Shown: positions 1 to 64,000 of the stretch, piece by piece
Layout: every line of letters starts with the position of its first letter
Position numbering within the stretch: the first letter of the stretch is position 1
DNA from: Deltaproteobacteria bacterium
GTDB taxonomy: Bacteria; UBA10199; JACPAL01
Length of the DNA: 64,000 nucleotides
Direction: 5' to 3'
Assembly: GCA_016180845.1 (NCBI GenBank)
Contig: JACPAK010000002.1
Coordinates: 62,001-126,000, forward strand
Notes under the pieces: generated by a model
Told to the model about the DNA's origin: nothing
Databases searched by the model: none
What the model saw: the letters and a program-made list of their open reading frames with translations, nothing else
Program-made: the position numbers and the translations under genes

Positions 1-247
1 CGCCCAGTTTCAGGGCGCTCATCGGATTTTTGGCGAAGAAAACCTCTTCAATCGCCATCACGTCTGGTTTCAGCTCTCGAATAATCTGTCGTATCCTGGA
101 AAAAATATCCTGCAATCGCTTTGCGAATGGGGAAGAAGGAGAGACCCTGACAAGCCCATTATCAACATGCCGAAACCGCGCCCCATCTTTCTCAACGATT
201 CCATATCCTGTGATAGTTGACCCCGGATCGATTCCCAAGACTCTCAT
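1..247 (-). CDS. ruvC: Crossover junction endodeoxyribonuclease RuvC, partial
   Basis: This is the N-terminal part of RuvC, the Holliday-junction resolvase that acts with RuvAB in recombination. The start is the ATG at 247-245, and the 3' end lies outside the window. The protein begins MRVLGIDPGSTITGYGIVE, with the first catalytic Asp in the GIDPG motif. The second acidic motif, AIEEVFFAKNP, follows near residue 66. It sits three bases upstream of yebC on the same strand as transcribed to the left, and yebC-ruvC is a widely conserved pairing. Identification is firm. Only about 82 residues of the usual 160-170 are visible. Confidence 0.95.
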   Translation of the reverse strand, partial: MRVLGIDPGSTITGYGIVEKDGARFRHVDNGLVRVSPSSPFAKRLQDIFSRIRQIIRELKPDVMAIEEVFFAKNPMSALKLG

Positions 248-250
248 ATT

Positions 251-1009
251 TTAGGCGACCAGCCGACTAATTCTCTCCATCTCTTCCTTTGGAATATCGA
301 AGTTCGAGTAGACGTTCTGGACATCGTCATGGTCCTCGAGCGCCTCGACCAGGTGGAGCATCTTTTCCGCATTGCTTCCTGTAAGTTGAACGGTATTTTC
401 CGGGACCATCGTAATCTCGGCGTTGGTAAACTTGAGTCCTTTCGAGAGGAGGCCCTTCTTGACCTCTTCAAAATTTTCGGCAGCAGTCAAGACATCCCAC
501 ACATCCTCTTCATCTTTTATATCTTCCGCCCCGGCATCGAGGGCGATCTCCATGAGTTGGTCTTCTTGAACGGACCCCTTGTCGCACTGGATGACCCCCT
601 TTTTCTTGAAAATCCACCCGACACACCCGGCCTCACCCAAATTTCCGCCGTTCTTACTCAGGATGTTGCGGATCTCTGAAATCGTTCGGTTTCGATTGTC
701 CGTCATGATCTCCAGAATAATCGCGGCGCCACCGGGGCCGTACCCTTCATAGACATGCTCTTCAATAGCGGCCCCTTCCAGTTCACCGGTTCCTTTTTTA
801 ATAGCGCGTGCGATGTTGTCCTGGGGCATGTTCGCCTGCTTGGCCTTGTCGATGACGGTTCGGAGGCGAGGGTTACCGCTGGGATCTCCACCCCCCTGAC
901 GGGCCGCAACGGTGATTTCACGAATGAACTTAGTGAAAACCTTGCCGCGCTTCGCATCTTCCGCGCCCTTTTTCCTCTTAATTGTTGCCCACTTGGAGTG
1001 ACCTGACAT
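251..1009 (-). CDS. yebC: YebC/PmpR (TACO1) family protein
   Basis: A 252-residue member of the YebC/TACO1 family, annotated either as a transcriptional regulator or as a factor that helps ribosomes at difficult sequences. The conserved opening [21 protein letters not shown] and the [11 protein letters not shown] stretch are diagnostic, and the length is normal. The ATG at 1009 is the family start. It lies just upstream of ruvC in the same direction, a common arrangement. Cytoplasmic. The molecular role in this organism cannot be read from sequence. Confidence 0.95.
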
Positions 1010-1062
1010 ATTGATTCATTGGTAACATACGTTTTTTTGGAAAGCAATAAACGAATCCCACA

Positions 1063-1473
1063 TTATTCTGTCGGATTAATGATTTTCAAATTTCCAAAAT
1101 AGTTTCGATAAAATCCACGATCTCGGGTCAGCAAGGTATCGGCTTGATATTGGGCGTGAGCCCCCACGAGAAAATCGGCAAGGACTCGTCCTGAACTTCC
1201 TTTCCTCTTTTTACGATAGCTGGACCAGATATGTCCTGCTTCAAAAAGTGTTTTAGGGGAAGAGGGGACAAGACGAACTTTCATGGTTTCAAGTGTATCT
1301 TCCAGGAATGACTGAAGGCCAAAGTAGGCGGCGAGTTCCGCATAGACGATCTCGGAGATGATGAGGGATCCTTGGGTGAATTGGTTTTCTAAGGCTTGTT
1401 TAGAGTTGAGACCAAATTCTGGATCCGGCAGAAAAATATCAAAAAGTATATTGGAGTCTACGGCGGTGATCAT
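1063..1473 (-). CDS. PIN-domain toxin, VapC-like
   Basis: A 136-residue PIN-domain protein, probably the ribonuclease toxin of a type II toxin-antitoxin pair. The expected acidic residues are present: Asp in AVDSNILFD near residue 5, Glu in SEIVYAEL near residue 42, Asp in LADFLVGAHA near residue 100, and Asp in LTRDRGFY near residue 118. Its start overlaps the stop of the AbrB-type gene by four bases (1470-1473), so the two are translationally coupled. VapC is the likely family, and the RNA target is unknown. Confidence 0.9.
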   Translation of the reverse strand: MITAVDSNILFDIFLPDPEFGLNSKQALENQFTQGSLIISEIVYAELAAYFGLQSFLEDTLETMKVRLVPSSPKTLFEAGHIWSSYRKKRKGSSGRVLADFLVGAHAQYQADTLLTRDRGFYRNYFGNLKIINPTE

Positions 1474-1682
1474 CGACCTCTGAGCTCCTCCACAACATCA
1501 TCGGATCTTTCTTTTGATTTGAGAATACCATAAACCTTATCGATAGGAGAGGAGGTGCCTTTCTTGATCAGCTTAACGATTCCCTCCTCGTCGATAAAAT
1601 CAACCTCCACTCCCTCGTCGAGTCCGTATTTATCCCGAATCTCTTTGGGGATCGTGACCTGGCCTTTTGTCGTAATATTCAT
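1470..1682 (-). CDS. AbrB/SpoVT-type antitoxin, VapB-like
   Basis: A 70-residue swapped-hairpin AbrB DNA-binding protein. The N-terminal half, MNITTKGQVTIPKEIRDKYG, is the classic AbrB fold. The C-terminal half (SKERSDDVVEELRGR) is the usual helical toxin-binding tail. It overlaps the PIN-domain gene by four bases and is presumably its antitoxin and repressor. Directly upstream lie three copies of GTAATAC, which are good candidates for its own operator. Confidence 0.9.
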   Translation of the reverse strand: MNITTKGQVTIPKEIRDKYGLDEGVEVDFIDEEGIVKLIKKGTSSPIDKVYGILKSKERSDDVVEELRGR

Positions 1683-1683
1683 A

Positions 1684-1731
1684 GTAATACCTATTATGTA
1701 ATACAGTAATACTTTTTAAGGTATCCGTCAA
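1684..1731 (-). promoter_or_regulatory. Promoter and triple-repeat operator of the VapBC-like pair
   Basis: Read on the minus strand, TTGACG (1731-1726) and TACTGT (1708-1703) are 17 bases apart and could be -35 and -10 boxes. GTAATAC occurs three times on the plus strand, at 1684-1690, 1698-1704 and 1706-1712, overlapping the -10 and the predicted start of transcription. Such an arrangement fits autorepression by the antitoxin. Assignment is by pattern only. Confidence 0.5.
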
Positions 1732-1740
1732 GGGCCTTAC

Positions 1741-3171
1741 TCAATACACCTCAAACTGCGCGGATCGGGTAGCTTTGGTTTTCGCAAACCGATCTCGAAT
1801 CGTGATCTCGAGTTCGTAGCGTCCGGGCAATGATTCGGCATGAAGTGCAAAGCGACTCACGAGGTTCGCATAGTTTTTGCCACGGAGTTGGAGGCTGCTG
1901 TTGATGACATTGGGCCGATCCAGAACGATGTGACGCTTGGGATCTCGCACCTTGAGATCCGCCTGGACCCAGATCCGGTCACTCTGAATGAAAAAGCCCG
2001 AGGCCCGTATCTGGACGAAGATCATAGCTCCACGACCAAAACGCCCTTCTTGATTTGGACGCACCTCATCAAATCCGAAATGAAGTTCTTCGATATGGAC
2101 CGAGTCGTAGAAGTATCTTTGCAGAGGTTTTGGGATCGGTTCGATCAGATAATTTCCGAACTCAAGTCGCAGATCTTCTTTCAGAAAATTGTGGGGTTGC
2201 AGAAAATCGAGAGTGCCGATCGCTACTGACAAGAGGATCATGTAGGGAAGAACGAGCCACGAGCGGAGCGTTCGTTTGGCCCGGATGATCCGTGTTCCGG
2301 AGGCGATATCGCCGGGTCGCTGTTTGCGTGAGGAAAGCAGGGCGCAGAGATAACCGACAGGGTTCGTATCCGTGATCCGAAAGAGGTTACGCACAACGAC
2401 CATCGCAAATGAGGGGCGAGAGCCATCTTCATGGATCACCTTCAGTCCAAAGATTGTTTTTCCCACCGTGGAGTGAAAAAGGCCTTCGGCGAGAGAGAGA
2501 TAAAGGAGCAGGATCAAAGGAGTCAGGTTCAAGAGGACAACTGAGAGGAATGGATGATTGATCGGGATGAGCAAGAGATATCCATAGTAAAAGGCGATTA
2601 AAAAAATCAGATCGATCAAAAAGGCGATCGTTCGAACCGTCGCCCCTCCGGAGGTGATCTCATCCATTCGGAGATTCTCCTGGGATGGAAATTTTCTGAG
2701 GACGACTGTTCTTCCGACAACATCCCCCAACCGCCGACATTTCTTGCTAAACTCCATCATGCCGACGCCGGTCAGGAAAAACAGCGGGTAGTCAACAAAC
2801 CGAAAGAGGTTTCGGAGGAAGATCCCCAGTAGCGAAGGGAGGCCTCCTCCTTTTTTATGGACAATCAATCCCCCCAAAAATTTGCCCGGAGTCGCAGTGA
2901 AAGCCCCTTCAAAAAAAAGATGATAGAGAAAATAGAGGGCGAGGGAGCTTGTGATAAAGAGGGTTCGGTAATTTCCCTCAAAATGAAAAGGGGGCTCTTT
3001 GAGCAGATAACTGAAGAGAAACCCCCAGCCACCGATCAAGTAGAGATTGATGATCAGATCGACACAAAAACTGGCGAAGCGTTCCTGGAGTGTCGCGATA
3101 CGGTAAAGCCGGTGAGAAGGTTCCTCGACCTTTGCTTGAGATGTATCAAGAACTGTCTCGCTGACTTCCAT
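1741..3171 (-). CDS. Membrane protein with two RDD domains and a C-terminal extracytoplasmic region
   Basis: A 476-residue integral membrane protein. Two RDD-type units are visible, about residues 20-160 and 175-305, each with Arg and Asp in the first helix region (FASFCVDLIINLY; RTIAFLIDLIFL) and a GK-F-G-L-V segment (TPGKFLGGLIVHKKGG; TVGKTIFGLKVIHEDG). Another hydrophobic helix near 308-330 is followed by about 140 residues of soluble, probably extracytoplasmic sequence ending in a beta-rich segment. Most RDD proteins have one unit, so the duplication is notable. Its start overlaps the 3' end of the downstream-reading phosphodiesterase gene by 26 bases. Function unknown; some RDD proteins have been linked to ion transport. 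Confidence 0.85.
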   Translation of the reverse strand: MEVSETVLDTSQAKVEEPSHRLYRIATLQERFASFCVDLIINLYLIGGWGFLFSYLLKEPPFHFEGNYRTLFITSSLALYFLYHLFFEGAFTATPGKFLGGLIVHKKGGGLPSLLGIFLRNLFRFVDYPLFFLTGVGMMEFSKKCRRLGDVVGRTVVLRKFPSQENLRMDEITSGGATVRTIAFLIDLIFLIAFYYGYLLLIPINHPFLSVVLLNLTPLILLLYLSLAEGLFHSTVGKTIFGLKVIHEDGSRPSFAMVVVRNLFRITDTNPVGYLCALLSSRKQRPGDIASGTRIIRAKRTLRSWLVLPYMILLSVAIGTLDFLQPHNFLKEDLRLEFGNYLIEPIPKPLQRYFYDSVHIEELHFGFDEVRPNQEGRFGRGAMIFVQIRASGFFIQSDRIWVQADLKVRDPKRHIVLDRPNVINSSLQLRGKNYANLVSRFALHAESLPGRYELEITIRDRFAKTKATRSAQFEVY

Positions 3172-3886
3172 GGGTTAATAATAAATCCGGTTTGTCGGTG
3201 AAAATCCCATCAACCCCCCATCTTACGAACTCCATCATAGCATGTAAGTCATTGACATTCCAAGAAAAAATCTTCTGGCCTTTTTGATGGGCCTTTTTAA
3301 CGAACTCTTCGGTGATCATAGGGGTCGATGGGTTTAAGGAGAACGGTTTGATGAATGAGGAAATCAGGGGTCGATATCGTGTTTGAAAATATTTCTCACA
3401 GACGAGGTAGCCTCGTTTCAAGGTTGGGGCGATCTTTTTCAATCGGATGAGGGGGAGGGGATGGAAAGAGGAGATCAGGATGCTCTCGTGTAACTGGAAT
3501 CTTTGGAGCTCATCGAGCAATTTAAGTTCAACGGTTTTTGAAAGCAGACGGACCGTCTTGATCTCGAGGTTCAAAAGAATTTTATCTCCAACCAGGTCCA
3601 GCAACTCAGAGAGCGTCGGGATCTTGTATCTTCCTTTGAGTCGGACGCCCCTTATTTCTGAAAGGGGCATTTTCTCAATTTGCTGAGGCATTTCAGCGAG
3701 GCGGAGCAGGTCGGCATCGTGATAAACAACGAGCTCTTCATCGGCAGTAAGGCGCAGGTCGACCTCGACACCATCCGCATGGAGTCGGATCGCCTCATCG
3801 ACCGCCTCGAGTGTGTTTTCGAGGTGATTCTTCGTGAATCCCCGATGCGCGAGGATCAGAGGTCTTTTAGATATTTCCCAGTTCAT
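3146..3886 (-). CDS. Glycerophosphodiester phosphodiesterase
   Basis: A 246-residue GDPD-family TIM barrel that hydrolyses glycerophosphodiesters to glycerol-3-phosphate and an alcohol. The active-site signature is intact: LAHRGF with ENTLEA (residues about 13-29), then DGVEVDLRLTAD with the metal-binding Glu and Asp, and YHDADL. No signal peptide is visible, so it is probably cytoplasmic. The ATG at 3886 overlaps the rsmE stop by 20 bases and the gene runs into the RDD gene by 26 bases, so the three are likely co-transcribed. The substrate is unknown. Confidence 0.92.
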   Translation of the reverse strand: MNWEISKRPLILAHRGFTKNHLENTLEAVDEAIRLHADGVEVDLRLTADEELVVYHDADLLRLAEMPQQIEKMPLSEIRGVRLKGRYKIPTLSELLDLVGDKILLNLEIKTVRLLSKTVELKLLDELQRFQLHESILISSFHPLPLIRLKKIAPTLKRGYLVCEKYFQTRYRPLISSFIKPFSLNPSTPMITEEFVKKAHQKGQKIFSWNVNDLHAMMEFVRWGVDGIFTDKPDLLLTHGSQRDSS

Positions 3887-4664
3887 GTTGGATCAGTGTT
3901 AAAGCCGCGACCGCGGCGGTTTCAGCGCGAAGGGTTAATGAACCGAGCGAGGCGATCTCACACCCTGCCTGTCTTGCCAGTTCTATTTCCTTCTCTGAGA
4001 AACCCCCTTCGGGACCGATGAAACAGAACACCTTGGGCTGTTGATTTTGGTCCAGATTGGGCGGGTCCTGTCTCGGGTTCCGCCCACCCGTCCTCACCCG
4101 TTGCGGGCGGGCGGGCGCCCGACCCTCGCCACCCGCCTCAGACAAACCAAAATCAACAGTCTCTTGGTGAAACAGGATTTTAATCGGGTTCTCTTCCGAT
4201 CGATTCATTAATTCAGAAAAACGTACAGCGGAAGAAATCATCATCGGCGTCACCCGTCCACACTGCTTCACCGCCTCATCGGCAATTTTTTGCCATCTCA
4301 AAAGAACCGCCTCGTTTTTTCCGGTCGGGATCGTTCGTTCGGAGTAGAAGGGGATAAAATGTGCCGCGCCGAGTTCCGTCGCCTTCTGGATCACCCATTC
4401 CATCTTGTCCTTCTTCAGCATCGCCTGACAGAGGGTGACTTCGCCTTTGATAACGGGAGAAGAAATCTCTTCAAGAAGATGGACAGTCACCCTGTTTTTT
4501 TTCGCTGAGACGATCTCTCCGGCAAACCGTTTTTTACCGTCAAAAAGGCTTAGCTTTTCACCTCTCACCATCCGGAGGACGGTTGAGAGATGTTTTGAGT
4601 CATCGGGATCCAACGTGACGATCTCTCCGACCTTTTTCCCTGATGGGATCGGGAATTGGGGCAT
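3867..4664 (-). CDS. rsmE: 16S rRNA (uracil-1498-N3)-methyltransferase RsmE carrying a palindromic insert
   Basis: RsmE methylates U1498 of 16S rRNA. The SPOUT signature is present: FIGPEGGFSEKE followed by SLGSLTLRAETAAVAAL at the C-terminus. I chose the ATG at 4664 (MPQFPIPSGKK) because the family normally starts there; a TTG at 4700 would add 12 residues. At 265 residues it is longer than usual. The extra length is a Gly/Arg/Pro-rich stretch (about residues 174-204, between DFGLSE and LDQNQQ) encoded by a palindromic element at 4038-4159. The insert sits in the variable linker before the GPEGG motif, where it is probably tolerated. Confidence 0.93.
   Translation of the reverse strand: MPQFPIPSGKKVGEIVTLDPDDSKHLSTVLRMVRGEKLSLFDGKKRFAGEIVSAKKNRVTVHLLEEISSPVIKGEVTLCQAMLKKDKMEWVIQKATELGAAHFIPFYSERTIPTGKNEAVLLRWQKIADEAVKQCGRVTPMMISSAVRFSELMNRSEENPIKILFHQETVDFGLSEAGGEGRAPARPQRVRTGGRNPRQDPPNLDQNQQPKVFCFIGPEGGFSEKEIELARQAGCEIASLGSLTLRAETAAVAALTLIQHELGNI
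4038..4159. repeat. Intragenic palindromic element, copy in rsmE
   Basis: A 122-base inverted repeat inside rsmE. The outer arms CTGTTGATTTTGG (4038-4050) and CCAAAATCAACAG (4147-4159) match over all 13 bases. The GC-rich core (4060-4137) starts GGCGGGT and ends ACCCGCC, and it is close in sequence to the copies at 11218-11303 and 31546-31629. It is read without a stop by rsmE, but in a different frame from the other two copies, giving a different peptide (for example GGEGRAPARPQR). Confidence 0.9.
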
Positions 4665-4749
4665 TGATCTATCAATATAAATTGTATCGATTTTTAGCAA
4701 CCATTGTCATGATTCGGCGAACTGAAGGGCACATTTAGGAGGGGAGCAT

Positions 4750-6228
4750 ATGTCAACAGCAAAAGCGGTTTTGGCGGCAGGGATGGGGATCAGTGTGGTT
4801 CACCTGATCGAGTCGGCCTATGATCTTGGGGCGTCGAAATCTCCCGCCGATAAACCGGCTGTTTCGATTGATGCGGGGTTGGGGGCAACTGCCTCCGTTT
4901 TCTCGATCATTCAGACCTCAGCGATTTTTTACGGGAAATTTCGTGTTGCCCAAACCGTTTCAGTATTTTCTCTTTTTTTCGCGGCGAGTCAGCTCCTGAT
5001 CGGCGGGATCGCCTACTCCGAAAAAGAGCCGGGTCATAACGGAACGGACCTCCTGCTTGCCGGTCTCCAGGTCGCCGTTGCTGTCTCCGGTTTCTCGTAC
5101 GCCCGTTTTTCACTCCCCGCCTTGGTGGCGATGGCCAAAGGAGGTGACGATCAGGCGCTGACGAAGCTCTACATGAGATGGTATGGGAAGAAAGATCAGA
5201 AGGCAGCGGAGGCGCTCTCCCGAATCGCCGTTGCGAACCCCTATCGTTTTGCGGCGAACCATTCGGCTGTCCTTTTTTCTAACACGGTTGATAACGGCTC
5301 GGCCCGGATTGTCCTTAATAAGCTTCTTAATAGTCATCCCGGACAGCATATTATTTCTGCCCCTCTGCTCGGAGTTGCGATTGAAAGCCGTCCAGCCCTC
5401 TTTAATGCCTCGGATATCCCCAACCTTCTGGGCCAACTCAGGAGGTCCGACAGAGGCCCCGAATTTCTCGACAGACTGATCACGAGTCGTCCTGACCTTG
5501 GAAGAGAAGTTTTGAATAAGTCAGGATTGGTTTTTAGGAGGGATGATTGGGAAAAATTTGGAGACTCCCTCCGGAGGATTTGGGTGAGAAACCTTGAAGA
5601 GGAAAACCGAAGAACGCTTCTTGTTTCATGGAAAGATCGACTGTTAAATCAGGCATCTAATCAATGTATAGATCCAGTGCTCCTTGTACCGGTGTATCAT
5701 GTTAATTCACGTTCCGCCCGAGAGATCTGGAAGGTCGTTGACCGTGGGGGTTACGACCGTTTTCTCGATGAGTTTATTCGGACGAAGGATTATTATAGTG
5801 AGAAAGTCGCTGAGACGCCGCTTCTGGAAGATGTGGTGCTCTATTTTCAATCAGTGCCGGGTGGGTTCGGGGGGGTACAAAGGATTGGATTGAAGGTTTG
5901 TGACCGTTCGGATGTCGATATCTCTGTCTTTGACTTCCTTTGGTCTAATCCTGACCAGAAGGGCTTACGCGAGCGTGTCTTGAAACTATTCGCCGATCGG
6001 GCGAGCGAACCGCATATCATGCAGGCTGAGGCGCCTATTATGAGTGTTACGGTCGGTGAAGTGCGGCAGATGTTTGGAACTCAGGTCTTGCGCGGCTGGT
6101 TTGATTCAGGAGACGTTTTGATTCAGCAGAATCTCCCCGCCTTGATGGCTGTCTTAAAAGAACCGGGATATGCCGGAAACCCGGTTTTGAGGGCGATTGC
6201 CAGACTTCATCGTCTTGGAGTTTCGTAA
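4750..6228 (+). CDS. Unrecognised membrane-anchored protein
   Basis: A 492-residue protein I do not recognise. A strong Shine-Dalgarno (AGGAGGGG) precedes the ATG. Three hydrophobic segments lie between about residues 40 and 125 (for example SVFSIIQTSAIFYGKF and LLAGLQVAVAVSGFSYA). The remaining 360 residues look soluble and helical, with short similar stretches such as LGQLRRSDRGPEFLDRLITSRPDL that could be solenoid-like repeats. It is the first gene of a plus-strand run that is divergent from rsmE and followed 15 bases later by another small membrane protein. No catalytic motif is evident. Confidence 0.75.
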   Translation: MSTAKAVLAAGMGISVVHLIESAYDLGASKSPADKPAVSIDAGLGATASVFSIIQTSAIFYGKFRVAQTVSVFSLFFAASQLLIGGIAYSEKEPGHNGTDLLLAGLQVAVAVSGFSYARFSLPALVAMAKGGDDQALTKLYMRWYGKKDQKAAEALSRIAVANPYRFAANHSAVLFSNTVDNGSARIVLNKLLNSHPGQHIISAPLLGVAIESRPALFNASDIPNLLGQLRRSDRGPEFLDRLITSRPDLGREVLNKSGLVFRRDDWEKFGDSLRRIWVRNLEEENRRTLLVSWKDRLLNQASNQCIDPVLLVPVYHVNSRSAREIWKVVDRGGYDRFLDEFIRTKDYYSEKVAETPLLEDVVLYFQSVPGGFGGVQRIGLKVCDRSDVDISVFDFLWSNPDQKGLRERVLKLFADRASEPHIMQAEAPIMSVTVGEVRQMFGTQVLRGWFDSGDVLIQQNLPALMAVLKEPGYAGNPVLRAIARLHRLGVS

Positions 6229-6243
6229 AAAAGGAGAAATAAA

Positions 6244-6630
6244 ATGGGCACTACAGCATCTGTTTCACCTAATGTTTGTCCCCCGCTTTGTAACACACCA
6301 ACTCGCGGGATATCCATGGTTGGTGCCGTAGCGGCAATAGGCGGTGCCGTCGTTACGTGTGCGGCCGGCCTGACTTGTGGTTCAATAACTTCTCGACTTG
6401 CTCGAGAGGCCCGCCAGACAAGAGGTTCCCTGCGCAGAGGTCCTTTAGGTACAAAGGCGGCCTATTTTGCCGCAATTCGCCAAAACGAGAAAGGCTGGAA
6501 TCGGGTAGCCTTTGTTGGCTTGGGTCTTATCGCAGTCGGGGCGCTTCTCTTCTTCAGAGGGATTAGCCAGGACTATCAAAATCTTATCCGAGAGACCGGC
6601 TGCCAGTTGCCGGAACGGCAGCCACTGTAG
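6244..6630 (+). CDS. Small unrecognised two-helix membrane protein
   Basis: A 128-residue protein with a good ribosome binding site (AAGGAGAAATAAA before the ATG). Two hydrophobic helices are visible, about residues 22-45 (GAVAAIGGAVVTCAAGL) and 85-105 (VAFVGLGLIAVGALLFF), separated by a basic loop. There are several cysteines near the N-terminus. It is 15 bases downstream of the 492-residue gene and probably co-transcribed with it. AAAAGTCGAC palindromes begin eight bases after its stop. Function unknown. Confidence 0.7.
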   Translation: MGTTASVSPNVCPPLCNTPTRGISMVGAVAAIGGAVVTCAAGLTCGSITSRLAREARQTRGSLRRGPLGTKAAYFAAIRQNEKGWNRVAFVGLGLIAVGALLFFRGISQDYQNLIRETGCQLPERQPL

Positions 6631-6638
6631 GCCAACAT

Positions 6639-6683
6639 AAAAGTCGACAGTCGATTTTCAGGCAAAAGTTGACAGTCGACTTT
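6639..6683. repeat. Paired AAAAGTCGAC palindromes, first copy
   Basis: Two palindromic units lie five bases apart: 6639-6658 (AAAAGTCGACAGTCGATTTT, slightly imperfect) and 6664-6683 (AAAAGTTGACAGTCGACTTT). The same paired arrangement recurs at 7389-7430, with the shared linker GGC before the second unit and TTATTGC shortly after it. The units could act as hairpin terminators or as protein-binding sites. Confidence 0.8.
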
Positions 6684-6808
6684 ATTGCGGATGTTTGAGT
6701 TTTTATCCACCTCCCCAATTCCTGTACCCTGCCAGCGTACGAAAAGATGATCTTCACCAGTCCTTTTTCGCAACAATAGTCACGAAGTCGGCGAATTTAA
6801 AGCCACGT

Positions 6809-6828
6809 AAAAGTCGACTGTCGACTTT
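6809..6828. repeat. AAAAGTCGAC palindrome, single perfect copy
   Basis: AAAAGTCGACTGTCGACTTT has perfect arms around one central pair. It lies 30 bases before the start of the 171-residue gene at 6858. Sequence between it and the previous copy (6684-6808) shows no convincing gene. Confidence 0.8.
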
Positions 6829-6857
6829 AACAAGGACACAAAAAGAAGGAGTTCAAA

Positions 6858-7373
6858 ATGACATCGGTAGCAAAGGCACAGTTTCAGTCCATTATAGAGC
6901 GTTGTTTGGCAGAGCATCCCCCAACAGACAGGACACCACAGATGGATCATCCTGATTTCATCAATTGTCTCAATGAAGGGGTTAGCTCAGAGTTTAAATC
7001 AGCTCCTAGCCCGTCGTGGCTGTACTATGGCGGTGCTGCATTCGTCTCGGCCGGTCTTTTTGCTATTTCTACTGGATATTCGGAATGTCTGGTATCCACC
7101 CCTCTTTCTGTAAAGTTACTGACAGCCGCTTTTTATCTTCCTTTGCAAGGGGCCCTGACTTACTTTCTTTGGAATCAGCCCGATAACAAGGGATATTTTT
7201 TTACGAGCTCCGCTATTGCTGCTCTTCTGGTAGGGCTCTTCACACACGTTGTTGAGGACTTGGGCCCTCTCAATATCCTTGCTGGTGTCATCGTGGCATT
7301 CTATGGAATTGTGGCGATACATAACACAGTGACGGACAAATTTGGTATGCGCCCCTCTGACTGGAGGCGCTGA
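6858..7373 (+). CDS. Unrecognised four-helix membrane protein flanked by palindromes
   Basis: A 171-residue protein with a clear ribosome binding site (GAAGGAGTTCAAA). About 50 soluble N-terminal residues are followed by four hydrophobic helices, roughly 50-70, 81-103, 110-130 and 133-152, and a short charged tail. AAAAGTCGAC palindromes lie on both sides (6639-6828 and 7389-7430). No known family is evident. It may belong to a transcription unit with the two preceding membrane proteins, or be its own unit set off by the palindromes. Confidence 0.7.
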   Translation: MTSVAKAQFQSIIERCLAEHPPTDRTPQMDHPDFINCLNEGVSSEFKSAPSPSWLYYGGAAFVSAGLFAISTGYSECLVSTPLSVKLLTAAFYLPLQGALTYFLWNQPDNKGYFFTSSAIAALLVGLFTHVVEDLGPLNILAGVIVAFYGIVAIHNTVTDKFGMRPSDWRR

Positions 7374-7388
7374 AGATGGCCCTGTAGC

Positions 7389-7430
7389 AAAAGTCGACTT
7401 TATTATGGGCAAAAGTTGACAGTCGACTTT
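7389..7430. repeat. Paired AAAAGTCGAC palindromes, last copy
   Basis: A half unit AAAAGTCGACTTT (7389-7401) is followed by GGC and the full unit AAAAGTTGACAGTCGACTTT (7411-7430), then TTTATTGC. The second unit is identical over 20 bases to the one at 6664-6683, so the 171-residue gene is bracketed by directly repeated copies. Confidence 0.8.
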
Positions 7431-7456
7431 GTTTATTGCAATCGCTGAATTAGCCC

Positions 7457-7484
7457 TTGAAGTTAAACCAAATTTAACTATAAT
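7457..7484 (+). promoter_or_regulatory. Promoter of the second AbrB/PIN pair
   Basis: TTGAAG (7457-7462) and a consensus TATAAT (7479-7484) are 16 bases apart. Transcription would start near 7491, leaving a leader of about nine bases and no Shine-Dalgarno before the ATG at 7500. GTTAAAC occurs on both sides of the -10 (7462-7468 and 7492-7498) and may be an operator. Confidence 0.7.
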
Positions 7485-7499
7485 TAAATAGGTTAAACT

Positions 7500-7745
7500 A
7501 TGGCGAAGCAGCTGATTAGAATCGGTAACTCCCTAGGTCTTACCCTCCCGACGAATGAGGTGAAGCGCCTCAATCTAAAGCCAGGAGATAAGGTGGAAAT
7601 CTACTCCGATGGGAAGTCTCTCAAGATTGTGCCGGCGATCAAGATCAAGCCGACAAAGCTTGCTGGTCTCTGGAAGGGGATCAAAATTACCGAGGAGGAT
7701 ATCAGCGAGGTGAGGCGTGAGATGTGGGGGGTGAGGTTTAAGTGA
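7500..7745 (+). CDS. AbrB/MazE-type antitoxin
   Basis: An 81-residue AbrB-fold protein of the MazE/VapB type, beginning MAKQLIRIGNSLGLTLP, with GDKVEIYSDG as the second strand pair. The tail (KLAGLWKGIKITEEDISEVRREMW) resembles the toxin-binding tails of PIN-linked antitoxins. Its stop overlaps the GTG start of the toxin (GTGA). It probably represses its own strong promoter through the GTTAAAC repeats. Unusually, no ribosome binding site precedes the ATG. Confidence 0.9.
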   Translation: MAKQLIRIGNSLGLTLPTNEVKRLNLKPGDKVEIYSDGKSLKIVPAIKIKPTKLAGLWKGIKITEEDISEVRREMWGVRFK

Positions 7746-8167
7746 AGTCTCTCTTTGAAATGGAACAGTATCTGGCGGATACCCATTCGCTGATCTGGTA
7801 CCTCACCTCGGATACCAGGCTTTCCACAGAGGCGCGGCGACGTTTTGAAATCTCCGAAAAAGGTGAGGGGATCATTTTCGTTTCCGTCATGACGATTATC
7901 GAGATGATTTATTTGCAGGAAAAGGGAAAGATTCCAAAACAACTCCTCGAGCTATTCAAGAGATCGTTTATTCAGGAGACAAATGCCAGCTTTCAAGTGG
8001 TCAGTCTTGACTATGAACTTGCCCTGTCACTTTCTAATATCCCGAGGGAAGCGGTCCCGGAAATGCCCGATCGGATCATTGCGGCGACCGCTTGCTCGTT
8101 AGGGATTCCGCTCATTACCAAAGATGAACGATTGCACCAGTGGGAAGGGGTTGTCACAATTTGGTAA
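7742..8167 (+). CDS. PIN-domain toxin, VapC-like
   Basis: A 141-residue PIN-domain ribonuclease. Acidic residues are in place: YLADTHSLIWYL near residue 12, Glu in TIIEMIYL, Asp in MPDRIIAATA, and Asp in LITKDERLH. I use the GTG at 7742 because it overlaps the antitoxin stop and has a purine-rich site upstream; an ATG at 7760 would also fit the family. It is not closely similar to the PIN toxin at 1063-1473, so this is an independent module. Confidence 0.9.
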   Translation: MKSLFEMEQYLADTHSLIWYLTSDTRLSTEARRRFEISEKGEGIIFVSVMTIIEMIYLQEKGKIPKQLLELFKRSFIQETNASFQVVSLDYELALSLSNIPREAVPEMPDRIIAATACSLGIPLITKDERLHQWEGVVTIW

Positions 8168-8185
8168 ATGCGATAAGACCCTCCT

Positions 8186-9142
8186 GTGAACCACGCCATC
8201 GCCGTTGATCTCGGCGGAACGAATCTCCGCGTTGGGCTTGTCTCTCCAGAAGGGGAGATCCTTTTTCAAGACAAGGTCCCGTCTCCTTCAAAATTAAAAA
8301 CCCAGGAGAGTCTAGAAGAGATCGCTTCGGTTATTCAAAAAGTTATCGAAGCGGGTGGCCGGAAAAAGATCGCCGGGATTGCGCTCGGGATTCCGGGGAT
8401 TGTCGACATCAAGAAAGGGGTGATTTATCAGGCGCCCCATTTTCCGAACTGGAAAAATTTAGAGATCCGTTCTTTTTTCGGAAAGAGATTTTCAACCAAA
8501 GTGGTTGTCGACAACGACTGCCACATGATCGCGCGCGGTGAGGCGTGGAAAGGGGCTGGAAAAGGACTCGAGAGTTTTATGTTGTTGACGCTGGGGACCG
8601 GGATCGGTGGTGGGATCTATTGGAAGGGGGAGATCCTTTCCGGGGATAGCGGATTTGGTGGAGAGGTGGGGCATATCGTGATCGAGACAGAGGGGAGACG
8701 GTGTGATTGCGGGAGTCGGGGTTGCCTCGAGATGTATGCCTCTGCCACAGGAATTCTTCATGAGATTGAAAAGGATACCGATGGGGGAGAGAATCGCCGG
8801 CGTTTTCTTGAGAAGATTGGGGGGATTTCCAAGGTAACTGTGGAGAAGATCTATCACGCCGCTCAGGAAGGGGATATCTACGCGCATTCCCTTTTTCAGA
8901 AGCTGGGGAAATATTTAGGGATTGGGATTGCGTCCTTAGTGAATGCGATCGGGATCGAGACGGTGATTTTGGGGGGTGGTGTGAGTGGGGCGTTTGATTT
9001 CTTCGTTGATCCCTTGAAAGAAGAGTTAGCCAGGAGGACCTACAAGGAAACCGCGAGGCGAGTGAAGATCTTGCGCGCTGCGCTAGGAGATGAGGCCGGG
9101 CTTCTCGGTGGCGCGAGGTCGATCTTGACAGCGACGCGATGA
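8186..9142 (+). CDS. ROK-family sugar kinase (glucokinase-like)
   Basis: A 318-residue ROK kinase that would phosphorylate glucose or a related sugar. The phosphate loop AVDLGGTNLRVG is at the N-terminus. The catalytic Asp lies in VVDNDCHMIARGEA, and the GTGIGGGIY loop and the ROK zinc motif CDCGSRGCLEMYAS are intact. No helix-turn-helix precedes the kinase, so it is an enzyme rather than a ROK repressor. Translation starts at GTG 8186, 18 bases after the toxin gene. Substrate specificity cannot be fixed from sequence. Confidence 0.92.
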   Translation: MNHAIAVDLGGTNLRVGLVSPEGEILFQDKVPSPSKLKTQESLEEIASVIQKVIEAGGRKKIAGIALGIPGIVDIKKGVIYQAPHFPNWKNLEIRSFFGKRFSTKVVVDNDCHMIARGEAWKGAGKGLESFMLLTLGTGIGGGIYWKGEILSGDSGFGGEVGHIVIETEGRRCDCGSRGCLEMYASATGILHEIEKDTDGGENRRRFLEKIGGISKVTVEKIYHAAQEGDIYAHSLFQKLGKYLGIGIASLVNAIGIETVILGGGVSGAFDFFVDPLKEELARRTYKETARRVKILRAALGDEAGLLGGARSILTATR

Positions 9143-9160
9143 CGACCCATATTCCTCGCT

Positions 9161-10003
9161 ATGAATTATCTTAAAACGGCCATCCTTCTCGCCTCACTGA
9201 CCGCCCTGATGCTGGTTGTCGGTCGTGCCCTTGGGGGTCGGGGTGGGATGTATTACGCCTTGATCTTCGCGGCGATTTTTAATGTCGGCAGCTATTGGTT
9301 TTCCGACAAGATTGTCCTCAAAATGTATCGTGCAAAGCCGATCACCGAGGCGGAGTCGCCTGCTCTTTACAGCACCGTGGCACAGCTCGCGCAGAAGGCA
9401 CGAATCCCGATGCCGAGACTTTATTTGATCCCGTCACCGGCGTTGAATGCCTTTGCGACCGGTCGATCTCCTCAGCATGCGGTCGTAGCGGTGACCGATG
9501 GTCTCCTGCGTCATCTGAATCGTGACGAACTAGAAGGGGTCCTCGGCCATGAACTCTCGCATGTGATCCATCGTGATATGCTGATCAGTACGATTGCAGC
9601 GACGGCCGCTGGTGCGATCTCGATGCTCGCCTCGATGGCCCGATGGGCGCTGATCTTTGGTGGTGGTCGATCCTCAAACGATCGGAATGGGCACAATCCT
9701 TTTGCCAGTATCGTCATGCTGATCGTTGCCCCTATCGCTGCGATGTTGATCCAGATGGCGGTCTCTCGTTCTCGTGAGTATGCCGCCGATCTTGGTGGGG
9801 TCAAACTTTGTGGAAATCCCCGTTCGCTCGCGAACGCCTTGAGAAAACTTCAAGCCGGTGCCGAACAGATTCCTCTGACAGCCAGTCCTGCAACAGCTCA
9901 CCTCTTCATCATGAATCCACTCTCCGGTCGTGGCCTCATGCACCTCTTCTCGACGCATCCGCCGATTGAGGAGAGAATCAAACGTCTCGAATCGATGAGA
10001 TGA
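9161..10003 (+). CDS. htpX: Membrane-bound zinc metalloprotease HtpX
   Basis: A 280-residue M48-family protease that degrades damaged membrane proteins. Two N-terminal helices (residues about 5-45) are followed by the zinc site [14 protein letters not shown] and a further helix pair. The third zinc ligand is in [13 protein letters not shown]. The C-terminal [14 protein letters not shown] is typical of HtpX. It follows the ROK gene by 18 bases. Its stop lies at the edge of an inverted-repeat element that also supplies the stop of the convergent exporter gene. Confidence 0.95.
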
Positions 10004-10116
10004 AAATCCCCCTCCCGGCCTCCCCCTTTTTCAAAGTGGGAGGGGCGTTCATGGAACCCCACTTTAACAAAGGGGGGTTGAGGAATCCTCTGACTATAAT
10101 CTGAGGGGGGATTTTA
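10003..10116. repeat. Inverted-repeat element between htpX and the exporter gene
   Basis: AAAATCCCCCTC (10003-10014) near one end and GAGGGGGGATTTTAT (10103-10117) at the other form long complementary arms. Between them sit GGGAGGGG/CCTCCCCC and a CCCCACTTTAACAAAGGGGGG stem. It contains the convergent ends of two genes and could serve as a bidirectional terminator. The last residues of the exporter (KSPLRL, then TAG) are encoded by the element. Confidence 0.75.
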
Positions 10117-12526
10117 TTTCCCGCAATTTCAGAATGAGTGGCAAAAACACCAACGTCGACAGCAGACAGGTCCCAACACCAATCACAGCGAGCAGGCCGA
10201 TTGAATAAAGTCCCTTATGGATTGAAAAAAGCAGTCCCGCAAAACCACCGGCATTTGTCAGTGAAGCGAGGAGGCAGGTAAGCCCTGTTGTCGAAATCAC
10301 TTTTTTGAGAGACCCTTTTCCCATCTCGTCATAGCGGTGCATGAGGTGGATCGCGTTATCAATACTCATTCCCATGACCGACGGGATGATGATCATGTTG
10401 TAAAAATTGAATCGGATATCAAAAATATTCATGACCCCCATCAGCCAAAAAACCCCCATCAAAATAGATGAGATCACGAGCAGACTTTTTCGGAACGATC
10501 GAAAGTCGAGCATGACAAAGGCGAAGACCGAGAGGAGGGAGAGGATCAGGACACGTGGGATATCCTTGAACATCGTTTCGAGGACTATTCCAAAGAGACT
10601 TGCGTCGCTCGAAGGATGCCGAAGCCCGGTAGAGGTTTCGATTGTACGGATCTCCTTGGCAAATCGCATCGCATTCCGGCCGTCATCCAGTTCGAGCTTC
10701 GGTTGGGCGTTGATGAAGAAAAGGGTTCCCGGCGGTTCCGGATTTCCCATAAAAAATTCCTTGAGCTCCGTCGGGATATCCTTTTCGGCAAATGGCTTTG
10801 CCTCCTGGAGGATCTCCTTGAACCGGTCCAGATCCTTTTTTTGTTCTCCCTTGACCAGACGTATTGTGGGATCGGAGAGCATCTCACGCATCTCGCCGAT
10901 CACCTTCATCTTCTCTGGTTGATCGATCGGGAAGAGATCGTAATACGATCGTGTCGTGTCGATCGTTGAGTTCGCGGATTCCTCCTTCTTCTTTTTGAAA
11001 TAGGATTTAATCTGATCGGCTTCGTTACGATCCTGAACAATCAATACAGCCGGGTTGTTGACCCTGGAGAGGGTTGAGCGCTGCTTCTCTTTTGCGATCC
11101 GGACCTCCGGGATATCGGCGCGGATTTTTTTGGAGTCGTATTCGAAATTAATCAGGAAGGGGGAGAGGAGGGAATAGAGGCTGAAGCAACCAAAAAGTGA
11201 TAGTACTACCCACGTATGGCGGGTGGGTCCTGTCTTGGGTTCCGCCCACCCGTGCTCACCCGTTGCGCGCGGGCGGGCGCCCGACCCAAGCCACCCACCC
11301 ACCACATCTTTTTTCCCAGGAACTTTAGTTGCTCTCAGTAGATTGATTTTCTCCAATAAAACAAGCAACGCTGGGAAAAAAGAAAAATAGAGTAGAAAAA
11401 TAACGCCAAGACCGATGCCGGCAATCAATCCGAACTCCGAAAATCCGCGAAAGTCATTCACGATCAGGAGCAAAAAGGTGACCGCTACGGAGAGAACCGA
11501 GGTCAGGATCGCCGGTGCCAGGTGTCCATAAATCTCTCTCAGCCTCTCTTCCAGAGAAAGTCCGTTTTTTCTTGCCTCGTGGTAACGACTATAGATGTGG
11601 ATACCGTTTTCAATGCCGAGTCCGCCCAGTATGGCGAACAAAAAGGATGTCGTGACAGAGAGCTTCGAGATGAAGAGCGAGCCGATCGTGAAGGTGACCG
11701 GGATACCGATCAAGAGAGGGGTGAAGATCAGGAACACAACAAAAGGATTTCGGAACCGGATCAAGAGAGGGATAAAAATACAGATGCCGGAAATAAGACC
11801 GGCAAGCTTGAGATCTCGCAGGAGGGCGCGGTATTCGAGAACCTTTGAGGGGCCGGAGATGTAGAGCTTTAGCGTCGGTTCGAAGTCCGACGGTTTTTCA
11901 AGTCGGACGAACGCCTCCAATTCATCATAAAACCTTGAGGCCGATTTAAGCGAAGAATCTCGGTCGAGCGACTCCACGTAGAGGCTGAAGGTCTTTCCAT
12001 CCTGACTCACATAATATTCGCTGCGTGACGCCTCAGAGTATTCGACCCGGTATTTTTCCTCCAGATCCTTGAAGCTGAATTCATCTTCCCCTTCGAGGTC
12101 GAACAAAAACCCCTTCAACTTTTCCTTCTGGATCCTTCGATCGATCCGGTCGCGAATCTCCTGCAGATCGCCAAGCTCAAGAAAGAGCAGTTTGTATTGA
12201 TCGAAAAAATGATGCCCCGGTTTTGTGAGACTGACCTTCCCGACAAATGGAGTTGCCTTAAGCCGAGAGGCAAGATCCTTCAGGTAGGAGATTGTCCTGT
12301 CGGGATTTTCTGATTCGAGGATCAGCGGGATCCGCGTTCGATTTTCAACCTTCTTGCGGATCTGGGTCAATGTCTGGACGTTCGGATGATCGTTCGGGAG
12401 CAGATCGACAGGATCTGTGCTGATCTGGCGATAGAGTCGTATGGTTCGAGGGATGGAAAAGGCTCCGATAGCGAGGCTAACAATCAGAATGAGAGGCCAG
12501 ATTTTAAGCGCCCAGCGGGCCAGCAT
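10094..12526 (-). CDS. RND-superfamily (MMPL-type) exporter carrying a palindromic insert
   Basis: An 810-residue RND transporter with the duplicated layout: a lone N-terminal helix (about 8-28), a large periplasmic loop, five or more helices, and then a second such half. The conserved intramembrane motifs are LGGLGIENGIHIYSRYHE in the first half and GMSIDNAIHLMHRYDE in the second. Overall it is like the MMPL/HpnN group that moves lipids. A palindromic element at 11218-11303 adds WLGSGARPRATGEHGWAEP to the cytoplasmic loop between the halves. The extreme C-terminus comes from another repeat. The lipid or drug substrate is unknown. Confidence 0.88.
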   Translation of the reverse strand: MLARWALKIWPLILIVSLAIGAFSIPRTIRLYRQISTDPVDLLPNDHPNVQTLTQIRKKVENRTRIPLILESENPDRTISYLKDLASRLKATPFVGKVSLTKPGHHFFDQYKLLFLELGDLQEIRDRIDRRIQKEKLKGFLFDLEGEDEFSFKDLEEKYRVEYSEASRSEYYVSQDGKTFSLYVESLDRDSSLKSASRFYDELEAFVRLEKPSDFEPTLKLYISGPSKVLEYRALLRDLKLAGLISGICIFIPLLIRFRNPFVVFLIFTPLLIGIPVTFTIGSLFISKLSVTTSFLFAILGGLGIENGIHIYSRYHEARKNGLSLEERLREIYGHLAPAILTSVLSVAVTFLLLIVNDFRGFSEFGLIAGIGLGVIFLLYFSFFPALLVLLEKINLLRATKVPGKKDVVGGWLGSGARPRATGEHGWAEPKTGPTRHTWVVLSLFGCFSLYSLLSPFLINFEYDSKKIRADIPEVRIAKEKQRSTLSRVNNPAVLIVQDRNEADQIKSYFKKKKEESANSTIDTTRSYYDLFPIDQPEKMKVIGEMREMLSDPTIRLVKGEQKKDLDRFKEILQEAKPFAEKDIPTELKEFFMGNPEPPGTLFFINAQPKLELDDGRNAMRFAKEIRTIETSTGLRHPSSDASLFGIVLETMFKDIPRVLILSLLSVFAFVMLDFRSFRKSLLVISSILMGVFWLMGVMNIFDIRFNFYNMIIIPSVMGMSIDNAIHLMHRYDEMGKGSLKKVISTTGLTCLLASLTNAGGFAGLLFSIHKGLYSIGLLAVIGVGTCLLSTLVFLPLILKLREIKSPLRL
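11218..11303. repeat. Intragenic palindromic element, copy in the RND exporter
   Basis: An 86-base GC-rich palindrome with arms GGCGGGTGGGT (11218-11228) and ACCCACCCACC (11293-11303), which match at 10 of 11 positions. The core matches the ileS copy except at two places on each arm, and the changes compensate each other: CTTGGG with CCCAAG here, CTCGGG with CCCGAG there. It is read in frame as WLGSGARPRATGEHGWAEP, the same peptide as in IleS. Confidence 0.92.
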
Positions 12527-12590
12527 TTTTCCCTCCTCTCATTTTTTTTCTCGATTGACAACATATTGAATTCCCCTGAGAAATGTTGGT

Positions 12591-14036
12591 GTGAAGACCA
12601 ACATAACTTCTTTTGAGGAGTTCAGGTCCAGTGGAGGAAGACGACCGATCGTTGCCGAAACCCCTTGTGACTTCGAGACACCGGTCACCCTTTTTTCCAG
12701 ATGGCAGAAGGAAAAATATGCGTTTCTGCTCGAAAGTGTCGAAGGGGGGGAGCGGTGGGGACGTTACAGTTTTATCGGTCTCTTTCCTTTTTTGATTTTT
12801 AAGAGTCGTGGGGAGACGATCGAGATCGTCGAAGATGGGAAGCGGCGCTTTGAGAGGCAAAAAGATCCGCTTGATACCCTTCGTCAACTTGTGAAGAGGT
12901 TTGCGGTAGCAGGCTCCGAGACGCGATTTTCGGGGGGAGCGGTCGGTTTTGTCTCCTATGATGCTGTTCGCCTCTTCGAAAAAATTCCGGTTTTGACAAA
13001 AGACGATGGAAACTTCCCCGATCTTTTCTTTGTTTTTCCCCGTCTGATTCTTGTCCTCGATAATCTGAAGCAATCATTGCAAATCCTCTGGATTCCAAAA
13101 TCGGGAGAGGCCTCCAGAAAGGAATATGAACGGGGCAAGGCGATGATTGGACGGGTCCGGAAATCTTTGGGAGGTGGTTCGAAGAATTTGAAGAAGCAGA
13201 AAAAAGCGCGACCCTTGTCGTGGAAGAAAAACCTTACCGAGAATACTTTTTGTGAAAAGGTCTCACGGATCAAGGATTACATCATGGCGGGGGATGTGAC
13301 CCAGACTGTTTTTTCACTGCGATTCGAGACAGCGGGGCGTCGGGATCCTTTGCAAGTTTATCGAACACTCAGGCAGCTGAATCCCTCTCCTTATCTTTAT
13401 TATCTGAAGCTTGGGGAGACGATCGTCGTCGGGGGGTCGCCGGAAACAATGGTTCACCTCGAAGGAGATCAAGCGGTGCTTCGCCCGATCGCTGGTACCA
13501 GGAGACGAGGGAAGAGTGAGGAGGAAGATCTTGCTTTGGAGCACGAACTTATTGCCGATCCAAAAGAGAGGGCCGAGCATGTGATGCTTGTTGATCTCGG
13601 CCGGAACGACCTTGGTCGAGTGGCGAAGCCGGGGACTGTCGTCGTCGATCGGCTTATGACGATTGAGCGGTATTCCCATGTCATGCATATTGTTTCCAAC
13701 GTGAAGGCAACGCTTCAGGGGGGGAAAGATGCCTTTGATCTCCTGCGTGCCACCTTTCCGGCTGGCACGCTGACCGGTTCGCCAAAGATTCGTGCGATGG
13801 AGATTATTGAGGAGCTGGAGCTTTTACGGAGGGGGCCGTATGGGGGATGTGTCGGCTATTTTTCTTATAATGGGAATATGGATATGGCGATTACGATCCG
13901 ATCGGCGATCTTTCACAAGGGAAGAATCTATGTCCAGGCGGGGGCGGGGATTGTCGCTGATTCGGAGCCGAAGTTGGAGTATCAGGAGTGTTTGAATAAG
14001 GCGAAGGGGATGATGATGGCGGTGGAGGGGGTGTAA
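12591..14036 (+). CDS. trpE: Anthranilate synthase component I
   Basis: TrpE (481 residues) makes anthranilate from chorismate with ammonia supplied by TrpG. The N-terminal tryptophan-binding element ([18 protein letters not shown]) is present, so feedback inhibition is expected. The chorismate-binding signatures are intact: [25 protein letters not shown], and [18 protein letters not shown]. The start is a GTG at 12591; the upstream ATG at 12583 is out of frame. A TTGACA lies 30 bases upstream with no clear Shine-Dalgarno. The stop overlaps the trpG ATG. No leader peptide or attenuator is visible. Confidence 0.96.
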
Positions 14037-14602
14037 TGTTACTGGTCATCGACAATTACGATTCCTTCACTTACAATCTGGTCCAATATTTTTTGGAACT
14101 TGGTGAAGAGGTTCGTGTCTTTCGGAACGACGAAATCACGGTCGATGAGATTGGGAGATTGAGACCGGCGAAGATCGTCATCTCCCCAGGCCCTTGCACG
14201 CCGAGCGAGGCTGGGATTTCGGTCCCGACCATTCAGAAATTTTCAGGAAAGATCCCGATCCTGGGTGTCTGTCTCGGCCATCAATCGATCGGGCAGGCAT
14301 TTGGCGGCAAAATTATTCGGGCCAAGAGCGTCATGCATGGCAAGACCTCGATGATCCATCATGATGGAAAGACGGTCTTTAAGGACCTGCCGAATCCCTT
14401 CGAGGCAACCCGGTATCATTCCTTGGTGATTGAAAGAGAATCTCTGCCTGATTGTCTGGAGATCACCGCCTGGACGGATGATCAAGAAATCATGGGGGTG
14501 CGACACAAATCGTTATTCATTGAAGGCGTCCAATTCCATCCCGAGTCAATCCTGACGAAGGAGGGGAAGAGGCTTCTTAAAAACTTCCTCGATCTCGTAT
14601 GA
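14036..14602 (+). CDS. trpG: Anthranilate synthase component II (glutamine amidotransferase)
   Basis: TrpG (188 residues) hydrolyses glutamine and passes ammonia to TrpE. The class I amidotransferase triad is complete: Cys in [14 protein letters not shown], and His and Glu in GVQFHPESI. The opening [17 protein letters not shown] is typical. It stands alone rather than fused to TrpD. Its start overlaps the end of trpE and its stop overlaps the trpD ATG by four bases. Confidence 0.96.
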
Positions 14603-15606
14603 TCTCTTTACCTTTAGAAAAACTATCGGCTGGTTCCTCCCTGACAGAAGATGAAATGGCCTCTGCCATGAAGGAGATCATGGGGGGCAAGGTTCCCGAA
14701 GGAGAAATCATCGAGTTTTTGGCACTCCTCCGGCAGAAGGGGGAGGTTGAGTCAGAAATCCTGGCGGCGGCGAAAGTCCTCAGAGAATTTTCTCTTAAAG
14801 TCTCTGTGAATACTGAAAATCTCGTCGATACCTGTGGAACGGGGGGGGACTCGAAGGGGACTTTTAATATCTCTACTGCAGCGGCTTTTGTCGTGGCCGG
14901 GGCCGGTGTGCGGGTGGCCAAACATGGAAACCGTGCCGTAAGCTCGCAAGCCGGGAGTGCGGATGTCCTGGAGGCCTTGGGGGTGAAGATCGATGTCGAG
15001 CCGATTGTGGTTCGACGCTCACTGAGTGAGGCAGGGATCGGTTTTTTCTTTGCCCCTCGCTATCACCCGGCGATGAAAAATGTCGCGGCTGCTCGAAAAA
15101 AAGTGGGGAAAACGATCTTTAATCTTTTGGGACCCTTGATCAATCCGGCAACCCCGTTGAGCCAGGTGGTCGGCATCTATGATCCGAAGAAGATGGTTTC
15201 CTATGCGCGTGTCCTGAAGGCGCTCGGATCGCGGCATGTCTGGGTTGTTCATGGCGACGATGGACTCGATGAAATTACCCTCACGGGAAAAACGAAGATA
15301 GTTGAGCTAAAGGGGGGAGAGATTCACGAATTCCAAATAGATCCCAAAGATTATGAGATCAACTACTGTCGTCCCCAGGATCTTCAGGGAAAGGAGGCCT
15401 CTCACAATGCCACACTGCTTCGTGGTTTTTTGGAAGGGTATGTTTCACCACTCCGTGATGTGGTGGTTCTGAACGCCGCTGCGGCACTGGTTGTTTCCGG
15501 GCGATCTAAAGATTTTGAGGAGGGGGTTATGTTGGCGAATCATTCATTGGACCAAGGGAAGGGGTATGAGTGTTTGAAAAAACTGATAGAAGTGACGAAT
15601 GCTTGA
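14599..15606 (+). CDS. trpD: Anthranilate phosphoribosyltransferase
   Basis: TrpD (335 residues) joins anthranilate to phosphoribosyl pyrophosphate. The glycine-rich PRPP site [16 protein letters not shown] and the KHGNRAVSS loop are intact, followed by GPLINPA and the DDGLDEITL motif. Length is normal. It overlaps trpG by four bases upstream and trpC by eight bases downstream. Confidence 0.96.
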
Positions 15607-16381
15607 GAAGATTCTCAAATACAAGAAAGAAGAACTCGAATCGACGATGCGACGGGTCCGTTTGCCTGATGTGAAGGCGAAGGCGGAGGATGCGGAGCCG
15701 GCGAGGGATTTTCATGGAGACCTTGAGTCACTCGCTCAGCAAATAAAAATCATCGCCGAGATCAAAAAGGCCTCTCCTTCAGGTGGTGTGATTTTACAAA
15801 AATATGACCCAGTTGGCATTGCGATGCAGTATGAGGAGAATGGGGCGGCGGCGATCTCGGTCTTGACCGATGAGCATTTTTTTCAGGGAAGTTTGAAACA
15901 TCTGAGTAATGTTCATGAGGCGGTAAAACTCCCTCTGCTTCGGAAGGACTTCACATTTCACGAATACCAGATTTATGAGGCCCGAGGGGCCTTGGCCGAT
16001 GCGATCTTGCTCATTGCGCGGATTCTTGATGATTTTCAATTGAAGGATTATCTGCAGCTGGCAGGCGATTTGGGGATGGCAGCGCTTGTGGAGGTTCATG
16101 ATGAAAAAGACCTCGAACGGGCGTTGAAGGCAAAGGCGGCGGTTATAGGAATCAATAATCGTGACTTGGAGACCCTGAAAACCGATCTTGCGGTAACCGA
16201 GAGATTGGCGCCGAAAGTAGGGGCGTATCGCGATACGCCCCTACTTGTTATTTCTGAGAGTGGGATTTCAGAGAGAAAGGATATTGAGCGATTGAATAAG
16301 GTCGGGGTTCGTGTTTTTCTGATCGGAGAGGCGTTGCTTCGTGAGAAAAATCCGGGAGAGAAGTTAAGAGAACTTTTATGA
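15599..16381 (+). CDS. trpC: Indole-3-glycerol phosphate synthase with an internal palindrome
   Basis: TrpC (260 residues) closes the indole ring. It is a TIM barrel with the usual IAEIKKASPSGG and LLRKDF motifs, INNRDLETLKTD, and ISESGI near the end. Between LAP and ISESGI it is a few residues longer than usual and contains VGAYRDTPL, which is encoded by a perfect 28-base palindrome (16217-16244). The reading frame is kept. It overlaps trpD by eight bases and trpF by four. Confidence 0.96.
   Translation: MLEKILKYKKEELESTMRRVRLPDVKAKAEDAEPARDFHGDLESLAQQIKIIAEIKKASPSGGVILQKYDPVGIAMQYEENGAAAISVLTDEHFFQGSLKHLSNVHEAVKLPLLRKDFTFHEYQIYEARGALADAILLIARILDDFQLKDYLQLAGDLGMAALVEVHDEKDLERALKAKAAVIGINNRDLETLKTDLAVTERLAPKVGAYRDTPLLVISESGISERKDIERLNKVGVRVFLIGEALLREKNPGEKLRELL
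16217..16244. repeat. Perfect palindrome inside trpC
   Basis: The half-site GTAGGGGCGTATCG (16217-16230) is followed immediately by its exact reverse complement CGATACGCCCCTAC (16231-16244), with no loop. It is translated as part of TrpC. The sequence is unrelated to the long GC-rich element in rsmE, ileS and the exporter. Confidence 0.95.
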
Positions 16382-16995
16382 TCCTCGTCAAAATTTGCGG
16401 TATTACAAATATCGAAGATGCCATGGCGGCAGTGGAGTTCGGCGCTGACCTTCTCGGGTTTAATTTTTGGCCGGAGTCTCCCCGTTTTGTTCCGTTCGAA
16501 AAAGCCAAGAAAATTATCGATGAAATTCCACCGTCAGTGATGCGTGTGGGGGTTTTTGTTAATGAGCATTATGAAAATGTGAAAGACATTTCGATTGATC
16601 TTGGACTTGATTATCTTCAGTTTCATGGAGATGAACTGCCTGGGTATTGTGATCAATTTGCGACACCTTACTGGAAGGCCTTTCGTCTCCAGAGCGAAAG
16701 AGATATCGATCTGATGAAAAAATATCATTGTGATTATTATCTCGTCGATGCCTATGTAGAGAGTCAGCGAGGAGGAACAGGGCTGACAGGAAATTGGGAA
16801 CTGGCACGGCAGGCAAAAGAAGTTGGGAAGGTGATTCTCGCCGGCGGATTGACACCGCAGAATGTGGAAATGGCGATTCAGGTGGTAGGGCCGGATGGGG
16901 TTGATGTCGCTAGCGGAGTCGAAGAGAAGCTTGGGAAGAAAGATCACGAAAAGATGGAGGAATTTATTGTGAGGGCGAAGGGGCATATCCAATGA
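16378..16995 (+). CDS. trpF: Phosphoribosylanthranilate isomerase
   Basis: TrpF (205 residues) performs the Amadori rearrangement between TrpD and TrpC. The catalytic Cys is in [12 protein letters not shown], the phosphate-binding and glycine motifs [10 protein letters not shown] and [14 protein letters not shown] are intact, and FWPESPRFV is a family marker. It is separate from TrpC, unlike in enteric bacteria. It overlaps both neighbours by four bases. Confidence 0.96.
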
Positions 16996-18146
16996 GTCAT
17001 TTGCCAGACAGGGGCGGTCTTTTCGGGGAGTTTGGCGGCCAATATGTCGCTGAGACCTTGATGCCGGCGCTCAAGGAACTGGAAGAGGCGTATCGTCGGA
17101 TTGCGCGATCAAAAAAATTTAAGGAAGAATTCAATCAACTGGCCCGAGATTATATCGGAAGGCCGACACCGCTTTATTTCGCGAAAAGGTTGTCGGAAGA
17201 AATCGGTGGGGCGAAGATTTATCTCAAGCGTGAGGATCTTTGTCACACCGGCGCTCACAAGATCAACAATACCTTGGGCCAATGTTTGCTGGCCCAACGG
17301 ATGGGGAAGAAGAGGATCATCGCCGAGACCGGTGCAGGACAGCATGGCGTCGCGACCGCGACGATGGCGGCCCTCCTCGGGATTCCTTGCGAGGTCTACA
17401 TGGGGGAAGAGGATATCGAGCGGCAATCTCTGAATGTTTTTCGGATGAAACTCCTCGGTGCGAAGGTGAAACCGGTTAGTTCAGGAAGTCGGACTCTCAA
17501 GGATGCCTTGAACGAGGCGCTTCGGGATTGGATCACGAATATCCGGACGACCTATTATGTGATCGGCTCTGTCGCGGGGCCGCATCCGTATCCGATGATC
17601 GTCAGGGATTTTCAGTCGATCATTGGAAGAGAGGTCCAATATCAATTCCGTAGGCCGGATTGCCTGATCGCCTGTGTCGGCGGCGGTTCCAACGCGATTG
17701 GCCTTTTTCATCCGTTCTTAAAGGATCGTTCGGTTCGGATGATCGGTGTCGAGGCGGCCGGTGCAGCGACATTGGCGAAGGGCAGGGTAGGAGTTTTACA
17801 TGGATCCAAATCGTATCTCTTGCAGGATCGGGAGGGACAGGTGCGGACGACACACTCGATCTCAGCCGGGCTTGATTATCCCGGTGTCGGGCCGGAGCAT
17901 AGCTATCTAAAAGAAGCGAAGAGAGTTCAATACGTGACGGTGAATGATCGAGAGGCGCTTCAAGGTTTAAAACTCCTCTCCGAGACAGAGGGGATCATCC
18001 CGGCGCTCGAATCAGCCCACGCGATCTATTTCGGTACCCGGTACGCACGGAAGCTGCCGAAAAATAAGGTGATTGTTATTAATCTCTCCGGACGAGGAGA
18101 TAAAGATATGGGGACGATTGCGAAGTATGTCGCGAATCTCAAATAA
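16992..18146 (+). CDS. trpB: Tryptophan synthase beta chain
   Basis: TrpB (384 residues) condenses indole with serine using pyridoxal phosphate. The cofactor lysine is in [13 protein letters not shown], the phosphate-binding loop is [10 protein letters not shown], and [13 protein letters not shown] is at the N-terminus. It is the standard TrpB1 type that pairs with TrpA. It overlaps trpF by four bases and trpA by 20 bases. Confidence 0.97.
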
Positions 18147-18909
18147 ATTTAAAATTCTCCGCCAGAAAAAACGAAAAGCGCTCATTACCTTCATCACCGC
18201 CGGGGATCCGAACATCCCAACAACGAAAAAACTGATCTTTGCCTTGGAGAAGGGAGGGGCCGACATCATCGAGCTCGGGGTCCCGTTCTCCGACCCGATG
18301 GCGGATGGGCCGGTTATCCAAAAGGCCTCCGAGAGGGCGCTTAACAAAGGGGTGACGCTTTCAAAAATTCTCCGACTCGTTCGGGAGGTTCGCAAGACGA
18401 CCGAGATCCCGATTCTATTGATGGGGTATTACAATCCGATCTTGGCCTACGGCCTGAAGCGGTTCGCCACCGATGCGGCGAGATCTGGGATCGATGCGGC
18501 CCTTGTCGTCGATCTCCCGCCGGAAGTGGCGGGTTCTTTGAAGAGGGAGCTCAAGAGAAAGAAGATCGATCTGATCTTCCTGCTTGCCCCGACATCGACT
18601 CCTGAGAGGATCCAGAAGGTCTGTCGCAAAGGGAGCGGGTTTATCTATTTTGTCTCGGTGACCGGAATTACAGGGGCACGGTTGAAGGGGCCGAATGAGA
18701 TCCAGAAAAAGATTCGAGAGATTCGTCGTAAGACCGATTTACCGATCGCGATCGGATTTGGGATTCGTACCCCCTCTGATGCCCGTAAGATCAGCCGTCT
18801 GGCCGATGGGGTTGTGATCGGGAGTGAGATTGTCCGTCGGATCGCCACCTCGAAACAGCCGGCTCAGGTAGTCCAGCGGTTTGTTCATTCCATCAGGAAG
18901 GTCATTTGA
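18127..18909 (+). CDS. trpA: Tryptophan synthase alpha chain
   Basis: TrpA (260 residues) splits indole-3-glycerol phosphate to give indole for TrpB. The catalytic Glu is in [21 protein letters not shown] and the Asp in [11 protein letters not shown] place the start at the ATG 18127 ([13 protein letters not shown]); the open frame extends upstream into trpB but the family starts here. It overlaps the trpB end by 20 bases and is the last gene of the operon. No convincing terminator follows. Confidence 0.95.
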
Positions 18910-19043
18910 TGACCTCCTGTGTCATAGCCCAACCACAACTTGCTGAATTCTAAGCCGATAACCAAGCTGTGAATGTTAATCGATCGACCGCCTTTTCAGT
19001 CTTGGCAACGATCCTTGAACATCTCCATCAGGGGATCTGGACG

Positions 19044-19523
19044 ATGAATACCTCCAAAGGAGCAAGCCCGGTTCGTCCTCTCCTCTCTCATGGTACGCGC
19101 ATTCGCGGGATTCGCCAGCAGGCGATCGCGATGCAACTTCGAACCGCCTATCTGGAATTGATGCATCTGGCAGGGCAGGTTGAGAGGAATCCAGGACTCC
19201 GTTTGGCTGACGGCCCCTTAAAAGGGGTACCTATCTGTCGTCGAAAGGATGTTGTCCGTTTGTGTCACGAATTGGCAGGAAGGGTTGATCGGTTAAAGCC
19301 GGTGGTTCCTCCTCGGGGAAGGAAGCCTCAAGTTGTAACACTGGGGGGTTTACATCGAAACCGGGATTTCAAAGAAGGGGTTGAGGCCCCTTTCCTGTGG
19401 GCCGATGTTTATTTTCGAACCTGGAGCTTGCAGAGGCATGTCAGGCTTGGCAAACCAACAGAAATTTCAGTCGAGAGTACCCAACGGAGAGGACTAGCAA
19501 CCCTTCTGAAGGTTTGTCGATGA
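19044..19523 (+). CDS. Unrecognised protein
   Basis: A 159-residue protein of no family I recognise. The ATG at 19044 has AGGGG about ten bases upstream; a GTG at 18969 in the same frame would add 25 residues. The N-terminal third is helical (IRQQAIAMQLRTAYLELMHLAGQVE), the rest is basic and rich in proline, and there is no membrane helix. It is followed 13 bases later by another orphan gene and may be co-transcribed with it. Confidence 0.55.
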   Translation: MNTSKGASPVRPLLSHGTRIRGIRQQAIAMQLRTAYLELMHLAGQVERNPGLRLADGPLKGVPICRRKDVVRLCHELAGRVDRLKPVVPPRGRKPQVVTLGGLHRNRDFKEGVEAPFLWADVYFRTWSLQRHVRLGKPTEISVESTQRRGLATLLKVCR

Positions 19524-19536
19524 GCCTCTTGAGTCT

Positions 19537-20199
19537 ATGACGACCGCCTCCTATTTAACCCAACCGGTAGACCTCTTTAGGGAGCTTCTCGCTGTTTTTC
19601 AAAGGGTAGATGATGTGATGCTTTATGCAGCGGATGAAGCAGTTATTCCTGACTCGAGCCCTTGGGGAGCGGTCGCCCCGTCAGTTTCGAGAACTTGTGA
19701 GCAAGAAATGGGACGTGTTCAACGCCTGTGGGACTCGCTCGATGCGGGGGAAGGAATGGTCCGGTTCCCTCAAGAAGATTTTCATGTGGGAATCGATCAA
19801 GCGGAATTAGATAGGAGACTTGCAGTGAGGGAGGTGACGAGGGGGAGCGTGGTTCAGCCTATTGATTGGAAAAAAGGGGGTAGAAAAGGTGGCCCTTTGG
19901 AAATCGCTCCACCAATGAGTTCACTGGAGAGGGCAAAGGCGATGCTGGCGACAACTTACCAAAAACTGCAAAGGCTTCAAAAAGAGGCCGATGCCCCGAT
20001 CGGGACAACCATTGGGGCGATGAGAAATCGAAGTAGTCATCGGGCCTTTTGGGGGAATGGACTCAGTGCGCTCCAGGCACAGGTTCGAGAGACCTCTTGG
20101 CGTGCGACATTCGGTCAACTCAGTCTTGTTTTTGGAGTCCTTAGTTCGATAGCGTTGGTAGTGGGTCTTTTCGAAGTTTTGTCTTCTGATCCTGCCTGA
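19537..20199 (+). CDS. Unrecognised tail-anchored protein
   Basis: A 220-residue protein with a helical cytoplasmic body and one C-terminal hydrophobic helix (about 195-215, LSLVFGVLSSIALVVGLFEV), which suggests a tail anchor. A helical segment near residues 128-150 (SLERAKAMLATTYQKLQRLQKEA) could form a coiled coil. The ribosome binding site is weak. It lies between the preceding orphan gene and leuS. Function unknown. Confidence 0.6.
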   Translation: MTTASYLTQPVDLFRELLAVFQRVDDVMLYAADEAVIPDSSPWGAVAPSVSRTCEQEMGRVQRLWDSLDAGEGMVRFPQEDFHVGIDQAELDRRLAVREVTRGSVVQPIDWKKGGRKGGPLEIAPPMSSLERAKAMLATTYQKLQRLQKEADAPIGTTIGAMRNRSSHRAFWGNGLSALQAQVRETSWRATFGQLSLVFGVLSSIALVVGLFEVLSSDPA

Positions 20200-20222
20200 T
20201 TTTTTCTTAGGTCCCAAAACAG

Positions 20223-20250
20223 TTGCGAAATCGGTCCATTTCGTTACAAA
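20223..20250 (+). promoter_or_regulatory. Possible leuS promoter
   Basis: TTGCGA (20223-20228) and TACAAA (20245-20250) are 16 bases apart. Transcription would begin about 20257, two bases before the ATG, and there is no Shine-Dalgarno, so the message could be leaderless. Confidence 0.4.
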
Positions 20251-20258
20251 ACCACCCC

Positions 20259-22697
20259 ATGGAGCGTTTTTACAATCCTAAAGAGATAGAACCCAAATGG
20301 CAGAGACTTTGGGCTGAAAAGCAGGTTTTCAAGGTTCGCGAGGATTCCTCGAAGAAAAAATACTACTGCCTCGAGATGTTCCCGTACCCCTCCGGTCGGA
20401 TCCATATGGGGCATGTCCGGAACTATTCGATCGGGGATGTCATTGCCCGTTATAAGAAGATGAAAGGGTTTAATGTCCTGCATCCGATCGGTTGGGATGC
20501 GTTCGGGATGCCGGCGGAGAATGCAGCGATCGCCAACAAGACACATCCCCACACCTGGACGATCCAGAATATCCAGAACATGAAGTTGCAGTTTCAGAAG
20601 ATGGGGTTCTCCTATGACTGGGATCGAGAGGTGACGACCTGCCTTCCAGAATATTACCGATGGGAACAGCGTCTCTTTCTCCAGATGCTCAAGAAGGGAC
20701 TCGTCTACAAAAAGAAATCTTATGTGAACTGGTGCGATCAGTGTCAAACAGTTCTGGCCAATGAACAGGTGGAGGGAGGGGCCTGTTGGCGGTGCGACCA
20801 ACCGGTTCGGATGAAGCCCCTCGAACAGTGGTTCTTCAAGATCACCGATTATGCGAAGGAGCTTCTTGAGGAGACTCGGAACCTGAAAGGATGGCCGGAG
20901 CGGGTCCTGACGATGCAACGCGAATGGATCGGCGAGAGTGAAGGGGCGACTGTTCGATTTGAGCTAGAGGGGAAGGGAGAGGGCTTCATTGAAATTTTTA
21001 CAACCCGGCCGGATACACTGTATGGCGCTACTTTTATGTCGCTTGCCGCGGAGCATCCCTTGGTTTTGAGTCTTGCGAGAGGGAAGCCACAAGAGGTCGA
21101 GGTGAAACGATTCGTTGAAAAAGTTTCCAAGATCGAAAGAGAGAAGAGACTCGCTGGAGATTATGAGAAGGAGGGGGTCTTTACTGGGGCGTATTGTTTG
21201 AATCCGTTGAATGGCCGTCGCCTGCCGATCTATGCTGCCAATTTTGTCTTCATGGATTACGGCACCGGCGCGGTGATGGCGGTGCCGGCGCATGACCAGA
21301 GGGATTTTGAATTCGCAAAAAAATACAATCTCCCGGTCGTTGTTGTTATTCAACCGTCACCCAAAGAACCTCTCGATCCTTTGACGATGAAAGAGGCGTA
21401 TCTGGAAGCGGGAGTGATGGTGAACTCAGGTGCTTTGGATGGAACGCCATCAGAACGTGCGAAAGAAGAGATCGTCAAACTGTTGGGTCCGGCCGGTCGT
21501 AAAACAACGATGGTGAAGCTCCGCGACTGGGGGATCAGCCGTCAGCGCTACTGGGGGACGCCGATTCCGGTCCTCTACTGTCCCAACTGCGGGATGGTCC
21601 CTATCCCTGAAAAAGATCTGCCGGTCGTCTTGCCGACCGATGTTCCCTTGACCGGAGAGGGAGGATCGCCACTCTCCAAGGCGAAGTCCTTTTTGGAGGT
21701 TCGGTGTCCCCAATGCCCCGCGACGGCCCGTCGTGAGACCGATACGATGGATACGTTTGTTGAGTCGTCGTGGTACTTTTTACGCTACTGTTCTCCCCGC
21801 AATGATTCCAAGATGTTTGATCCCAAGGCGGCTGCCTACTGGATGCCGGTTGATCAATATATCGGCGGGATCGAGCATGCCGTCCTGCATCTCCTCTATG
21901 CCCGGTTTTTTACGAAGGTCTTGAGAGATCTCGGATATTTTGGAGATCATTCTTTATCCGAACCATTTGCAAACCTCTTAACCCAAGGGATGGTGATCAA
22001 AGATGGCTCGAAGATGAGCAAGTCGAAGGGGAATACCGTTGACCCGGATGAGTTGATTGAAAAATATGGCGCGGATACCGTTCGGATCTTCTGTCTCTTC
22101 GCGGCGCCACCGGAGAAGGATCTCGACTGGAGCGATACGGGGGTTGAGGGAGGATTCCGTTTTCTGAAGCGGGTTTGGGCGCTTGTTTACGAGTCACTTC
22201 AAGAGGGATCGCTTGTTGATGAAGGGGATCAGAAAGAGAAACAGTGGCTTCATCGCACGATCAAGAGAGTGACGGAGGATCTTGAAAGATTTCATTTTAA
22301 TACGGCGATCGCGGCGCTGATGGAATTTTATAATTTTCTCCATGATCGGAAAGAGAAGCCGTCACGTGCCTCTCTGAACGGACTGGTGCAACTTCTCTCC
22401 CCATTCGCGCCGCATTTGGCGGAGGAGCTTTGGCAGACCCTGGGGCATCATGAAAACGTGAGTGAATCGACTTGGCCACGGTATGAGGAGTCGCTTGTGC
22501 AGACCGACCAGGTGACATTGATTATCCAGGTGAATGGGGTTTTGCGAGGGCGGCTGCAAGTTTCCTCGGGTATTTCGGAGGATGAGGTGAAAAAATTGGC
22601 GCTGGCCGAGGCGGCTGTGCAGAAATTCGCGGTGAATAAGAAGCTGGTGAAGACAATTTATGTGAAGGATCGGTTGATTAATCTGGTGCTTCAATGA
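20259..22697 (+). CDS. leuS: Leucyl-tRNA synthetase
   Basis: LeuRS (812 residues) charges tRNA-Leu. The class I signatures are [20 protein letters not shown] (HIGH region) and [11 protein letters not shown] (KMSKS). Between them sits the CP1 editing domain with the threonine-rich stretch [12 protein letters not shown], and a zinc-binding segment with paired cysteines lies near YCPNCGMVP. The ATG at 20259 ([14 protein letters not shown]) is the family start; the open frame begins 36 bases earlier. Its stop overlaps holA by four bases. Confidence 0.97.
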
Positions 22698-23593
22698 TCC
22701 ACATCTTTACAGGCGAAGAGTATCAGGTCGAATCAGCTTACAAAAAGCTGATCGAGGAGAAACTCTCCTCACAACGTGACTTCAATCTCGATATTTTAGA
22801 GGGAAAAGAGATCTCGCTCCCACTCCTCTCAGAACGGTGTCGGAGCCTGCCACTCCTCGCCCCGACACGTGTCGTTGTTGTGCGGGATGCCGACAAGATT
22901 TCCAAGAAGGTGTTGGAGGATCTTTTGGAGACGATCGGTGAGGTCCATCGTTCTGTCATCCTGATTTTTGTTGCCCCCAAGTTCGATCAGCGACTCAAAT
23001 TCTGGCAGAGGGTCAAGGAGATCGGCCAATGGAGGGAATTTCGTCCCTTGACCGCTCGAGACCTTCCCTCATGGATTCAGGCGGAGTGCCGTGCGCGCCA
23101 GATCCGGATCGAACCGTCGGCGATTTTGTGGTTGATCGAACGGGTCGGATCGGAACAGCGACTTATTTTGTCTTCTCTGGAAAAAGTTTCGCTGCTCGTT
23201 GGGCGCGATCGGCCGATCCTGGCGGAGGATTTCGAAAAGGGGGTCGATAGTTTCTCATGGAAGAGTCTCTTTGATCTGACCGATGCTGTTGGGAGGGGGG
23301 AGAGGGCGCGGGTTTACTCCCTGCTCGATCGCATGATGATAGCCGGTGAGAGTCCTGTCGGGATGCTGGCGTTGATCGCGCGGCACTTTCGGATCCTCTG
23401 GAAGGTGAAAGAGACTGGGGAGGGGGCCCCACCTTATTTTCTCAAAAATTACCAGGAACAGGCGAATCGTTTCAGCCTCGAAAAACTTGGAAAAGCGGTC
23501 GAAAGAATTTTTGAGACCGACTGGCAGCTCAAGAGTTCACCGATTCCGCAAAAGATTTTGATGGAGAGGTTGGTGTGGGAGTTGTGTCGGTAG
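22694..23593 (+). CDS. holA: DNA polymerase III delta subunit
   Basis: HolA (299 residues) is the clamp-loader subunit that opens the sliding clamp. The family pattern is present: an N-terminal domain with [15 protein letters not shown] and [10 protein letters not shown], the [39 protein letters not shown] middle region in separate motifs, and the [21 protein letters not shown] collar domain. It overlaps leuS by four bases, a common pairing. It converges on rpsT with a gap of only five bases. Confidence 0.93.
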
Positions 23594-23598
23594 GGGAG

Positions 23599-23910
23599 TT
23601 ATAACCCTTGAACGAGAGAGGACAGTCGCGCAATATGCCTCGAGGCATGGCGGGCATGCACGACCCCTTTTCCGGCGGCCTTGGAGTAGAGAGACATCGC
23701 CTCTTTTAAAAACTGCTTCGCCTTCTCCTGACTCTTCTGCCGAACCGCATCTCTGACCTTCCGGGCGATTGTTTTGAGTGCGGAACTGACCGATTGATTT
23801 TGGAGCGCCCGCTTCAGATTTTGACGCTGTCTCTTGATCGTGGAACGATGGCGTCCCTTCGGGAGTCGTCTTTTGGCTGCTTGGCCAGCTTTCTTTGGTG
23901 CCTCTGCCAT
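23599..23910 (-). CDS. rpsT: 30S ribosomal protein S20
   Basis: S20 (103 residues) binds 16S rRNA in the small subunit. It is very basic, with the typical KRRLPKGRHRSTIKRQRQN start, helices rich in Lys and Arg, and the KGVVHARHASRHIARL end that matches the S20 signature. It is slightly longer than the usual 85-90 residues because of an N-terminal Ala/Pro/Lys extension. It is a single gene between holA and the divergent paralogue pair. Confidence 0.93.
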   Translation of the reverse strand: MAEAPKKAGQAAKRRLPKGRHRSTIKRQRQNLKRALQNQSVSSALKTIARKVRDAVRQKSQEKAKQFLKEAMSLYSKAAGKGVVHARHASRHIARLSSLVQGL

Positions 23911-23971
23911 GGTGGCGTCTCAGTAGTAGGAAAGGGTTGCAAAGTCAAGTTGTTAGAGCTAGGCGGGCTTT

Positions 23972-25285
23972 ATGGAGGTTGTCGACGGACTCTTCAGGTC
24001 GGCAGTACCGGAACTCGATATAGATGTTCTTTTTGCCCGCTTCGCACCTCGAGACGATTCTCCTCAATCTTTCTCCATTGGAAATTGGACCAGTCATGTC
24101 GGTCGCGGATTCGTGAACGAAGGCGTCGAGTCGTTTCGAGGGCTTTTCTCGGTCGGGGGAGCGGCGCTTGCGATCGGGATCGGCATGATTGCACGACAGT
24201 ACGAGGGACTCCTTAAGGGTTTGGTTATTCTGGGAGTTGGAGGGGGGGCGTTCAATATCTTCAGGGGGCTTGTGATGACCTTTAGAGGTGACGAAGCCGG
24301 TCAGGGGAAGGGGGCGGAGCAGATCGGTCGAGGACTTTTTTACTGTCTGCCACTAACCAATGTTCTGAAGCGGAGGGTGACACGATCGCATCTAAGGCGA
24401 GAGGCTTATCGGAATATTCAGTCACGAGGAGAGGTTGTCAAAGATCAGCGGGAATTTATTAGGCTGTCGGAGACGCTTGATCGACGTCTCGATAAAATGT
24501 TGGAGCCTTATGAGGAACCGATTGTCCAAGTCATCAGGGAGGCCCACGGCGAACCGGTTTTTAATAGTGAGTACGAAATTGGGGTTGCTGCCGCCTCTTT
24601 CCCCAATACCATTCATGTGGCCGATCGATATAATCAATTTCTTTCCCCTCGCATGAGGGATTTTTTCAAAGTCGTTCTCTCCCTCGATAAACTTCACGAG
24701 TCGAGACATCTCACTAAATTCCATGACGATTTTCCGATGCTTTGGGATTATTGCATTGAGAATGAGGTGGAAGGGACTGTCGAGATCCTGGAGGTCATCA
24801 AAAACTGTTTTCGATTAAGGGCTCGGCATGAGTCGCGGCTTCGAGATGTCTTTACAGCTGTTTGGAAAAAGGATCGGCAACTGATTCGAGAGGCGGTCAA
24901 GTATCGCGTCTATGAGTGGACGAGGCGTGATGAGATCCCGTCATTTCAGGAAGAATATTGGGCGGTGCGGGAGACGTTAGGGGGGATTGATTGGGAACGG
25001 ACTTTTACACGTCTTTATCAAAGATTTGAAAAGAGGGAGATGCGGAATTGGTGGGAACGTTTCAAGGAATGGTTTCAGTTGAGAGAAATGCGGCAAACAG
25101 TCCGATCGAACCTCGTGATTCCCTTTGGCCTGACAGAATCCCAATATGTTTATTATCGGACGAGGGGCTACGATCTTTTTAAATACTTCGGTGAATCAGA
25201 TCACCTCTTTTATCGAAGCGCCTATCTCTTCTTCTACGCCCATGATGCCGGGATCCGGCTTGTTCGAATGCGGGGTGAAAATTGA
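23972..25285 (+). CDS. Unrecognised membrane protein with HExRH motif, paralogue 1
   Basis: A 437-residue protein of no family I recognise. Two hydrophobic helices lie near residues 60-75 and 82-103. Then comes a charged, probably coiled segment (about 130-185), a conserved block VAAASFPNTIHVADRY (about 205-220), and HESRH at 242-246, which fits the zinc-protease pattern HExxH. Further on, YWAVRETLGGIDWERT (near 330) is shared with the next gene. The two overlap by one base (TGATG) and are clearly tandem duplicates. A protease role is a guess; the Arg inside the motif is unusual. Confidence 0.75.
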   Translation: MEVVDGLFRSAVPELDIDVLFARFAPRDDSPQSFSIGNWTSHVGRGFVNEGVESFRGLFSVGGAALAIGIGMIARQYEGLLKGLVILGVGGGAFNIFRGLVMTFRGDEAGQGKGAEQIGRGLFYCLPLTNVLKRRVTRSHLRREAYRNIQSRGEVVKDQREFIRLSETLDRRLDKMLEPYEEPIVQVIREAHGEPVFNSEYEIGVAAASFPNTIHVADRYNQFLSPRMRDFFKVVLSLDKLHESRHLTKFHDDFPMLWDYCIENEVEGTVEILEVIKNCFRLRARHESRLRDVFTAVWKKDRQLIREAVKYRVYEWTRRDEIPSFQEEYWAVRETLGGIDWERTFTRLYQRFEKREMRNWWERFKEWFQLREMRQTVRSNLVIPFGLTESQYVYYRTRGYDLFKYFGESDHLFYRSAYLFFYAHDAGIRLVRMRGEN

Positions 25286-26622
25286 TGATTTCATCTGGCC
25301 TATCTTCGATTGCTCAAACAATTTTAGCAGGGGGCAGAACTGAACCCGGAGTAGATCCGGTAGCCGATGTTGCCCCTTTACCTCATCCAGCATCTTCATT
25401 TTCTTATATTAGCTGGGGGAAGAATGTTGGGTTGGGATTTGTGGAGGAGGGGATTTCTTCTTTCAAGGCGCTCTTTTCTCTTAATGGGCTTATCTTTGGT
25501 ACGGCAACAGCGATAGCTGGCGCTATCCCCAGTCGACTTCCTTGGGCGGGATGGATTTTCGTCATTATGACAAAAATTGGTTTGGCTTGGGGAGGATTGA
25601 ATCTACTTACGGGTCTCTACTTTTCGATCCAAGAGGGTCAAGAAGAGGCAGGGAAGAGAATTGGCAGTGGATTCTTCTATCTGATTCCATTCGGTGGTTT
25701 TTTACTGAGAACCGTCAGAGCACGACAAGTACGAATGCTGAAGCAGGCGGCCAAAAAACAAACAGAAGAAGGAGCCATTTTAACAGAAGTGGAAGACTTG
25801 AGGAAATCTGTTGAGAAACTTAAGAGGCAATTGGATCGGGATCTGAAAGGATTGCCGGGTGATGTTGCCAGTAAAATAAGGCACTCCGTAGAGAACCCCG
25901 AGCCCACAAATTTTGGCAATTTGCGTGTCGTTGCAGCGGCTTCGTTTCCGGATCGCATATTGATTGCTTCACATTACGTAGAGGAAGTACCTCCGCTCTT
26001 GGGGGAACTGTTTAATGTCTATACCTGGGCTCTTCGGATTCATGAGGCGAGGCACTTACGGCAATATTACGAGTCGGCTCCAAGGCTTTGGTGGGCGTGT
26101 GTGAATCGGGGGGGGATTGATCATCGTCCAACCCCTCGAGAAACCTACAAGCTCTTTGGCGGCAAAGATCTCAAACTTCTTTGGGAATCGATCAAAATTT
26201 GGTTAGTCAAGCCGAAACAAAAATGGGAGAGAGAAGGTCAACTTGCGAATTACCAGGCAGTTCGTGAATCCTTGGCTGGAATTAATTGGCAAAAAACTTG
26301 TGCAGGAGTCATTGAGAAGAGTGGTTCTGAATGGGAATTTAAAGAAGCAGGCGCGCTAGCCGATGAAATTTTAGAATGTCTTGCCTATCCCTTCCGAATG
26401 TCTGCTCCTGAGTTTTTTTCATGTCGGATTGTACCCTATATTGATGATTATCCTCGTATGAGTTTCTTTAATGATCGGGATCGTTTTGTTTCTGAAGTCT
26501 TTTTCTTCGGTGGTCTTTATTCATACCTTGTTGGTAATGATGTTTTCCGAACATCGGTCCGCACGGCAAAAAGAGTATCCGACAAATCAATTGATATCGA
26601 CATCGAGGTTCATTTTCATTAA
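25285..26622 (+). CDS. Unrecognised membrane protein with HExRH motif, paralogue 2
   Basis: A 445-residue paralogue of the preceding gene with the same layout: two hydrophobic helices (about 63-80 and 88-112), a coiled segment (about 150-190), VVAAASFPDRILIASHY (about 215-231), HEARH at 253-257, and YQAVRESLAGINWQKT near 331. The start is the ATG at 25285, which overlaps the previous stop. Local base composition is somewhat more AT-rich than its partner. The shared residues point to a common active or binding site. Function unknown. Confidence 0.75.
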   Translation: MISSGLSSIAQTILAGGRTEPGVDPVADVAPLPHPASSFSYISWGKNVGLGFVEEGISSFKALFSLNGLIFGTATAIAGAIPSRLPWAGWIFVIMTKIGLAWGGLNLLTGLYFSIQEGQEEAGKRIGSGFFYLIPFGGFLLRTVRARQVRMLKQAAKKQTEEGAILTEVEDLRKSVEKLKRQLDRDLKGLPGDVASKIRHSVENPEPTNFGNLRVVAAASFPDRILIASHYVEEVPPLLGELFNVYTWALRIHEARHLRQYYESAPRLWWACVNRGGIDHRPTPRETYKLFGGKDLKLLWESIKIWLVKPKQKWEREGQLANYQAVRESLAGINWQKTCAGVIEKSGSEWEFKEAGALADEILECLAYPFRMSAPEFFSCRIVPYIDDYPRMSFFNDRDRFVSEVFFFGGLYSYLVGNDVFRTSVRTAKRVSDKSIDIDIEVHFH

Positions 26623-26662
26623 TTCATAACTCCCCCTTAAATAACTAAAAAGTAGTCATCTT

Positions 26663-26685
26663 CCCCCTCTTAAGATAAGAGGGGG
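26663..26685. promoter_or_regulatory. Hairpin over the murJ ribosome binding site
   Basis: CCCCCTCTTA (26663-26672) pairs exactly with TAAGAGGGGG (26676-26685) around a three-base loop. The purine-rich right arm is the only Shine-Dalgarno-like sequence before the murJ ATG at 26690, so folding would hide it. It may alternatively be a mobile palindromic repeat. Confidence 0.65.
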
Positions 26686-26689
26686 CTCA

Positions 26690-28240
26690 ATGAGCCATTC
26701 TCAAATCACCAAGCGTGTTGGGGTCGTCAGTTTCTTTACGATCTTGAGCCGGATTACCGGACTTTTTCGCGACATGGCGATCGCGTATGGTTTTGGGACG
26801 AAAATGGTCGCCGATGCCTTTTTCGTTGCGTTTCGGCTGCCGAATCTGCTTCGCCGCCTTTTTGCCGAAGGGGCGTTGACTGTTGCATTTGTCCCGATCT
26901 TTTCCGAGTCGCTCCGGCGTTCTCCCGATGAGGCGAGGCAAGTTTCGAATGCGACCTGGAGTCTGATGACGGCGATCCTCTGTGTCGTTTCCGGACTTGG
27001 GATTCTGCTCTCGCCGCTGCTTGTTCGATTGACTGCCTGGGGGTTTACGGCCGATCCGGAAAAATTTCAGCTCACCATCTTTCTGACGCGCGTGATGTTT
27101 CCGTATATCCTGCTCGTTTCGCTCGCGGCGCTGGCGATGGGGGTCTTAAATTCGCTCAAGCATTTCGCCGTCCCCGCCTCTTCTTCGATCTTCATGAATC
27201 TGGGTGTGATTGTTGGGGCCCTAGGGATCGTTCATCTTTTTGATCCACCGGTTACGGGACTTGCTGTTGGGGTCCTCCTGGGAGGGGTTTTACAACTTGT
27301 CGTGCATTTTCCGGTGATGAGACGTTTCGGTTTTTTGCCACGCCTCTCCTGGAACCCCCACCACCCCGGTGTCATGAAGATTGTCCGGATGATGGGACCT
27401 GCATCTTTCGGGGCGGCAGTCTATCAATTCAATGTTATTATCACAACGCTGTTGGCTTCGTTTCTGCCTGAGGGGAGCGTTTCGTATCTCTGGTATGCCG
27501 ATCGGATCATGGAATTTCCATTGGGGATCTGGGGGGTCGCCCTCGCAACAGTCCTTCTTCCATCGCTCTCCGATCATGCGGCCGATCGCGATGATCGTGC
27601 ACTCAAGGATACCTTTCAGTATGGACTTCGGATGGTTTTTTTTCTGACCCTTCCTGCAGCGGGTGGATTGCTCGTTCTGGGGAGGCCGATTGTCCAACTT
27701 CTGTTTGAACATGGGACATTTACCGCGACCTCGACGCTTCATACGACGCAGGCGCTCACCTTCTTTGCGATCGGACTCCCGTTTATTTCAGCCGTTCGCG
27801 TGACGACGAATGCCTTCTATTCCCTGCAGGACGCCAGGACGCCGGTCAGGATTGCGATAGCCTCCATGGCGATTAACCTCATTCTCTCACTTATCTTAAT
27901 GGGGCCGCTACGCCACAATGGCCTCGCGCTGGCGATCAGCCTTTCGTCAGTTTTTAATTTTTCACTTCAGCTCTGGTATTTCCGAAAAAAGGTGGGACCA
28001 CTTGGGTTACGAAAGATAATCAGAGGCCTTCTTAAAACGAGTGCTTCGACCGCCATCATGATGCTGATCCTTTTTATTCTTTATTTAGAAATTGTTCCGT
28101 TTGTTCTCGATCTTTCCGCAATGTTTCTCGTCTTTGGCCTCATTGTTTTAGGGGTTGTCTTGTTTTTTGGTATTGAGTGGTTGTTAGGGGGGGAGGAGAT
28201 ACGGGAGATTTTGCAGGTGGTCAGGCGCCGAAGGGGGTAG
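26690..28240 (+). CDS. murJ: Lipid II flippase MurJ
   Basis: MurJ (516 residues, MOP superfamily) moves the peptidoglycan precursor lipid II across the inner membrane. It has about 14 hydrophobic helices, the N-terminal TILSRITGLFRDMAIAYGFG and FRLPNLLRRLFAEGALTVAFVP motifs typical of MurJ, and LFEHGTFTATST before the later helices. The ATG at 26690 lies just after a strong hairpin. The 3' end overlaps the convergent pseudouridine synthase gene by 20 bases. Confidence 0.95.
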   Translation: MSHSQITKRVGVVSFFTILSRITGLFRDMAIAYGFGTKMVADAFFVAFRLPNLLRRLFAEGALTVAFVPIFSESLRRSPDEARQVSNATWSLMTAILCVVSGLGILLSPLLVRLTAWGFTADPEKFQLTIFLTRVMFPYILLVSLAALAMGVLNSLKHFAVPASSSIFMNLGVIVGALGIVHLFDPPVTGLAVGVLLGGVLQLVVHFPVMRRFGFLPRLSWNPHHPGVMKIVRMMGPASFGAAVYQFNVIITTLLASFLPEGSVSYLWYADRIMEFPLGIWGVALATVLLPSLSDHAADRDDRALKDTFQYGLRMVFFLTLPAAGGLLVLGRPIVQLLFEHGTFTATSTLHTTQALTFFAIGLPFISAVRVTTNAFYSLQDARTPVRIAIASMAINLILSLILMGPLRHNGLALAISLSSVFNFSLQLWYFRKKVGPLGLRKIIRGLLKTSASTAIMMLILFILYLEIVPFVLDLSAMFLVFGLIVLGVVLFFGIEWLLGGEEIREILQVVRRRRG

Positions 28241-28880
28241 TTGAAACCACGGAGATCCGTCGTCCATTCTTTGGGTGATCAAATTCCAGTTGGCTCGCAT
28301 GAAGATAAAGTCGATCGGCCGGTGGACCTTTATATAAGGTATCTCCCACGATCGGGTGACCAATCACTGCCAGATGCGCTCGAATCTGGTGACGACGGCC
28401 CGTCTTTATTTTAACGCACAATAATGTTGATGGGACGGGTGGCTGGGGGTCGGGTGCCTGACCCCCAGCCACCCGTTTCATAATAAATGGTTTATAGCTA
28501 GTAAGTGCCTCCTGCGCCTTATTCCGCCGCGCCTCTTTGAGGTTTTTGTAAACCTTCACCCTCTTCGCCGACTTCGGATCCGGACCGATCGGCCAGTCAA
28601 TTTTCCCCTCTTTTGCGATAATTCCCTGAATGAGGGCATGATATTCCTTCTCGACTTTATTTTTAGAAAATGCCTCGCGCATTTTTTGATACGTCTCTTC
28701 ATTACGAGCGAAGACCAGAAGCCCCGACGTGCCGACATCGAGCCGGTGACAGGCGCCTCGGTCCTTGCCACCCACCTTCAATAATTCCGGAAATTGTTTT
28801 GTGAGTTCGGATGCCGGATCGGCCAAGCCCGGTGGTTTGTCGATGATGATGAGGTCGGGGTCGGTGTAGAGAATTTTCAT
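28221..28880 (-). CDS. RluA-family pseudouridine synthase with a palindromic insert
   Basis: A 219-residue RluA-type enzyme that isomerises uridine in rRNA or tRNA. The catalytic Asp is in CHRLDVGTSGLLVFA, and IKTGRRHQIRAHLAVIGHPIVGD is the second conserved block, here cited in parts. No N-terminal S4 domain is present. I use the ATG at 28880, which overlaps the stop of the CPBP gene (TAATG). A palindrome at 28435-28476 encodes the Pro-rich VAGGQAPDPQPPV in the middle of the fold, in a loop before the second block. The RNA target is not determined. Confidence 0.9.
   Translation of the reverse strand: MKILYTDPDLIIIDKPPGLADPASELTKQFPELLKVGGKDRGACHRLDVGTSGLLVFARNEETYQKMREAFSKNKVEKEYHALIQGIIAKEGKIDWPIGPDPKSAKRVKVYKNLKEARRNKAQEALTSYKPFIMKRVAGGQAPDPQPPVPSTLLCVKIKTGRRHQIRAHLAVIGHPIVGDTLYKGPPADRLYLHASQLEFDHPKNGRRISVVSTTPFGA
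28435..28476. repeat. Intragenic palindromic element, short copy in the pseudouridine synthase gene
   Basis: Arms of 17 bases match perfectly: ACGGGTGGCTGGGGGTC (28435-28451) and GACCCCCAGCCACCCGT (28460-28476), around an eight-base loop. On the minus strand the start GGGTGGCT and the following GGCACCCG resemble the beginning of the long elements, so it looks like an internally shortened relative. The reading frame is intact. Confidence 0.9.
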
Positions 28881-29500
28881 TACCGGTATGCACTCGAAAT
28901 CCACGCCACCAAGAGATTACTCACCGTATGAAAAAGGACTGATGCTGTCACCGTTCCCGTTTTTTCCTTCAGCCATCCAAAGACGCATCCTGGGAAGAAG
29001 ATTGCGAAGTGCCACCACTGCATCGCGATCACGCTATGGGAAAAGGCGAAGATAAAGGAGGTGAGTGCAATAGTTTTGAACGGCGGCAAGTGCTTTCGAA
29101 TCAAGGGTTGTAGCCAGCCGCGAAAAAAAACCTCCTCCGGAAGGGCGATCAACGCAACCTGTAAAAGGAGGAGAGAGCTGAGCCGTTCCGGAAGGCTGGG
29201 GTTAAAAGAATGACCCCAGATAACCGTTTGGTAAAGATGGTTTCCGATCAGAAAAAGCGGGAAGATCAGGAGTGAGGTGAAGAAAAAGATCTTCAGTGAA
29301 GCTGTCAGATGTCTCAGATTCGATTCAAAAAAATGGAGCGAGAGTCTTCGGAAGCGGTTGTGGATGATCGGGATGTAAAAGAGCAGAAGGGCGGCGATCC
29401 ATGAGAGGTTGTTCGAGAGCCAGGGGATTCCGCGGAAACGATACAGCAGGCTCAAAGATCCGATGACAAGGATGAAAATGAGAGAGGCCTCACGTCGCAT
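28880..29500 (-). CDS. CPBP-family intramembrane metalloprotease
   Basis: A 206-residue membrane protease of the CAAX/Abi (CPBP) family, with about six helices. Motif 1 is ALPEEVFFRGWLQPL, motif 2 FAFSHSVIAMQWWHF, and motif 3 LFHTVSNLLVAW, giving the expected Glu-Glu-Arg and His residues. Its start overlaps the lgt-like gene by 11 bases. It belongs to the lipoprotein-processing operon, so a role in envelope protein processing is plausible. The substrate is unknown. Confidence 0.88.
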   Translation of the reverse strand: MRREASLIFILVIGSLSLLYRFRGIPWLSNNLSWIAALLLFYIPIIHNRFRRLSLHFFESNLRHLTASLKIFFFTSLLIFPLFLIGNHLYQTVIWGHSFNPSLPERLSSLLLLQVALIALPEEVFFRGWLQPLIRKHLPPFKTIALTSFIFAFSHSVIAMQWWHFAIFFPGCVFGWLKEKTGTVTASVLFHTVSNLLVAWISSAYR

Positions 29501-30269
29501 GTTTTTTGGAGAGGTAACGATAGAGAAAGGCGAAAAGGATAATTGTCAGGATCCCCATGATCTGTCCGGTCGAGATGACACCGAAGTAAACGCCTCGATC
29601 GGTATCGGCCCTTAGGAATTCGATCAAGGCACGCGGAATTGCCCAGCCAAAAGCAAGTAGGCAGGCGGTCTGACCATTGAAACTTTTTTTCTTCAGGTAA
29701 AACCAGTTGATGAAAATGAAGAGCAGGACTGCATGGATCATTGAATAGATCTGGACAGGGTGCAACGGGATCGCACCGATAAAATAATAGGCGGTCGAAT
29801 CAGGATTCGTGAAGGTGATCGCCCAGGGGAGACTTGTCGGTTTTCCGTAACAGCAACCAGCGAGCAGACAGGCGAGTCGTATAAAGAATTTGATGATCGG
29901 CGCAGCGACCGCCAGGATGTCGAGGTAAGGCCAAACAGGGACCTGCCGCCAGCGAAAATAGACCAGGAAACAGAGCGGGATCGCGATGAAGGCGCCCCAG
30001 GAGACGAATCCACCTCGCCAGAACTCAAAGACCCGGAGCGGTTTTTCCCAATAATAAAGGGGGGCCTCGACGAGGATATGGAAGATCCTTGTTCCGAGGA
30101 TACCGGAGATCATTCCGATGATCCCCATATCCAAAGCTACATCAATTCGAAGCCCTTTTTTCTTTCCGATCCAGCAGAGGTAAAATGTTGCCGCAAGGGC
30201 TCCAATAACGATGAAAAAGAAAAACGAAGGGACCGGGGTCGAGCCGATGGAAAAGATAAATGGTTTCAT
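29490..30269 (-). CDS. lgt: Prolipoprotein diacylglyceryl transferase homologue, copy 1
   Basis: A 259-residue Lgt-family membrane protein, which would move diacylglycerol from phosphatidylglycerol to the lipobox cysteine. Seven or so helices are visible. Conserved stretches include FWRGGFVSWGAFIAIP and IRLACLLAGCCYGKPT, the latter replacing the classic GR-NF-N signature with the GCCxG form. The first Arg context (IRLA rather than GRLG) is weaker than in the second copy at 34208-34987. It overlaps lspA by four bases. It may be a specialised or degenerate paralogue. Confidence 0.85.
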   Translation of the reverse strand: MKPFIFSIGSTPVPSFFFFIVIGALAATFYLCWIGKKKGLRIDVALDMGIIGMISGILGTRIFHILVEAPLYYWEKPLRVFEFWRGGFVSWGAFIAIPLCFLVYFRWRQVPVWPYLDILAVAAPIIKFFIRLACLLAGCCYGKPTSLPWAITFTNPDSTAYYFIGAIPLHPVQIYSMIHAVLLFIFINWFYLKKKSFNGQTACLLAFGWAIPRALIEFLRADTDRGVYFGVISTGQIMGILTIILFAFLYRYLSKKHAT

Positions 30270-30787
30270 GCCTTCTTTTTAAACATTAAAATCATCATCC
30301 AGATCGCGGCGACAGAGATCGCCATGTCGGCGATATTGAATGCCGGCCACTCCAGCAGGATTCTCCTTTGCCACGACCCGAGGTGAAGATTCAGCCATTG
30401 ATCATACCAGTGAAAGGAGACGAAGTCGACCACCTCACCACGAAAGATCCGGTCGGTGATATTGCCGATCGCCCCTCCGAGAATAAGGGAGAGACAAACG
30501 AACATCGACTTTTGATCCTCTTGGGTTCGGAAAAAATAGATCAGAAGGACGATCAGTGCGATCGCTGAGGTGAGAAAAAAGAAGGGGAGCCGGACAGAAT
30601 CAGAGAGACCTGAGAAACTGCCAAAGGCAGCCCCCGGATTTCGCACATGCACAATATCGAAAAGACCTGGGATTATAGAAATTTTCCCACCGATCTCAAG
30701 CCCGAGGACAATAAGGAATTTTGTCAGCTGATCAAACAGAACGACGAGGGGGCAGAGGAGCGCGAGAATTTTTAGTCTGGCTTTCAT
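30266..30787 (-). CDS. lspA: Lipoprotein signal peptidase II
   Basis: LspA (173 residues) cleaves the signal peptide of diacylated prolipoproteins. Four helices and the two catalytic aspartates are visible: one in GAIGNITDRIFRGEVVDF and one in FNIADMAISVAAIW. VRNPGAAFGS is the usual early motif. It overlaps ileS by four bases, the classical ileS-lspA order, and lgt by four bases downstream. Confidence 0.95.
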   Translation of the reverse strand: MKARLKILALLCPLVVLFDQLTKFLIVLGLEIGGKISIIPGLFDIVHVRNPGAAFGSFSGLSDSVRLPFFFLTSAIALIVLLIYFFRTQEDQKSMFVCLSLILGGAIGNITDRIFRGEVVDFVSFHWYDQWLNLHLGSWQRRILLEWPAFNIADMAISVAAIWMMILMFKKKA

Positions 30788-33738
30788 GAGATTTTACTGA
30801 TCACCGGATGGCATCGTTCACAGAGGTTAGGATGATCGGTGAATTGTCCAACAGCGACTGACCAGTTCCAGCACCTCTCGCATCGTTTCCCATCCGCCTT
30901 TTGAACAAAGACAAAAAGGTTTTGAATCGTCTTGCTCTGGTACGCTTTTTCATCGATATCAATTCCCCATTCGACCTGAGAGACGATAAAAAAGGAACGA
31001 AGGAAGTCTCCGAGAGATTCTAATGTCTTTCTGGCATCTCCCTCTGCAGTAAGGATCAGCTTCGCCTCGAGGGAACTCCCGATCACCTTTTCAACCCGCG
31101 CGTTTTCGAGCGCCTTCATCACCTCGTCCCGGATCTCGCGGAGTACTTCCCATTTTCTTCCCAAGGTCTCATCGATCCATTGAGTCTCAGGTTCCGGAAG
31201 ATTGGAGAGATGCACCGAAGGTGATTTGTTGGAGAAGGGGGGCAGATAGGTCCAGATCTCATCGGCGGTAAAAGAAAGGATCGGGGCCATCAGGCGGGCC
31301 AGGGTGGAGGCGATATTGAAAAGGACCCACTGGGCTGTCTTGCGAGCAGGATCGTTGGGCCGGGCGGTGTAGAGACGATCTTTGAGAATATCCAGATAGA
31401 AGGCGGAGAGATCCATCGTGCAGAAACGATTCATTTCATGAAAGATGATATGGAAGTCGTATGATTCATAGGCCTGCTTGACCCGGATTATAAGTTTCTG
31501 AAGAGTATGAAGTGCCCACCTGTCGATTTCCAATGCGTCAGTCAGACGGGCGGGTCCTGTCTCGGGTTCCGCCCACCCGTGCTCACCCGTTGCGCGCGGG
31601 CGGGCGCCCGACCCGAGCCACCCGCCCGTAAAACCTGTTTGGTCAGGGTTAAAGTCATAGAGATTGCCGAGGAGGAAACGGCAGGTGTTTCGAATCTTGC
31701 GATAGGCATCGACGAGACGGGTCAGGATTTCGGGGGAGACTCGAATGTCACTTCGATATTCCTCTGCAGAAACCCAGAGTCTCAAGATTTCCGCCCCGTT
31801 TTTTTGGATAATCTGATCGGGGGGGGTGTAATTTTTGGCTGACTTCGAATATTTTCGCCCTTCGCCGTCGACCACAAACCCATGTGTGAGGACCGCTTCA
31901 TAAGGGGCTCGTCCGCGTGTGCCGATCGATGTGAGTAAGGAGGAATGAAACCAGCCGCGGTGCTGATCACTTCCTTCCAGATAGAGGTCGGCCGGAAATT
32001 TGAGGTCCCGATCTTTTTCAAGGACAGCGGCGAAGCTGACCCCGGAATCAAACCAGACGTCGAGGATGTCTTCTTCCTTCGTCCATTCGCTCGGACCGGC
32101 AGAGCCGGATCCTCGCTTTAATCGTGGGGAGATACCGCTCTCCCCCCGATTGCCCCCCATCTGATTTTTTATACAATTGGGACAGATCGTATTAGCTGGA
32201 AGAAGTTTTTCAGCTGGCTCGTCAAACCAGATATCAGAGCCTTCTTTTTCCATGCGTGATGAAATCTGTTCGATCAGGCCGGCATCGATCAGGAGATAGT
32301 TACATTTCGAACATCGGAAGGCGATGACAGGGACCCCCCAGCTTCGCTGTCTGGAGAGACACCAATCAGGCCGGTTTTGAATCATCCCCTGGATCCGGTC
32401 TCGTCCCCACTTCGGGATCCATTGGGTCCGGCGAATAGCATCCAGCGCCTTGCTTCGGAGGTCATTCGTCTCGAGAGAGAGAAACCACTGCTCGGTCGCC
32501 CGAAAGACCACAGGATTTTTGCATCGCCAGCAGTGAGGGTAGCTGTGCTGTATTTTTGACTCGTTCAGAAGATGACCGGACTGCTTCAGCTTTTCCGTTA
32601 CCTTGCCGTTGGCCTCGAAGACCTTGAGACCAACCCATTCCGGAACCCCGCACTCTTCTGTAAATCGTCCTGCTGAATCGACAGGGGTCAGTGTTTCCAG
32701 ACCATAGTGTTTTCCAACGACAAAATCTTCTTCACCATGTCCGGGGGCGGTATGGACACAACCGGTTCCCGTATCGATCGTGACGTGGTCGGAAAGGACC
32801 AGAAGGGATTTTCGAGGGAGGAAGGGGTGGTCGCAGGTCAATTTTTCAAGTTTTTTCCCTGAGAATCTTTCGAGAGGTTCTGGGACCTTTTCCCCAAAAA
32901 TCTGAAAAAAAGGTTCAAGAAGGTTTTTGGCAATAATAACGACATCCCCCTTGAACGGGACCGCAACGTAATCGTAACCGGGATGAAGCGCGATAGCGAG
33001 GTTGGCCGGCAGTGTCCAGGGGGTCGTGGTCCAGATCACGACGGAAGGGCGCAAGCCTTTCAGTTTTGGAATCTGCTGATCGAGAGGTTCTGACAAGGGG
33101 AATTTGACATAGATGGATGGCGACTCACGATTTTCATACTCGATCTCTGCCTCGGCAAGCGCGGTCCGGCAGTGAGGGCACCAAAGCACCGGTTTTTTCC
33201 CGCGGTAGATATTTTTATTGGCAACAAAACGGCCAAACTCACGCGCGATGGTCCCCTCGTATTCCGGGTTCATCGTGAGGTAGGGGTGTTCCCATTCTCC
33301 CAGAACGCCAAGCCGGATGAATTCCTGTTTTTGAATCTCCACAAATTTTGCGGCATAACTCCGACACGCCTTTCGAATCTCCGACTTCGACAGTGTCTTT
33401 TTTTTGGCCCCGAGGTCTTTGTCGACCTGATGTTCAATGGGTAGGCCATGGCAATCCCAGCCGGGGACATAGGGGGCGAGAAAACCGCTCATGTTTCGGT
33501 ATTTCACAATGATATCTTTGAGCACCTTGTTCAGGATATGGCCAAAGTGGATATTGCCGTTGGCGTAGGGAGGACCATCATGCAGGATAAATTTCGGTTT
33601 CCCGGCATTTTTTTTGAGAATTTGATGATACAGATCGGTCTCCTGCCATTTTTTGATCCACTGAGGCTCTTTCACCGGTAGGTCGGCCTTCATCGGAAAA
33701 TCGGTTTTGGGGAGATTCAGAGTCTCTTTGTAGTCCAT
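30784..33738 (-). CDS. ileS: Isoleucyl-tRNA synthetase carrying a palindromic insert
   Basis: IleRS (984 residues) charges tRNA-Ile. The HIGH region is DGPPYANGNIHFGHILNK (about 54-71), the editing domain contains TTTPWTLPANLAIA, and a C-terminal zinc site has CERCWNW and CERC. The KMSKS loop reads KYSKSAKN, lacking the usual GN. A palindromic element (31546-31629) inserts TGGWLGSGARPRATGEHG and following residues between the catalytic core and the anticodon-binding domain (after YDFNPDQTGF). The start overlaps the upstream lipoprotein stop (TAATG). Part of the lgt-ileS-lspA-lgt operon. Confidence 0.96.
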   Translation of the reverse strand: MDYKETLNLPKTDFPMKADLPVKEPQWIKKWQETDLYHQILKKNAGKPKFILHDGPPYANGNIHFGHILNKVLKDIIVKYRNMSGFLAPYVPGWDCHGLPIEHQVDKDLGAKKKTLSKSEIRKACRSYAAKFVEIQKQEFIRLGVLGEWEHPYLTMNPEYEGTIAREFGRFVANKNIYRGKKPVLWCPHCRTALAEAEIEYENRESPSIYVKFPLSEPLDQQIPKLKGLRPSVVIWTTTPWTLPANLAIALHPGYDYVAVPFKGDVVIIAKNLLEPFFQIFGEKVPEPLERFSGKKLEKLTCDHPFLPRKSLLVLSDHVTIDTGTGCVHTAPGHGEEDFVVGKHYGLETLTPVDSAGRFTEECGVPEWVGLKVFEANGKVTEKLKQSGHLLNESKIQHSYPHCWRCKNPVVFRATEQWFLSLETNDLRSKALDAIRRTQWIPKWGRDRIQGMIQNRPDWCLSRQRSWGVPVIAFRCSKCNYLLIDAGLIEQISSRMEKEGSDIWFDEPAEKLLPANTICPNCIKNQMGGNRGESGISPRLKRGSGSAGPSEWTKEEDILDVWFDSGVSFAAVLEKDRDLKFPADLYLEGSDQHRGWFHSSLLTSIGTRGRAPYEAVLTHGFVVDGEGRKYSKSAKNYTPPDQIIQKNGAEILRLWVSAEEYRSDIRVSPEILTRLVDAYRKIRNTCRFLLGNLYDFNPDQTGFTGGWLGSGARPRATGEHGWAEPETGPARLTDALEIDRWALHTLQKLIIRVKQAYESYDFHIIFHEMNRFCTMDLSAFYLDILKDRLYTARPNDPARKTAQWVLFNIASTLARLMAPILSFTADEIWTYLPPFSNKSPSVHLSNLPEPETQWIDETLGRKWEVLREIRDEVMKALENARVEKVIGSSLEAKLILTAEGDARKTLESLGDFLRSFFIVSQVEWGIDIDEKAYQSKTIQNLFVFVQKADGKRCERCWNWSVAVGQFTDHPNLCERCHPVISKIS
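31546..31629. repeat. Intragenic palindromic element, copy in ileS
   Basis: An 84-base palindrome with 10-base perfect outer arms ACGGGCGGGT (31546-31555) and ACCCGCCCGT (31620-31629), an inner CTCGGGT/ACCCGAG stem, and a further CGCCCACCCG/CGGGCGGGCG stem with one mismatch. It is read by ileS in the same frame and orientation as the exporter copy. Confidence 0.93.
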
Positions 33739-34211
33739 TACTCGCTCGCACCGATGTTGGTCAGATCGAACTGATCCTTACGCAGGAAATCAGCGAGTTT
33801 CTTTAAGAACTTTTTCTCTTCGCGGTAGGTGCTTTTCTGTTTGTGGACCAGGCTTCGCACAGGGGCCGAGACCGCAACGGAGGTTTTCTCCCCCTTTTCC
33901 TCAAGCGCTATTTCGAGCCGGTAATAAGTACCGACCACCCCATAATCCTTTTCGCCAAAGACATCGGTGTAATGAGAGGTCGCCTTTGTACTGATCCAGC
34001 GGGTTCGGATCGTCCCCCCCGAAGGGTTCGCTTCAGAAATCTCGTATCCCAGCGTGGCCAAGGTCTTTTGCGAGGCAGAAAAGGTCTCATCAAGCGATGC
34101 CGAGTAGGTGCGAGAGACGGAGGGATTTGGACGATCCTTTCCATGTACCACGACCTTGTTACAACCAACCCCAATCAGAAGAGTGATCAGTGGCCAGATA
34201 AAATGTTTCAT
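33738..34211 (-). CDS. Small lipoprotein, unrecognised
   Basis: A 157-residue protein. The ATG at 34211 overlaps the second lgt stop by four bases and gives a short signal peptide, MKHFIWPLITLLIGVGC, ending in a lipobox-like Cys. The mature part contains TYSASLDETFSASQKTLATLGYEI, a pattern seen in envelope lipoproteins with a sensory or assembly role, and TIRTRWIS. It is embedded between lgt and ileS, so it is expressed with its own processing enzymes. The exact function is unknown. Confidence 0.8.
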   Translation of the reverse strand: MKHFIWPLITLLIGVGCNKVVVHGKDRPNPSVSRTYSASLDETFSASQKTLATLGYEISEANPSGGTIRTRWISTKATSHYTDVFGEKDYGVVGTYYRLEIALEEKGEKTSVAVSAPVRSLVHKQKSTYREEKKFLKKLADFLRKDQFDLTNIGASE

Positions 34212-34987
34212 GTTTTTATTCCTTTTGATTTTTGAACATAGGCGACAATGGCGACAAGCACAAGTCCCAGGCTGATCGCCTGAGAGACCGAGAACCAATG
34301 CGGAATCAGATAAGAACGCGCCAGGTCATTCCGAAAATATTCCAGAATGATCCGGGCGATTGAGTAGATGATAAGATACAAAAAGAGGATCTGCCCCTCA
34401 AATTTTTTCTTTCGACTTTGAAAAGCCAGAAACAGGAAGATCAGGAAGGCGGCCAGCGACTCCATGATTTGGGAAGGGAAGAGTGGAATGCCTGCTGGAG
34501 CCAGGGTCAGTGGGACGTTCGGAAAGGTGATCGAAAAAAAACTGTCTGTGGGACGGCCATGACAACACCCCGCCGCGAAACAACCGAGCCTTCCGATCGC
34601 ATGACCGAGGGCAACCCCCGGCATAAAAAGATCTGCCAGCTTCAGAAACGGGATTCGCTTTTTTCTTGAATAATAAAGACTCATCGCAATCGCCCCCAGG
34701 AGGCCTCCGAAGAAGACGAGTCCTCCCTTCCAGATCTTCAGGATATCGAACGGGTTTGCGGAGTAGTCATCGAGATTCGTCAGGATATATAAGATGCGGG
34801 ATCCGATCAGCGCTGAGAGGACAATATAAAAGGCGAGATCCATGATGATCTCTTTCGAGAGCCCTGCCTTTTTGGCCTCGTGTACCGTCCAATAAATACC
34901 GGCCAAAAATCCGATCGCGACAAGGACCCCATAGGTGTAGATCCGAATCCCACCGAAGATCGGTATTTCTAATAAAACCGGCCACAT
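34208..34987 (-). CDS. lgt: Prolipoprotein diacylglyceryl transferase, copy 2
   Basis: A 259-residue Lgt with about seven helices and the better conserved signature GHAIGRLGCFAAGCCHGRPT, plus IWKGGLVFFGGLLGA and GSRILYIL. It is the more likely functional housekeeping Lgt of the two in this window. It is the first gene of the minus-strand operon that continues with a lipoprotein, ileS, lspA and the second lgt-like gene. The 112-base region to the divergent orphan gene must hold its promoter. Confidence 0.92.
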   Translation of the reverse strand: MWPVLLEIPIFGGIRIYTYGVLVAIGFLAGIYWTVHEAKKAGLSKEIIMDLAFYIVLSALIGSRILYILTNLDDYSANPFDILKIWKGGLVFFGGLLGAIAMSLYYSRKKRIPFLKLADLFMPGVALGHAIGRLGCFAAGCCHGRPTDSFFSITFPNVPLTLAPAGIPLFPSQIMESLAAFLIFLFLAFQSRKKKFEGQILFLYLIIYSIARIILEYFRNDLARSYLIPHWFSVSQAISLGLVLVAIVAYVQKSKGIKT

Positions 34988-35099
34988 AAGATGTGAGATA
35001 GCGATTCACCCGGGTCTTGTAAAGAAAGTAAATAGCAACTTTAAATGACAGGACACTGAATCTGGAGCGTTTGTTAACCTTTGAAGGGAGGAGTCACCT

Positions 35100-35639
35100 A
35101 TGGCAAGCGCTTCAGATGTAGCCCGATCGATTGGAAGTCACTCAGGATTTGAGCAGGCTGTTGCTTATCTCAGAAAAGAGGGGGTTTGGGACCCCGTGCT
35201 GGCGCGTGATCTCCGTCGCGTGGGGCAAAACTTGGAAACAGTCGAAAGAGATCTTTTCATTGCCTGCCGAGCAGAGGGAATGGTTCTGAGCCGAAGTGGT
35301 GGAGTGGTCCTTATGAATCCAGTTAGAGCTACCAGCCGCTTGGGAGCTTCTGGCATTCAAGCAATTACATTGGCGCATCAGGGGATGCAATATCTTCGGC
35401 AAATGCTTTTTGACCAGGTTGGCATAGTAGTTGCGGATTATGAGGCTACCAAGGGAAGGAATCTTGATCTTGCAAGAAGAGTGACGGCTAAATTGGGACA
35501 GGCAATCTTAAGGGCTGCTGATGCAGCGTACCTCTCAGTCGGATTAATGATTAAAGAAGGCATCCCTCAAATGACACTACCTTGTCTCGTATTGGGTGCT
35601 GTCACCTACTGTTTCGCCACCTCCATCGCCACCGACTGA
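35100..35639 (+). CDS. Unrecognised tail-anchored protein
   Basis: A 179-residue protein with a strong ribosome binding site (GGGAGGAGTCACCT). It is mainly helical, with a basic N-terminal half and one hydrophobic helix at the very C-terminus (MTLPCLVLGAVTYCFAT), so it may be tail-anchored. It resembles the orphan at 19537-20199 in layout but not obviously in sequence. A weak hairpin (CTTCTC/GAGAAG near 35668-35689) followed by T-rich sequence may end its transcript. Confidence 0.6.
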   Translation: MASASDVARSIGSHSGFEQAVAYLRKEGVWDPVLARDLRRVGQNLETVERDLFIACRAEGMVLSRSGGVVLMNPVRATSRLGASGIQAITLAHQGMQYLRQMLFDQVGIVVADYEATKGRNLDLARRVTAKLGQAILRAADAAYLSVGLMIKEGIPQMTLPCLVLGAVTYCFATSIATD

Positions 35640-35728
35640 AATCGGCGGCTCAATAATAATGACCTAGCTTCTCTGACTCAGGGGAGAAGTTTCTTGAACA
35701 CCATTTTGTTTTTGGTAAGTATTATCCA

Positions 35729-36043
35729 ATGGACGCCGACCAAATACATCGATGTCTCAAACGCCTCAAGTTTAGTGGCCATGCCTTGAAAGAGATGCTT
35801 GAGGAAGAGTTTGGGGAGGTCACCGAGGCTGAAATCAGGGAGGCGGTTACCAGTGGAGAGATTATTGAAAGTTATCCCAAAGACAGGCCAGTTCCAAGTT
35901 GCCTTATTTACGGCAATACTAAAAAAAGACGTCCTTTACACATTGTTTGTGCCCCATTGCTTGGTGAAGAGACTTTGGTTATTATAACAGTGTACGAGCC
36001 TGATCCGGACAAATGGATTAATTTTAAAAGGAGAAAAAAATGA
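35729..36043 (+). CDS. DUF4258-family protein, probable toxin
   Basis: A 104-residue protein of the DUF4258 group, related in fold to RelE/BrnT-like toxins. Typical features are FSGHALKEMLEE near the N-terminus, EIIESYPKDRPVPSCLIYG in the middle, and LHIVCAPL followed by VIITVYEPDPDKW at the end. It overlaps the following zinc-ribbon gene by four bases, a known toxin-antitoxin arrangement. Target unknown. Confidence 0.82.
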   Translation: MDADQIHRCLKRLKFSGHALKEMLEEEFGEVTEAEIREAVTSGEIIESYPKDRPVPSCLIYGNTKKRRPLHIVCAPLLGEETLVIITVYEPDPDKWINFKRRKK

Positions 36044-36267
36044 TTTGCATTCTTTGTAAAGGAAAAGTGGCAAAGAGGGTTGTTCAAGAAGATATTACCG
36101 TTGGGAATGACCATATCATGGTGAATCTAGAAGCAGAGGTTTGCGAAAATTGTCATGAAAGGTATTACCCGGAAGGAACAGTCGATTATCTCCAGAAATT
36201 GAAACAAGATTTAAAGAGCCACAGAGAGCAGTTTACGCCGGTGGGCCAAGTCTATCAGGCTGTTTGA
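36040..36267 (+). CDS. YgiT-type zinc finger protein, probable antitoxin
   Basis: A 75-residue protein with two CxxC pairs, MICILCKGK and EVCENCHERYYPEG, like the N-terminal zinc domain of MqsA (YgiT). The helix-turn-helix half of MqsA is missing. It overlaps the DUF4258 gene by four bases and is most likely its antitoxin. The local sequence is more AT-rich than neighbouring housekeeping genes, consistent with a mobile module. Confidence 0.85.
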   Translation: MICILCKGKVAKRVVQEDITVGNDHIMVNLEAEVCENCHERYYPEGTVDYLQKLKQDLKSHREQFTPVGQVYQAV

Positions 36268-36573
36268 CCTTAAAAACCTAACAAAATTTTATAGCGAACG
36301 AGCATCAGCAAAATCGGATTTGCTCCGTTTTACTGAGCGGAGTGAGCGATGGTGCACAGGTTATCAGATGAGGGGCTTGGGGAGAGAGCAGCGACCGAAT
36401 CCGGGTACCCGTGTTTACGGGTGGATGAGGAAGTCCCGTAGGCGACAGCCGGAGGGAGTATCTCCCCTTAAATCAAAAGGGTGCTCCCCCTCCCACTTTC
36501 GTGAGAGGGGAAGCTGCTTGGGGCATCCTGCCGGAGTCCGCCTCTGGCGGAGTGGCAGGGCTAGGGCACTTGG
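36268..36573. other. 306-base stem-loop-rich region without a gene
   Basis: No credible protein gene is seen. At least four stem-loops are visible: ACCCGT/ACGGGT near 36406-36421; a CTCCCC-rich pair near 36455-36482; CCCCTCCCAC (36487-36496) with GTGAGAGGGG (36501-36510), whose minus-strand loop is GAAA; and CCTGCC (36528-36533)/GGCAGG (36554-36559) enclosing TCCGCC/GGCGGA. It could be a structured RNA or a cluster of palindromic repeats. Confidence 0.6.
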
Positions 36574-38175
36574 TTATTCCAACCGAAGGATCGAGCCGGT
36601 TAGGGTGGGGCTGCCGGTACTCTGAATCCACAGATCGGTTGGGGCGTCTTGAATCAGAAAAAACTGTGCTGCCGTCGCGTTCAGATTCGATGTCAACGGA
36701 TAACTCTCCACTTCGACAATAGACGGTCCATTGAGAATCGTACCGCGGCCATCATTGGCGGTACAACGGAGACACAAGCCTGTTGGATTACCACTGGTGG
36801 CGTCGGTACCACGCGGTTCATAGTTAAATCTGGGATCGGTGGTCATGTTTGTGTCTGTGAGCGCCAGTGCAATTGACCAGTTATTCAGAAACTCTGGAAA
36901 TTCGTCAAAGCTTGAGTCGCCACTTGCGAAAGAAGAGACGATGTTTGAAACACCGGTCGCTTTCCCTTCCAGAAGATTTTGGAGAAATTGCTGACCGTTA
37001 CCGCTTTGTTCATAGAGGTAACGCAGGAAGGCATAACCGGCCCCGCGTTCAGCGAGAGTTGGTGAAGCAGCTGAGATGAGTGGAGTGGCGTTGGGACGAC
37101 TGAGGAAAAGTTTGACACGGGAGTAATTTTCGAGGCCGAAACCATTCAGATCTTCTGCCAGATGGGAAAGCGCTTCGTTCAACCATGGCTCCTCCGTTTT
37201 TCCATTTCCCAAGAAGACGTGGCGATTGAAGCTGATCATATGTTGGTATTCATGGGCCAGGACACCGGGAAGGATATTGGTCAAGGCAAAATCCGAGGAG
37301 ATCGGGATACCGCATCGTCCATTGGGATCGGGAAGCAGGGTATAGAAGATCTCCTGTTCGTTTGATGCCGGATTGACAGAGGAAGAGGCGTAAAGATCAC
37401 CGGGGAAGAAAAAGCCTGTGACGATGCCCGAAGAGGCCATTCGATTTGTGACACAAGTCATGACAATAGAGATATGGCTGTCTCCGTTGATATCCGATTC
37501 GTTGCCGAAGAGGGATCTGTCGGTCGGGAGGATAGTATTCTGGAATTTATTGGCCAGGTCCTGGATCTCTTCGTCGCTGATATGGTCTGCAGAGTCATCC
37601 TCAACGAAGAAGAGGAGATCGTCTGTGACGACCCGAAGTGTTGCCTCTACCTGTTCATATCGGGAAAGCGAGGTCATCGATGACAGCACCTTGAACGTTT
37701 GTTTGTCACCCACCGCCATCGTTTTTGTCAGCGCAGAAAAGCTGGAACGCGATCCCAATTGCTGAAATTCCGGTGATTGGGCCATCTCCGCACCACTTTC
37801 ATTCAGAAATTGGTGAAAAAGGGCGCTATCAGGATCTTCGAGCCCCTTCTCGACCTCGAGATGGGGGAGCTGGAGCAGGGGAGCCGATTCATCGGCCAAT
37901 TGGAGCCCATAGTTTCCCGGAAGGGTATTCGCTGCATTCAGGATCAGGAGGTAGGAGGTGGTCCGATCGGCTATCTGGATTGAGGCGCGTCCGCTCGAAA
38001 AGGAGACCGGTGTGATCTCTTCGACAGAGAGATTTGTGAAGTCGACCTCTGAGGTTGTCGCCGCTTCGGTATTTGCAGAATAACCGTCTGTTGGATTTTC
38101 GCTCCCCTTCATGCAGGCTGTCAGAGAGATAATCATCATTATCAGCAGGAACATGCTGAACGGTCGGCTCTTCAT
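36574..38175 (-). CDS. Secreted lipoprotein zinc metallopeptidase
   Basis: A 533-residue exported protein. The ATG at 38175 follows a GAGGGG site and gives a lipoprotein signal, MKSRPFSMFLLIMMIISLTAC. The zinc site is VLAHEYQHMISFNRH with a Glu in EEPWLNEALSHLAEDL, like peptidases of the M30 (hyicolysin) type. A beta-rich domain lies upstream and another downstream of the catalytic part. It is likely an outer-membrane-anchored protease. It sits behind an extremely AT-rich upstream region. Confidence 0.85.
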   Translation of the reverse strand: MKSRPFSMFLLIMMIISLTACMKGSENPTDGYSANTEAATTSEVDFTNLSVEEITPVSFSSGRASIQIADRTTSYLLILNAANTLPGNYGLQLADESAPLLQLPHLEVEKGLEDPDSALFHQFLNESGAEMAQSPEFQQLGSRSSFSALTKTMAVGDKQTFKVLSSMTSLSRYEQVEATLRVVTDDLLFFVEDDSADHISDEEIQDLANKFQNTILPTDRSLFGNESDINGDSHISIVMTCVTNRMASSGIVTGFFFPGDLYASSSVNPASNEQEIFYTLLPDPNGRCGIPISSDFALTNILPGVLAHEYQHMISFNRHVFLGNGKTEEPWLNEALSHLAEDLNGFGLENYSRVKLFLSRPNATPLISAASPTLAERGAGYAFLRYLYEQSGNGQQFLQNLLEGKATGVSNIVSSFASGDSSFDEFPEFLNNWSIALALTDTNMTTDPRFNYEPRGTDATSGNPTGLCLRCTANDGRGTILNGPSIVEVESYPLTSNLNATAAQFFLIQDAPTDLWIQSTGSPTLTGSILRLE

Positions 38176-38250
38176 TTTCCCCTCTTTCATTTGGGGAAAG
38201 CCAGATTGGACAACCCCACCCAACGATGATGCAGTGCAATGAATGTGCCA

Positions 38251-38330
38251 TATTGATAATAATACTTATAAATTAATAAATACTTATTAATATTAAATAG
38301 TTATATTTAAATAATAAACTATATGTTTTT
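38251..38330 (-). promoter_or_regulatory. Extremely AT-rich upstream region of the metallopeptidase gene
   Basis: Only six of 80 bases are G or C. It contains the inverted repeat TTAATAA (38273-38279)/TTATTAA (38284-38290) and repeated ATACTTAT. It presumably holds the promoter of the minus-strand gene. No single best -35/-10 pair stands out. Confidence 0.5.
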
Positions 38331-38342
38331 GAATACAGAGAG

Positions 38343-38369
38343 AAAAAGGGGTATTTATTAACCCTTTTT
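38343..38369 (-). terminator. Rho-independent terminator after the GGDEF gene
   Basis: On the minus strand AAAAAGGGT (38369-38361) pairs with ACCCCTTTTT (38352-38343), followed by TCTC, directly after the GGDEF stop. The plus-strand side is also followed by T residues, so it could act in both directions. Confidence 0.65.
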
Positions 38370-38406
38370 ATGGGAAATTCGATTTTTTTTGATATCTTTC
38401 AAAGGG

Positions 38407-39393
38407 TTAAAGGATCGGCTTCCCGAGGATCAACTGAGTGGAGAGAGACCCATTTTTTGGGTCTCCAGCAGGCTTATGGAAGACAACAGCCCGATTTCGA
38501 CCGCGCCCTTTCGCGAGGTAGAGCGCCTTGTCAGCCTCTTTCAGGAGTTCGGAGGGGCCCTTGTGAGAGGGGTGCAGGCTGCTGATTCCTATACTTGCCG
38601 AAAGTGGAAAGATCTTTTTCCCATCGAGAAAGGGATTACGACGAATCTCCTGGAGGATTCTATGAGAGATCTTCGTTGCGGCATTGAGATCTGTCTCCGG
38701 GAGCAGCACAATGAATTCATCCCCCCCGTATCGAGCAACAATATCGATATGCCTCACCGATTGTCCGAGCAGGTAGCCGATATTGGAGAGGATCTGGTCT
38801 CCTTTTTGGTGGCCGCAGTTGTCGTTGATCGCCTTAAAACCATCGAGATCGATGATCATCAGCGAAAGTGGCCGACCGTAACGCCGTGTCCTCAGGAATT
38901 CTCTTTCGAGCGCCTCAACAAGAAAATGGCGGTTATAAAGACCGGTCAAGCTGTCACGGTTCGCCTTTTCTTTCAGTTGCTGCCATGTCCGATGGGATTC
39001 GTTACGGTTCCTGTTTCTCTCAAGCGTCGAGCTAATGACATCTGCAAGCGAGATTGTTTGAAGTTCTTCTTTTAAGAGATAATCACTCGCCCCAAGCTTG
39101 AAGGTTTCCCTGATAACAGGGAGATGACTTTCACGTGTCAAGAGGACGACAGGAAGACAGATCTCCCGCTCACGTAATGTTTGCAAGAGCCGGATCGCGC
39201 TGACCTGCGGGGGGAGATGATCCGAAAAGACCAGATCGACTTCGGGTTTTTGCAGAGACTCGAGGGCCAGATCGGTTGAGTTAGAAATTTCGAGATCGAT
39301 AGGAAGCCCGCACTGATCGAGTGTTTTTTTAATCGTGTTTTGATCCGATGGTTCTGGATCGATCAAAAGGATACGCAGGTTATTTTTTTCCAA
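38407..39393 (-). CDS. Response regulator with diguanylate cyclase (GGDEF) output
   Basis: A 328-residue protein with a receiver domain (about 5-125: RILLIDPEPSD, phosphoacceptor in VDLVFSDHLPP, and Lys in DYLLKEEL) followed by a GGDEF domain (about 155-320). The active loop is RYGGDEFIVLLPETD, and RHID five residues before GGDEF is an intact inhibitory site, so it should make cyclic di-GMP under feedback control. Translation starts at TTG 39393. The partner histidine kinase is not in the window. Confidence 0.93.
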   Translation of the reverse strand: MEKNNLRILLIDPEPSDQNTIKKTLDQCGLPIDLEISNSTDLALESLQKPEVDLVFSDHLPPQVSAIRLLQTLREREICLPVVLLTRESHLPVIRETFKLGASDYLLKEELQTISLADVISSTLERNRNRNESHRTWQQLKEKANRDSLTGLYNRHFLVEALEREFLRTRRYGRPLSLMIIDLDGFKAINDNCGHQKGDQILSNIGYLLGQSVRHIDIVARYGGDEFIVLLPETDLNAATKISHRILQEIRRNPFLDGKKIFPLSASIGISSLHPSHKGPSELLKEADKALYLAKGRGRNRAVVFHKPAGDPKNGSLSTQLILGKPIL

Positions 39394-39453
39394 CCCCGAT
39401 GCCCCCTTCAGGAGTTAGTTGATGCAACTTAAAAGAGATTATATCCTTTTAAA

Positions 39454-40437
39454 ATGACTTTGACAAGATGTGTCATAGCTTTTTTCATTTTTTTCTCCAC
39501 GAGTGTTGCTGCCAATACCCCGGTCAAGGAACAGATAGAGCTGACACGCAACGGAACCGAGATTCTCCTGAAGAGAAACTATCCTGAGGCCCGAAAATTT
39601 ATCTACAAACTGCTCGAGAAAGAAGAGACACGACTCCTCGGCTATTTTGGGATCATGGCCTACACCCAGATTCGGAATCTCGAGAACTATGATTATCGCT
39701 TTGATTCTGAATATCTGGTGCTTGCTGAAGGGGGTCGGAAGAAAGCGCTTGATGTCTATAAGGATCCAAAATCGAGTGGATGGGACCTCCTCGTAGCGGG
39801 GGGGATTTTGGGTGTCTCCGGTTTTTACAAGGCCCATCATGGGAAATGGTTGGCGTCTCTTTGGGATGGACAGACGGCGCTTAGGGCGATGAAGATCGCC
39901 TATCAGCGGGATACCACCTTGACCGATGCCCTCCTCGGGATCGGTTTTTATCATTATTGGATGAGCCACTTTACCCGACGATTGAAGTTATTGCCCTTCG
40001 TGGCGGACCGAAGAAATTTGGGGAAGAGACAGATTCGAATGGCAGGAGAATTGGGGCAGGTCGTTGGTCCCTTGGCGGAAATTTCGCTCGGTTTTATTGA
40101 TTATGTGGAAAAAGATTATCCCAAGGCGCTTGTTGTAACCAAAAAGATGCTCTCTTCCTATCCGGACAACATCGTGGTCCGGATGCTTCAAGGACAGACC
40201 TATTTTAAGATGAGAGATTACCAAAGGGCCCGTGAGGAGTTTAAAAGGATTCTCGCGATCGATTCGAGTCTGACGAAGGGATGGCTCTTTTTGGGGCTTA
40301 TCGAGGCGTATGAAGGGAAGAATCCAAAAGAGGCGAGGCGGCTTTTGCAACTCTATCTCGATTTGGACAAGACCGCGACGACTCATTGGAAGAAACTGGC
40401 GGAGGAGGCGTTAGCGCGATTGAGGTCAGTGAAATAA
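39454..40437 (+). CDS. Exported TPR-repeat protein
   Basis: A 327-residue protein with a cleavable-type signal (MTLTRCVIAFFIFFSTSVAA). The mature protein is helical, with TPR-like pairs clearest near the end (YFKMRDYQRAREEFKRILAIDSSLTKGWLFLGLIEAY, cited in part). It probably acts as a periplasmic scaffold. It is divergent from the GGDEF gene and just upstream of the patatin gene. Confidence 0.78.
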   Translation: MTLTRCVIAFFIFFSTSVAANTPVKEQIELTRNGTEILLKRNYPEARKFIYKLLEKEETRLLGYFGIMAYTQIRNLENYDYRFDSEYLVLAEGGRKKALDVYKDPKSSGWDLLVAGGILGVSGFYKAHHGKWLASLWDGQTALRAMKIAYQRDTTLTDALLGIGFYHYWMSHFTRRLKLLPFVADRRNLGKRQIRMAGELGQVVGPLAEISLGFIDYVEKDYPKALVVTKKMLSSYPDNIVVRMLQGQTYFKMRDYQRAREEFKRILAIDSSLTKGWLFLGLIEAYEGKNPKEARRLLQLYLDLDKTATTHWKKLAEEALARLRSVK

Positions 40438-40479
40438 CACTTGGCAACGCGGTGCGTTGTGATAAGATTTTCTCATCTA

Positions 40480-41850
40480 ATGGGCATAACCATAGTCCAG
40501 AAGAGCGATCTTAGCCGTAAAAAACTCCATTCAAAGACAGCCCTTGTCCTCGCGGGAGGGGCGGTTACAGGCGCCACATTCAAGGTAGGGGGACTCAAGG
40601 CCTTTAACGATTTCTTGATCAATAAAAAAGTCACGGACTTTGATATTTATGTCGGTGTTTCCGCCGGTTCGATGCTGGCAACCCCACTGGCAGGGGGGAT
40701 TAGCCCTGAGGAACTTTTGAAAAGTCTTGATGGGTCTTCCGAAACATTTTCGCAAATTTCACCGTTTCATCTCTACTGGCCGAATCTTTGGGAGTTTATT
40801 GAGAGGCCTCTTTCGTTTCTCTACCGGCGTGCGACCTATATTCCCGGGATCTTCTATGACTCGCTCGTTTCCCTTCCAAAGATGTGGGGTCATCTACGCG
40901 AGGGGGTTACGAAGTTTATTCATGAACCGAATTATTCTAATTTTGAAGGGGCGCTTCGACCCCTGGCGAAGATCGTCTATTCGGAACGGACGCTTCCCTC
41001 TTTTTCGGAGGCCTTTCCGTCAGGGATTTTTGATAATCACAAGATGGAAAAGTATCTCCGGACCAATATGAAGAGAAATCGGCTTCCAAACAGCTTTCTT
41101 GCGCTGAAGAAGAAAAGAGGGAATTCGCTTTATATCACGGCGATGGATCTCGACAGTGGGGAACGGGTGATCTTTGGGCCGGACGAAAAACATGATGTCA
41201 CAATTTCCGAGGCGGTGCAGGCCTCGACGGCGCTCCCTTTCTTTTACAAACCGGCACGGGTCAAGGGGGTTGATTATATTGATGGAGGGGTTCGTCGCAC
41301 AACGAACATGGATGTGGCGGTCCGAAAGGGGGCCGAACTGGTGATTTGCTACAATCCTTTTGGTCCTTATTCGAATAACGTTGTCCTGGAGTATCTGCGT
41401 GAAGAGGACAAATATGTGACGAAGAATCGAAGAATTTCTTCCTATGGTGTGATGATGATCTTCAATCAGGTCTTCAGAACCGTCTTTCATACGCGTATCC
41501 GGTATTTTATCGATCACATGAAAGCTGATCCAAATTTCAAGGGGGATATCATCCTGATCGAACCGAAAGAAGACGATCAGACATTTTTTGAGATGAATCC
41601 ATTCTCCTTCTGGAATCGCGCGCATGCGGCGGCGCTTGGGTTTGCATCGGTCCGTGAGGCGATCGAACAGAACTGGAAAGAGGTTTCGACGATTCTCGGC
41701 TCTTATGGAATCAAGATGACACGAGAATTGGCGGACCTCGATTACGAGAAGATTACCAAGCCAACCTCGGATGATGCGACGATCATGAATGTTTTGGAAT
41801 ACGATTCTTCTTTTCCTAAGAGTCATCTTCGTTTAGTCCATCGTGCGTGA
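40480..41850 (+). CDS. Patatin-like phospholipase
   Basis: A 456-residue patatin-family lipid hydrolase. The oxyanion loop is LAGGAVTGATFKVGG, the nucleophile elbow GVSAGSM, and the catalytic Asp in YIDGGVRR. No signal peptide is seen. The ATG at 40480 is preferred over a TTG at 40441. Its stop overlaps the GTG of xseA by four bases. The central segment differs from short bacterial patatins and could carry membrane contact or regulation. Confidence 0.9.
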   Translation: MGITIVQKSDLSRKKLHSKTALVLAGGAVTGATFKVGGLKAFNDFLINKKVTDFDIYVGVSAGSMLATPLAGGISPEELLKSLDGSSETFSQISPFHLYWPNLWEFIERPLSFLYRRATYIPGIFYDSLVSLPKMWGHLREGVTKFIHEPNYSNFEGALRPLAKIVYSERTLPSFSEAFPSGIFDNHKMEKYLRTNMKRNRLPNSFLALKKKRGNSLYITAMDLDSGERVIFGPDEKHDVTISEAVQASTALPFFYKPARVKGVDYIDGGVRRTTNMDVAVRKGAELVICYNPFGPYSNNVVLEYLREEDKYVTKNRRISSYGVMMIFNQVFRTVFHTRIRYFIDHMKADPNFKGDIILIEPKEDDQTFFEMNPFSFWNRAHAAALGFASVREAIEQNWKEVSTILGSYGIKMTRELADLDYEKITKPTSDDATIMNVLEYDSSFPKSHLRLVHRA

Positions 41851-43031
41851 AAATCTACACCGTTTCGGAACTGACAAAGGCGATCAAGGATCGACTGGAA
41901 TCCGAATGGCCTGAGGTCTGGATCGAAGGCGAGGTCTCCAATTTCAAGCAGTCCCAGGCGGGGCATTCTTATTTTACATTGAAGGATGAGAGATCCCAGA
42001 TTCGAGCGGTCCTCTTTCGTGGGAACAGTGGTGCCCTTCGTTTTTCATTGCAGGATGGCTTGTCAGTCCTCGCCTACGGTCACCTTTCGGTGTACGAGCT
42101 TCGTGGTGAGTATCAGATCATCGTCGATCATCTGGAGCCGAAAGGGTGGGGGGCTCTCCAGCTTGCCTTTGAGCAACTCAAGAAGAAATTGGAAGCGGAG
42201 GGTTTATTTGATCCCGCTCGCAAGAGGCCCCTTCCATTTCTTCCACAAAAAATAGGGATCGTGACCTCACCGACAGGGGCTGCGATTCGCGATATGCTCC
42301 AGATCCTGACGCGTCGTTATCCGACGCTGGAAATTCTTATCGCACCGGTGGCTGTGCAGGGACGTGAAGCGGCAGCCGAAATTGCTGCGGGGATAGAGGC
42401 GCTCAATCAGGAAGAGCTCGATCTGATTATTATCGGACGAGGGGGTGGATCGCTCGAGGATCTTTGGGCCTTCAACGAAGAGATCGTGGCGAGGGCGATC
42501 TATCATTCGCGCCTGCCGGTCATTTCGGCCGTCGGTCATGAGACCGATTTTACGATCGCCGATTTTGTTGCCGATCTTCGCGCGCCGACTCCTTCCGCGG
42601 CGGCTGAGTTGGCGGTTCCTGTCAAAGAGGAACTTCAACAAACGATTCTTCAGCTCCAGACCCGACTGAAGAGGGGGATTCAAGCAGTCCTGGAGGAGAA
42701 GCGCTTGAAGCTCAAACAATGGATCGGGTTTCTACGGGATCCGAGACGGAGGCTCGAAGAACTGCTTCTGAGGGTTGATTCCTACCAGGAGAGGATTCGG
42801 CTTGTCTTTGAGGGTCGCATGGAGGTTTATCGGGAGACAGTGCAAAGGCTTCAAGCGCATTTAAAATCATTGGGTCCCCTTGCGGTTCTCGAGAGGGGGT
42901 ATGCGATTGCGATCGGTCCTAAAGGAAAGGCGCTTCGAGACTCACGGGATGTTGATATTGATGATCGAGTGAAAATCCAGCTGGCCCGTGGCAGCTTGGA
43001 GACCCTTGTCAAAAAAAGAGATCTCCTATAG
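41847..43031 (+). CDS. xseA: Exodeoxyribonuclease VII large subunit
   Basis: XseA (394 residues) is the catalytic subunit of a single-strand DNA exonuclease. The N-terminal OB fold ([14 protein letters not shown] and [20 protein letters not shown]) and the catalytic block with [19 protein letters not shown] and [20 protein letters not shown] are clear. It starts at GTG 41847, overlapping the patatin stop. It is followed by xseB and ispA, the usual order. Confidence 0.96.
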
Positions 43032-43042
43032 AACCGCTTCCG

Positions 43043-43267
43043 ATGCCAAAAGCTGAAAAATTTGAAATCTCTCTCGAAAAACTTGAAAAAATTGTCGAGC
43101 GTCTTGAATCCGGCGAGCTCTCTCTGGAGGAATCACTGAAGCAATTTGAAGAGGGGATGAAGCTGTCGAAGGGCTGTGAGGAGCGCCTGAATGAGGCGAA
43201 GAAAAAGATCGAGGTCTTGATGAAGGATGGGAAGAGGCAAAAAATTGAATTAGAGGAAGGGGAATGA
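43043..43267 (+). CDS. xseB: Exodeoxyribonuclease VII small subunit
   Basis: XseB (74 residues) is a helical hairpin that packs on XseA. The sequence [28 protein letters not shown] matches the family in its core (cited in parts: [14 protein letters not shown]). It overlaps ispA by four bases. Normal length. Confidence 0.95.
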
Positions 43268-44151
43268 AGATCGCTCTTTACCTGGAAGAGAAGAGGCAGA
43301 AAACAGACCGTTTTCTGGAATCGGTTGTTCGGGAAGAAGGTTCGTCCGACCGGCTCAAGGAGGCGATTCGCTATAGCCTTCTCGCGGGTGGAAAGAGGAT
43401 CCGTCCGATTCTTTTGATGGCCGCTTCCGAGGCGTGTGGGGCAGGAAATGAAATTGAAGAGCTGACCCTGCCGGTCGGGGCTGCCCTGGAGATGATCCAT
43501 ACCTATTCGCTGATCCATGATGACCTCCCGGCGATGGACAATGATGACCTGCGTCGGGGACGACTGACCAATCACAAGGTCTATGGGGAGGCGATGGCAA
43601 TTCTGGCGGGCGATTCTCTTCTGACGGAGGCCTTTAATCTTATTTCGTCGTTGAAGACCCAAAAGCCTCAAAGGATACTCGATGTGATCCGAGAGATTGC
43701 CTCTTCCGCAGGGGTTGAGGGGATGGCAGGTGGACAGGCACTCGACCTGAATGCCGAAGGGAGACGGATCTCGCCTGAGGAGCTCGAAAGACTCCATCGG
43801 ATGAAGACAGGTCGCCTGATTTGTGCGGCGGTTGTTTCCGGGGCGATATTAGCGGAGGCTGCTGAGAAACAGCTTATGGCGATTCGAAACTACGGGTTCG
43901 CCATCGGGCTTGCCTTTCAGATTGCCGATGACATTTTGGACGTCGAAGGAGAGTCGAAGGTTTTGGGTAAGACAGCGCAGAGTGATGCAGCGCATGCGAA
44001 ATCGACATATCCCTCTCTGCTGGGTCTTGAGAAATCCAAACGGCTTGCGCAGGAATCGACAGATAAGGCGATCAGCGCGCTTCAGATTTTTAATGGACAG
44101 GCAGAGCCGCTCCGGGAGATTGCACGCTATATTATTTCAAGGCAATTTTAA
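43264..44151 (+). CDS. ispA: Farnesyl/geranyl diphosphate synthase
   Basis: A 295-residue short-chain prenyl transferase. The first Asp-rich motif is [15 protein letters not shown] and the second is IADDILD. GGKRIRP and [20 protein letters not shown] are also typical. It makes C15 or C20 prenyl diphosphates from the products of the MEP pathway, of which ispG is also in this window. The 3' end meets the convergent dehydrogenase gene with a four-base overlap. In many relatives dxs follows, but not here. Confidence 0.95.
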
Positions 44152-45179
44152 GGAATAATCGCAATCTTTAGAGGATTTTCGGAAACACCTTTTTGAAAGA
44201 CCTGATTCAGGTCGGCCAGCCTTCTTTCACCGGCGATTAACGGCGAGACATCAATTTTCTTGGTTGCAATCAGAGAGAGGGACCTCGCAAAATGTGCCGG
44301 TGTGTGATGAAAGATCCCGGCAAGAGAGATTTCATCGTAATGAAGCCGATGGGTATCGAGCGTGACCTGAGTTCCCTTCGCACATCCTCCATAAAACCAG
44401 ACCCGGCCGCCTTTGCGGACAAGACGCGTCGCCAACTCCCACGTTTCGGGGCGTCCAGCCGCTTCGACGACGATATCGGCCCCATGATTTTCAGGGGTCG
44501 ATCCTTTGACCTTTTCGAGGAACCCTTCATAGTTGACACTGAAGATATGATCGGCACCGAGACGCCTTGCGACGGCGAGTTTTTCCTCTCCGCGTCCGAG
44601 AACGGTAACATTCGCCCCATAGAGTTTTCCTAATTGGACAAACAAAAGTCCACAGGGACCGGCACCAATAATACAAAGGGTCTCTCCTGACCTCGGAGAG
44701 ATCCTCTCGATGCATTGAAGGGCGCAGGCGAGGGGTTCTGTCAGGGCCGCCTCACGAAACGGAACCCCTTCAGGAATCTTGTGGAGGTTTTTCTCAACAA
44801 TGCGTGCGGGGATCCGGATATATTCCGCATAGGCACCGTTCAGGAACTCAAGATTTTCGCACAGGTTGAGTTGCCCTCGGTGACAGAAGAAGCAGTTGCC
44901 ACAGGGGGCCGAATTAGCAGCAACAACCCGATCCCCTACCTGGAAATTTTTAACCTTCGATCCGATCTCCGCAACCGTCCCGGCAAGCTCATGACCGAAG
45001 GGAGAAGGGAGGTTTTTGACAAGAACGGCATGGCCTGTGCGGAAGAGCTTGAAGTCCGTCCCACATGTCAGGGCGACACCAACTTTTACCAAAACTTCAT
45101 CAGGTCCAATTTCCGGGATATTGACTTCTTCGACTTTGACGTCTTCTGGCCCATACCAGAGGGCTGCTTGCATCTTCAT
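44148..45179 (-). CDS. Zinc-dependent alcohol/polyol dehydrogenase
   Basis: A 343-residue MDR-family dehydrogenase. The catalytic zinc site starts with TCGTDFK and GHELAG, and the structural zinc loop has CGNCFFCHRGQLNLC. The Rossmann motif is IGAGPCGLLFVQLGK. It resembles sorbitol or threonine dehydrogenases, but the substrate cannot be assigned. The ATG at 45179 gives MKMQAALWYGPEDVKV; the open frame extends further upstream. It is divergent from tlyA and lies where dxs often sits between ispA and tlyA. Confidence 0.9.
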   Translation of the reverse strand: MKMQAALWYGPEDVKVEEVNIPEIGPDEVLVKVGVALTCGTDFKLFRTGHAVLVKNLPSPFGHELAGTVAEIGSKVKNFQVGDRVVAANSAPCGNCFFCHRGQLNLCENLEFLNGAYAEYIRIPARIVEKNLHKIPEGVPFREAALTEPLACALQCIERISPRSGETLCIIGAGPCGLLFVQLGKLYGANVTVLGRGEEKLAVARRLGADHIFSVNYEGFLEKVKGSTPENHGADIVVEAAGRPETWELATRLVRKGGRVWFYGGCAKGTQVTLDTHRLHYDEISLAGIFHHTPAHFARSLSLIATKKIDVSPLIAGERRLADLNQVFQKGVSENPLKIAIIP

Positions 45180-45200
45180 TTTTTCACAAATCCTTCCATT

Positions 45201-45258
45201 GTTGACATTTGACTTTAAGAGATCGAAAAACATTCCCAATATCGTCCAAAATGTCAAC
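45201..45258. promoter_or_regulatory. Inverted repeat in the divergent dehydrogenase/tlyA region
   Basis: GTTGACATTT (45201-45210) and AAATGTCAAC (45249-45258) are exact inverted repeats. Each contains TTGACA read toward the middle of the region, so opposing -35 boxes are possible. No good -10 is visible on either strand, and an operator role is equally likely. Confidence 0.4.
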
Positions 45259-45262
45259 GAGA

Positions 45263-45991
45263 ATGTCAGGAATTAAAAAAGTTCGGGCGGATCTCTTGCT
45301 TGTGGAGCATGGATTGGCGGAATCACGTCACCAGGCAGCCGCCCTGATCCTTGCCGGGCGCGTCTGGACCTCTTCTGGGAGGGTTGAAAAGGCAGGTCAA
45401 CTTCTGGACCCAGCGGTCCCCCTCACTTTTGAGGAAGGAGAACAGTTCGTGAGCCGGGGGGGATTAAAACTCAATTCAGCCCTTGACCATTTTCAGATAA
45501 ACCCCAACGGATTTGTCTGTCTCGACTCGGGGGCCTCGACGGGTGGCTTTACTGATTGTCTCCTGCAACGCGGGACGAAAAAGATTTACGCCGTCGATGT
45601 CGGTCATGGACAGTTGCATCCCAAGCTCCGAGAGGATCCAAGGGTTGTCGTCTTGGAGAAGACGAACTTGAGGCATCTCACGGCGCTTCATGAAAAGATC
45701 GATCTTGCGGTGCTGGATCTTTCCTTTATTTCACTGACGAAGGTTTTGGAGAAAGTTTGCACCCTCCTAAAGGAGGGGGGGCATCTTCTGGCGCTTGTAA
45801 AACCGCAATTTGAACTGAGTCCAAAAGAAGTGAAGAAGGGGGTGGTTCGTGATGAGGCGTTGCGTGAAAAGGCGGTCCAAAGGGTTATGGATCATGCAAA
45901 AGGTTTGGGGATGACCGTGCGGGGGAGGGTTGATTCATCACTACCCGGTCCGAAGGGGAATCGTGAGATCTTCCTTTGGTTGAATAAATGA
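45263..45991 (+). CDS. tlyA: TlyA-family rRNA 2'-O-methyltransferase
   Basis: A TlyA-type enzyme of 242 residues. An N-terminal S4 RNA-binding domain (VRADLLLVEHGLAESRHQAA) is followed by an FtsJ-like methyltransferase domain with RGGLKL, CLDSGASTGGFTDCLLQ and LDLSFISLTKVL. It would methylate rRNA ribose. The start may be ATG 45263 or 45251. The stop overlaps the TPR lipoprotein ATG by four bases. Confidence 0.92.
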   Translation: MSGIKKVRADLLLVEHGLAESRHQAAALILAGRVWTSSGRVEKAGQLLDPAVPLTFEEGEQFVSRGGLKLNSALDHFQINPNGFVCLDSGASTGGFTDCLLQRGTKKIYAVDVGHGQLHPKLREDPRVVVLEKTNLRHLTALHEKIDLAVLDLSFISLTKVLEKVCTLLKEGGHLLALVKPQFELSPKEVKKGVVRDEALREKAVQRVMDHAKGLGMTVRGRVDSSLPGPKGNREIFLWLNK

Positions 45992-47634
45992 CGCATTTGA
46001 GATACGATACTTCCGTGATCTGGTTTATTTTATTTTTTATTTTTTCAGGTTGTGCCGCGAACCGGATAGCGGTGCGTCCCCCGGAGAGACCGGTAGAACA
46101 GCAGCTCGCCTTTGACTATCTTGTTTTTCAAATGGAACTCTATCAATCCCACCCGGACGAGGCGCTTTCACGGCTGAACCGGATCCTCGAAAAGCAAACA
46201 GAGAGCCCCCACCTCTGGACAAAGCGCGCCCTCTTGAAGGCGGCCCTGAATGATCTGGAGGGGGCCAAGGCTGATATCCAAAAGGCGCTGGAGCTAAAAC
46301 CAGACGATGTCGATACGCTGGTATTGTTCGGGCAGATTGAACAGGGGTTGGGAAAGATTTCCGAAGCGGAAGTGATTTATGAAAAGGCGTACAAACTCCG
46401 TCCCGACTATGAGGAGATTCTTCAACTCCTGGTTGGTGTTTATCTCAGTCAAAAAAATAACACGGCGGCGATTGCGCTTCTCGATGCCTGGAGTCGTGAG
46501 CATCCCGAAGAGCTCGAGCCTCTCTATTATCTCGCCTCTCTCTATCAAAACCGTCTGAAGGATTCGAAGAAGGCGATCGCAACCTATCGAAGGATTCTTC
46601 GCCAGTCCCCGAATGATATCCGAGCCCTTTCCAGCCTTGCGGCTGTTTATCTGGAATCGGATCGGGAAAAAGAGGCCTTTCAGATCTTCAAGACGATCCG
46701 GGAGGCAGCGCCGACCGATCTGAATGTCGCCCTGAAGATCGCCCTTATTTATTACGAAGCGAAGAAATATGAAGAGGCGATCAAGACTTTTCGGGAGGTC
46801 CTTGTCTTAAATCCCAATCTGGATCGTGTGATCTACTATCTCGGCGTCATTTTGGAGAATGTAAAACAGGATGAAGCGGCGATGGCTGAATTTTCGAAGA
46901 TAACACCTGCCTCTTCGTTTTTTAAGGATTCCAGGATTCATATGGCTTACCTGCTCCAGCGGGCGAAAAAGGATCCTGAGGCGATTCAGCTTCTCAAAGA
47001 AGCGATCCCTTTGAAACCAGAGGAGTCGGCATTTTATGAATATCTTGCAGAGATTTATGGTCGTCAAAACCGATTCAAAGAGGCGGTCGCTATCCTGAAG
47101 GAAGGACTTCGTCGTGTCGAGAACAAGGAATCGATCCATTATAGTTTAGGACTTCTTTACGACCGTGCCGGAAAATATCAGGAAGGGATCAAGGCGATGC
47201 GGCAGGTGCTGAAACTGAATCCGAATAATGCGAATGCGATGAATTATATCGGCTATATCTATGCGGATCAGGATCTGAGAGATAAACTCGATGAGGCGCT
47301 GATTTTGATTCAAAAAGCCCTGCTCCTCAAACCGGATGATGGATTTATCACTGATAGTCTGGGTTGGGTCTATTATCGCAAGGGGGATCTGGATCAGGCG
47401 TACCTTTATATCCGGAAGGCGTATGACCTTTCTCCGAAGGAACCGACCATTACGGAGCATCTGGGTGATATTTTTTGGGCAAAGCAAGATCGGGAAAAGG
47501 CGCTTCAGTATTTTGAAGAATCTCTTGAGATTTTGGAAGAGAAGGTTAATGAATCTACAGGAACACAGAAAGATATTGAGAGGGTGAAGGGGAAGATTGA
47601 AAAGCTTAAAGGAACCTTTTCTAACAGTCGTTAA
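45988..47634 (+). CDS. TPR-repeat lipoprotein
   Basis: A 548-residue lipoprotein with signal and lipobox FILFFIFSGCAAN. The rest is a long TPR array, roughly a dozen units, with typical spacing such as AKADIQKALELKPDDVDTL and AIKAMRQVLKLNPNNANA. It is probably a periplasmic assembly scaffold. It is followed by a LolB-like lipoprotein gene that overlaps it by 38 bases, suggesting joint work in outer-membrane or lipoprotein assembly. Confidence 0.88.
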   Translation: MTHLRYDTSVIWFILFFIFSGCAANRIAVRPPERPVEQQLAFDYLVFQMELYQSHPDEALSRLNRILEKQTESPHLWTKRALLKAALNDLEGAKADIQKALELKPDDVDTLVLFGQIEQGLGKISEAEVIYEKAYKLRPDYEEILQLLVGVYLSQKNNTAAIALLDAWSREHPEELEPLYYLASLYQNRLKDSKKAIATYRRILRQSPNDIRALSSLAAVYLESDREKEAFQIFKTIREAAPTDLNVALKIALIYYEAKKYEEAIKTFREVLVLNPNLDRVIYYLGVILENVKQDEAAMAEFSKITPASSFFKDSRIHMAYLLQRAKKDPEAIQLLKEAIPLKPEESAFYEYLAEIYGRQNRFKEAVAILKEGLRRVENKESIHYSLGLLYDRAGKYQEGIKAMRQVLKLNPNNANAMNYIGYIYADQDLRDKLDEALILIQKALLLKPDDGFITDSLGWVYYRKGDLDQAYLYIRKAYDLSPKEPTITEHLGDIFWAKQDREKALQYFEESLEILEEKVNESTGTQKDIERVKGKIEKLKGTFSNSR

Positions 47635-48367
47635 GATTATCCTTGTCTTTGTCCTTTTCTCGTCCTGCGCCACAGGGCCGAAGTATTCCCAGATTTCTCT
47701 TTCGAGTCTCAAAGGGCAGGTGGTTCGGTCCCTTCAAGATCGTGAGAAAATAGGAAAAAGTTTGAGAGGGAGCGCCTCTTTTCGGTGGAGCGGTCAGAAG
47801 CAAGCAGAGATCCTCCTTCTGGTCAAACGCCCGCTCGATTTTCGTTTCGACGTTGTTTCTGATTTTGGTTATTACCTCCAGCAGGCTGTTTCCCTCTCCG
47901 GTCTTTTTACCGTGATCTGGTATGAGGAAAATCGTTATTTCCGGGGTGTGGGGACGTCCGAACAGGTGGGGAGATATCTTTCTATCAAGCTGACCCCTCG
48001 TGAAGTGGTCAGTTTCCTGCTTGGCTCTCCTCCGATTGAGGAAGAGGAAAATTATGAACTCTTTCCTCTGCGGAAGAGGGATTATTTTATTTTGAGGGGG
48101 GAGAGGAGCGAGATAACCGTCCGGAAAATGGGGACCGAATATCTTCCTGTCAAATACCGTGCCCTCGATATCGGTGGAGAGGCGCTCTATTCGATCGAAT
48201 ATGATGACTATTCTGAAGATTCCCTTTTTCCTTATCGGATTCGAGGACGGTTTCGAGGGAAACGGATTGAAATTGCCTTCGAAGAGGTTGAATTGAATCC
48301 TTCCTTGCCTCGCGATCTGTTTGAAATTGAAATTCCCGAGGGAGCCGATCGTATCTACGATGATTAG
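47597..48367 (+). CDS. LolB-like lipoprotein (DUF4292-like)
   Basis: A 256-residue lipoprotein with signal ending VLFSSCATG. The mature part (GSASFRWSGQKQAEILLLVKRPLDFRFDV in parts, and a run of beta strands) resembles the LolA/LolB fold that carries lipoproteins across the periplasm. Translation appears to start at a TTG (47597) inside the TPR gene. If it is LolB-like it would insert lipoproteins into the outer membrane, but the similarity is structural in feel, so this is tentative. Confidence 0.72.
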   Translation: MKSLKEPFLTVVKIILVFVLFSSCATGPKYSQISLSSLKGQVVRSLQDREKIGKSLRGSASFRWSGQKQAEILLLVKRPLDFRFDVVSDFGYYLQQAVSLSGLFTVIWYEENRYFRGVGTSEQVGRYLSIKLTPREVVSFLLGSPPIEEEENYELFPLRKRDYFILRGERSEITVRKMGTEYLPVKYRALDIGGEALYSIEYDDYSEDSLFPYRIRGRFRGKRIEIAFEEVELNPSLPRDLFEIEIPEGADRIYDD

Positions 48368-49928
48368 GATTTTAGTATTCCTTTTTCTTTTTGTTGGGTG
48401 TTCGTATCAGGTTCCGAAGGATCCTGAGACACTGGTTTGGCAATTAGGGGCTGAGCCGGACACCTTGAATCCAATTACAGGGACCGATGTTTATACCTCT
48501 CGCATTGATGGTTTTGTCTTTGATTCCCTGATTGAGCGAGACAATGAAACGCTCGATTGGAAGCCGAAGATGGCGACCGCTTGGGAGATCTCGGCAGATC
48601 GGAAACGGCTCACGTTTACCTTGAGAGAAGGGATTCGGTGGCATGACGGGCATCCCTTTACGGTCGACGATATTCTCTATTCTTTTGATCGGGTCATGGA
48701 TCCGAAGGTCGATACGCCTCACCTGCGCGTCTATTACCAGGATATTGAGAAGGTAGAGAAAGTTGATGAGCGTACCGTGAGGTTTACCATGAAGCGACCT
48801 TACTTCATGGCACTTACCTTCTGCGGAGGGATTCCGCTGGTGCCGAAACATTTATACGAGTCAGGTGACGATTTTAACAGTCATCCCTTGAATAGGGCAC
48901 CCGTCGGCATAGGCCCGTACCGGTTTGTCAAATGGGAGACCGGTAAGCAGATTATTATCGAAAGGAATGAAGATTATTGGGGGAAAAAGCCGGAGATCAA
49001 AAGGATCCGGTTCGAATTTATCACAGATGATACCGTGGCGCTGCAGGTGTTGAAGAAAGGGGGGCTCGACTTTTCAGGGTTGAGACCGATTCAATGGGTG
49101 CGCCAGACAGGTTCTAAAAATTTCCTGGAGAGGTTTCAGAAGTACCAATTTTATACCCCCTCCTACAGTTATATCGGGTGGAATATGAGACGTCCCTTTT
49201 TTTCTGATGTTCGTGTTCGACGCGCGATGACAATGCTCGTCAATCGCGGGCAGATTCTCCAAAAACTTAATTTTGGACTGGGGACAGAAGTGACGGGGCC
49301 GTTTTATTTTCTTTCGAAGGATCATAATCCCGAGATCAAACCTCTTCCGTATAATAAGGAAGAGGCGAGGCGTCTTTTGAAAGAGGCAGGTTGGGAAGAT
49401 CATGATGGAGACGGGGTGCTGGATCAAAACGGTCTCTCATTTCACTTCGAATTTCTTCTTCCATCGGGGGCCCGTTTTTCAGAAAGGCTTGCTGATATTC
49501 TAAAGGAGGATCTGAAGGAGGTCGGTATTGAAATGACGATCCGAAAACTGGAGTGGGCCCTTTTTACCCAATACCTCTCTGAACGGAATTTCGATGTGGT
49601 GATCCTCGGCTGGAGTCTCAGTCTGGAACAGGATCCGTATCAGCTCTGGCATTCGTCTCAAACAGAAAAAGGATCGAACATTGCCGGATTTTCAGATCCG
49701 GAGGCCGATCGGATCATTGAAGAGGGGAGAGGGGAGTTTGATCGTGAGAAGAGGGCTCTTTCTTATCGACGCCTTCATCAGATCATCTATGAGGCCCAAC
49801 CGTATACCTTTCTCTACACGATGCCGAATCTTGTCGCCCTCCATCGACGGTTTGAGAATGTGAAAGTTTATCCCGGTGGGATGGATCCTCTCGAGTGGAA
49901 GGTTGTTAGGGAGATGATGCCTCAATGA
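48360..49928 (+). CDS. Peptide ABC transporter substrate-binding lipoprotein
   Basis: A 522-residue solute-binding protein of family 5, with lipobox FLFLFVGCSYQ. The domain begins LVWQLGAEPDTLNPITGTD and contains WHDGHPFTVDDILYSFDRV and APVGIGPYRFVKW, all family hallmarks. It delivers peptides or similar compounds to the DppBCDF-like importer encoded by the next four genes. The ATG at 48360 overlaps the previous gene by eight bases. Confidence 0.95.
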   Translation: MIRILVFLFLFVGCSYQVPKDPETLVWQLGAEPDTLNPITGTDVYTSRIDGFVFDSLIERDNETLDWKPKMATAWEISADRKRLTFTLREGIRWHDGHPFTVDDILYSFDRVMDPKVDTPHLRVYYQDIEKVEKVDERTVRFTMKRPYFMALTFCGGIPLVPKHLYESGDDFNSHPLNRAPVGIGPYRFVKWETGKQIIIERNEDYWGKKPEIKRIRFEFITDDTVALQVLKKGGLDFSGLRPIQWVRQTGSKNFLERFQKYQFYTPSYSYIGWNMRRPFFSDVRVRRAMTMLVNRGQILQKLNFGLGTEVTGPFYFLSKDHNPEIKPLPYNKEEARRLLKEAGWEDHDGDGVLDQNGLSFHFEFLLPSGARFSERLADILKEDLKEVGIEMTIRKLEWALFTQYLSERNFDVVILGWSLSLEQDPYQLWHSSQTEKGSNIAGFSDPEADRIIEEGRGEFDREKRALSYRRLHQIIYEAQPYTFLYTMPNLVALHRRFENVKVYPGGMDPLEWKVVREMMPQ

Positions 49929-50929
49929 CATCCTATATTATTAAACGACTTTTTTTGATTCTCCCGACCTTTATCGGGATCACACTGATGACTTTTTTGA
50001 TGATTCAGTTGGCTCCTGGGAACCCGATCTCACTCAAGATTCAGCAACTGGGGGGGGGCGTTCGAGCCGAATCGGTCTCGCCAGAGGTTATTGAGCAGAC
50101 CAAAAAACTTTATGGGCTCGATCGGCCACTTCATATTCAATACCTTCTTTGGCTCAAGCGATTGGTCACCCTCGATTTTGGTACCTCCTACAAAGATCAT
50201 CGTCCTGTCCTCAAAAAAATCTCCGAGGCACTCCCCGTGACGCTTCTTTTGAACATCATCTCCATTTTTCTGATCTATCTGATCTCGATCCCGATTGGGG
50301 TCTTCTCTGCTGTTGCCAGAAAAAGTTGGGTCGATCGATTCCTGACCCTCACCCTCTTTTTTCTTTACTCCCTCCCTTCCTTCTGGGTTGCGATGTTGCT
50401 CATTATTTATTTGGGGGGAGGGGAACATCTGAATATTTTCCCGATCGTCGGGATTATTTCCGCGGGATTTGGAGAACTCCCTTTCTGGGGAAAGATGGGA
50501 AACCTTCTCTGGCACCTTATTCTTCCGGTGACGGTGCTGACCTATGGGGGGTTTGCCTTTCTCTCGAGACTGTCGCGGGCCCAATTGCTTGAGGTGATTC
50601 GCCAGGACTTTATCCGGACGGCACGGGCCAAGGGGCTCTCTGAAAAGGTTGTTCTTTATAAACATGCCTTAAGAAATTCATTAATCCCTCTGATAACGTT
50701 GATGGGAACACTTTTGCCGGCGATGATTGGCGGGAGTGTCATTGTCGAACAGATTTTTTCGATCCCCGGCATGGGGAGACTCGGGTTTGAGGCGGTCTTG
50801 TCACGCGACTATCCGACCGTGATGGCGATAGCGACGATCGAGGCTGTGCTGACGCTGGTCGGGATGCTGATCTCGGATCTCTTGTATGTGATGGTCGATC
50901 CACGCATCAGCTTCGAGGGGATACGATGA
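49925..50929 (+). CDS. Peptide ABC transporter permease (DppB-like)
   Basis: A 334-residue permease with six helices. The start MTSYIIKRLFLILPTFIGIT and the EAA loop FIRTARAKGLSEKVVLYKHALRNSLIPLI (cited in parts) are typical of the DppB/OppB type. It overlaps both the binding protein and the second permease by four bases. Confidence 0.95.
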   Translation: MTSYIIKRLFLILPTFIGITLMTFLMIQLAPGNPISLKIQQLGGGVRAESVSPEVIEQTKKLYGLDRPLHIQYLLWLKRLVTLDFGTSYKDHRPVLKKISEALPVTLLLNIISIFLIYLISIPIGVFSAVARKSWVDRFLTLTLFFLYSLPSFWVAMLLIIYLGGGEHLNIFPIVGIISAGFGELPFWGKMGNLLWHLILPVTVLTYGGFAFLSRLSRAQLLEVIRQDFIRTARAKGLSEKVVLYKHALRNSLIPLITLMGTLLPAMIGGSVIVEQIFSIPGMGRLGFEAVLSRDYPTVMAIATIEAVLTLVGMLISDLLYVMVDPRISFEGIR

Positions 50930-51771
50930 GGGAATCCTACTGGCATCTCGTCTGGAGACAATTTCATCTGAACCGCTTGGCGATGTTCGGCCTTTTTTTC
51001 GTCCTGTTTCTCTTTGGCGTTGCCTTATTAGCCCCTTGGATCTCCCCTTATTCACCGACCGCTTACGATCTCGATGCGATATTGCTTCCCCCCTCCTGGG
51101 ACCATCCTTTTGGGACCGATGAGGAGGGGAGGGATCTGCTTTCACGTTTGATTTTTGGCTCAAGAATCTCTCTTTCGGTCGGATTGATCGCGGTTGTCCT
51201 GTATGTCTCCATAGGGATCATCCTTGGGGCGATTGCTGGATACTACGGGGGCTTGATTGATTCCATCATCTCTCGCGCGATCGAGATCATGATCTGTTTC
51301 CCGACGTTTTTCCTGATCCTGGCGGTTTTGGCCTTTGTCGGACCTTCGCTTTACAATATTATGGTTGTGATCGGTCTCACGAGTTGGCCTGGCATTGCCC
51401 GATTGGTTCGCGGGGAGTTTCTCAAGTTACGATCCCAGGATTTTGTGACTTCCGGTCGGGTGATCGGGGCCTCTGTCCCGCGGCTAATTTTCCGGCACAT
51501 TTTGCCGAACAGCCTCGCCCCCGTCCTCGTTTCAGCGACCTTTGGGGTGGCATCCGCTATTTTGGTCGAGTCGGGACTCTCTTTTTTGGGATTTGGTGTC
51601 CAGCCTCCAACCCCCTCGTGGGGGGAGGCGCTTTCACAATCTCGGGATTTTATGGACATTGCCTGGTGGTTGGCCTTATTCCCAGGGCTCGCCATTTTTT
51701 TGACGATCACGGCGTATAATTTGGTGGGAGAGGGGTTGCGTGATGCGATTGATCCGAGGATGAAGGTGTAA
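50926..51771 (+). CDS. Peptide ABC transporter permease (DppC-like)
   Basis: A 281-residue permease with six helices. HPFGTDEEGRDLLSRLIFGSRISL is the DppC/OppC hallmark (cited in parts), with the EAA loop near RVIGASVPRLIFRHILPNSL. It pairs with the preceding permease. The stop overlaps the first ATPase ATG by one base. Confidence 0.95.
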   Translation: MRESYWHLVWRQFHLNRLAMFGLFFVLFLFGVALLAPWISPYSPTAYDLDAILLPPSWDHPFGTDEEGRDLLSRLIFGSRISLSVGLIAVVLYVSIGIILGAIAGYYGGLIDSIISRAIEIMICFPTFFLILAVLAFVGPSLYNIMVVIGLTSWPGIARLVRGEFLKLRSQDFVTSGRVIGASVPRLIFRHILPNSLAPVLVSATFGVASAILVESGLSFLGFGVQPPTPSWGEALSQSRDFMDIAWWLALFPGLAIFLTITAYNLVGEGLRDAIDPRMKV

Positions 51772-52562
51772 TGTTATTATCAGTCGAAAATCTGAAAACC
51801 CATTTCTTTACCTCTCAAGGCATCATGAAGGCGGTCGATGGGGTTTCCTTTTCTCTGGAAGAGGGGGGACGATTGGGGATTGTGGGGGAGTCGGGTTCCG
51901 GGAAATCAGTCACAGCCCTCTCAATCTTGAGGCTTGTTTCGTCACCGGGAAAAATTGTCGGTGGCAAAATCGTTTTTGAGGGGCGGGACCTTTTGACAAT
52001 GAGCGAGGAGGGGATACGAGAGGTCAGGGGAGGAAAGATCGCAATGGTCTTTCAGGAACCAAGCACCTCGCTGAATCCTGTTTTTACGATTGGGAATCAG
52101 ATTGAGGAGGTGCTTCAACTCCATCAACCGGAGCTTTCCAGGCAAAAGAGGGGGGAAAAGGTTGTGGAGTCTCTCGATCTCGTGAAAATCGCCGATCCGA
52201 AACGGGTTGCGAAGAGTTATCCGCATGAGCTTTCCGGCGGGATGAAACAGCGGGCGATGATTGCGATGGCGCTTTCCTGTCGACCTCGTCTTTTGATTGC
52301 CGATGAGCCAACGACCGCCCTGGATGTGACGGTCCAGGCGCAGGTCTTGGAGCTCCTGAATGAGCTTCAATCCTCCCTCGGGATGGCGCTTATTTTGATT
52401 ACTCATGATCTGGGGATTGTTGCTGAATCAGTGGATCAGGTTGTCGTGATGAAGGAAGGGGTTGTTGTTGAATCCGGAAAGACAGAGAGGATTGTCGGAA
52501 AACCGGAACACCCCTACACCAAACATCTCATGGAGATCTATGACCGATTTGATCGCTGCTGA
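51771..52562 (+). CDS. Peptide ABC transporter ATPase (DppD-like), short form
   Basis: A 263-residue ATPase with Walker [14 protein letters not shown], signature ELSGGMKQR and Walker [13 protein letters not shown]. It ends right after [13 protein letters not shown], so it lacks the roughly 60-residue C-terminal oligopeptide domain with its cysteine cluster that DppD/OppD proteins normally carry. The reading frame is otherwise intact and the end overlaps the next gene by 23 bases. The partner DppF-like subunit keeps that domain. Confidence 0.93.
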
Positions 52563-53523
52563 AAATCTGATCAAGCGATTTCCGATTCGGAAAGGCTTTT
52601 TGGGACGTTCCCGAGACTTCGTTCAGGCGGTACGGGGCGTGAATCTCTACGTTAAAAAAGGAGAAACGCTTGGGCTTGTGGGAGAGTCGGGTTGCGGCAA
52701 GACGACGTTAGGACGAATATTGGTACGACTGATAGAGCCTGATGAGGGGAGGGTCTTGTTTGAAGAGACAGAGGTGACCCGTTGCCGAGGGGGCGCGTTG
52801 AAGTCGTTTCGTCAGCGGATTCAGATGATCTTTCAGGACCCCTATTCTTCGTTGAATCCACGGATGTCGGTCGGAGAAATTATTGCGGAGCCTCTGCTGA
52901 TTCACCGTAAGATCAAAAGAAAAGAGAAGCAGGAGAAGGTCTCAGAGCTTTTGAAAAGCGTCGGTCTCTCTCCCGAGGCCTATCATCGGTATCCCCATGA
53001 GTTTTCAGGGGGGCAAAGACAGCGGGTCGGTATCGCGAGGGCGATCGCCCTTTTGCCGGATTTGATTGTCGCCGATGAGCCTGTCTCTTCTCTCGATATT
53101 TCCATTGCTGCCCAGATCCTCGATCTCTTGCGGGACCTCCAGAAGAAATTCAAGATGAGCTATCTTTTTATTGCGCATGACTTGAGAATGGTCAAATATA
53201 TGAGCGATCGTATGGCGGTAATGTACTTGGGAAAGATTGTGGAAATGGCACCCAAAAGCGGGTTTGAGACACCTCTGCATCCTTATACGCAGGCCCTTGT
53301 TGAGGCGGTGCCTGTCTTGGATCCAAAATCGAGAAGGAAAAAAATCTTTCTCTCAGGAGAGGTTCCCTCTCCGATCAATCCGCCAACAGGATGCGCCTTT
53401 CATCCACGATGTCCTTATGCGGAGGATCGATGTCGGAGGGAAGAGCCGGAGCTTAAGGAATGGCGGCCCTCTCATTGGGCGGCGTGTCACTTTGTTGACA
53501 AAATTGGAGGTGCAGGATGTTGA
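52540..53523 (+). CDS. Peptide ABC transporter ATPase (DppF-like)
   Basis: A 327-residue ATPase with Walker [13 protein letters not shown], signature [15 protein letters not shown] and Walker [13 protein letters not shown]. The C-terminal domain has the cysteine cluster [15 protein letters not shown], typical of the family. The ATG at 52540 ([14 protein letters not shown]) overlaps the previous gene by 23 bases. It is the last gene of the importer set. Confidence 0.95.
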
Positions 53524-54029
53524 TAATGGCCCATCTGCTTCGTTGCTTGCTTCAGCCACTCCTTTTTCTTGTCTGTTTTCCACTGTTAATTGTGGGCTGT
53601 GCCGGAAAGAAACTGGAGACGATTGAAAGTCGCGCCGGGAATTTCATCCTGGGGCATGGGTTTTCGATCGATGCCCATTATGATAAAAAGCTCGATTCAT
53701 TGGTCCCCAGTTATAAACTCCTGACCGTTGCGATACGCAATACGTCGCTTACCGTGATCCAGATGAACAATGAAAAGGATCAATGGGTTTTGATCGATAA
53801 AAGCGGGAAAAGGCATAAGGCTATCAATAGCTTAAGAAAAAAGGATGCCAAACGTTGGAAAAAGCTTCCTGAAGAAGTTCAACAACTTGTCGACTATCCG
53901 GAGTCTGTCCCGATTAACTACACGGCGACTTTTAATCTCTTCTTTCCAAAAAGGGTCGATCTGGAGAAGTTCGAGGAGGTGCACTACAAAAATGTCGCCT
54001 TCCACAGACTTTTTAAAATCTACAAGTGA
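53517..54029 (+). CDS. Small lipoprotein, unrecognised
   Basis: A 170-residue protein. An N-terminal signal (LLFLVCFPLLIVGCAGKK) with a lipobox Cys is followed by about 140 residues of predicted beta-rich soluble domain (YKLLTVAIRNTSLTVIQMNN). It starts within the last codons of the ATPase gene. Function unknown. Confidence 0.72.
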   Translation: MLIMAHLLRCLLQPLLFLVCFPLLIVGCAGKKLETIESRAGNFILGHGFSIDAHYDKKLDSLVPSYKLLTVAIRNTSLTVIQMNNEKDQWVLIDKSGKRHKAINSLRKKDAKRWKKLPEEVQQLVDYPESVPINYTATFNLFFPKRVDLEKFEEVHYKNVAFHRLFKIYK

Positions 54030-54063
54030 AATGAAATTCCATTTGTGTTATCTTCCCCAAACT

Positions 54064-54669
54064 ATGTCGTTTAGAAAACTCTTCCTCATTGTTGCCCTTT
54101 TCCTGATTTTCCCCTTTTCTTCCCATTCTTTTCTGGTTTTGAGATTGAATCTCGAACAACTGACCTCTCTCTCGGATCGGATCTTTGTCGGGCGCTGTCT
54201 CGAGGTAAAACCGGCCAAGGACAAGGGAGGGCGGCTCGTTCAATACGTGACCTACGAGGTTACGGAAACACTCAAAGGGGCCCCTGAAGAGAGGATTACC
54301 TTCAAGCAGATTCGGTTAGGGGAGGGGGGAGAGAGGGGAGATTTCACGACAACGACCGCGTTTAGTGATCTTCCAAATTACGAAGTGGGAGAGGAGAATG
54401 TCATCTTCTTGAGCGGAGAGAGCGATATTGGCCTGACAGCACCGGTCGGACTTCTTCAGGGCAAGTTTCAAATTGTCACGAATGCGAAAGGGGAAAAGAG
54501 GGTCGTCAATGGTTTGGGAAATAAGGGACTCTTTCTGGGGCTTTCGAAAAGCCCGCGAGTCAAGGCGCTGACCCTCTCGACTCGTGAGAGAAAGATGATG
54601 GAGTCTGCCTCTTCGACCCCGTCCCTTCAGGATTTTGTTTCGCTCGTTAAAAAACTGGTTACCGATTAA
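54064..54669 (+). CDS. Exported protein, unrecognised
   Basis: A 201-residue exported protein. The ATG at 54064 gives a signal peptide (FLIVALFLIFPFSSHS). The mature part has LTSLSDRIFVGRCLEVKPAKD and VTYEVTETLKG, a pattern common in secreted proteins that are annotated only as hypothetical. It directly precedes the matrixin-like protease, and its stop is one base from that ATG, so the two are likely translated together. Confidence 0.7.
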   Translation: MSFRKLFLIVALFLIFPFSSHSFLVLRLNLEQLTSLSDRIFVGRCLEVKPAKDKGGRLVQYVTYEVTETLKGAPEERITFKQIRLGEGGERGDFTTTTAFSDLPNYEVGEENVIFLSGESDIGLTAPVGLLQGKFQIVTNAKGEKRVVNGLGNKGLFLGLSKSPRVKALTLSTRERKMMESASSTPSLQDFVSLVKKLVTD

Positions 54670-54670
54670 C

Positions 54671-55996
54671 ATGAGTTATCAAAAGCTTCTTCTTTTCTTT
54701 CTGATCTTTTTTTGCCCCGTGGGGGTTCACGCCTATGGACCTCGTTCCGTGAGCGCCACAGGGAAGATCGTGAAATGGGAGCTGCCGGTTCGTCTGGATA
54801 TTGAGTCTGATCTGAGTGTCAGGGACAAGGATGTGAGCGCCCTTCTCGATGCGGGGCTCAAGATGTGGTCTGATGTGAGTGAAGCGAGCCTTACCTACTC
54901 CAAACAGGATTTGGGGGTGGCTGTCGATGCGGATAATGTTTGTTGTTATCTTTATGATGGTTCGGCCTGTCCAAATGGTCCTCTGACCGACGGAAAGAAT
55001 CCGATTGTGATCGACGACGATGGGGCTGTTGTCGCGAAGTTTTTTGGGACCTCAAATCGGTACACGACCCTGGGTTTTGCGGCGGTGATCAGTCACGATA
55101 AGGACACCGGCAAGGCGGTGAAGGGGGAGGCTGTGTTTAATGCCGCCTGTCTTTCGGGGGTTGCCCTGTCAGATTGTGGAGGCTTAAGTTTTTCGGATGA
55201 TGATTTTACCTCATTCATTGTGCATGAGATCGGGCATTTCCTCGGGCTCAATCATGCCCAGGTCAATCTAGATGAGGCCGATGACACTGATACCTCGAAC
55301 GACGACAAGATCACGACGATGCATCCCTTTTTTACGCCGGGAAACGGTGCCAACTTCAAAACGCCTGAGAAAGATGACAAGGTCGGTCTTGCGTTTCTCT
55401 ATCCGGCGAGTAATTTTTCCTCATCCACCTTTACCATATCCGGGACGATTCATGACACCAATGGGACGACAGAATTTGCCTGTGCGAATGTGATTGCCCG
55501 AAATGCGGACACCTCCAAGTCAAGAGTCGATGCGGTCTCTTTTGTCTCCGGTCAGATGTGTGCTGACGGAGATTTTGACAAATCCTGTGATGGAAATTAT
55601 GAGATCCATGGCCTTGATCCGGCGGCCTCTTATCTCGTGACCGTCGAGAAAATTAACAAAGACATCAAATCGGCATCCGGAATTCCCCCGTGCGAAGGGA
55701 CCGGTTTTCAACCGGGTTTCACCACGCAAACGCGGTCGAGTTCAATCACAAGTACGGCAGGGACTGAGGCCAGCGGTGTTGATTTTACCCTCTCCGGGAC
55801 GACTGGGAACGTCAATAGCCTGATCCTCTCCCCCCTTGACATTTCGGAGGAGGATGGGTCTGATGACTCGCTTTTTGAGGAGGCTGTTTTGGCGATTGAG
55901 GCGAAGAGTGTCTCGGATAGTTGCTCGACCACTTCCACTGTTGATAGTGGAGGATCCTCAAACTCGAGCGGTGGCTGTACGCTTTTCCCCCGATAA
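54671..55996 (+). CDS. Exported matrixin-like zinc metalloprotease
   Basis: A 441-residue exported protease. The signal peptide ([16 protein letters not shown]) is followed by a catalytic domain with the extended zinc site [14 protein letters not shown] and the later MHPFF turn, which may replace the Met-turn of matrixins. A beta-rich C-terminal region (about 265-440), rich in Ser and Thr with a carboxypeptidase-regulatory-like start ([10 protein letters not shown]), may be a cell-surface domain. It is probably a partner of the preceding gene. Confidence 0.88.
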
Positions 55997-56001
55997 GATT
56001 T

Positions 56002-57117
56002 ATGCGAACAAGCCGTGAAATCCTGATTGGCAAGTTGAGGCTCGGTGGACAAAACCGGATTGCCGTTCAGAGCATGTGTGCGACGCGCACACAGGATCGT
56101 GAAGCGACGCTCCGTCAAATTCGTCTTCTTGAAAAAGCTGGAGCCGACCTAATTCGTGTCGCGATTGATAGTGAAAAAGATGCGGAGGTTTTGAGGGAAC
56201 TCTCTCAGGAGACGGATGTTCCGCTTTCGGTCGATTTGCAGGAAAATTATCGGTTGGCTGAAAAGATCGCTCCTTGTGTGCAGAAGATCCGTTACAATCC
56301 AGGCCATCTCCACCATCATGAAAAACAGAAGACGAGTCGGGACAAGGTCGCCTGGTTAGCCGAGCAGGCCTCAAAGAACCGGTGTGCGATTCGTATCGGT
56401 GTGAATTGTGGCTCTGTCGATCCGGTCTGGAAAGAACGATATCCCGACAACGAAACAGAGGCGCTTGTTTCCTCTGCGGTTGAGCATTGTCAATTTCTGG
56501 ATGATTTGGGTTTTAAAAATTATCTGGTTTCCTTGAAAGATTCAGATCCGATGAAGGTGGTAGAGACGAATCGCCGCTTTCATGAGATGCGGCCGGATGT
56601 GCCGCTTCACCTGGGTGTGACCGAGGCAGGGCTTCCTCCCGAAGGGGTCATCAAGACGCGGATCGCCTTTGAGCGACTGATCTCTCAGGGGATTGGCGAT
56701 ACGGTCCGTGTCTCGCTGACGGTTCCGTTCGATCAAAAGGGGGACGAGATCCATGTGGCGCGAGAGATCCTTCGCGATATCGCAGAGGGACGGTTTCGTT
56801 CCGTCCCGGATTTTGGTGAGAAAAAATTGAACATCATCTCGTGTCCTTCCTGTTCACGTGTGGAGAACGAAAAGTTTGTCGAGCTCGCCATCGCCGTGAA
56901 GGAGATGAGCCGGTATGCGAAAGAGCATGCGGTCACGATCGCCGTCATGGGGTGCCGCGTGAATGGCCCCGGTGAAACCGATGATGCTGACTTAGGCCTC
57001 TGGTGCGCCCCGAATTTTGTGAATTTGAAAAAGAAGGAAGAACAGATTGGGACGTTTTCGTATGAAGAAATCCTGCCTCGACTCAAGCAGGAACTTGATC
57101 AGTTAATTCAGAAATAA
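56002..57117 (+). CDS. ispG: 4-hydroxy-3-methylbut-2-enyl diphosphate synthase
   Basis: IspG (371 residues) is an iron-sulfur enzyme of the MEP isoprenoid pathway. The cluster ligands are in [11 protein letters not shown] and in GCRVNGPGE. The N-terminal TIM barrel has [21 protein letters not shown] (cited in part) and RYNPGH. The short bacterial form lacks the plant-like insert. It follows the protease gene by five bases. Combined with ispA it shows that the cell makes isoprenoids by the MEP route. Confidence 0.95.
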
Positions 57118-57148
57118 GACTAAAAATAACAAGCAGTTAAGAACGCCC

Positions 57149-57176
57149 TTGTTTTATTATGAAATTAATATATTAT
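57149..57176 (+). promoter_or_regulatory. Promoter of the AbrB/nucleotidyltransferase pair
   Basis: TTGTTT (57149-57154) and TATTAT (57171-57176) are 16 bases apart. Transcription would start near 57183, three bases before the ATG. ATTAAT occurs repeatedly around the -10, which could be the operator of the AbrB protein. Confidence 0.55.
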
Positions 57177-57185
57177 TAAATTAAT

Positions 57186-57497
57186 ATGGAATTAACGAAA
57201 ATCAACCGGCATGGGCAGATCAGTATTCCGGCTGGAATGAGGAAAAAGCTGTCCCTTCATGCCGGAGACTTCATTCAAGTTGAAATTGATAATTCTTTGG
57301 CAAGACTTATTCTCGTCCCGGTTTCCGTTGTCCAAAAAAAGGGAGATCCCTTGAGGGAATATGAACGACGGGGCGTTGATTTAACCTTGCTTGAGCAAAA
57401 TTTGAGTCGAACTCCTGAGGAGCGAGTGAAGAACCATCGACGCATGTGGGAATTGGTTCAGGAGGCGAGACGTGCCGGAATCAAGGACAAATCTTGA
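57186..57497 (+). CDS. AbrB-type DNA-binding protein with helical tail
   Basis: A 103-residue protein. The N-terminal AbrB domain (MELTKINRHGQISIPAGMRK) is followed by an extra helical tail containing LSRTPEERVKNHRRMWELV. Similar TPEERV-type helices are seen in proteins that sit next to nucleotidyltransferase toxins. Here the stop overlaps such a gene by 26 bases. It most likely acts as antitoxin and repressor. No ribosome binding site is seen before the ATG. Confidence 0.82.
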   Translation: MELTKINRHGQISIPAGMRKKLSLHAGDFIQVEIDNSLARLILVPVSVVQKKGDPLREYERRGVDLTLLEQNLSRTPEERVKNHRRMWELVQEARRAGIKDKS

Positions 57498-57993
57498 ATT
57501 CAGGGAATTTCTCGAAGCCCTCCACCGGGAAAAGGTGGCCATGATTATTGTGGGGGGTTTTGCAGGGGTTCTTCATGGGTATTCCTATATTACCAATGAT
57601 CTGGATATCTGCTATCAAAGAGATAAACAGAATTATAAGAATATGGTGAGGGCACTGCGTCCTTTTAAACCGCGGCTTCGAGGACCAAAGGGGGAGGGCA
57701 TCCCGTTTCTCTTTGATGAAAAGACCATTCAGAACGGAATGAATTTTACCCTGACAACAGATGTGGGAGATATCGATCTCCTGGGCGAACTTTCTGGAAT
57801 TGGCGGTTATGAGCAGCTGATTCAGGCCGTTAAGAAATCAGATTTATACGGTCTTGAATTGAACGTCATTTCGCTGGATGATTTGATTCGGGCCAAGAAG
57901 GCCGCAGGTCGAAGAAAAGACCTGCTTCATCTTGACGAACTCGAAGCCCTTAAATTGATGATAGAAAAGAATCTGATGCCGGATAAAGATTAG
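57472..57993 (+). CDS. Nucleotidyltransferase-fold protein, probable toxin
   Basis: A 173-residue protein of the AbiEii/DUF6036-like nucleotidyltransferase group. IIVGGFAGVLHGYSYITNDLDI holds the GG and DxD catalytic motif (cited as GGFAGVLHG and NDLDI). VGDIDLLGEL gives the third acidic residue. The ending DDLIRAKKAAGRRKDLLHLDEL is typical. It starts at GTG 57472 inside the AbrB gene. It may be a toxin that modifies RNA or protein. Confidence 0.82.
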   Translation: MPESRTNLEFREFLEALHREKVAMIIVGGFAGVLHGYSYITNDLDICYQRDKQNYKNMVRALRPFKPRLRGPKGEGIPFLFDEKTIQNGMNFTLTTDVGDIDLLGELSGIGGYEQLIQAVKKSDLYGLELNVISLDDLIRAKKAAGRRKDLLHLDELEALKLMIEKNLMPDKD

Positions 57994-57997
57994 ATTT

Positions 57998-59380
57998 TTA
58001 TGTTGCTCCCCCAACAACAAGTTCCGGTATTCTGATCGTTGGCTGCGCATCCCCGACCGGCACCCCTTGATTGTCCTTTCCGCATGTTCCAATGCCAAAT
58101 CCAAGATCGGAGCCGACCTTATCGATCGTCTCCAGGACCTTGGGACCATTGCCAGTCAGGACGGCGCCACGGACCGGGTCACCGATCTTTCCTTTTTCGA
58201 TCAGGTATCCTTCATTAATTTCGAAGATGAAATCGCCGTTGACGGTATTGACCTGTCCCCCTCCCATTTTCTTGACGAAAAGCCCTCGTTCAGTCGATCG
58301 GAGGATTGAGTCCGGATTATCCGTCCCGGAGAGGATCATGGTATTGGTCATCCGACAGATCGGTTTAAACCGGTAGGATTCCCGACGGCCGTTTCCTGTG
58401 GGACGGGTTCCATCCTTCATCGCCATCTTACGGTCATACATATAATTTCTCAAAATCCCTCGATCGATCAAAAGGGTTCTCTCTGCCGGAACTCCCTCAT
58501 CATCAAAAACAAAAGAGCCCCTTCTTTTCGAAAGGGTGGCATCATCAACGACGGAGATTTTTTCATCGGCAATTTTTTGGCCGATTTTTTTGTGATAGAC
58601 TGAGAGACCTTCACTCGCCAGATCAGCCTCCAATCCATGTCCCACGGCCTCATGAATCATCGTTCCACCTGCCTCTGAGGAAATCACGACAGGCATCTGG
58701 CCCCCAGGGGCCCTTCGAGCTGAGAGCATCCGGACCGCCTGTTCACAGGCCTTTTTGGCGACTTTTGATGGTGGATTTTCATCGAAAAGCTCTAAGCCGA
58801 TGAGACCACCAACCGGATGATAGCCGGTCTGGATCTGGCCATTCTGCCTGACAACAGACTGGACATAAAAAAGGGTATAGGTTCGATCGTCTTTGGCGAT
58901 TTCACCGAGGGAATTGGCGATCTCAACCTTTTTTCTGATGTCGGCATAGAGGACCTTGACCTGACAGATACGAGAATCATAACTCCATGCCGTCTCTTCA
59001 GCTTCTCGCATCCAATCTCTTTTCTGCTCCAGGGAAAATCTTTCGGGTATTTTTTCAACTGAGAAATGGAATGGAGGGGAAACGGGATGAAGGGAAAACG
59101 ATTGGTCAAACTTTTTCGCTGAAACCGCTTGAGAGATCGTTTCAGCGAGGTCGAGCAAAACTTTTTCCGAAAACTCGTTGGTAAACCCGTAAACTGTTTT
59201 TCCCTCCCAGAGGAGACGGATTCCGATGCCGCAATCGATTGAGGGATTGACCTTCTCAAGCTTTCTCTCTTCAGCGATCAGTTGAAGACTTTCTGTTTCT
59301 TCGAAGTAAATTTCCGCGAACTCTCCTCCCCGCTTGAGGGCCGCCTTTAAGATTTTCGGGAGGTTGAATTTTTCAATCAT
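57998..59380 (-). CDS. tldD: Metallopeptidase TldD
   Basis: TldD (460 residues) normally works with TldE/PmbA to degrade unfolded peptides or mature ribosomal peptides. The zinc site is HEAVGHGLEADL. N-terminal and central motifs (FAEIYFEETES, GGTMIHEAVG, DDEGVPAERT, NGRRESY) all match the family. The TldE partner is not in the window. It converges on the nucleotidyltransferase gene with a four-base gap. Confidence 0.94.
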   Translation of the reverse strand: MIEKFNLPKILKAALKRGGEFAEIYFEETESLQLIAEERKLEKVNPSIDCGIGIRLLWEGKTVYGFTNEFSEKVLLDLAETISQAVSAKKFDQSFSLHPVSPPFHFSVEKIPERFSLEQKRDWMREAEETAWSYDSRICQVKVLYADIRKKVEIANSLGEIAKDDRTYTLFYVQSVVRQNGQIQTGYHPVGGLIGLELFDENPPSKVAKKACEQAVRMLSARRAPGGQMPVVISSEAGGTMIHEAVGHGLEADLASEGLSVYHKKIGQKIADEKISVVDDATLSKRRGSFVFDDEGVPAERTLLIDRGILRNYMYDRKMAMKDGTRPTGNGRRESYRFKPICRMTNTMILSGTDNPDSILRSTERGLFVKKMGGGQVNTVNGDFIFEINEGYLIEKGKIGDPVRGAVLTGNGPKVLETIDKVGSDLGFGIGTCGKDNQGVPVGDAQPTIRIPELVVGGAT

Positions 59381-59459
59381 AGAGTTTTTATGAAGGAAAT
59401 AGTGAAACCTGTCAAAGAATTTTCGTTGTTTTCTCTTCCTCCGATGATAGGAAGAAAAG

Positions 59460-60287
59460 ATGTTTTTTATCTTTCTTGTCTTTTTTGTCTTTGGCCTTTT
59501 TCAGCCTGCTCATGCCTTCGATGTTGGCCCGGAACGGGATTATGAGCAGATGATCCAGGAGGTTTTCCAAACCCAGTTGGTCTATCCTCAGGAGGCGGGG
59601 GAATTTCAGTTTATCCTTCAGCCCGCTTTTTTTGAGGGGAGTGGTCGCGACCTTCTCCTGGCTCCGCTAAAGGTAGAGCTTGGATTAACAGACCATTGGC
59701 AGTTGGGATTTGGTTGGATCGCCTTCCAGAACCGAAAACCGACAGTGGGGTCGACGACATGGGGAATCGGGGATATTGAGATCAACACCAAATATTCGAT
59801 CCTGAATATCGGCGCCTCTGATTTTCATATGGCGATTGGGGCGGCTATTGAGTTTCCGATTGCAAGTGTTCGACGCGACCTCTCGGATGGGTTCATTGAA
59901 TATACCCCACAGCTGATGATGGCGTATGATTTGGCGAATCTCAACAACAGCCAGATTTTTTGGGAAAGCAATATCGATCTTGTTCAGCGGGTTCGAAAAC
60001 ACCGGAATCCTGTGAATGACGAACCGGGGGCCCATCAGATTAATATCAATGCCGGTTTCTTTATTCCTTTCTGGGAACTTCGCTTTGTGAATGAGATCAA
60101 TTGGTCTTATAACGAGTGGAACAATAACGGTCGTGAAAATGCGCTCTATGACACACCGGGGATTGTTTGGGATCCGCCAAGTTCGCTGGAGATCGGTGTT
60201 GGTGTCCCATTGGGACTCACTCGAGATGCGGATAATATCCGTCTGATCGGGCTTTTGATTTTTGAATTAGGTGGGACTGAGTGGTAG
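59460..60287 (+). CDS. Outer-membrane beta-barrel protein
   Basis: A 275-residue protein with a signal peptide (FFIFLVFFVFGLFQPAHA) and repeated amphipathic strands with aromatic ends (for example EFQFILQPAFFEG, HWQLGFGWIAFQ, DIEINTKYSIL). The ending ELGGTEW suits an outer-membrane barrel. A small porin-like or MetA-pathway type barrel is likely. Ligand unknown. tRNA-Leu lies eight bases after its stop on the other strand. Confidence 0.75.
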   Translation: MFFIFLVFFVFGLFQPAHAFDVGPERDYEQMIQEVFQTQLVYPQEAGEFQFILQPAFFEGSGRDLLLAPLKVELGLTDHWQLGFGWIAFQNRKPTVGSTTWGIGDIEINTKYSILNIGASDFHMAIGAAIEFPIASVRRDLSDGFIEYTPQLMMAYDLANLNNSQIFWESNIDLVQRVRKHRNPVNDEPGAHQININAGFFIPFWELRFVNEINWSYNEWNNNGRENALYDTPGIVWDPPSSLEIGVGVPLGLTRDADNIRLIGLLIFELGGTEW

Positions 60288-60295
60288 ATGAAAAT

Positions 60296-60383
60296 GCCCG
60301 GGGACGGATTCGAACCGTCACGCCCCATTGCTGGAAGCTCAGGATTTTAAGTCCTGTGTGTCTACCGATTCCACCACCCGGGC
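60296..60383 (-). tRNA. tRNA-Leu (anticodon TAA)
   Basis: An 88-base tRNA on the minus strand. The acceptor GCCCGGG (60383-60377) pairs with CCCGGGC (60302-60296). The anticodon loop CTTAAAA gives anticodon TAA, reading UUA. A long variable arm is present, as expected for leucine, and GGTTCGAATCC forms the T loop. No CCA is encoded. Confidence 0.97.
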
Positions 60384-60407
60384 TTGGCTTGTTGAAAAGT
60401 TAAGTTC

Positions 60408-60435
60408 TTTATACCAGTCCTGGTAAGCGACTCAA
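60408..60435 (-). promoter_or_regulatory. Promoter of tRNA-Leu
   Basis: On the minus strand TTGAGT (60435-60430) and TATAAA (60413-60408) are 16 bases apart, 24 bases before the tRNA. This is a good match for a housekeeping promoter. Confidence 0.65.
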
Positions 60436-60459
60436 GATTATATTGGATTGCCGGAGTAT

Positions 60460-60831
60460 TTAAGGAAGGAAAGAATGAATTTTCTTGAGAAGCTCGTTGG
60501 AATCAAACGGCTTTTTCAAGAAGGCCTGGGCCCCCTGTGCGATGAGTCGTTCCTCAAGCCCTATTTCCTGAAGGGCTGACATGACAATGACCGGAATTTT
60601 CTTGGTGAGCTCCCTCGCTCTTAAGGCATCGAGAACAGAGGAACCTGTTCCGACAGGCATCCGAATATCGAGGAGAATGAGATCAGGATTTTTTTTGTTT
60701 GCTGCCTCGATCGTTCTGACCCCTTCATAAGCCTCGATTGTTTGATACCCTTCCATCTCGAGTCGCTCTTTCAGAACATTGACGATATCATGATCATCAT
60801 CGGCGATGAGGATCGTATATTTTTGATCCAT
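60460..60831 (-). CDS. Stand-alone response regulator receiver
   Basis: A 123-residue single-domain receiver. The acidic pair is in LIADDDHD, the phosphoacceptor Asp in LILLDIRMP near residue 55, the Thr/Ser position in IPVIVMSAL, and the Lys in AFLKKPF. No output domain is present, so it is a CheY-like or relay protein. The partner kinase is not in the window. Length is normal for the family. Confidence 0.93.
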   Translation of the reverse strand: MDQKYTILIADDDHDIVNVLKERLEMEGYQTIEAYEGVRTIEAANKKNPDLILLDIRMPVGTGSSVLDALRARELTKKIPVIVMSALQEIGLEERLIAQGAQAFLKKPFDSNELLKKIHSFLP

Positions 60832-60907
60832 TCGAGAATCCCCCCTGGAATCATTATGGCCCGATAAGGGAAGACAGTCAAATAATTTACCTTGTTATGA
60901 ATGATTC

Positions 60908-60936
60908 TTGAATTGAGGCTGGAGGGATTGTATAGG
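60908..60936 (+). promoter_or_regulatory. Promoter of tRNA-Cys
   Basis: TTGAAT (60908-60913) and TATAGG (60931-60936) are 17 bases apart and 15 bases before the tRNA, a reasonable housekeeping promoter. Confidence 0.6.
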
Positions 60937-60942
60937 AGTTCT

Positions 60943-61962
60943 TTAAACAGTGGCGCGGTAGCAAAGTGGTAATGCATCGGTCTGCAAAACCGATATACGG
61001 GGGTTCGATTCCCCCCCGCGCCTTTTTGATCTTTCTGATTTAATTTCGTAATGCTCCCCATCCGAGCGGATTTCAATATTGCCATCTTGGTCAGTTCGGA
61101 AAGTCTCGATGTCCCTTTTTTCAAGCCTATCGAGCACCTTAATAGCAGGGTGATGATAGGTATTCTCTCGGCCGACCGAGATGATCGCCGTTTCGGGGGC
61201 GACAGATTCCAGAAAGTCGTCTTGTGTGCTAGTGTCGCTTCCATGATGAGAGAGATGGAGGATGTCGATATCTCCTACGATCTCACCCAACTTCTTTTCG
61301 AGATTCTTGGTGGGGTAACCACCAGGGGAGCCACCGCCTGTCAGGTCTCCCGAGGTGAGATAGCGGAATTCTCCGTATTCGATAAGGAGTCCAATGCTCG
61401 CCTCATTCTCTTCGTCAGGGTTCAGATGGATTTTAGTCCCATCGAGATACTGACCATTGACCACTATAACCGTCGCTGTCGCTCCATGACCAAGTGAAAA
61501 TATTTCCCCAGGAACAGCCACCCGTCGGCGATCGCCTACGATATCCAGATAGGAAAAGAAGAGGGGATGGTCCTGTGCGGTTGAATCTCCCCGGTCAATG
61601 ATGGGGAGATCTGGGGTAAACTTCGCCAATATTTCGAGTATTCCCCCGATATGGTCTGTATCAAAGTGCGTGAGCAAGATGAGGTCGAGATTCGTAATTT
61701 CTTCCCTCGTGAGTTTTTCTAGAATTGGCTGACTACCTGAAAAAAGTGGACCGGTGTCAATCAGCAGGGTTGTCCCATCGGGTCCAATCACGAGTGTTCC
61801 ATCCCCCTGGCCGACATCGATAGCGACAATGCGCAAGGGAGATCTCTCCGAGGGGAGACTCGCCTCTTCAGGGAGCTGGGATTCTGATTCAAACGGATCC
61901 TGAATCGGGACAACAGGTCCACAGGAAAGTAAACAAAGGATCAAGAGCAGCAGAAATCTCAT
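60943..61962 (-). CDS. ComEC-like metallo-beta-lactamase-fold lipoprotein
   Basis: A 339-residue lipoprotein (MRFLLLLILCLLSCGP) with the hydrolase domain found at the C-terminus of ComEC. The metal site is LLTHFDTDHIGG, the later ligand LHLSHHGSDTS, and IDVGQGDGTLVIG opens the domain. ComEC-type enzymes degrade DNA or nucleotides at the cell surface. The conserved part ends near EIRSDGEHYEIK. The remaining C-terminus (about 28 residues) is encoded by the antisense strand of the tRNA-Cys gene. It diverges from the gene at 62135. Confidence 0.88.
   Translation of the reverse strand: MRFLLLLILCLLSCGPVVPIQDPFESESQLPEEASLPSERSPLRIVAIDVGQGDGTLVIGPDGTTLLIDTGPLFSGSQPILEKLTREEITNLDLILLTHFDTDHIGGILEILAKFTPDLPIIDRGDSTAQDHPLFFSYLDIVGDRRRVAVPGEIFSLGHGATATVIVVNGQYLDGTKIHLNPDEENEASIGLLIEYGEFRYLTSGDLTGGGSPGGYPTKNLEKKLGEIVGDIDILHLSHHGSDTSTQDDFLESVAPETAIISVGRENTYHHPAIKVLDRLEKRDIETFRTDQDGNIEIRSDGEHYEIKSERSKRRGGESNPRISVLQTDALPLCYRATV
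60952..61023 (+). tRNA. tRNA-Cys (anticodon GCA)
   Basis: A 72-base tRNA. The acceptor GGCGCGG (60952-60958) pairs with CCGCGCC (61016-61022), the discriminator is T, the anticodon stem TCGGT/ACCGA holds the loop CTGCAAA (anticodon GCA), and GGGGGTTCGATTCCCCC forms the T arm. No CCA is encoded. It lies wholly inside the 3' end of the ComEC-like gene on the other strand. Confidence 0.97.
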
Positions 61963-62029
61963 TCCTATTGAATGAGCAAGCGGCATGCCAAACCGGGAGC
62001 TGTTTTTTTCGGCAATGAGCTTGTTGCAG

Positions 62030-62084
62030 GTCCGAATTTCGGACGGTGCCGTCCGGATTTCGGACACCATCCCGACTTTCGGGG
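62030..62084. promoter_or_regulatory. Three CCG-N5-CGG palindromes in a divergent promoter region
   Basis: GTCCGAATTTCGGAC (62030-62044), GTCCGGATTTCGGAC (62051-62065) and TCCCGACTTTCGGGG (62070-62084) share the layout CCG, five bases, CGG, with TTT before the right half. Their centres are 21 and 19 bases apart, about two helical turns. They lie between the divergent genes starting at 61962 and 62135. Confidence 0.75.
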
Positions 62085-62134
62085 CAAAAAAATCATTGCA
62101 GGCGCTGGCATCGTTTTTGCTTTCAGTTCAGACG

Positions 62135-62680
62135 ATGCGGCGATTGTTTCTCATTGGTTTGTTATTTCTTATCCCCCTGAATGCCTTGCATGCCAGGGTT
62201 CCAGAGATTCATGAGGTTCAGCAAATGGCGCTCAGAGAATCCGGCTATGATCGGTTTGAACTCGACCAATGGAAACGGAGGGCGAAATGGTCGGCAGCCC
62301 TTCCGCGTCTCCAGGTCGGGATGGATCGTGACATCAAAGATGTCTTGAAATTGACCACGCGTGACAATGTTTCCGTAACCGATAGTCAGGTTTTTGTTGG
62401 TCCCGATGAAAATAACTTCGATCAGGATTTTCAGCAGGGGATTGGGGTCGAGGTCAAGGCGGTCTGGTATCTCAACGAGCTTCTTTTCAACCAGGATCAG
62501 ATCGATGTGAGCCGGGAGAGACGAAGCTGGCTGGAAGACAGGACGCGCCTTTTGGAAAAAGTAACCCGCCTCTATTTTGCCTGGAAGAAAGAGCAGAGGA
62601 AAGAACTACGGGAGGAGCTGGCGGGGTATCTGGATGGTTTTACCAACGGCTGGTTTTCTGAGGAGGTCCGTGGGCAATGA
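62135..62680 (+). CDS. Exported protein, unrecognised
   Basis: A 181-residue protein with a signal peptide (LFLIGLLFLIPLNALHA). The mature part is helical and charged (LDQWKRRAKWSAALPRLQVG; EVKAVWYLNELLFNQDQIDV), resembling one hairpin of TolC-like outer-membrane efflux proteins, but it is far too short for a full TolC. The ATG at 62135 is preferred over an in-frame start at 61985. Its stop overlaps the next gene by four bases. Confidence 0.7.
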   Translation: MRRLFLIGLLFLIPLNALHARVPEIHEVQQMALRESGYDRFELDQWKRRAKWSAALPRLQVGMDRDIKDVLKLTTRDNVSVTDSQVFVGPDENNFDQDFQQGIGVEVKAVWYLNELLFNQDQIDVSRERRSWLEDRTRLLEKVTRLYFAWKKEQRKELREELAGYLDGFTNGWFSEEVRGQ

Positions 62681-63759
62681 GACGGATCTTTTTATTGCTG
62701 GTGCTCATTATTGGTTGTTACCAACTACCTGAAAGGCCAACTTCTCTTACGGAAAAACTCCCCCATGTCCTCTCCATTTTGCCCGAGGAGGCAGAGGTTC
62801 CCTCCTTGCAGGGTGAGTTTCTCCTGACAATTTCAGAGCCTTTGGATGAGTCGACCGCAACCCCCAACGCGGTATTCCTCCTGGAAGGAGAGGTTCCCTC
62901 CCCCGTTTTAGTAGACGCAAAGGAGTTGGTTCGCTCCCTTGAGAAAAATGAAATTGTATCGGTGCCTATTCAGATCGATTTGACGGATGAGGGGCAGACC
63001 ATTTCTATTCAGGCAGAGGGTGAGTTGAAGTCGGAGACGCGTTACACCATCGTATTAACCCCACGTCTCCTTTCCAAGAGACGTCTCTCCCTCACCTATT
63101 TTAGCAAGAGATATAGTACGCTCCCCTCGGATGAATCCGATGTCGTCCTGACAGAAGGGGATGGTCCAATACCTCAGCCTTCCACCGGGGAAGGAGGAGT
63201 AGTCACTGAAGATCCCCCAGTTGAATCAGTTTCAGACGCCGTTTCGGAAGGCTTCGTTGTGATCAACGAGATCTTTTATGATGCGGTTGGCTCTGACACC
63301 GATGGTGTTGTCTTTGTCGAATTGTTTGGTACTGCGGGTCTTTCTCTTGGTCGACATCAGATCCTCTTCATGAATGGAGAGGATGGGGTGCAAAAAGATT
63401 CGATCACAATTCCGGAAGGTGCTGTGATCGGTCCTGATGGTTTTTATCTGATTGCCGATGCAAAAACCGGAAATCCTTCTGCAACACAAGTTGCCGAGGC
63501 AGACTTGATCGATGAATTTGATCCCCAAAATGGGCCGGATGCGGTTCAGCTGGTTAATCCTGATGGGATTCTATTGGATGTTGTTGGTTATGGGGAGGGG
63601 ATAATGCAATCGGGGGAGAATAGTTTGGCGATGTATGAACTCTCTCCTACTCTCGATGTCCCAAGCGGGCATTCCATAGAGCGCGTTTCTCCGGGACAGG
63701 ACACGGATAACAATGCGGCTGATTTTGTGGAGAGGGAAGTTCCGACGCCGGGGAGTTGA
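62677..63759 (+). CDS. Lipoprotein with lamin-tail domain
   Basis: A 360-residue lipoprotein with lipobox LLVLIIGCYQL. An N-terminal beta region (about 45-140) resembles a bacterial Ig-like domain with LLTISEPLDESTATP. The C-terminal region (about 195-360) is a lamin-tail domain: VVINEIFYDAVG, VFVELFG, GPDAVQLVNPDG and HSIERVSPGQDTDNNAADF. Such domains occur in surface-attached proteins. Ligand unknown. It overlaps the previous gene by four bases. Confidence 0.85.
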   Translation: MRRIFLLLVLIIGCYQLPERPTSLTEKLPHVLSILPEEAEVPSLQGEFLLTISEPLDESTATPNAVFLLEGEVPSPVLVDAKELVRSLEKNEIVSVPIQIDLTDEGQTISIQAEGELKSETRYTIVLTPRLLSKRRLSLTYFSKRYSTLPSDESDVVLTEGDGPIPQPSTGEGGVVTEDPPVESVSDAVSEGFVVINEIFYDAVGSDTDGVVFVELFGTAGLSLGRHQILFMNGEDGVQKDSITIPEGAVIGPDGFYLIADAKTGNPSATQVAEADLIDEFDPQNGPDAVQLVNPDGILLDVVGYGEGIMQSGENSLAMYELSPTLDVPSGHSIERVSPGQDTDNNAADFVEREVPTPGS

Positions 63760-63762
63760 GTC

Positions 63763-63972
63763 ATGTTTCGGAACTTGCATCCCAAGCAACGGGCAAAAAT
63801 AGCCGATATGTTTCTTGATCTATCTAAAATTTTCTTTGCCTCACTGGTCATTGGGCCGTTCATCTCTTCGTCCCAGAACCAGGTCATTGTCCTTCTTGTG
63901 ATTATTGGTGTGATGTGTTTTATTATAACATCGGCAATGGGAATCATTCTTTCAAGACCTGAGGAGGGGTAA
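63763..63972 (+). CDS. Small two-helix membrane protein
   Basis: A 69-residue protein with two hydrophobic helices (SKIFFASLVIGPFIS and VIVLLVIIGVMCFIITSAMG) and a basic start MFRNLHPKQRAKIAD. Similar tiny membrane proteins are often annotated as DUF proteins; I do not recognise the family. It is three bases after the lamin-tail gene and one base before the next start. Confidence 0.65.
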   Translation: MFRNLHPKQRAKIADMFLDLSKIFFASLVIGPFISSSQNQVIVLLVIIGVMCFIITSAMGIILSRPEEG

Positions 63973-63973
63973 A

Positions 63974-64000
63974 ATGATTATATCTACAGCTGTTATGGCA
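63974..64000 (+). CDS. Start of an unidentified gene, partial
   Basis: An ATG at 63974 follows a GAGGAGGGG ribosome binding site and gives MIISTAVMA before the window ends. Too short to identify. Confidence 0.5.

Follow-up and report, generated by a model that had tools for sequence, protein, structure and literature searches.

A tandem pair of orphan proteins with predicted membrane helices and a shared HExRH motif between rpsT and murJ

In the stretch of 64,000 nucleotides analysed here (the window), two genes, p1 and p2, are located head to tail on the plus strand between rpsT and murJ and are genuine tandem paralogues. Both encode orphan proteins that combine two N-terminal hydrophobic segments with a conserved HE(S/A)RH motif, and within the sets searched their family appears so far to be confined to one bacterial genome. 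As the leading mechanism for the pair we tentatively put forward a membrane-tethered, zincin-like enzyme of a non-canonical kind. If its zinc site were real, p1 and p2 would represent a family of membrane proteases that current classifications do not cover, from a phylum with few sampled genomes; otherwise they would be a clear case of a conserved HExxH in orphan proteins suggesting a protease with nothing further to back it. Either way, the rpsT-murJ junction is a place where the lineage holds accessory genes.

Gene pair and protein architecture

The two proteins (Table 1) align over most of their length with 27% identity (BLASTP, 393 alignment columns, 132 bits, E = 1e-38), and the genes are identical at 46, 58 and 33% of first, second and third codon positions, respectively. 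This pattern identifies both as real protein-coding genes whose protein sequence is constrained, and the near-saturation of third positions indicates that the duplication is old. Translation of p2 may start from TTG at 25282 or from ATG at 25285. The stop codon of p1 (TGA, 25283-25285) and this ATG (25285-25287) have one base in common (TGATG), and GGGGTG is found immediately 5' of the ATG. The pair therefore probably forms one operon with coupled translation.

From the N-terminus to the C-terminus, both proteins consist of a short N-terminus, a W...VG.GFV.EG..SF..LFS block, two hydrophobic segments with Kyte-Doolittle means of 1.5-1.7 and a basic stretch that leads into the C-terminal domain. 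VAAASFP..I.[IV]A..Y starts 37 residues ahead of HE(S/A)RHL in either protein, with no gap between the two elements, and the glutamate of AVRE(S/T)L.GI.W is situated 71 (p2) or 88 (p1) residues past the second histidine of HExRH. The two best-conserved stretches of 11 residues contain VAAASFP and AVRE...W and reach 73% identity as compared with 30% overall. The original prediction had described adjacent tandem paralogues, each with two membrane helices, that have VAAASFP, HE(S/A)RH and AVRE(T/S)L-GI-W in common, and this description is borne out by the open reading frames, the hydropathy profiles and the alignment.

Table 1. Position of p1, p2, their sequence elements and the flanking genes (nucleotide positions refer to the window, residues to the respective protein)
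Feature	Position	Strand	Description	Basis
rpsT	23599-23910	-	Upstream neighbour of p1	
p1	23972..25285	+	437-aa orphan protein	ORF, paralogy to p2, hydropathy, codon positions
p1 hydrophobic helices	residues 55-73, 84-102		Glycine-rich	Hydropathy
p1 Arg-rich stretch	residues 133-164			
p1 VAAASFP...HESRHL block	24584..24712	+	Putative strand and HExxH helix	Alignment, sequence
p1 HESRH	residues 242-246			
p1 AVRETLGGIDW block	24962..24994	+	E334, conserved acidic residue, candidate third ligand	Alignment
p2	25282..26622	+	446-aa orphan paralogue of p1	ORF, overlap sequence, alignment, hydropathy
p2 hydrophobic helices	residues 64-82, 92-110		Glycine-rich	Hydropathy
p2 basic stretch	residues 143-159			
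p2 VAAASFP...HEARHL block	25930..26058	+		Alignment, sequence
p2 VAAASFP	residues 217-223			
p2 HEARH	residues 254-258			
p2 AVRESLAGINW block	26257..26289 (residues 326-336)	+	E329, conserved acidic residue, candidate third ligand	Alignment
murJ	26690-28240		Downstream neighbour of p2	

Searches for known families and relatives

Comparison of p1 and p2, fragments included, with Pfam, NCBIfam, PHROGs and PADLOC at E values up to 10 returned sub-threshold noise and no credible match. Among these results there was no peptidase profile of Pfam or NCBIfam for either the full proteins or the fragments, and a search of PDB sequences yielded two matches to ribosomal proteins at E = 1.5 that we ascribe to chance. 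In these collections, the proteins indeed belong to no known family, as had been supposed. AlphaFold2, run with the two sequences as input, gave unusable models, with pLDDT values of 36 (full length) and 38 (C-terminal domain); at this low confidence their secondary structure is all helical and the strand expected for a zincin is absent.

No third member of the family came to light among the other 45 genomes from the phylum, several hundred wider genomes, or the phage, plasmid and viral collections. When single proteins were searched against their own genome and 98 relatives, only p1, p2 and chance matches were obtained, and a two-row profile retrieved nothing real from 46 phylum members, 385 more widely spread relatives and a set of 400 genomes chosen around another centre; part of the genomes were covered repeatedly. 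Profiles built separately for the N-terminal and C-terminal parts gave weak matches only and no relative. Weak profile matches that were opened turned out to be unrelated frames, frames interrupted by stops, or genes for a leucyl-tRNA synthetase, a histidine kinase and a carbamoyltransferase, and the only match in the phage and plasmid search, a phage baseplate protein at E = 0.09, was marginal and was treated as chance. Scanning DNA for F-P...HExRH recovered p1, p2 and two further raw matches in the genome of the window and scattered, background-like matches elsewhere, and motif scans of genome contigs and viral contigs revealed no relative of the pair. Sensitivity was restricted by the use of a profile of only two rows, and an empty result from a set that lacks a positive control is no proof of absence.

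The HExRH motif and the possible function of the pair

HExxH occurs in 1.0% of shuffled p2 sequences, and over the whole alignment p1 keeps 3 of the 7 histidines and 9 of the 29 glutamates of p2. The joint chance that p2 has the motif and that p1 retains it is then roughly 0.01 x 0.43 x 0.31 x 0.43, i.e., about 0.0006, a figure that makes no correction for the number of other motifs that could have caught a reader's eye. Retention of HExxH in both copies by chance is thus unlikely, and the motif deserves serious attention, yet the figure is no proof of a metal site, and conservation between two sequences from one genome is weak evidence.

Conservation of HExxH, the general characteristic of zincins, applies to the two members known (HESRH in p1, HEARH in p2). 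The two x positions of this motif are variable and the arginine alone is no objection to a zincin. Gluzincins carry a second motif, ExxxD, 20-60 residues after the second histidine (PMC3356374). A motif check detected no ExxxD downstream of HExxH in p1 or p2, nor does the metzincin motif HExxHxxGxxH/D occur, the respective sequences being HESRHLTKFHD and HEARHLRQYYE. The proteins can therefore be classed neither as gluzincins nor as metzincins, and the third ligand of any zinc site in them would have to be non-canonical. Conserved acidic candidates in p2 are D296, E302 and E329, located 38, 44 and 71 residues beyond the second histidine, and H281 is a further candidate for which the alignment is less secure.

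According to the zincin-like mechanism, each protein of this tandem-duplicated, lineage-restricted and probably translationally coupled pair would be anchored in the inner membrane by its N-terminal glycine-rich hydrophobic hairpin. The strongly basic, Arg/Lys-rich stretch that follows would, by the positive-inside rule, put the C-terminal domain in the cytoplasm, where the two histidines of HE(S/A)RH would hold a metal, the glutamate would activate water and one of the conserved acidic residues further downstream (in p2, E302 or E329) would complete the metal site of a hydrolase that may cut a membrane or cytosolic protein. What counts for this mechanism is that HExRH and its flanking blocks are kept despite an identity of only 27%, and that the conserved S-F-P-x-x-I-x-[IV]-A-x-x-Y, which starts about 33 residues ahead of HE, may correspond in position to the edge strand of many zincins. 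What counts against it is the lack of an ExxxD or metzincin motif and of a family match, together with the all-helical, low-confidence models. Of the original prediction, which left the choice between a candidate membrane zincin and a decoy, paralogy, helices, the conserved HExRH and the lack of a known family are upheld; the zinc site found no support, and ExxxD and HExxHxxGxxH, the signatures of two classical zincin groups, are absent. A protease is possible; we consider it rather doubtful that p1 and p2 form a membrane-anchored zincin family devoid of ExxxD and metzincin motifs, with the glutamate of AVRE(S/T)L or one in the preceding helix as third ligand and with two coupled, strongly diverged copies.

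Almost as likely as the zincin-like mechanism is that p1 and p2 are non-catalytic orphan membrane proteins in which HExRH is part of a structural or partner-binding helix and the likeness to zincins is coincidental. This agrees with the absence of a second gluzincin or metzincin motif and of any match to a protease profile, with the fact that there are only two sequences, with the low information content of HExxH (1% per shuffled protein) and with the all-helical, albeit unreliable, AlphaFold2 models, but it does not readily account for the retention of all three HExRH motif residues at 27% identity, given that only 3/7 histidines and 9/29 glutamates are kept overall. A metal-dependent enzyme other than a peptidase, e.g., a helical metal hydrolase or a protein with a carboxylate-bridged metal site, in which HExRH would act together with further glutamates or histidines of the C-terminal domain, is improbable: E302, E329, E352, E355 and H281 are conserved downstream and the low-confidence prediction is mostly helical, but there is no family match, and ExxH occurs otherwise only once, unaligned, near the C-terminus of p1.

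For the zincin-like mechanism, known membrane proteins offer models. BlaR1 and MecR1 are zincins tied to the membrane whose HExxH domain is cytosolic or faces the membrane; in BlaR1, ExxxD is found 37 residues past HExxH, and MecR1 has more membrane helices (PMC3356374, PMC6925264). p1 and p2 resemble these M56 proteins in their membrane-tied HExxH domain, which is likewise predicted to face the cytoplasm, but lack a downstream ExxxD and a Pfam match, so that BlaR1 and MecR1 would exemplify how the pair might work and not the family to which it belongs. Membrane gluzincins of the M48 type (HtpX/Ste24) also combine hydrophobic membrane segments with an HExxH domain; unlike these, p1 and p2 have neither a Pfam match nor ExxxD. 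A loose likeness presumably exists to the HExxH domain of eCIS_core (DUF4157, PF13699), in which a short strand containing A-F is followed by HE..H..Q. We take this as a lead only: the profile matched neither p1 nor p2 in Pfam scans, and a search of 46 phylum genomes for PF13699 came up empty, as did the control genomes.

A candidate for a more conventional gluzincin than p1 or p2 is encoded elsewhere in the window (36574-38223, minus strand). This predicted lipoprotein, with LTAC as its lipobox, carries HEYQHM followed downstream by WLNEALSHLAED. It has HExxH in common with p1 and p2 and differs from them by HEYQHM plus NEALSHLAED and by a weak, below-threshold match to Peptidase_M30; no similarity to the p1 and p2 profiles was seen.

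The rpsT-murJ junction

The neighbouring genes, named from their sequence and from matches in relatives, are directly adjacent to each other in several relatives (e.g., at loci L012, L013, L014 and L029). In two others (loci L010 and L011), different accessory genes unrelated to p1 and p2 occupy the gap. As named by eye, the junction contains two short genes resembling a toxin-antitoxin pair in genome G004, and three genes, one of them nucleotidyltransferase-like, in G003. The closest relative, G001, gave no match for holA or murJ and therefore cannot show an empty site. GC3 is 0.39 for p2 and 0.51 for p1 as compared with about 0.6 in the flanking housekeeping genes. This low GC3, less pronounced in p1, and the variability of the junction suggest that the site tolerates insertions and that p1 and p2 are probably acquired accessory cargo.

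Cargo of this kind could also be a membrane-acting toxin or defence system, e.g., a membrane effector with a paralogous partner, whose active part would be the glycine-rich hairpin; the patchy occurrence, the genes found at the junction in G003 and G004 and the GC3 of p2 fit such a function, but we deem it unlikely, as PADLOC gave no match, phage, plasmid and viral collections contain no relative, and two full-length paralogues are unlike a toxin with a small antidote.

Other elements of the window were recorded alongside. A perfect 10-bp hairpin (CCCCCTCTTA-AGA-TAAGAGGGGG, 26663-26685) ends 4 bases ahead of the murJ start codon; it is present in one copy in the window, and the surrounding stretch folds at z -2.15. 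Between trpA and leuS, two adjacent orphan ORFs without Pfam match (18969-19523 and 19537-20199, plus strand) have GC3 values of 0.49 and 0.47, below those of their neighbours, and the second encodes a C-terminal hydrophobic segment. A 179-aa ORF (35100-35639, plus strand) has Pfam matches no better than noise. In a protein of 492 aa without Pfam match (4750-6228, plus strand), a soluble domain comes after hydrophobic segments at the N-terminus. This layout loosely resembles that of p1 and p2, to which the protein has no detectable similarity.
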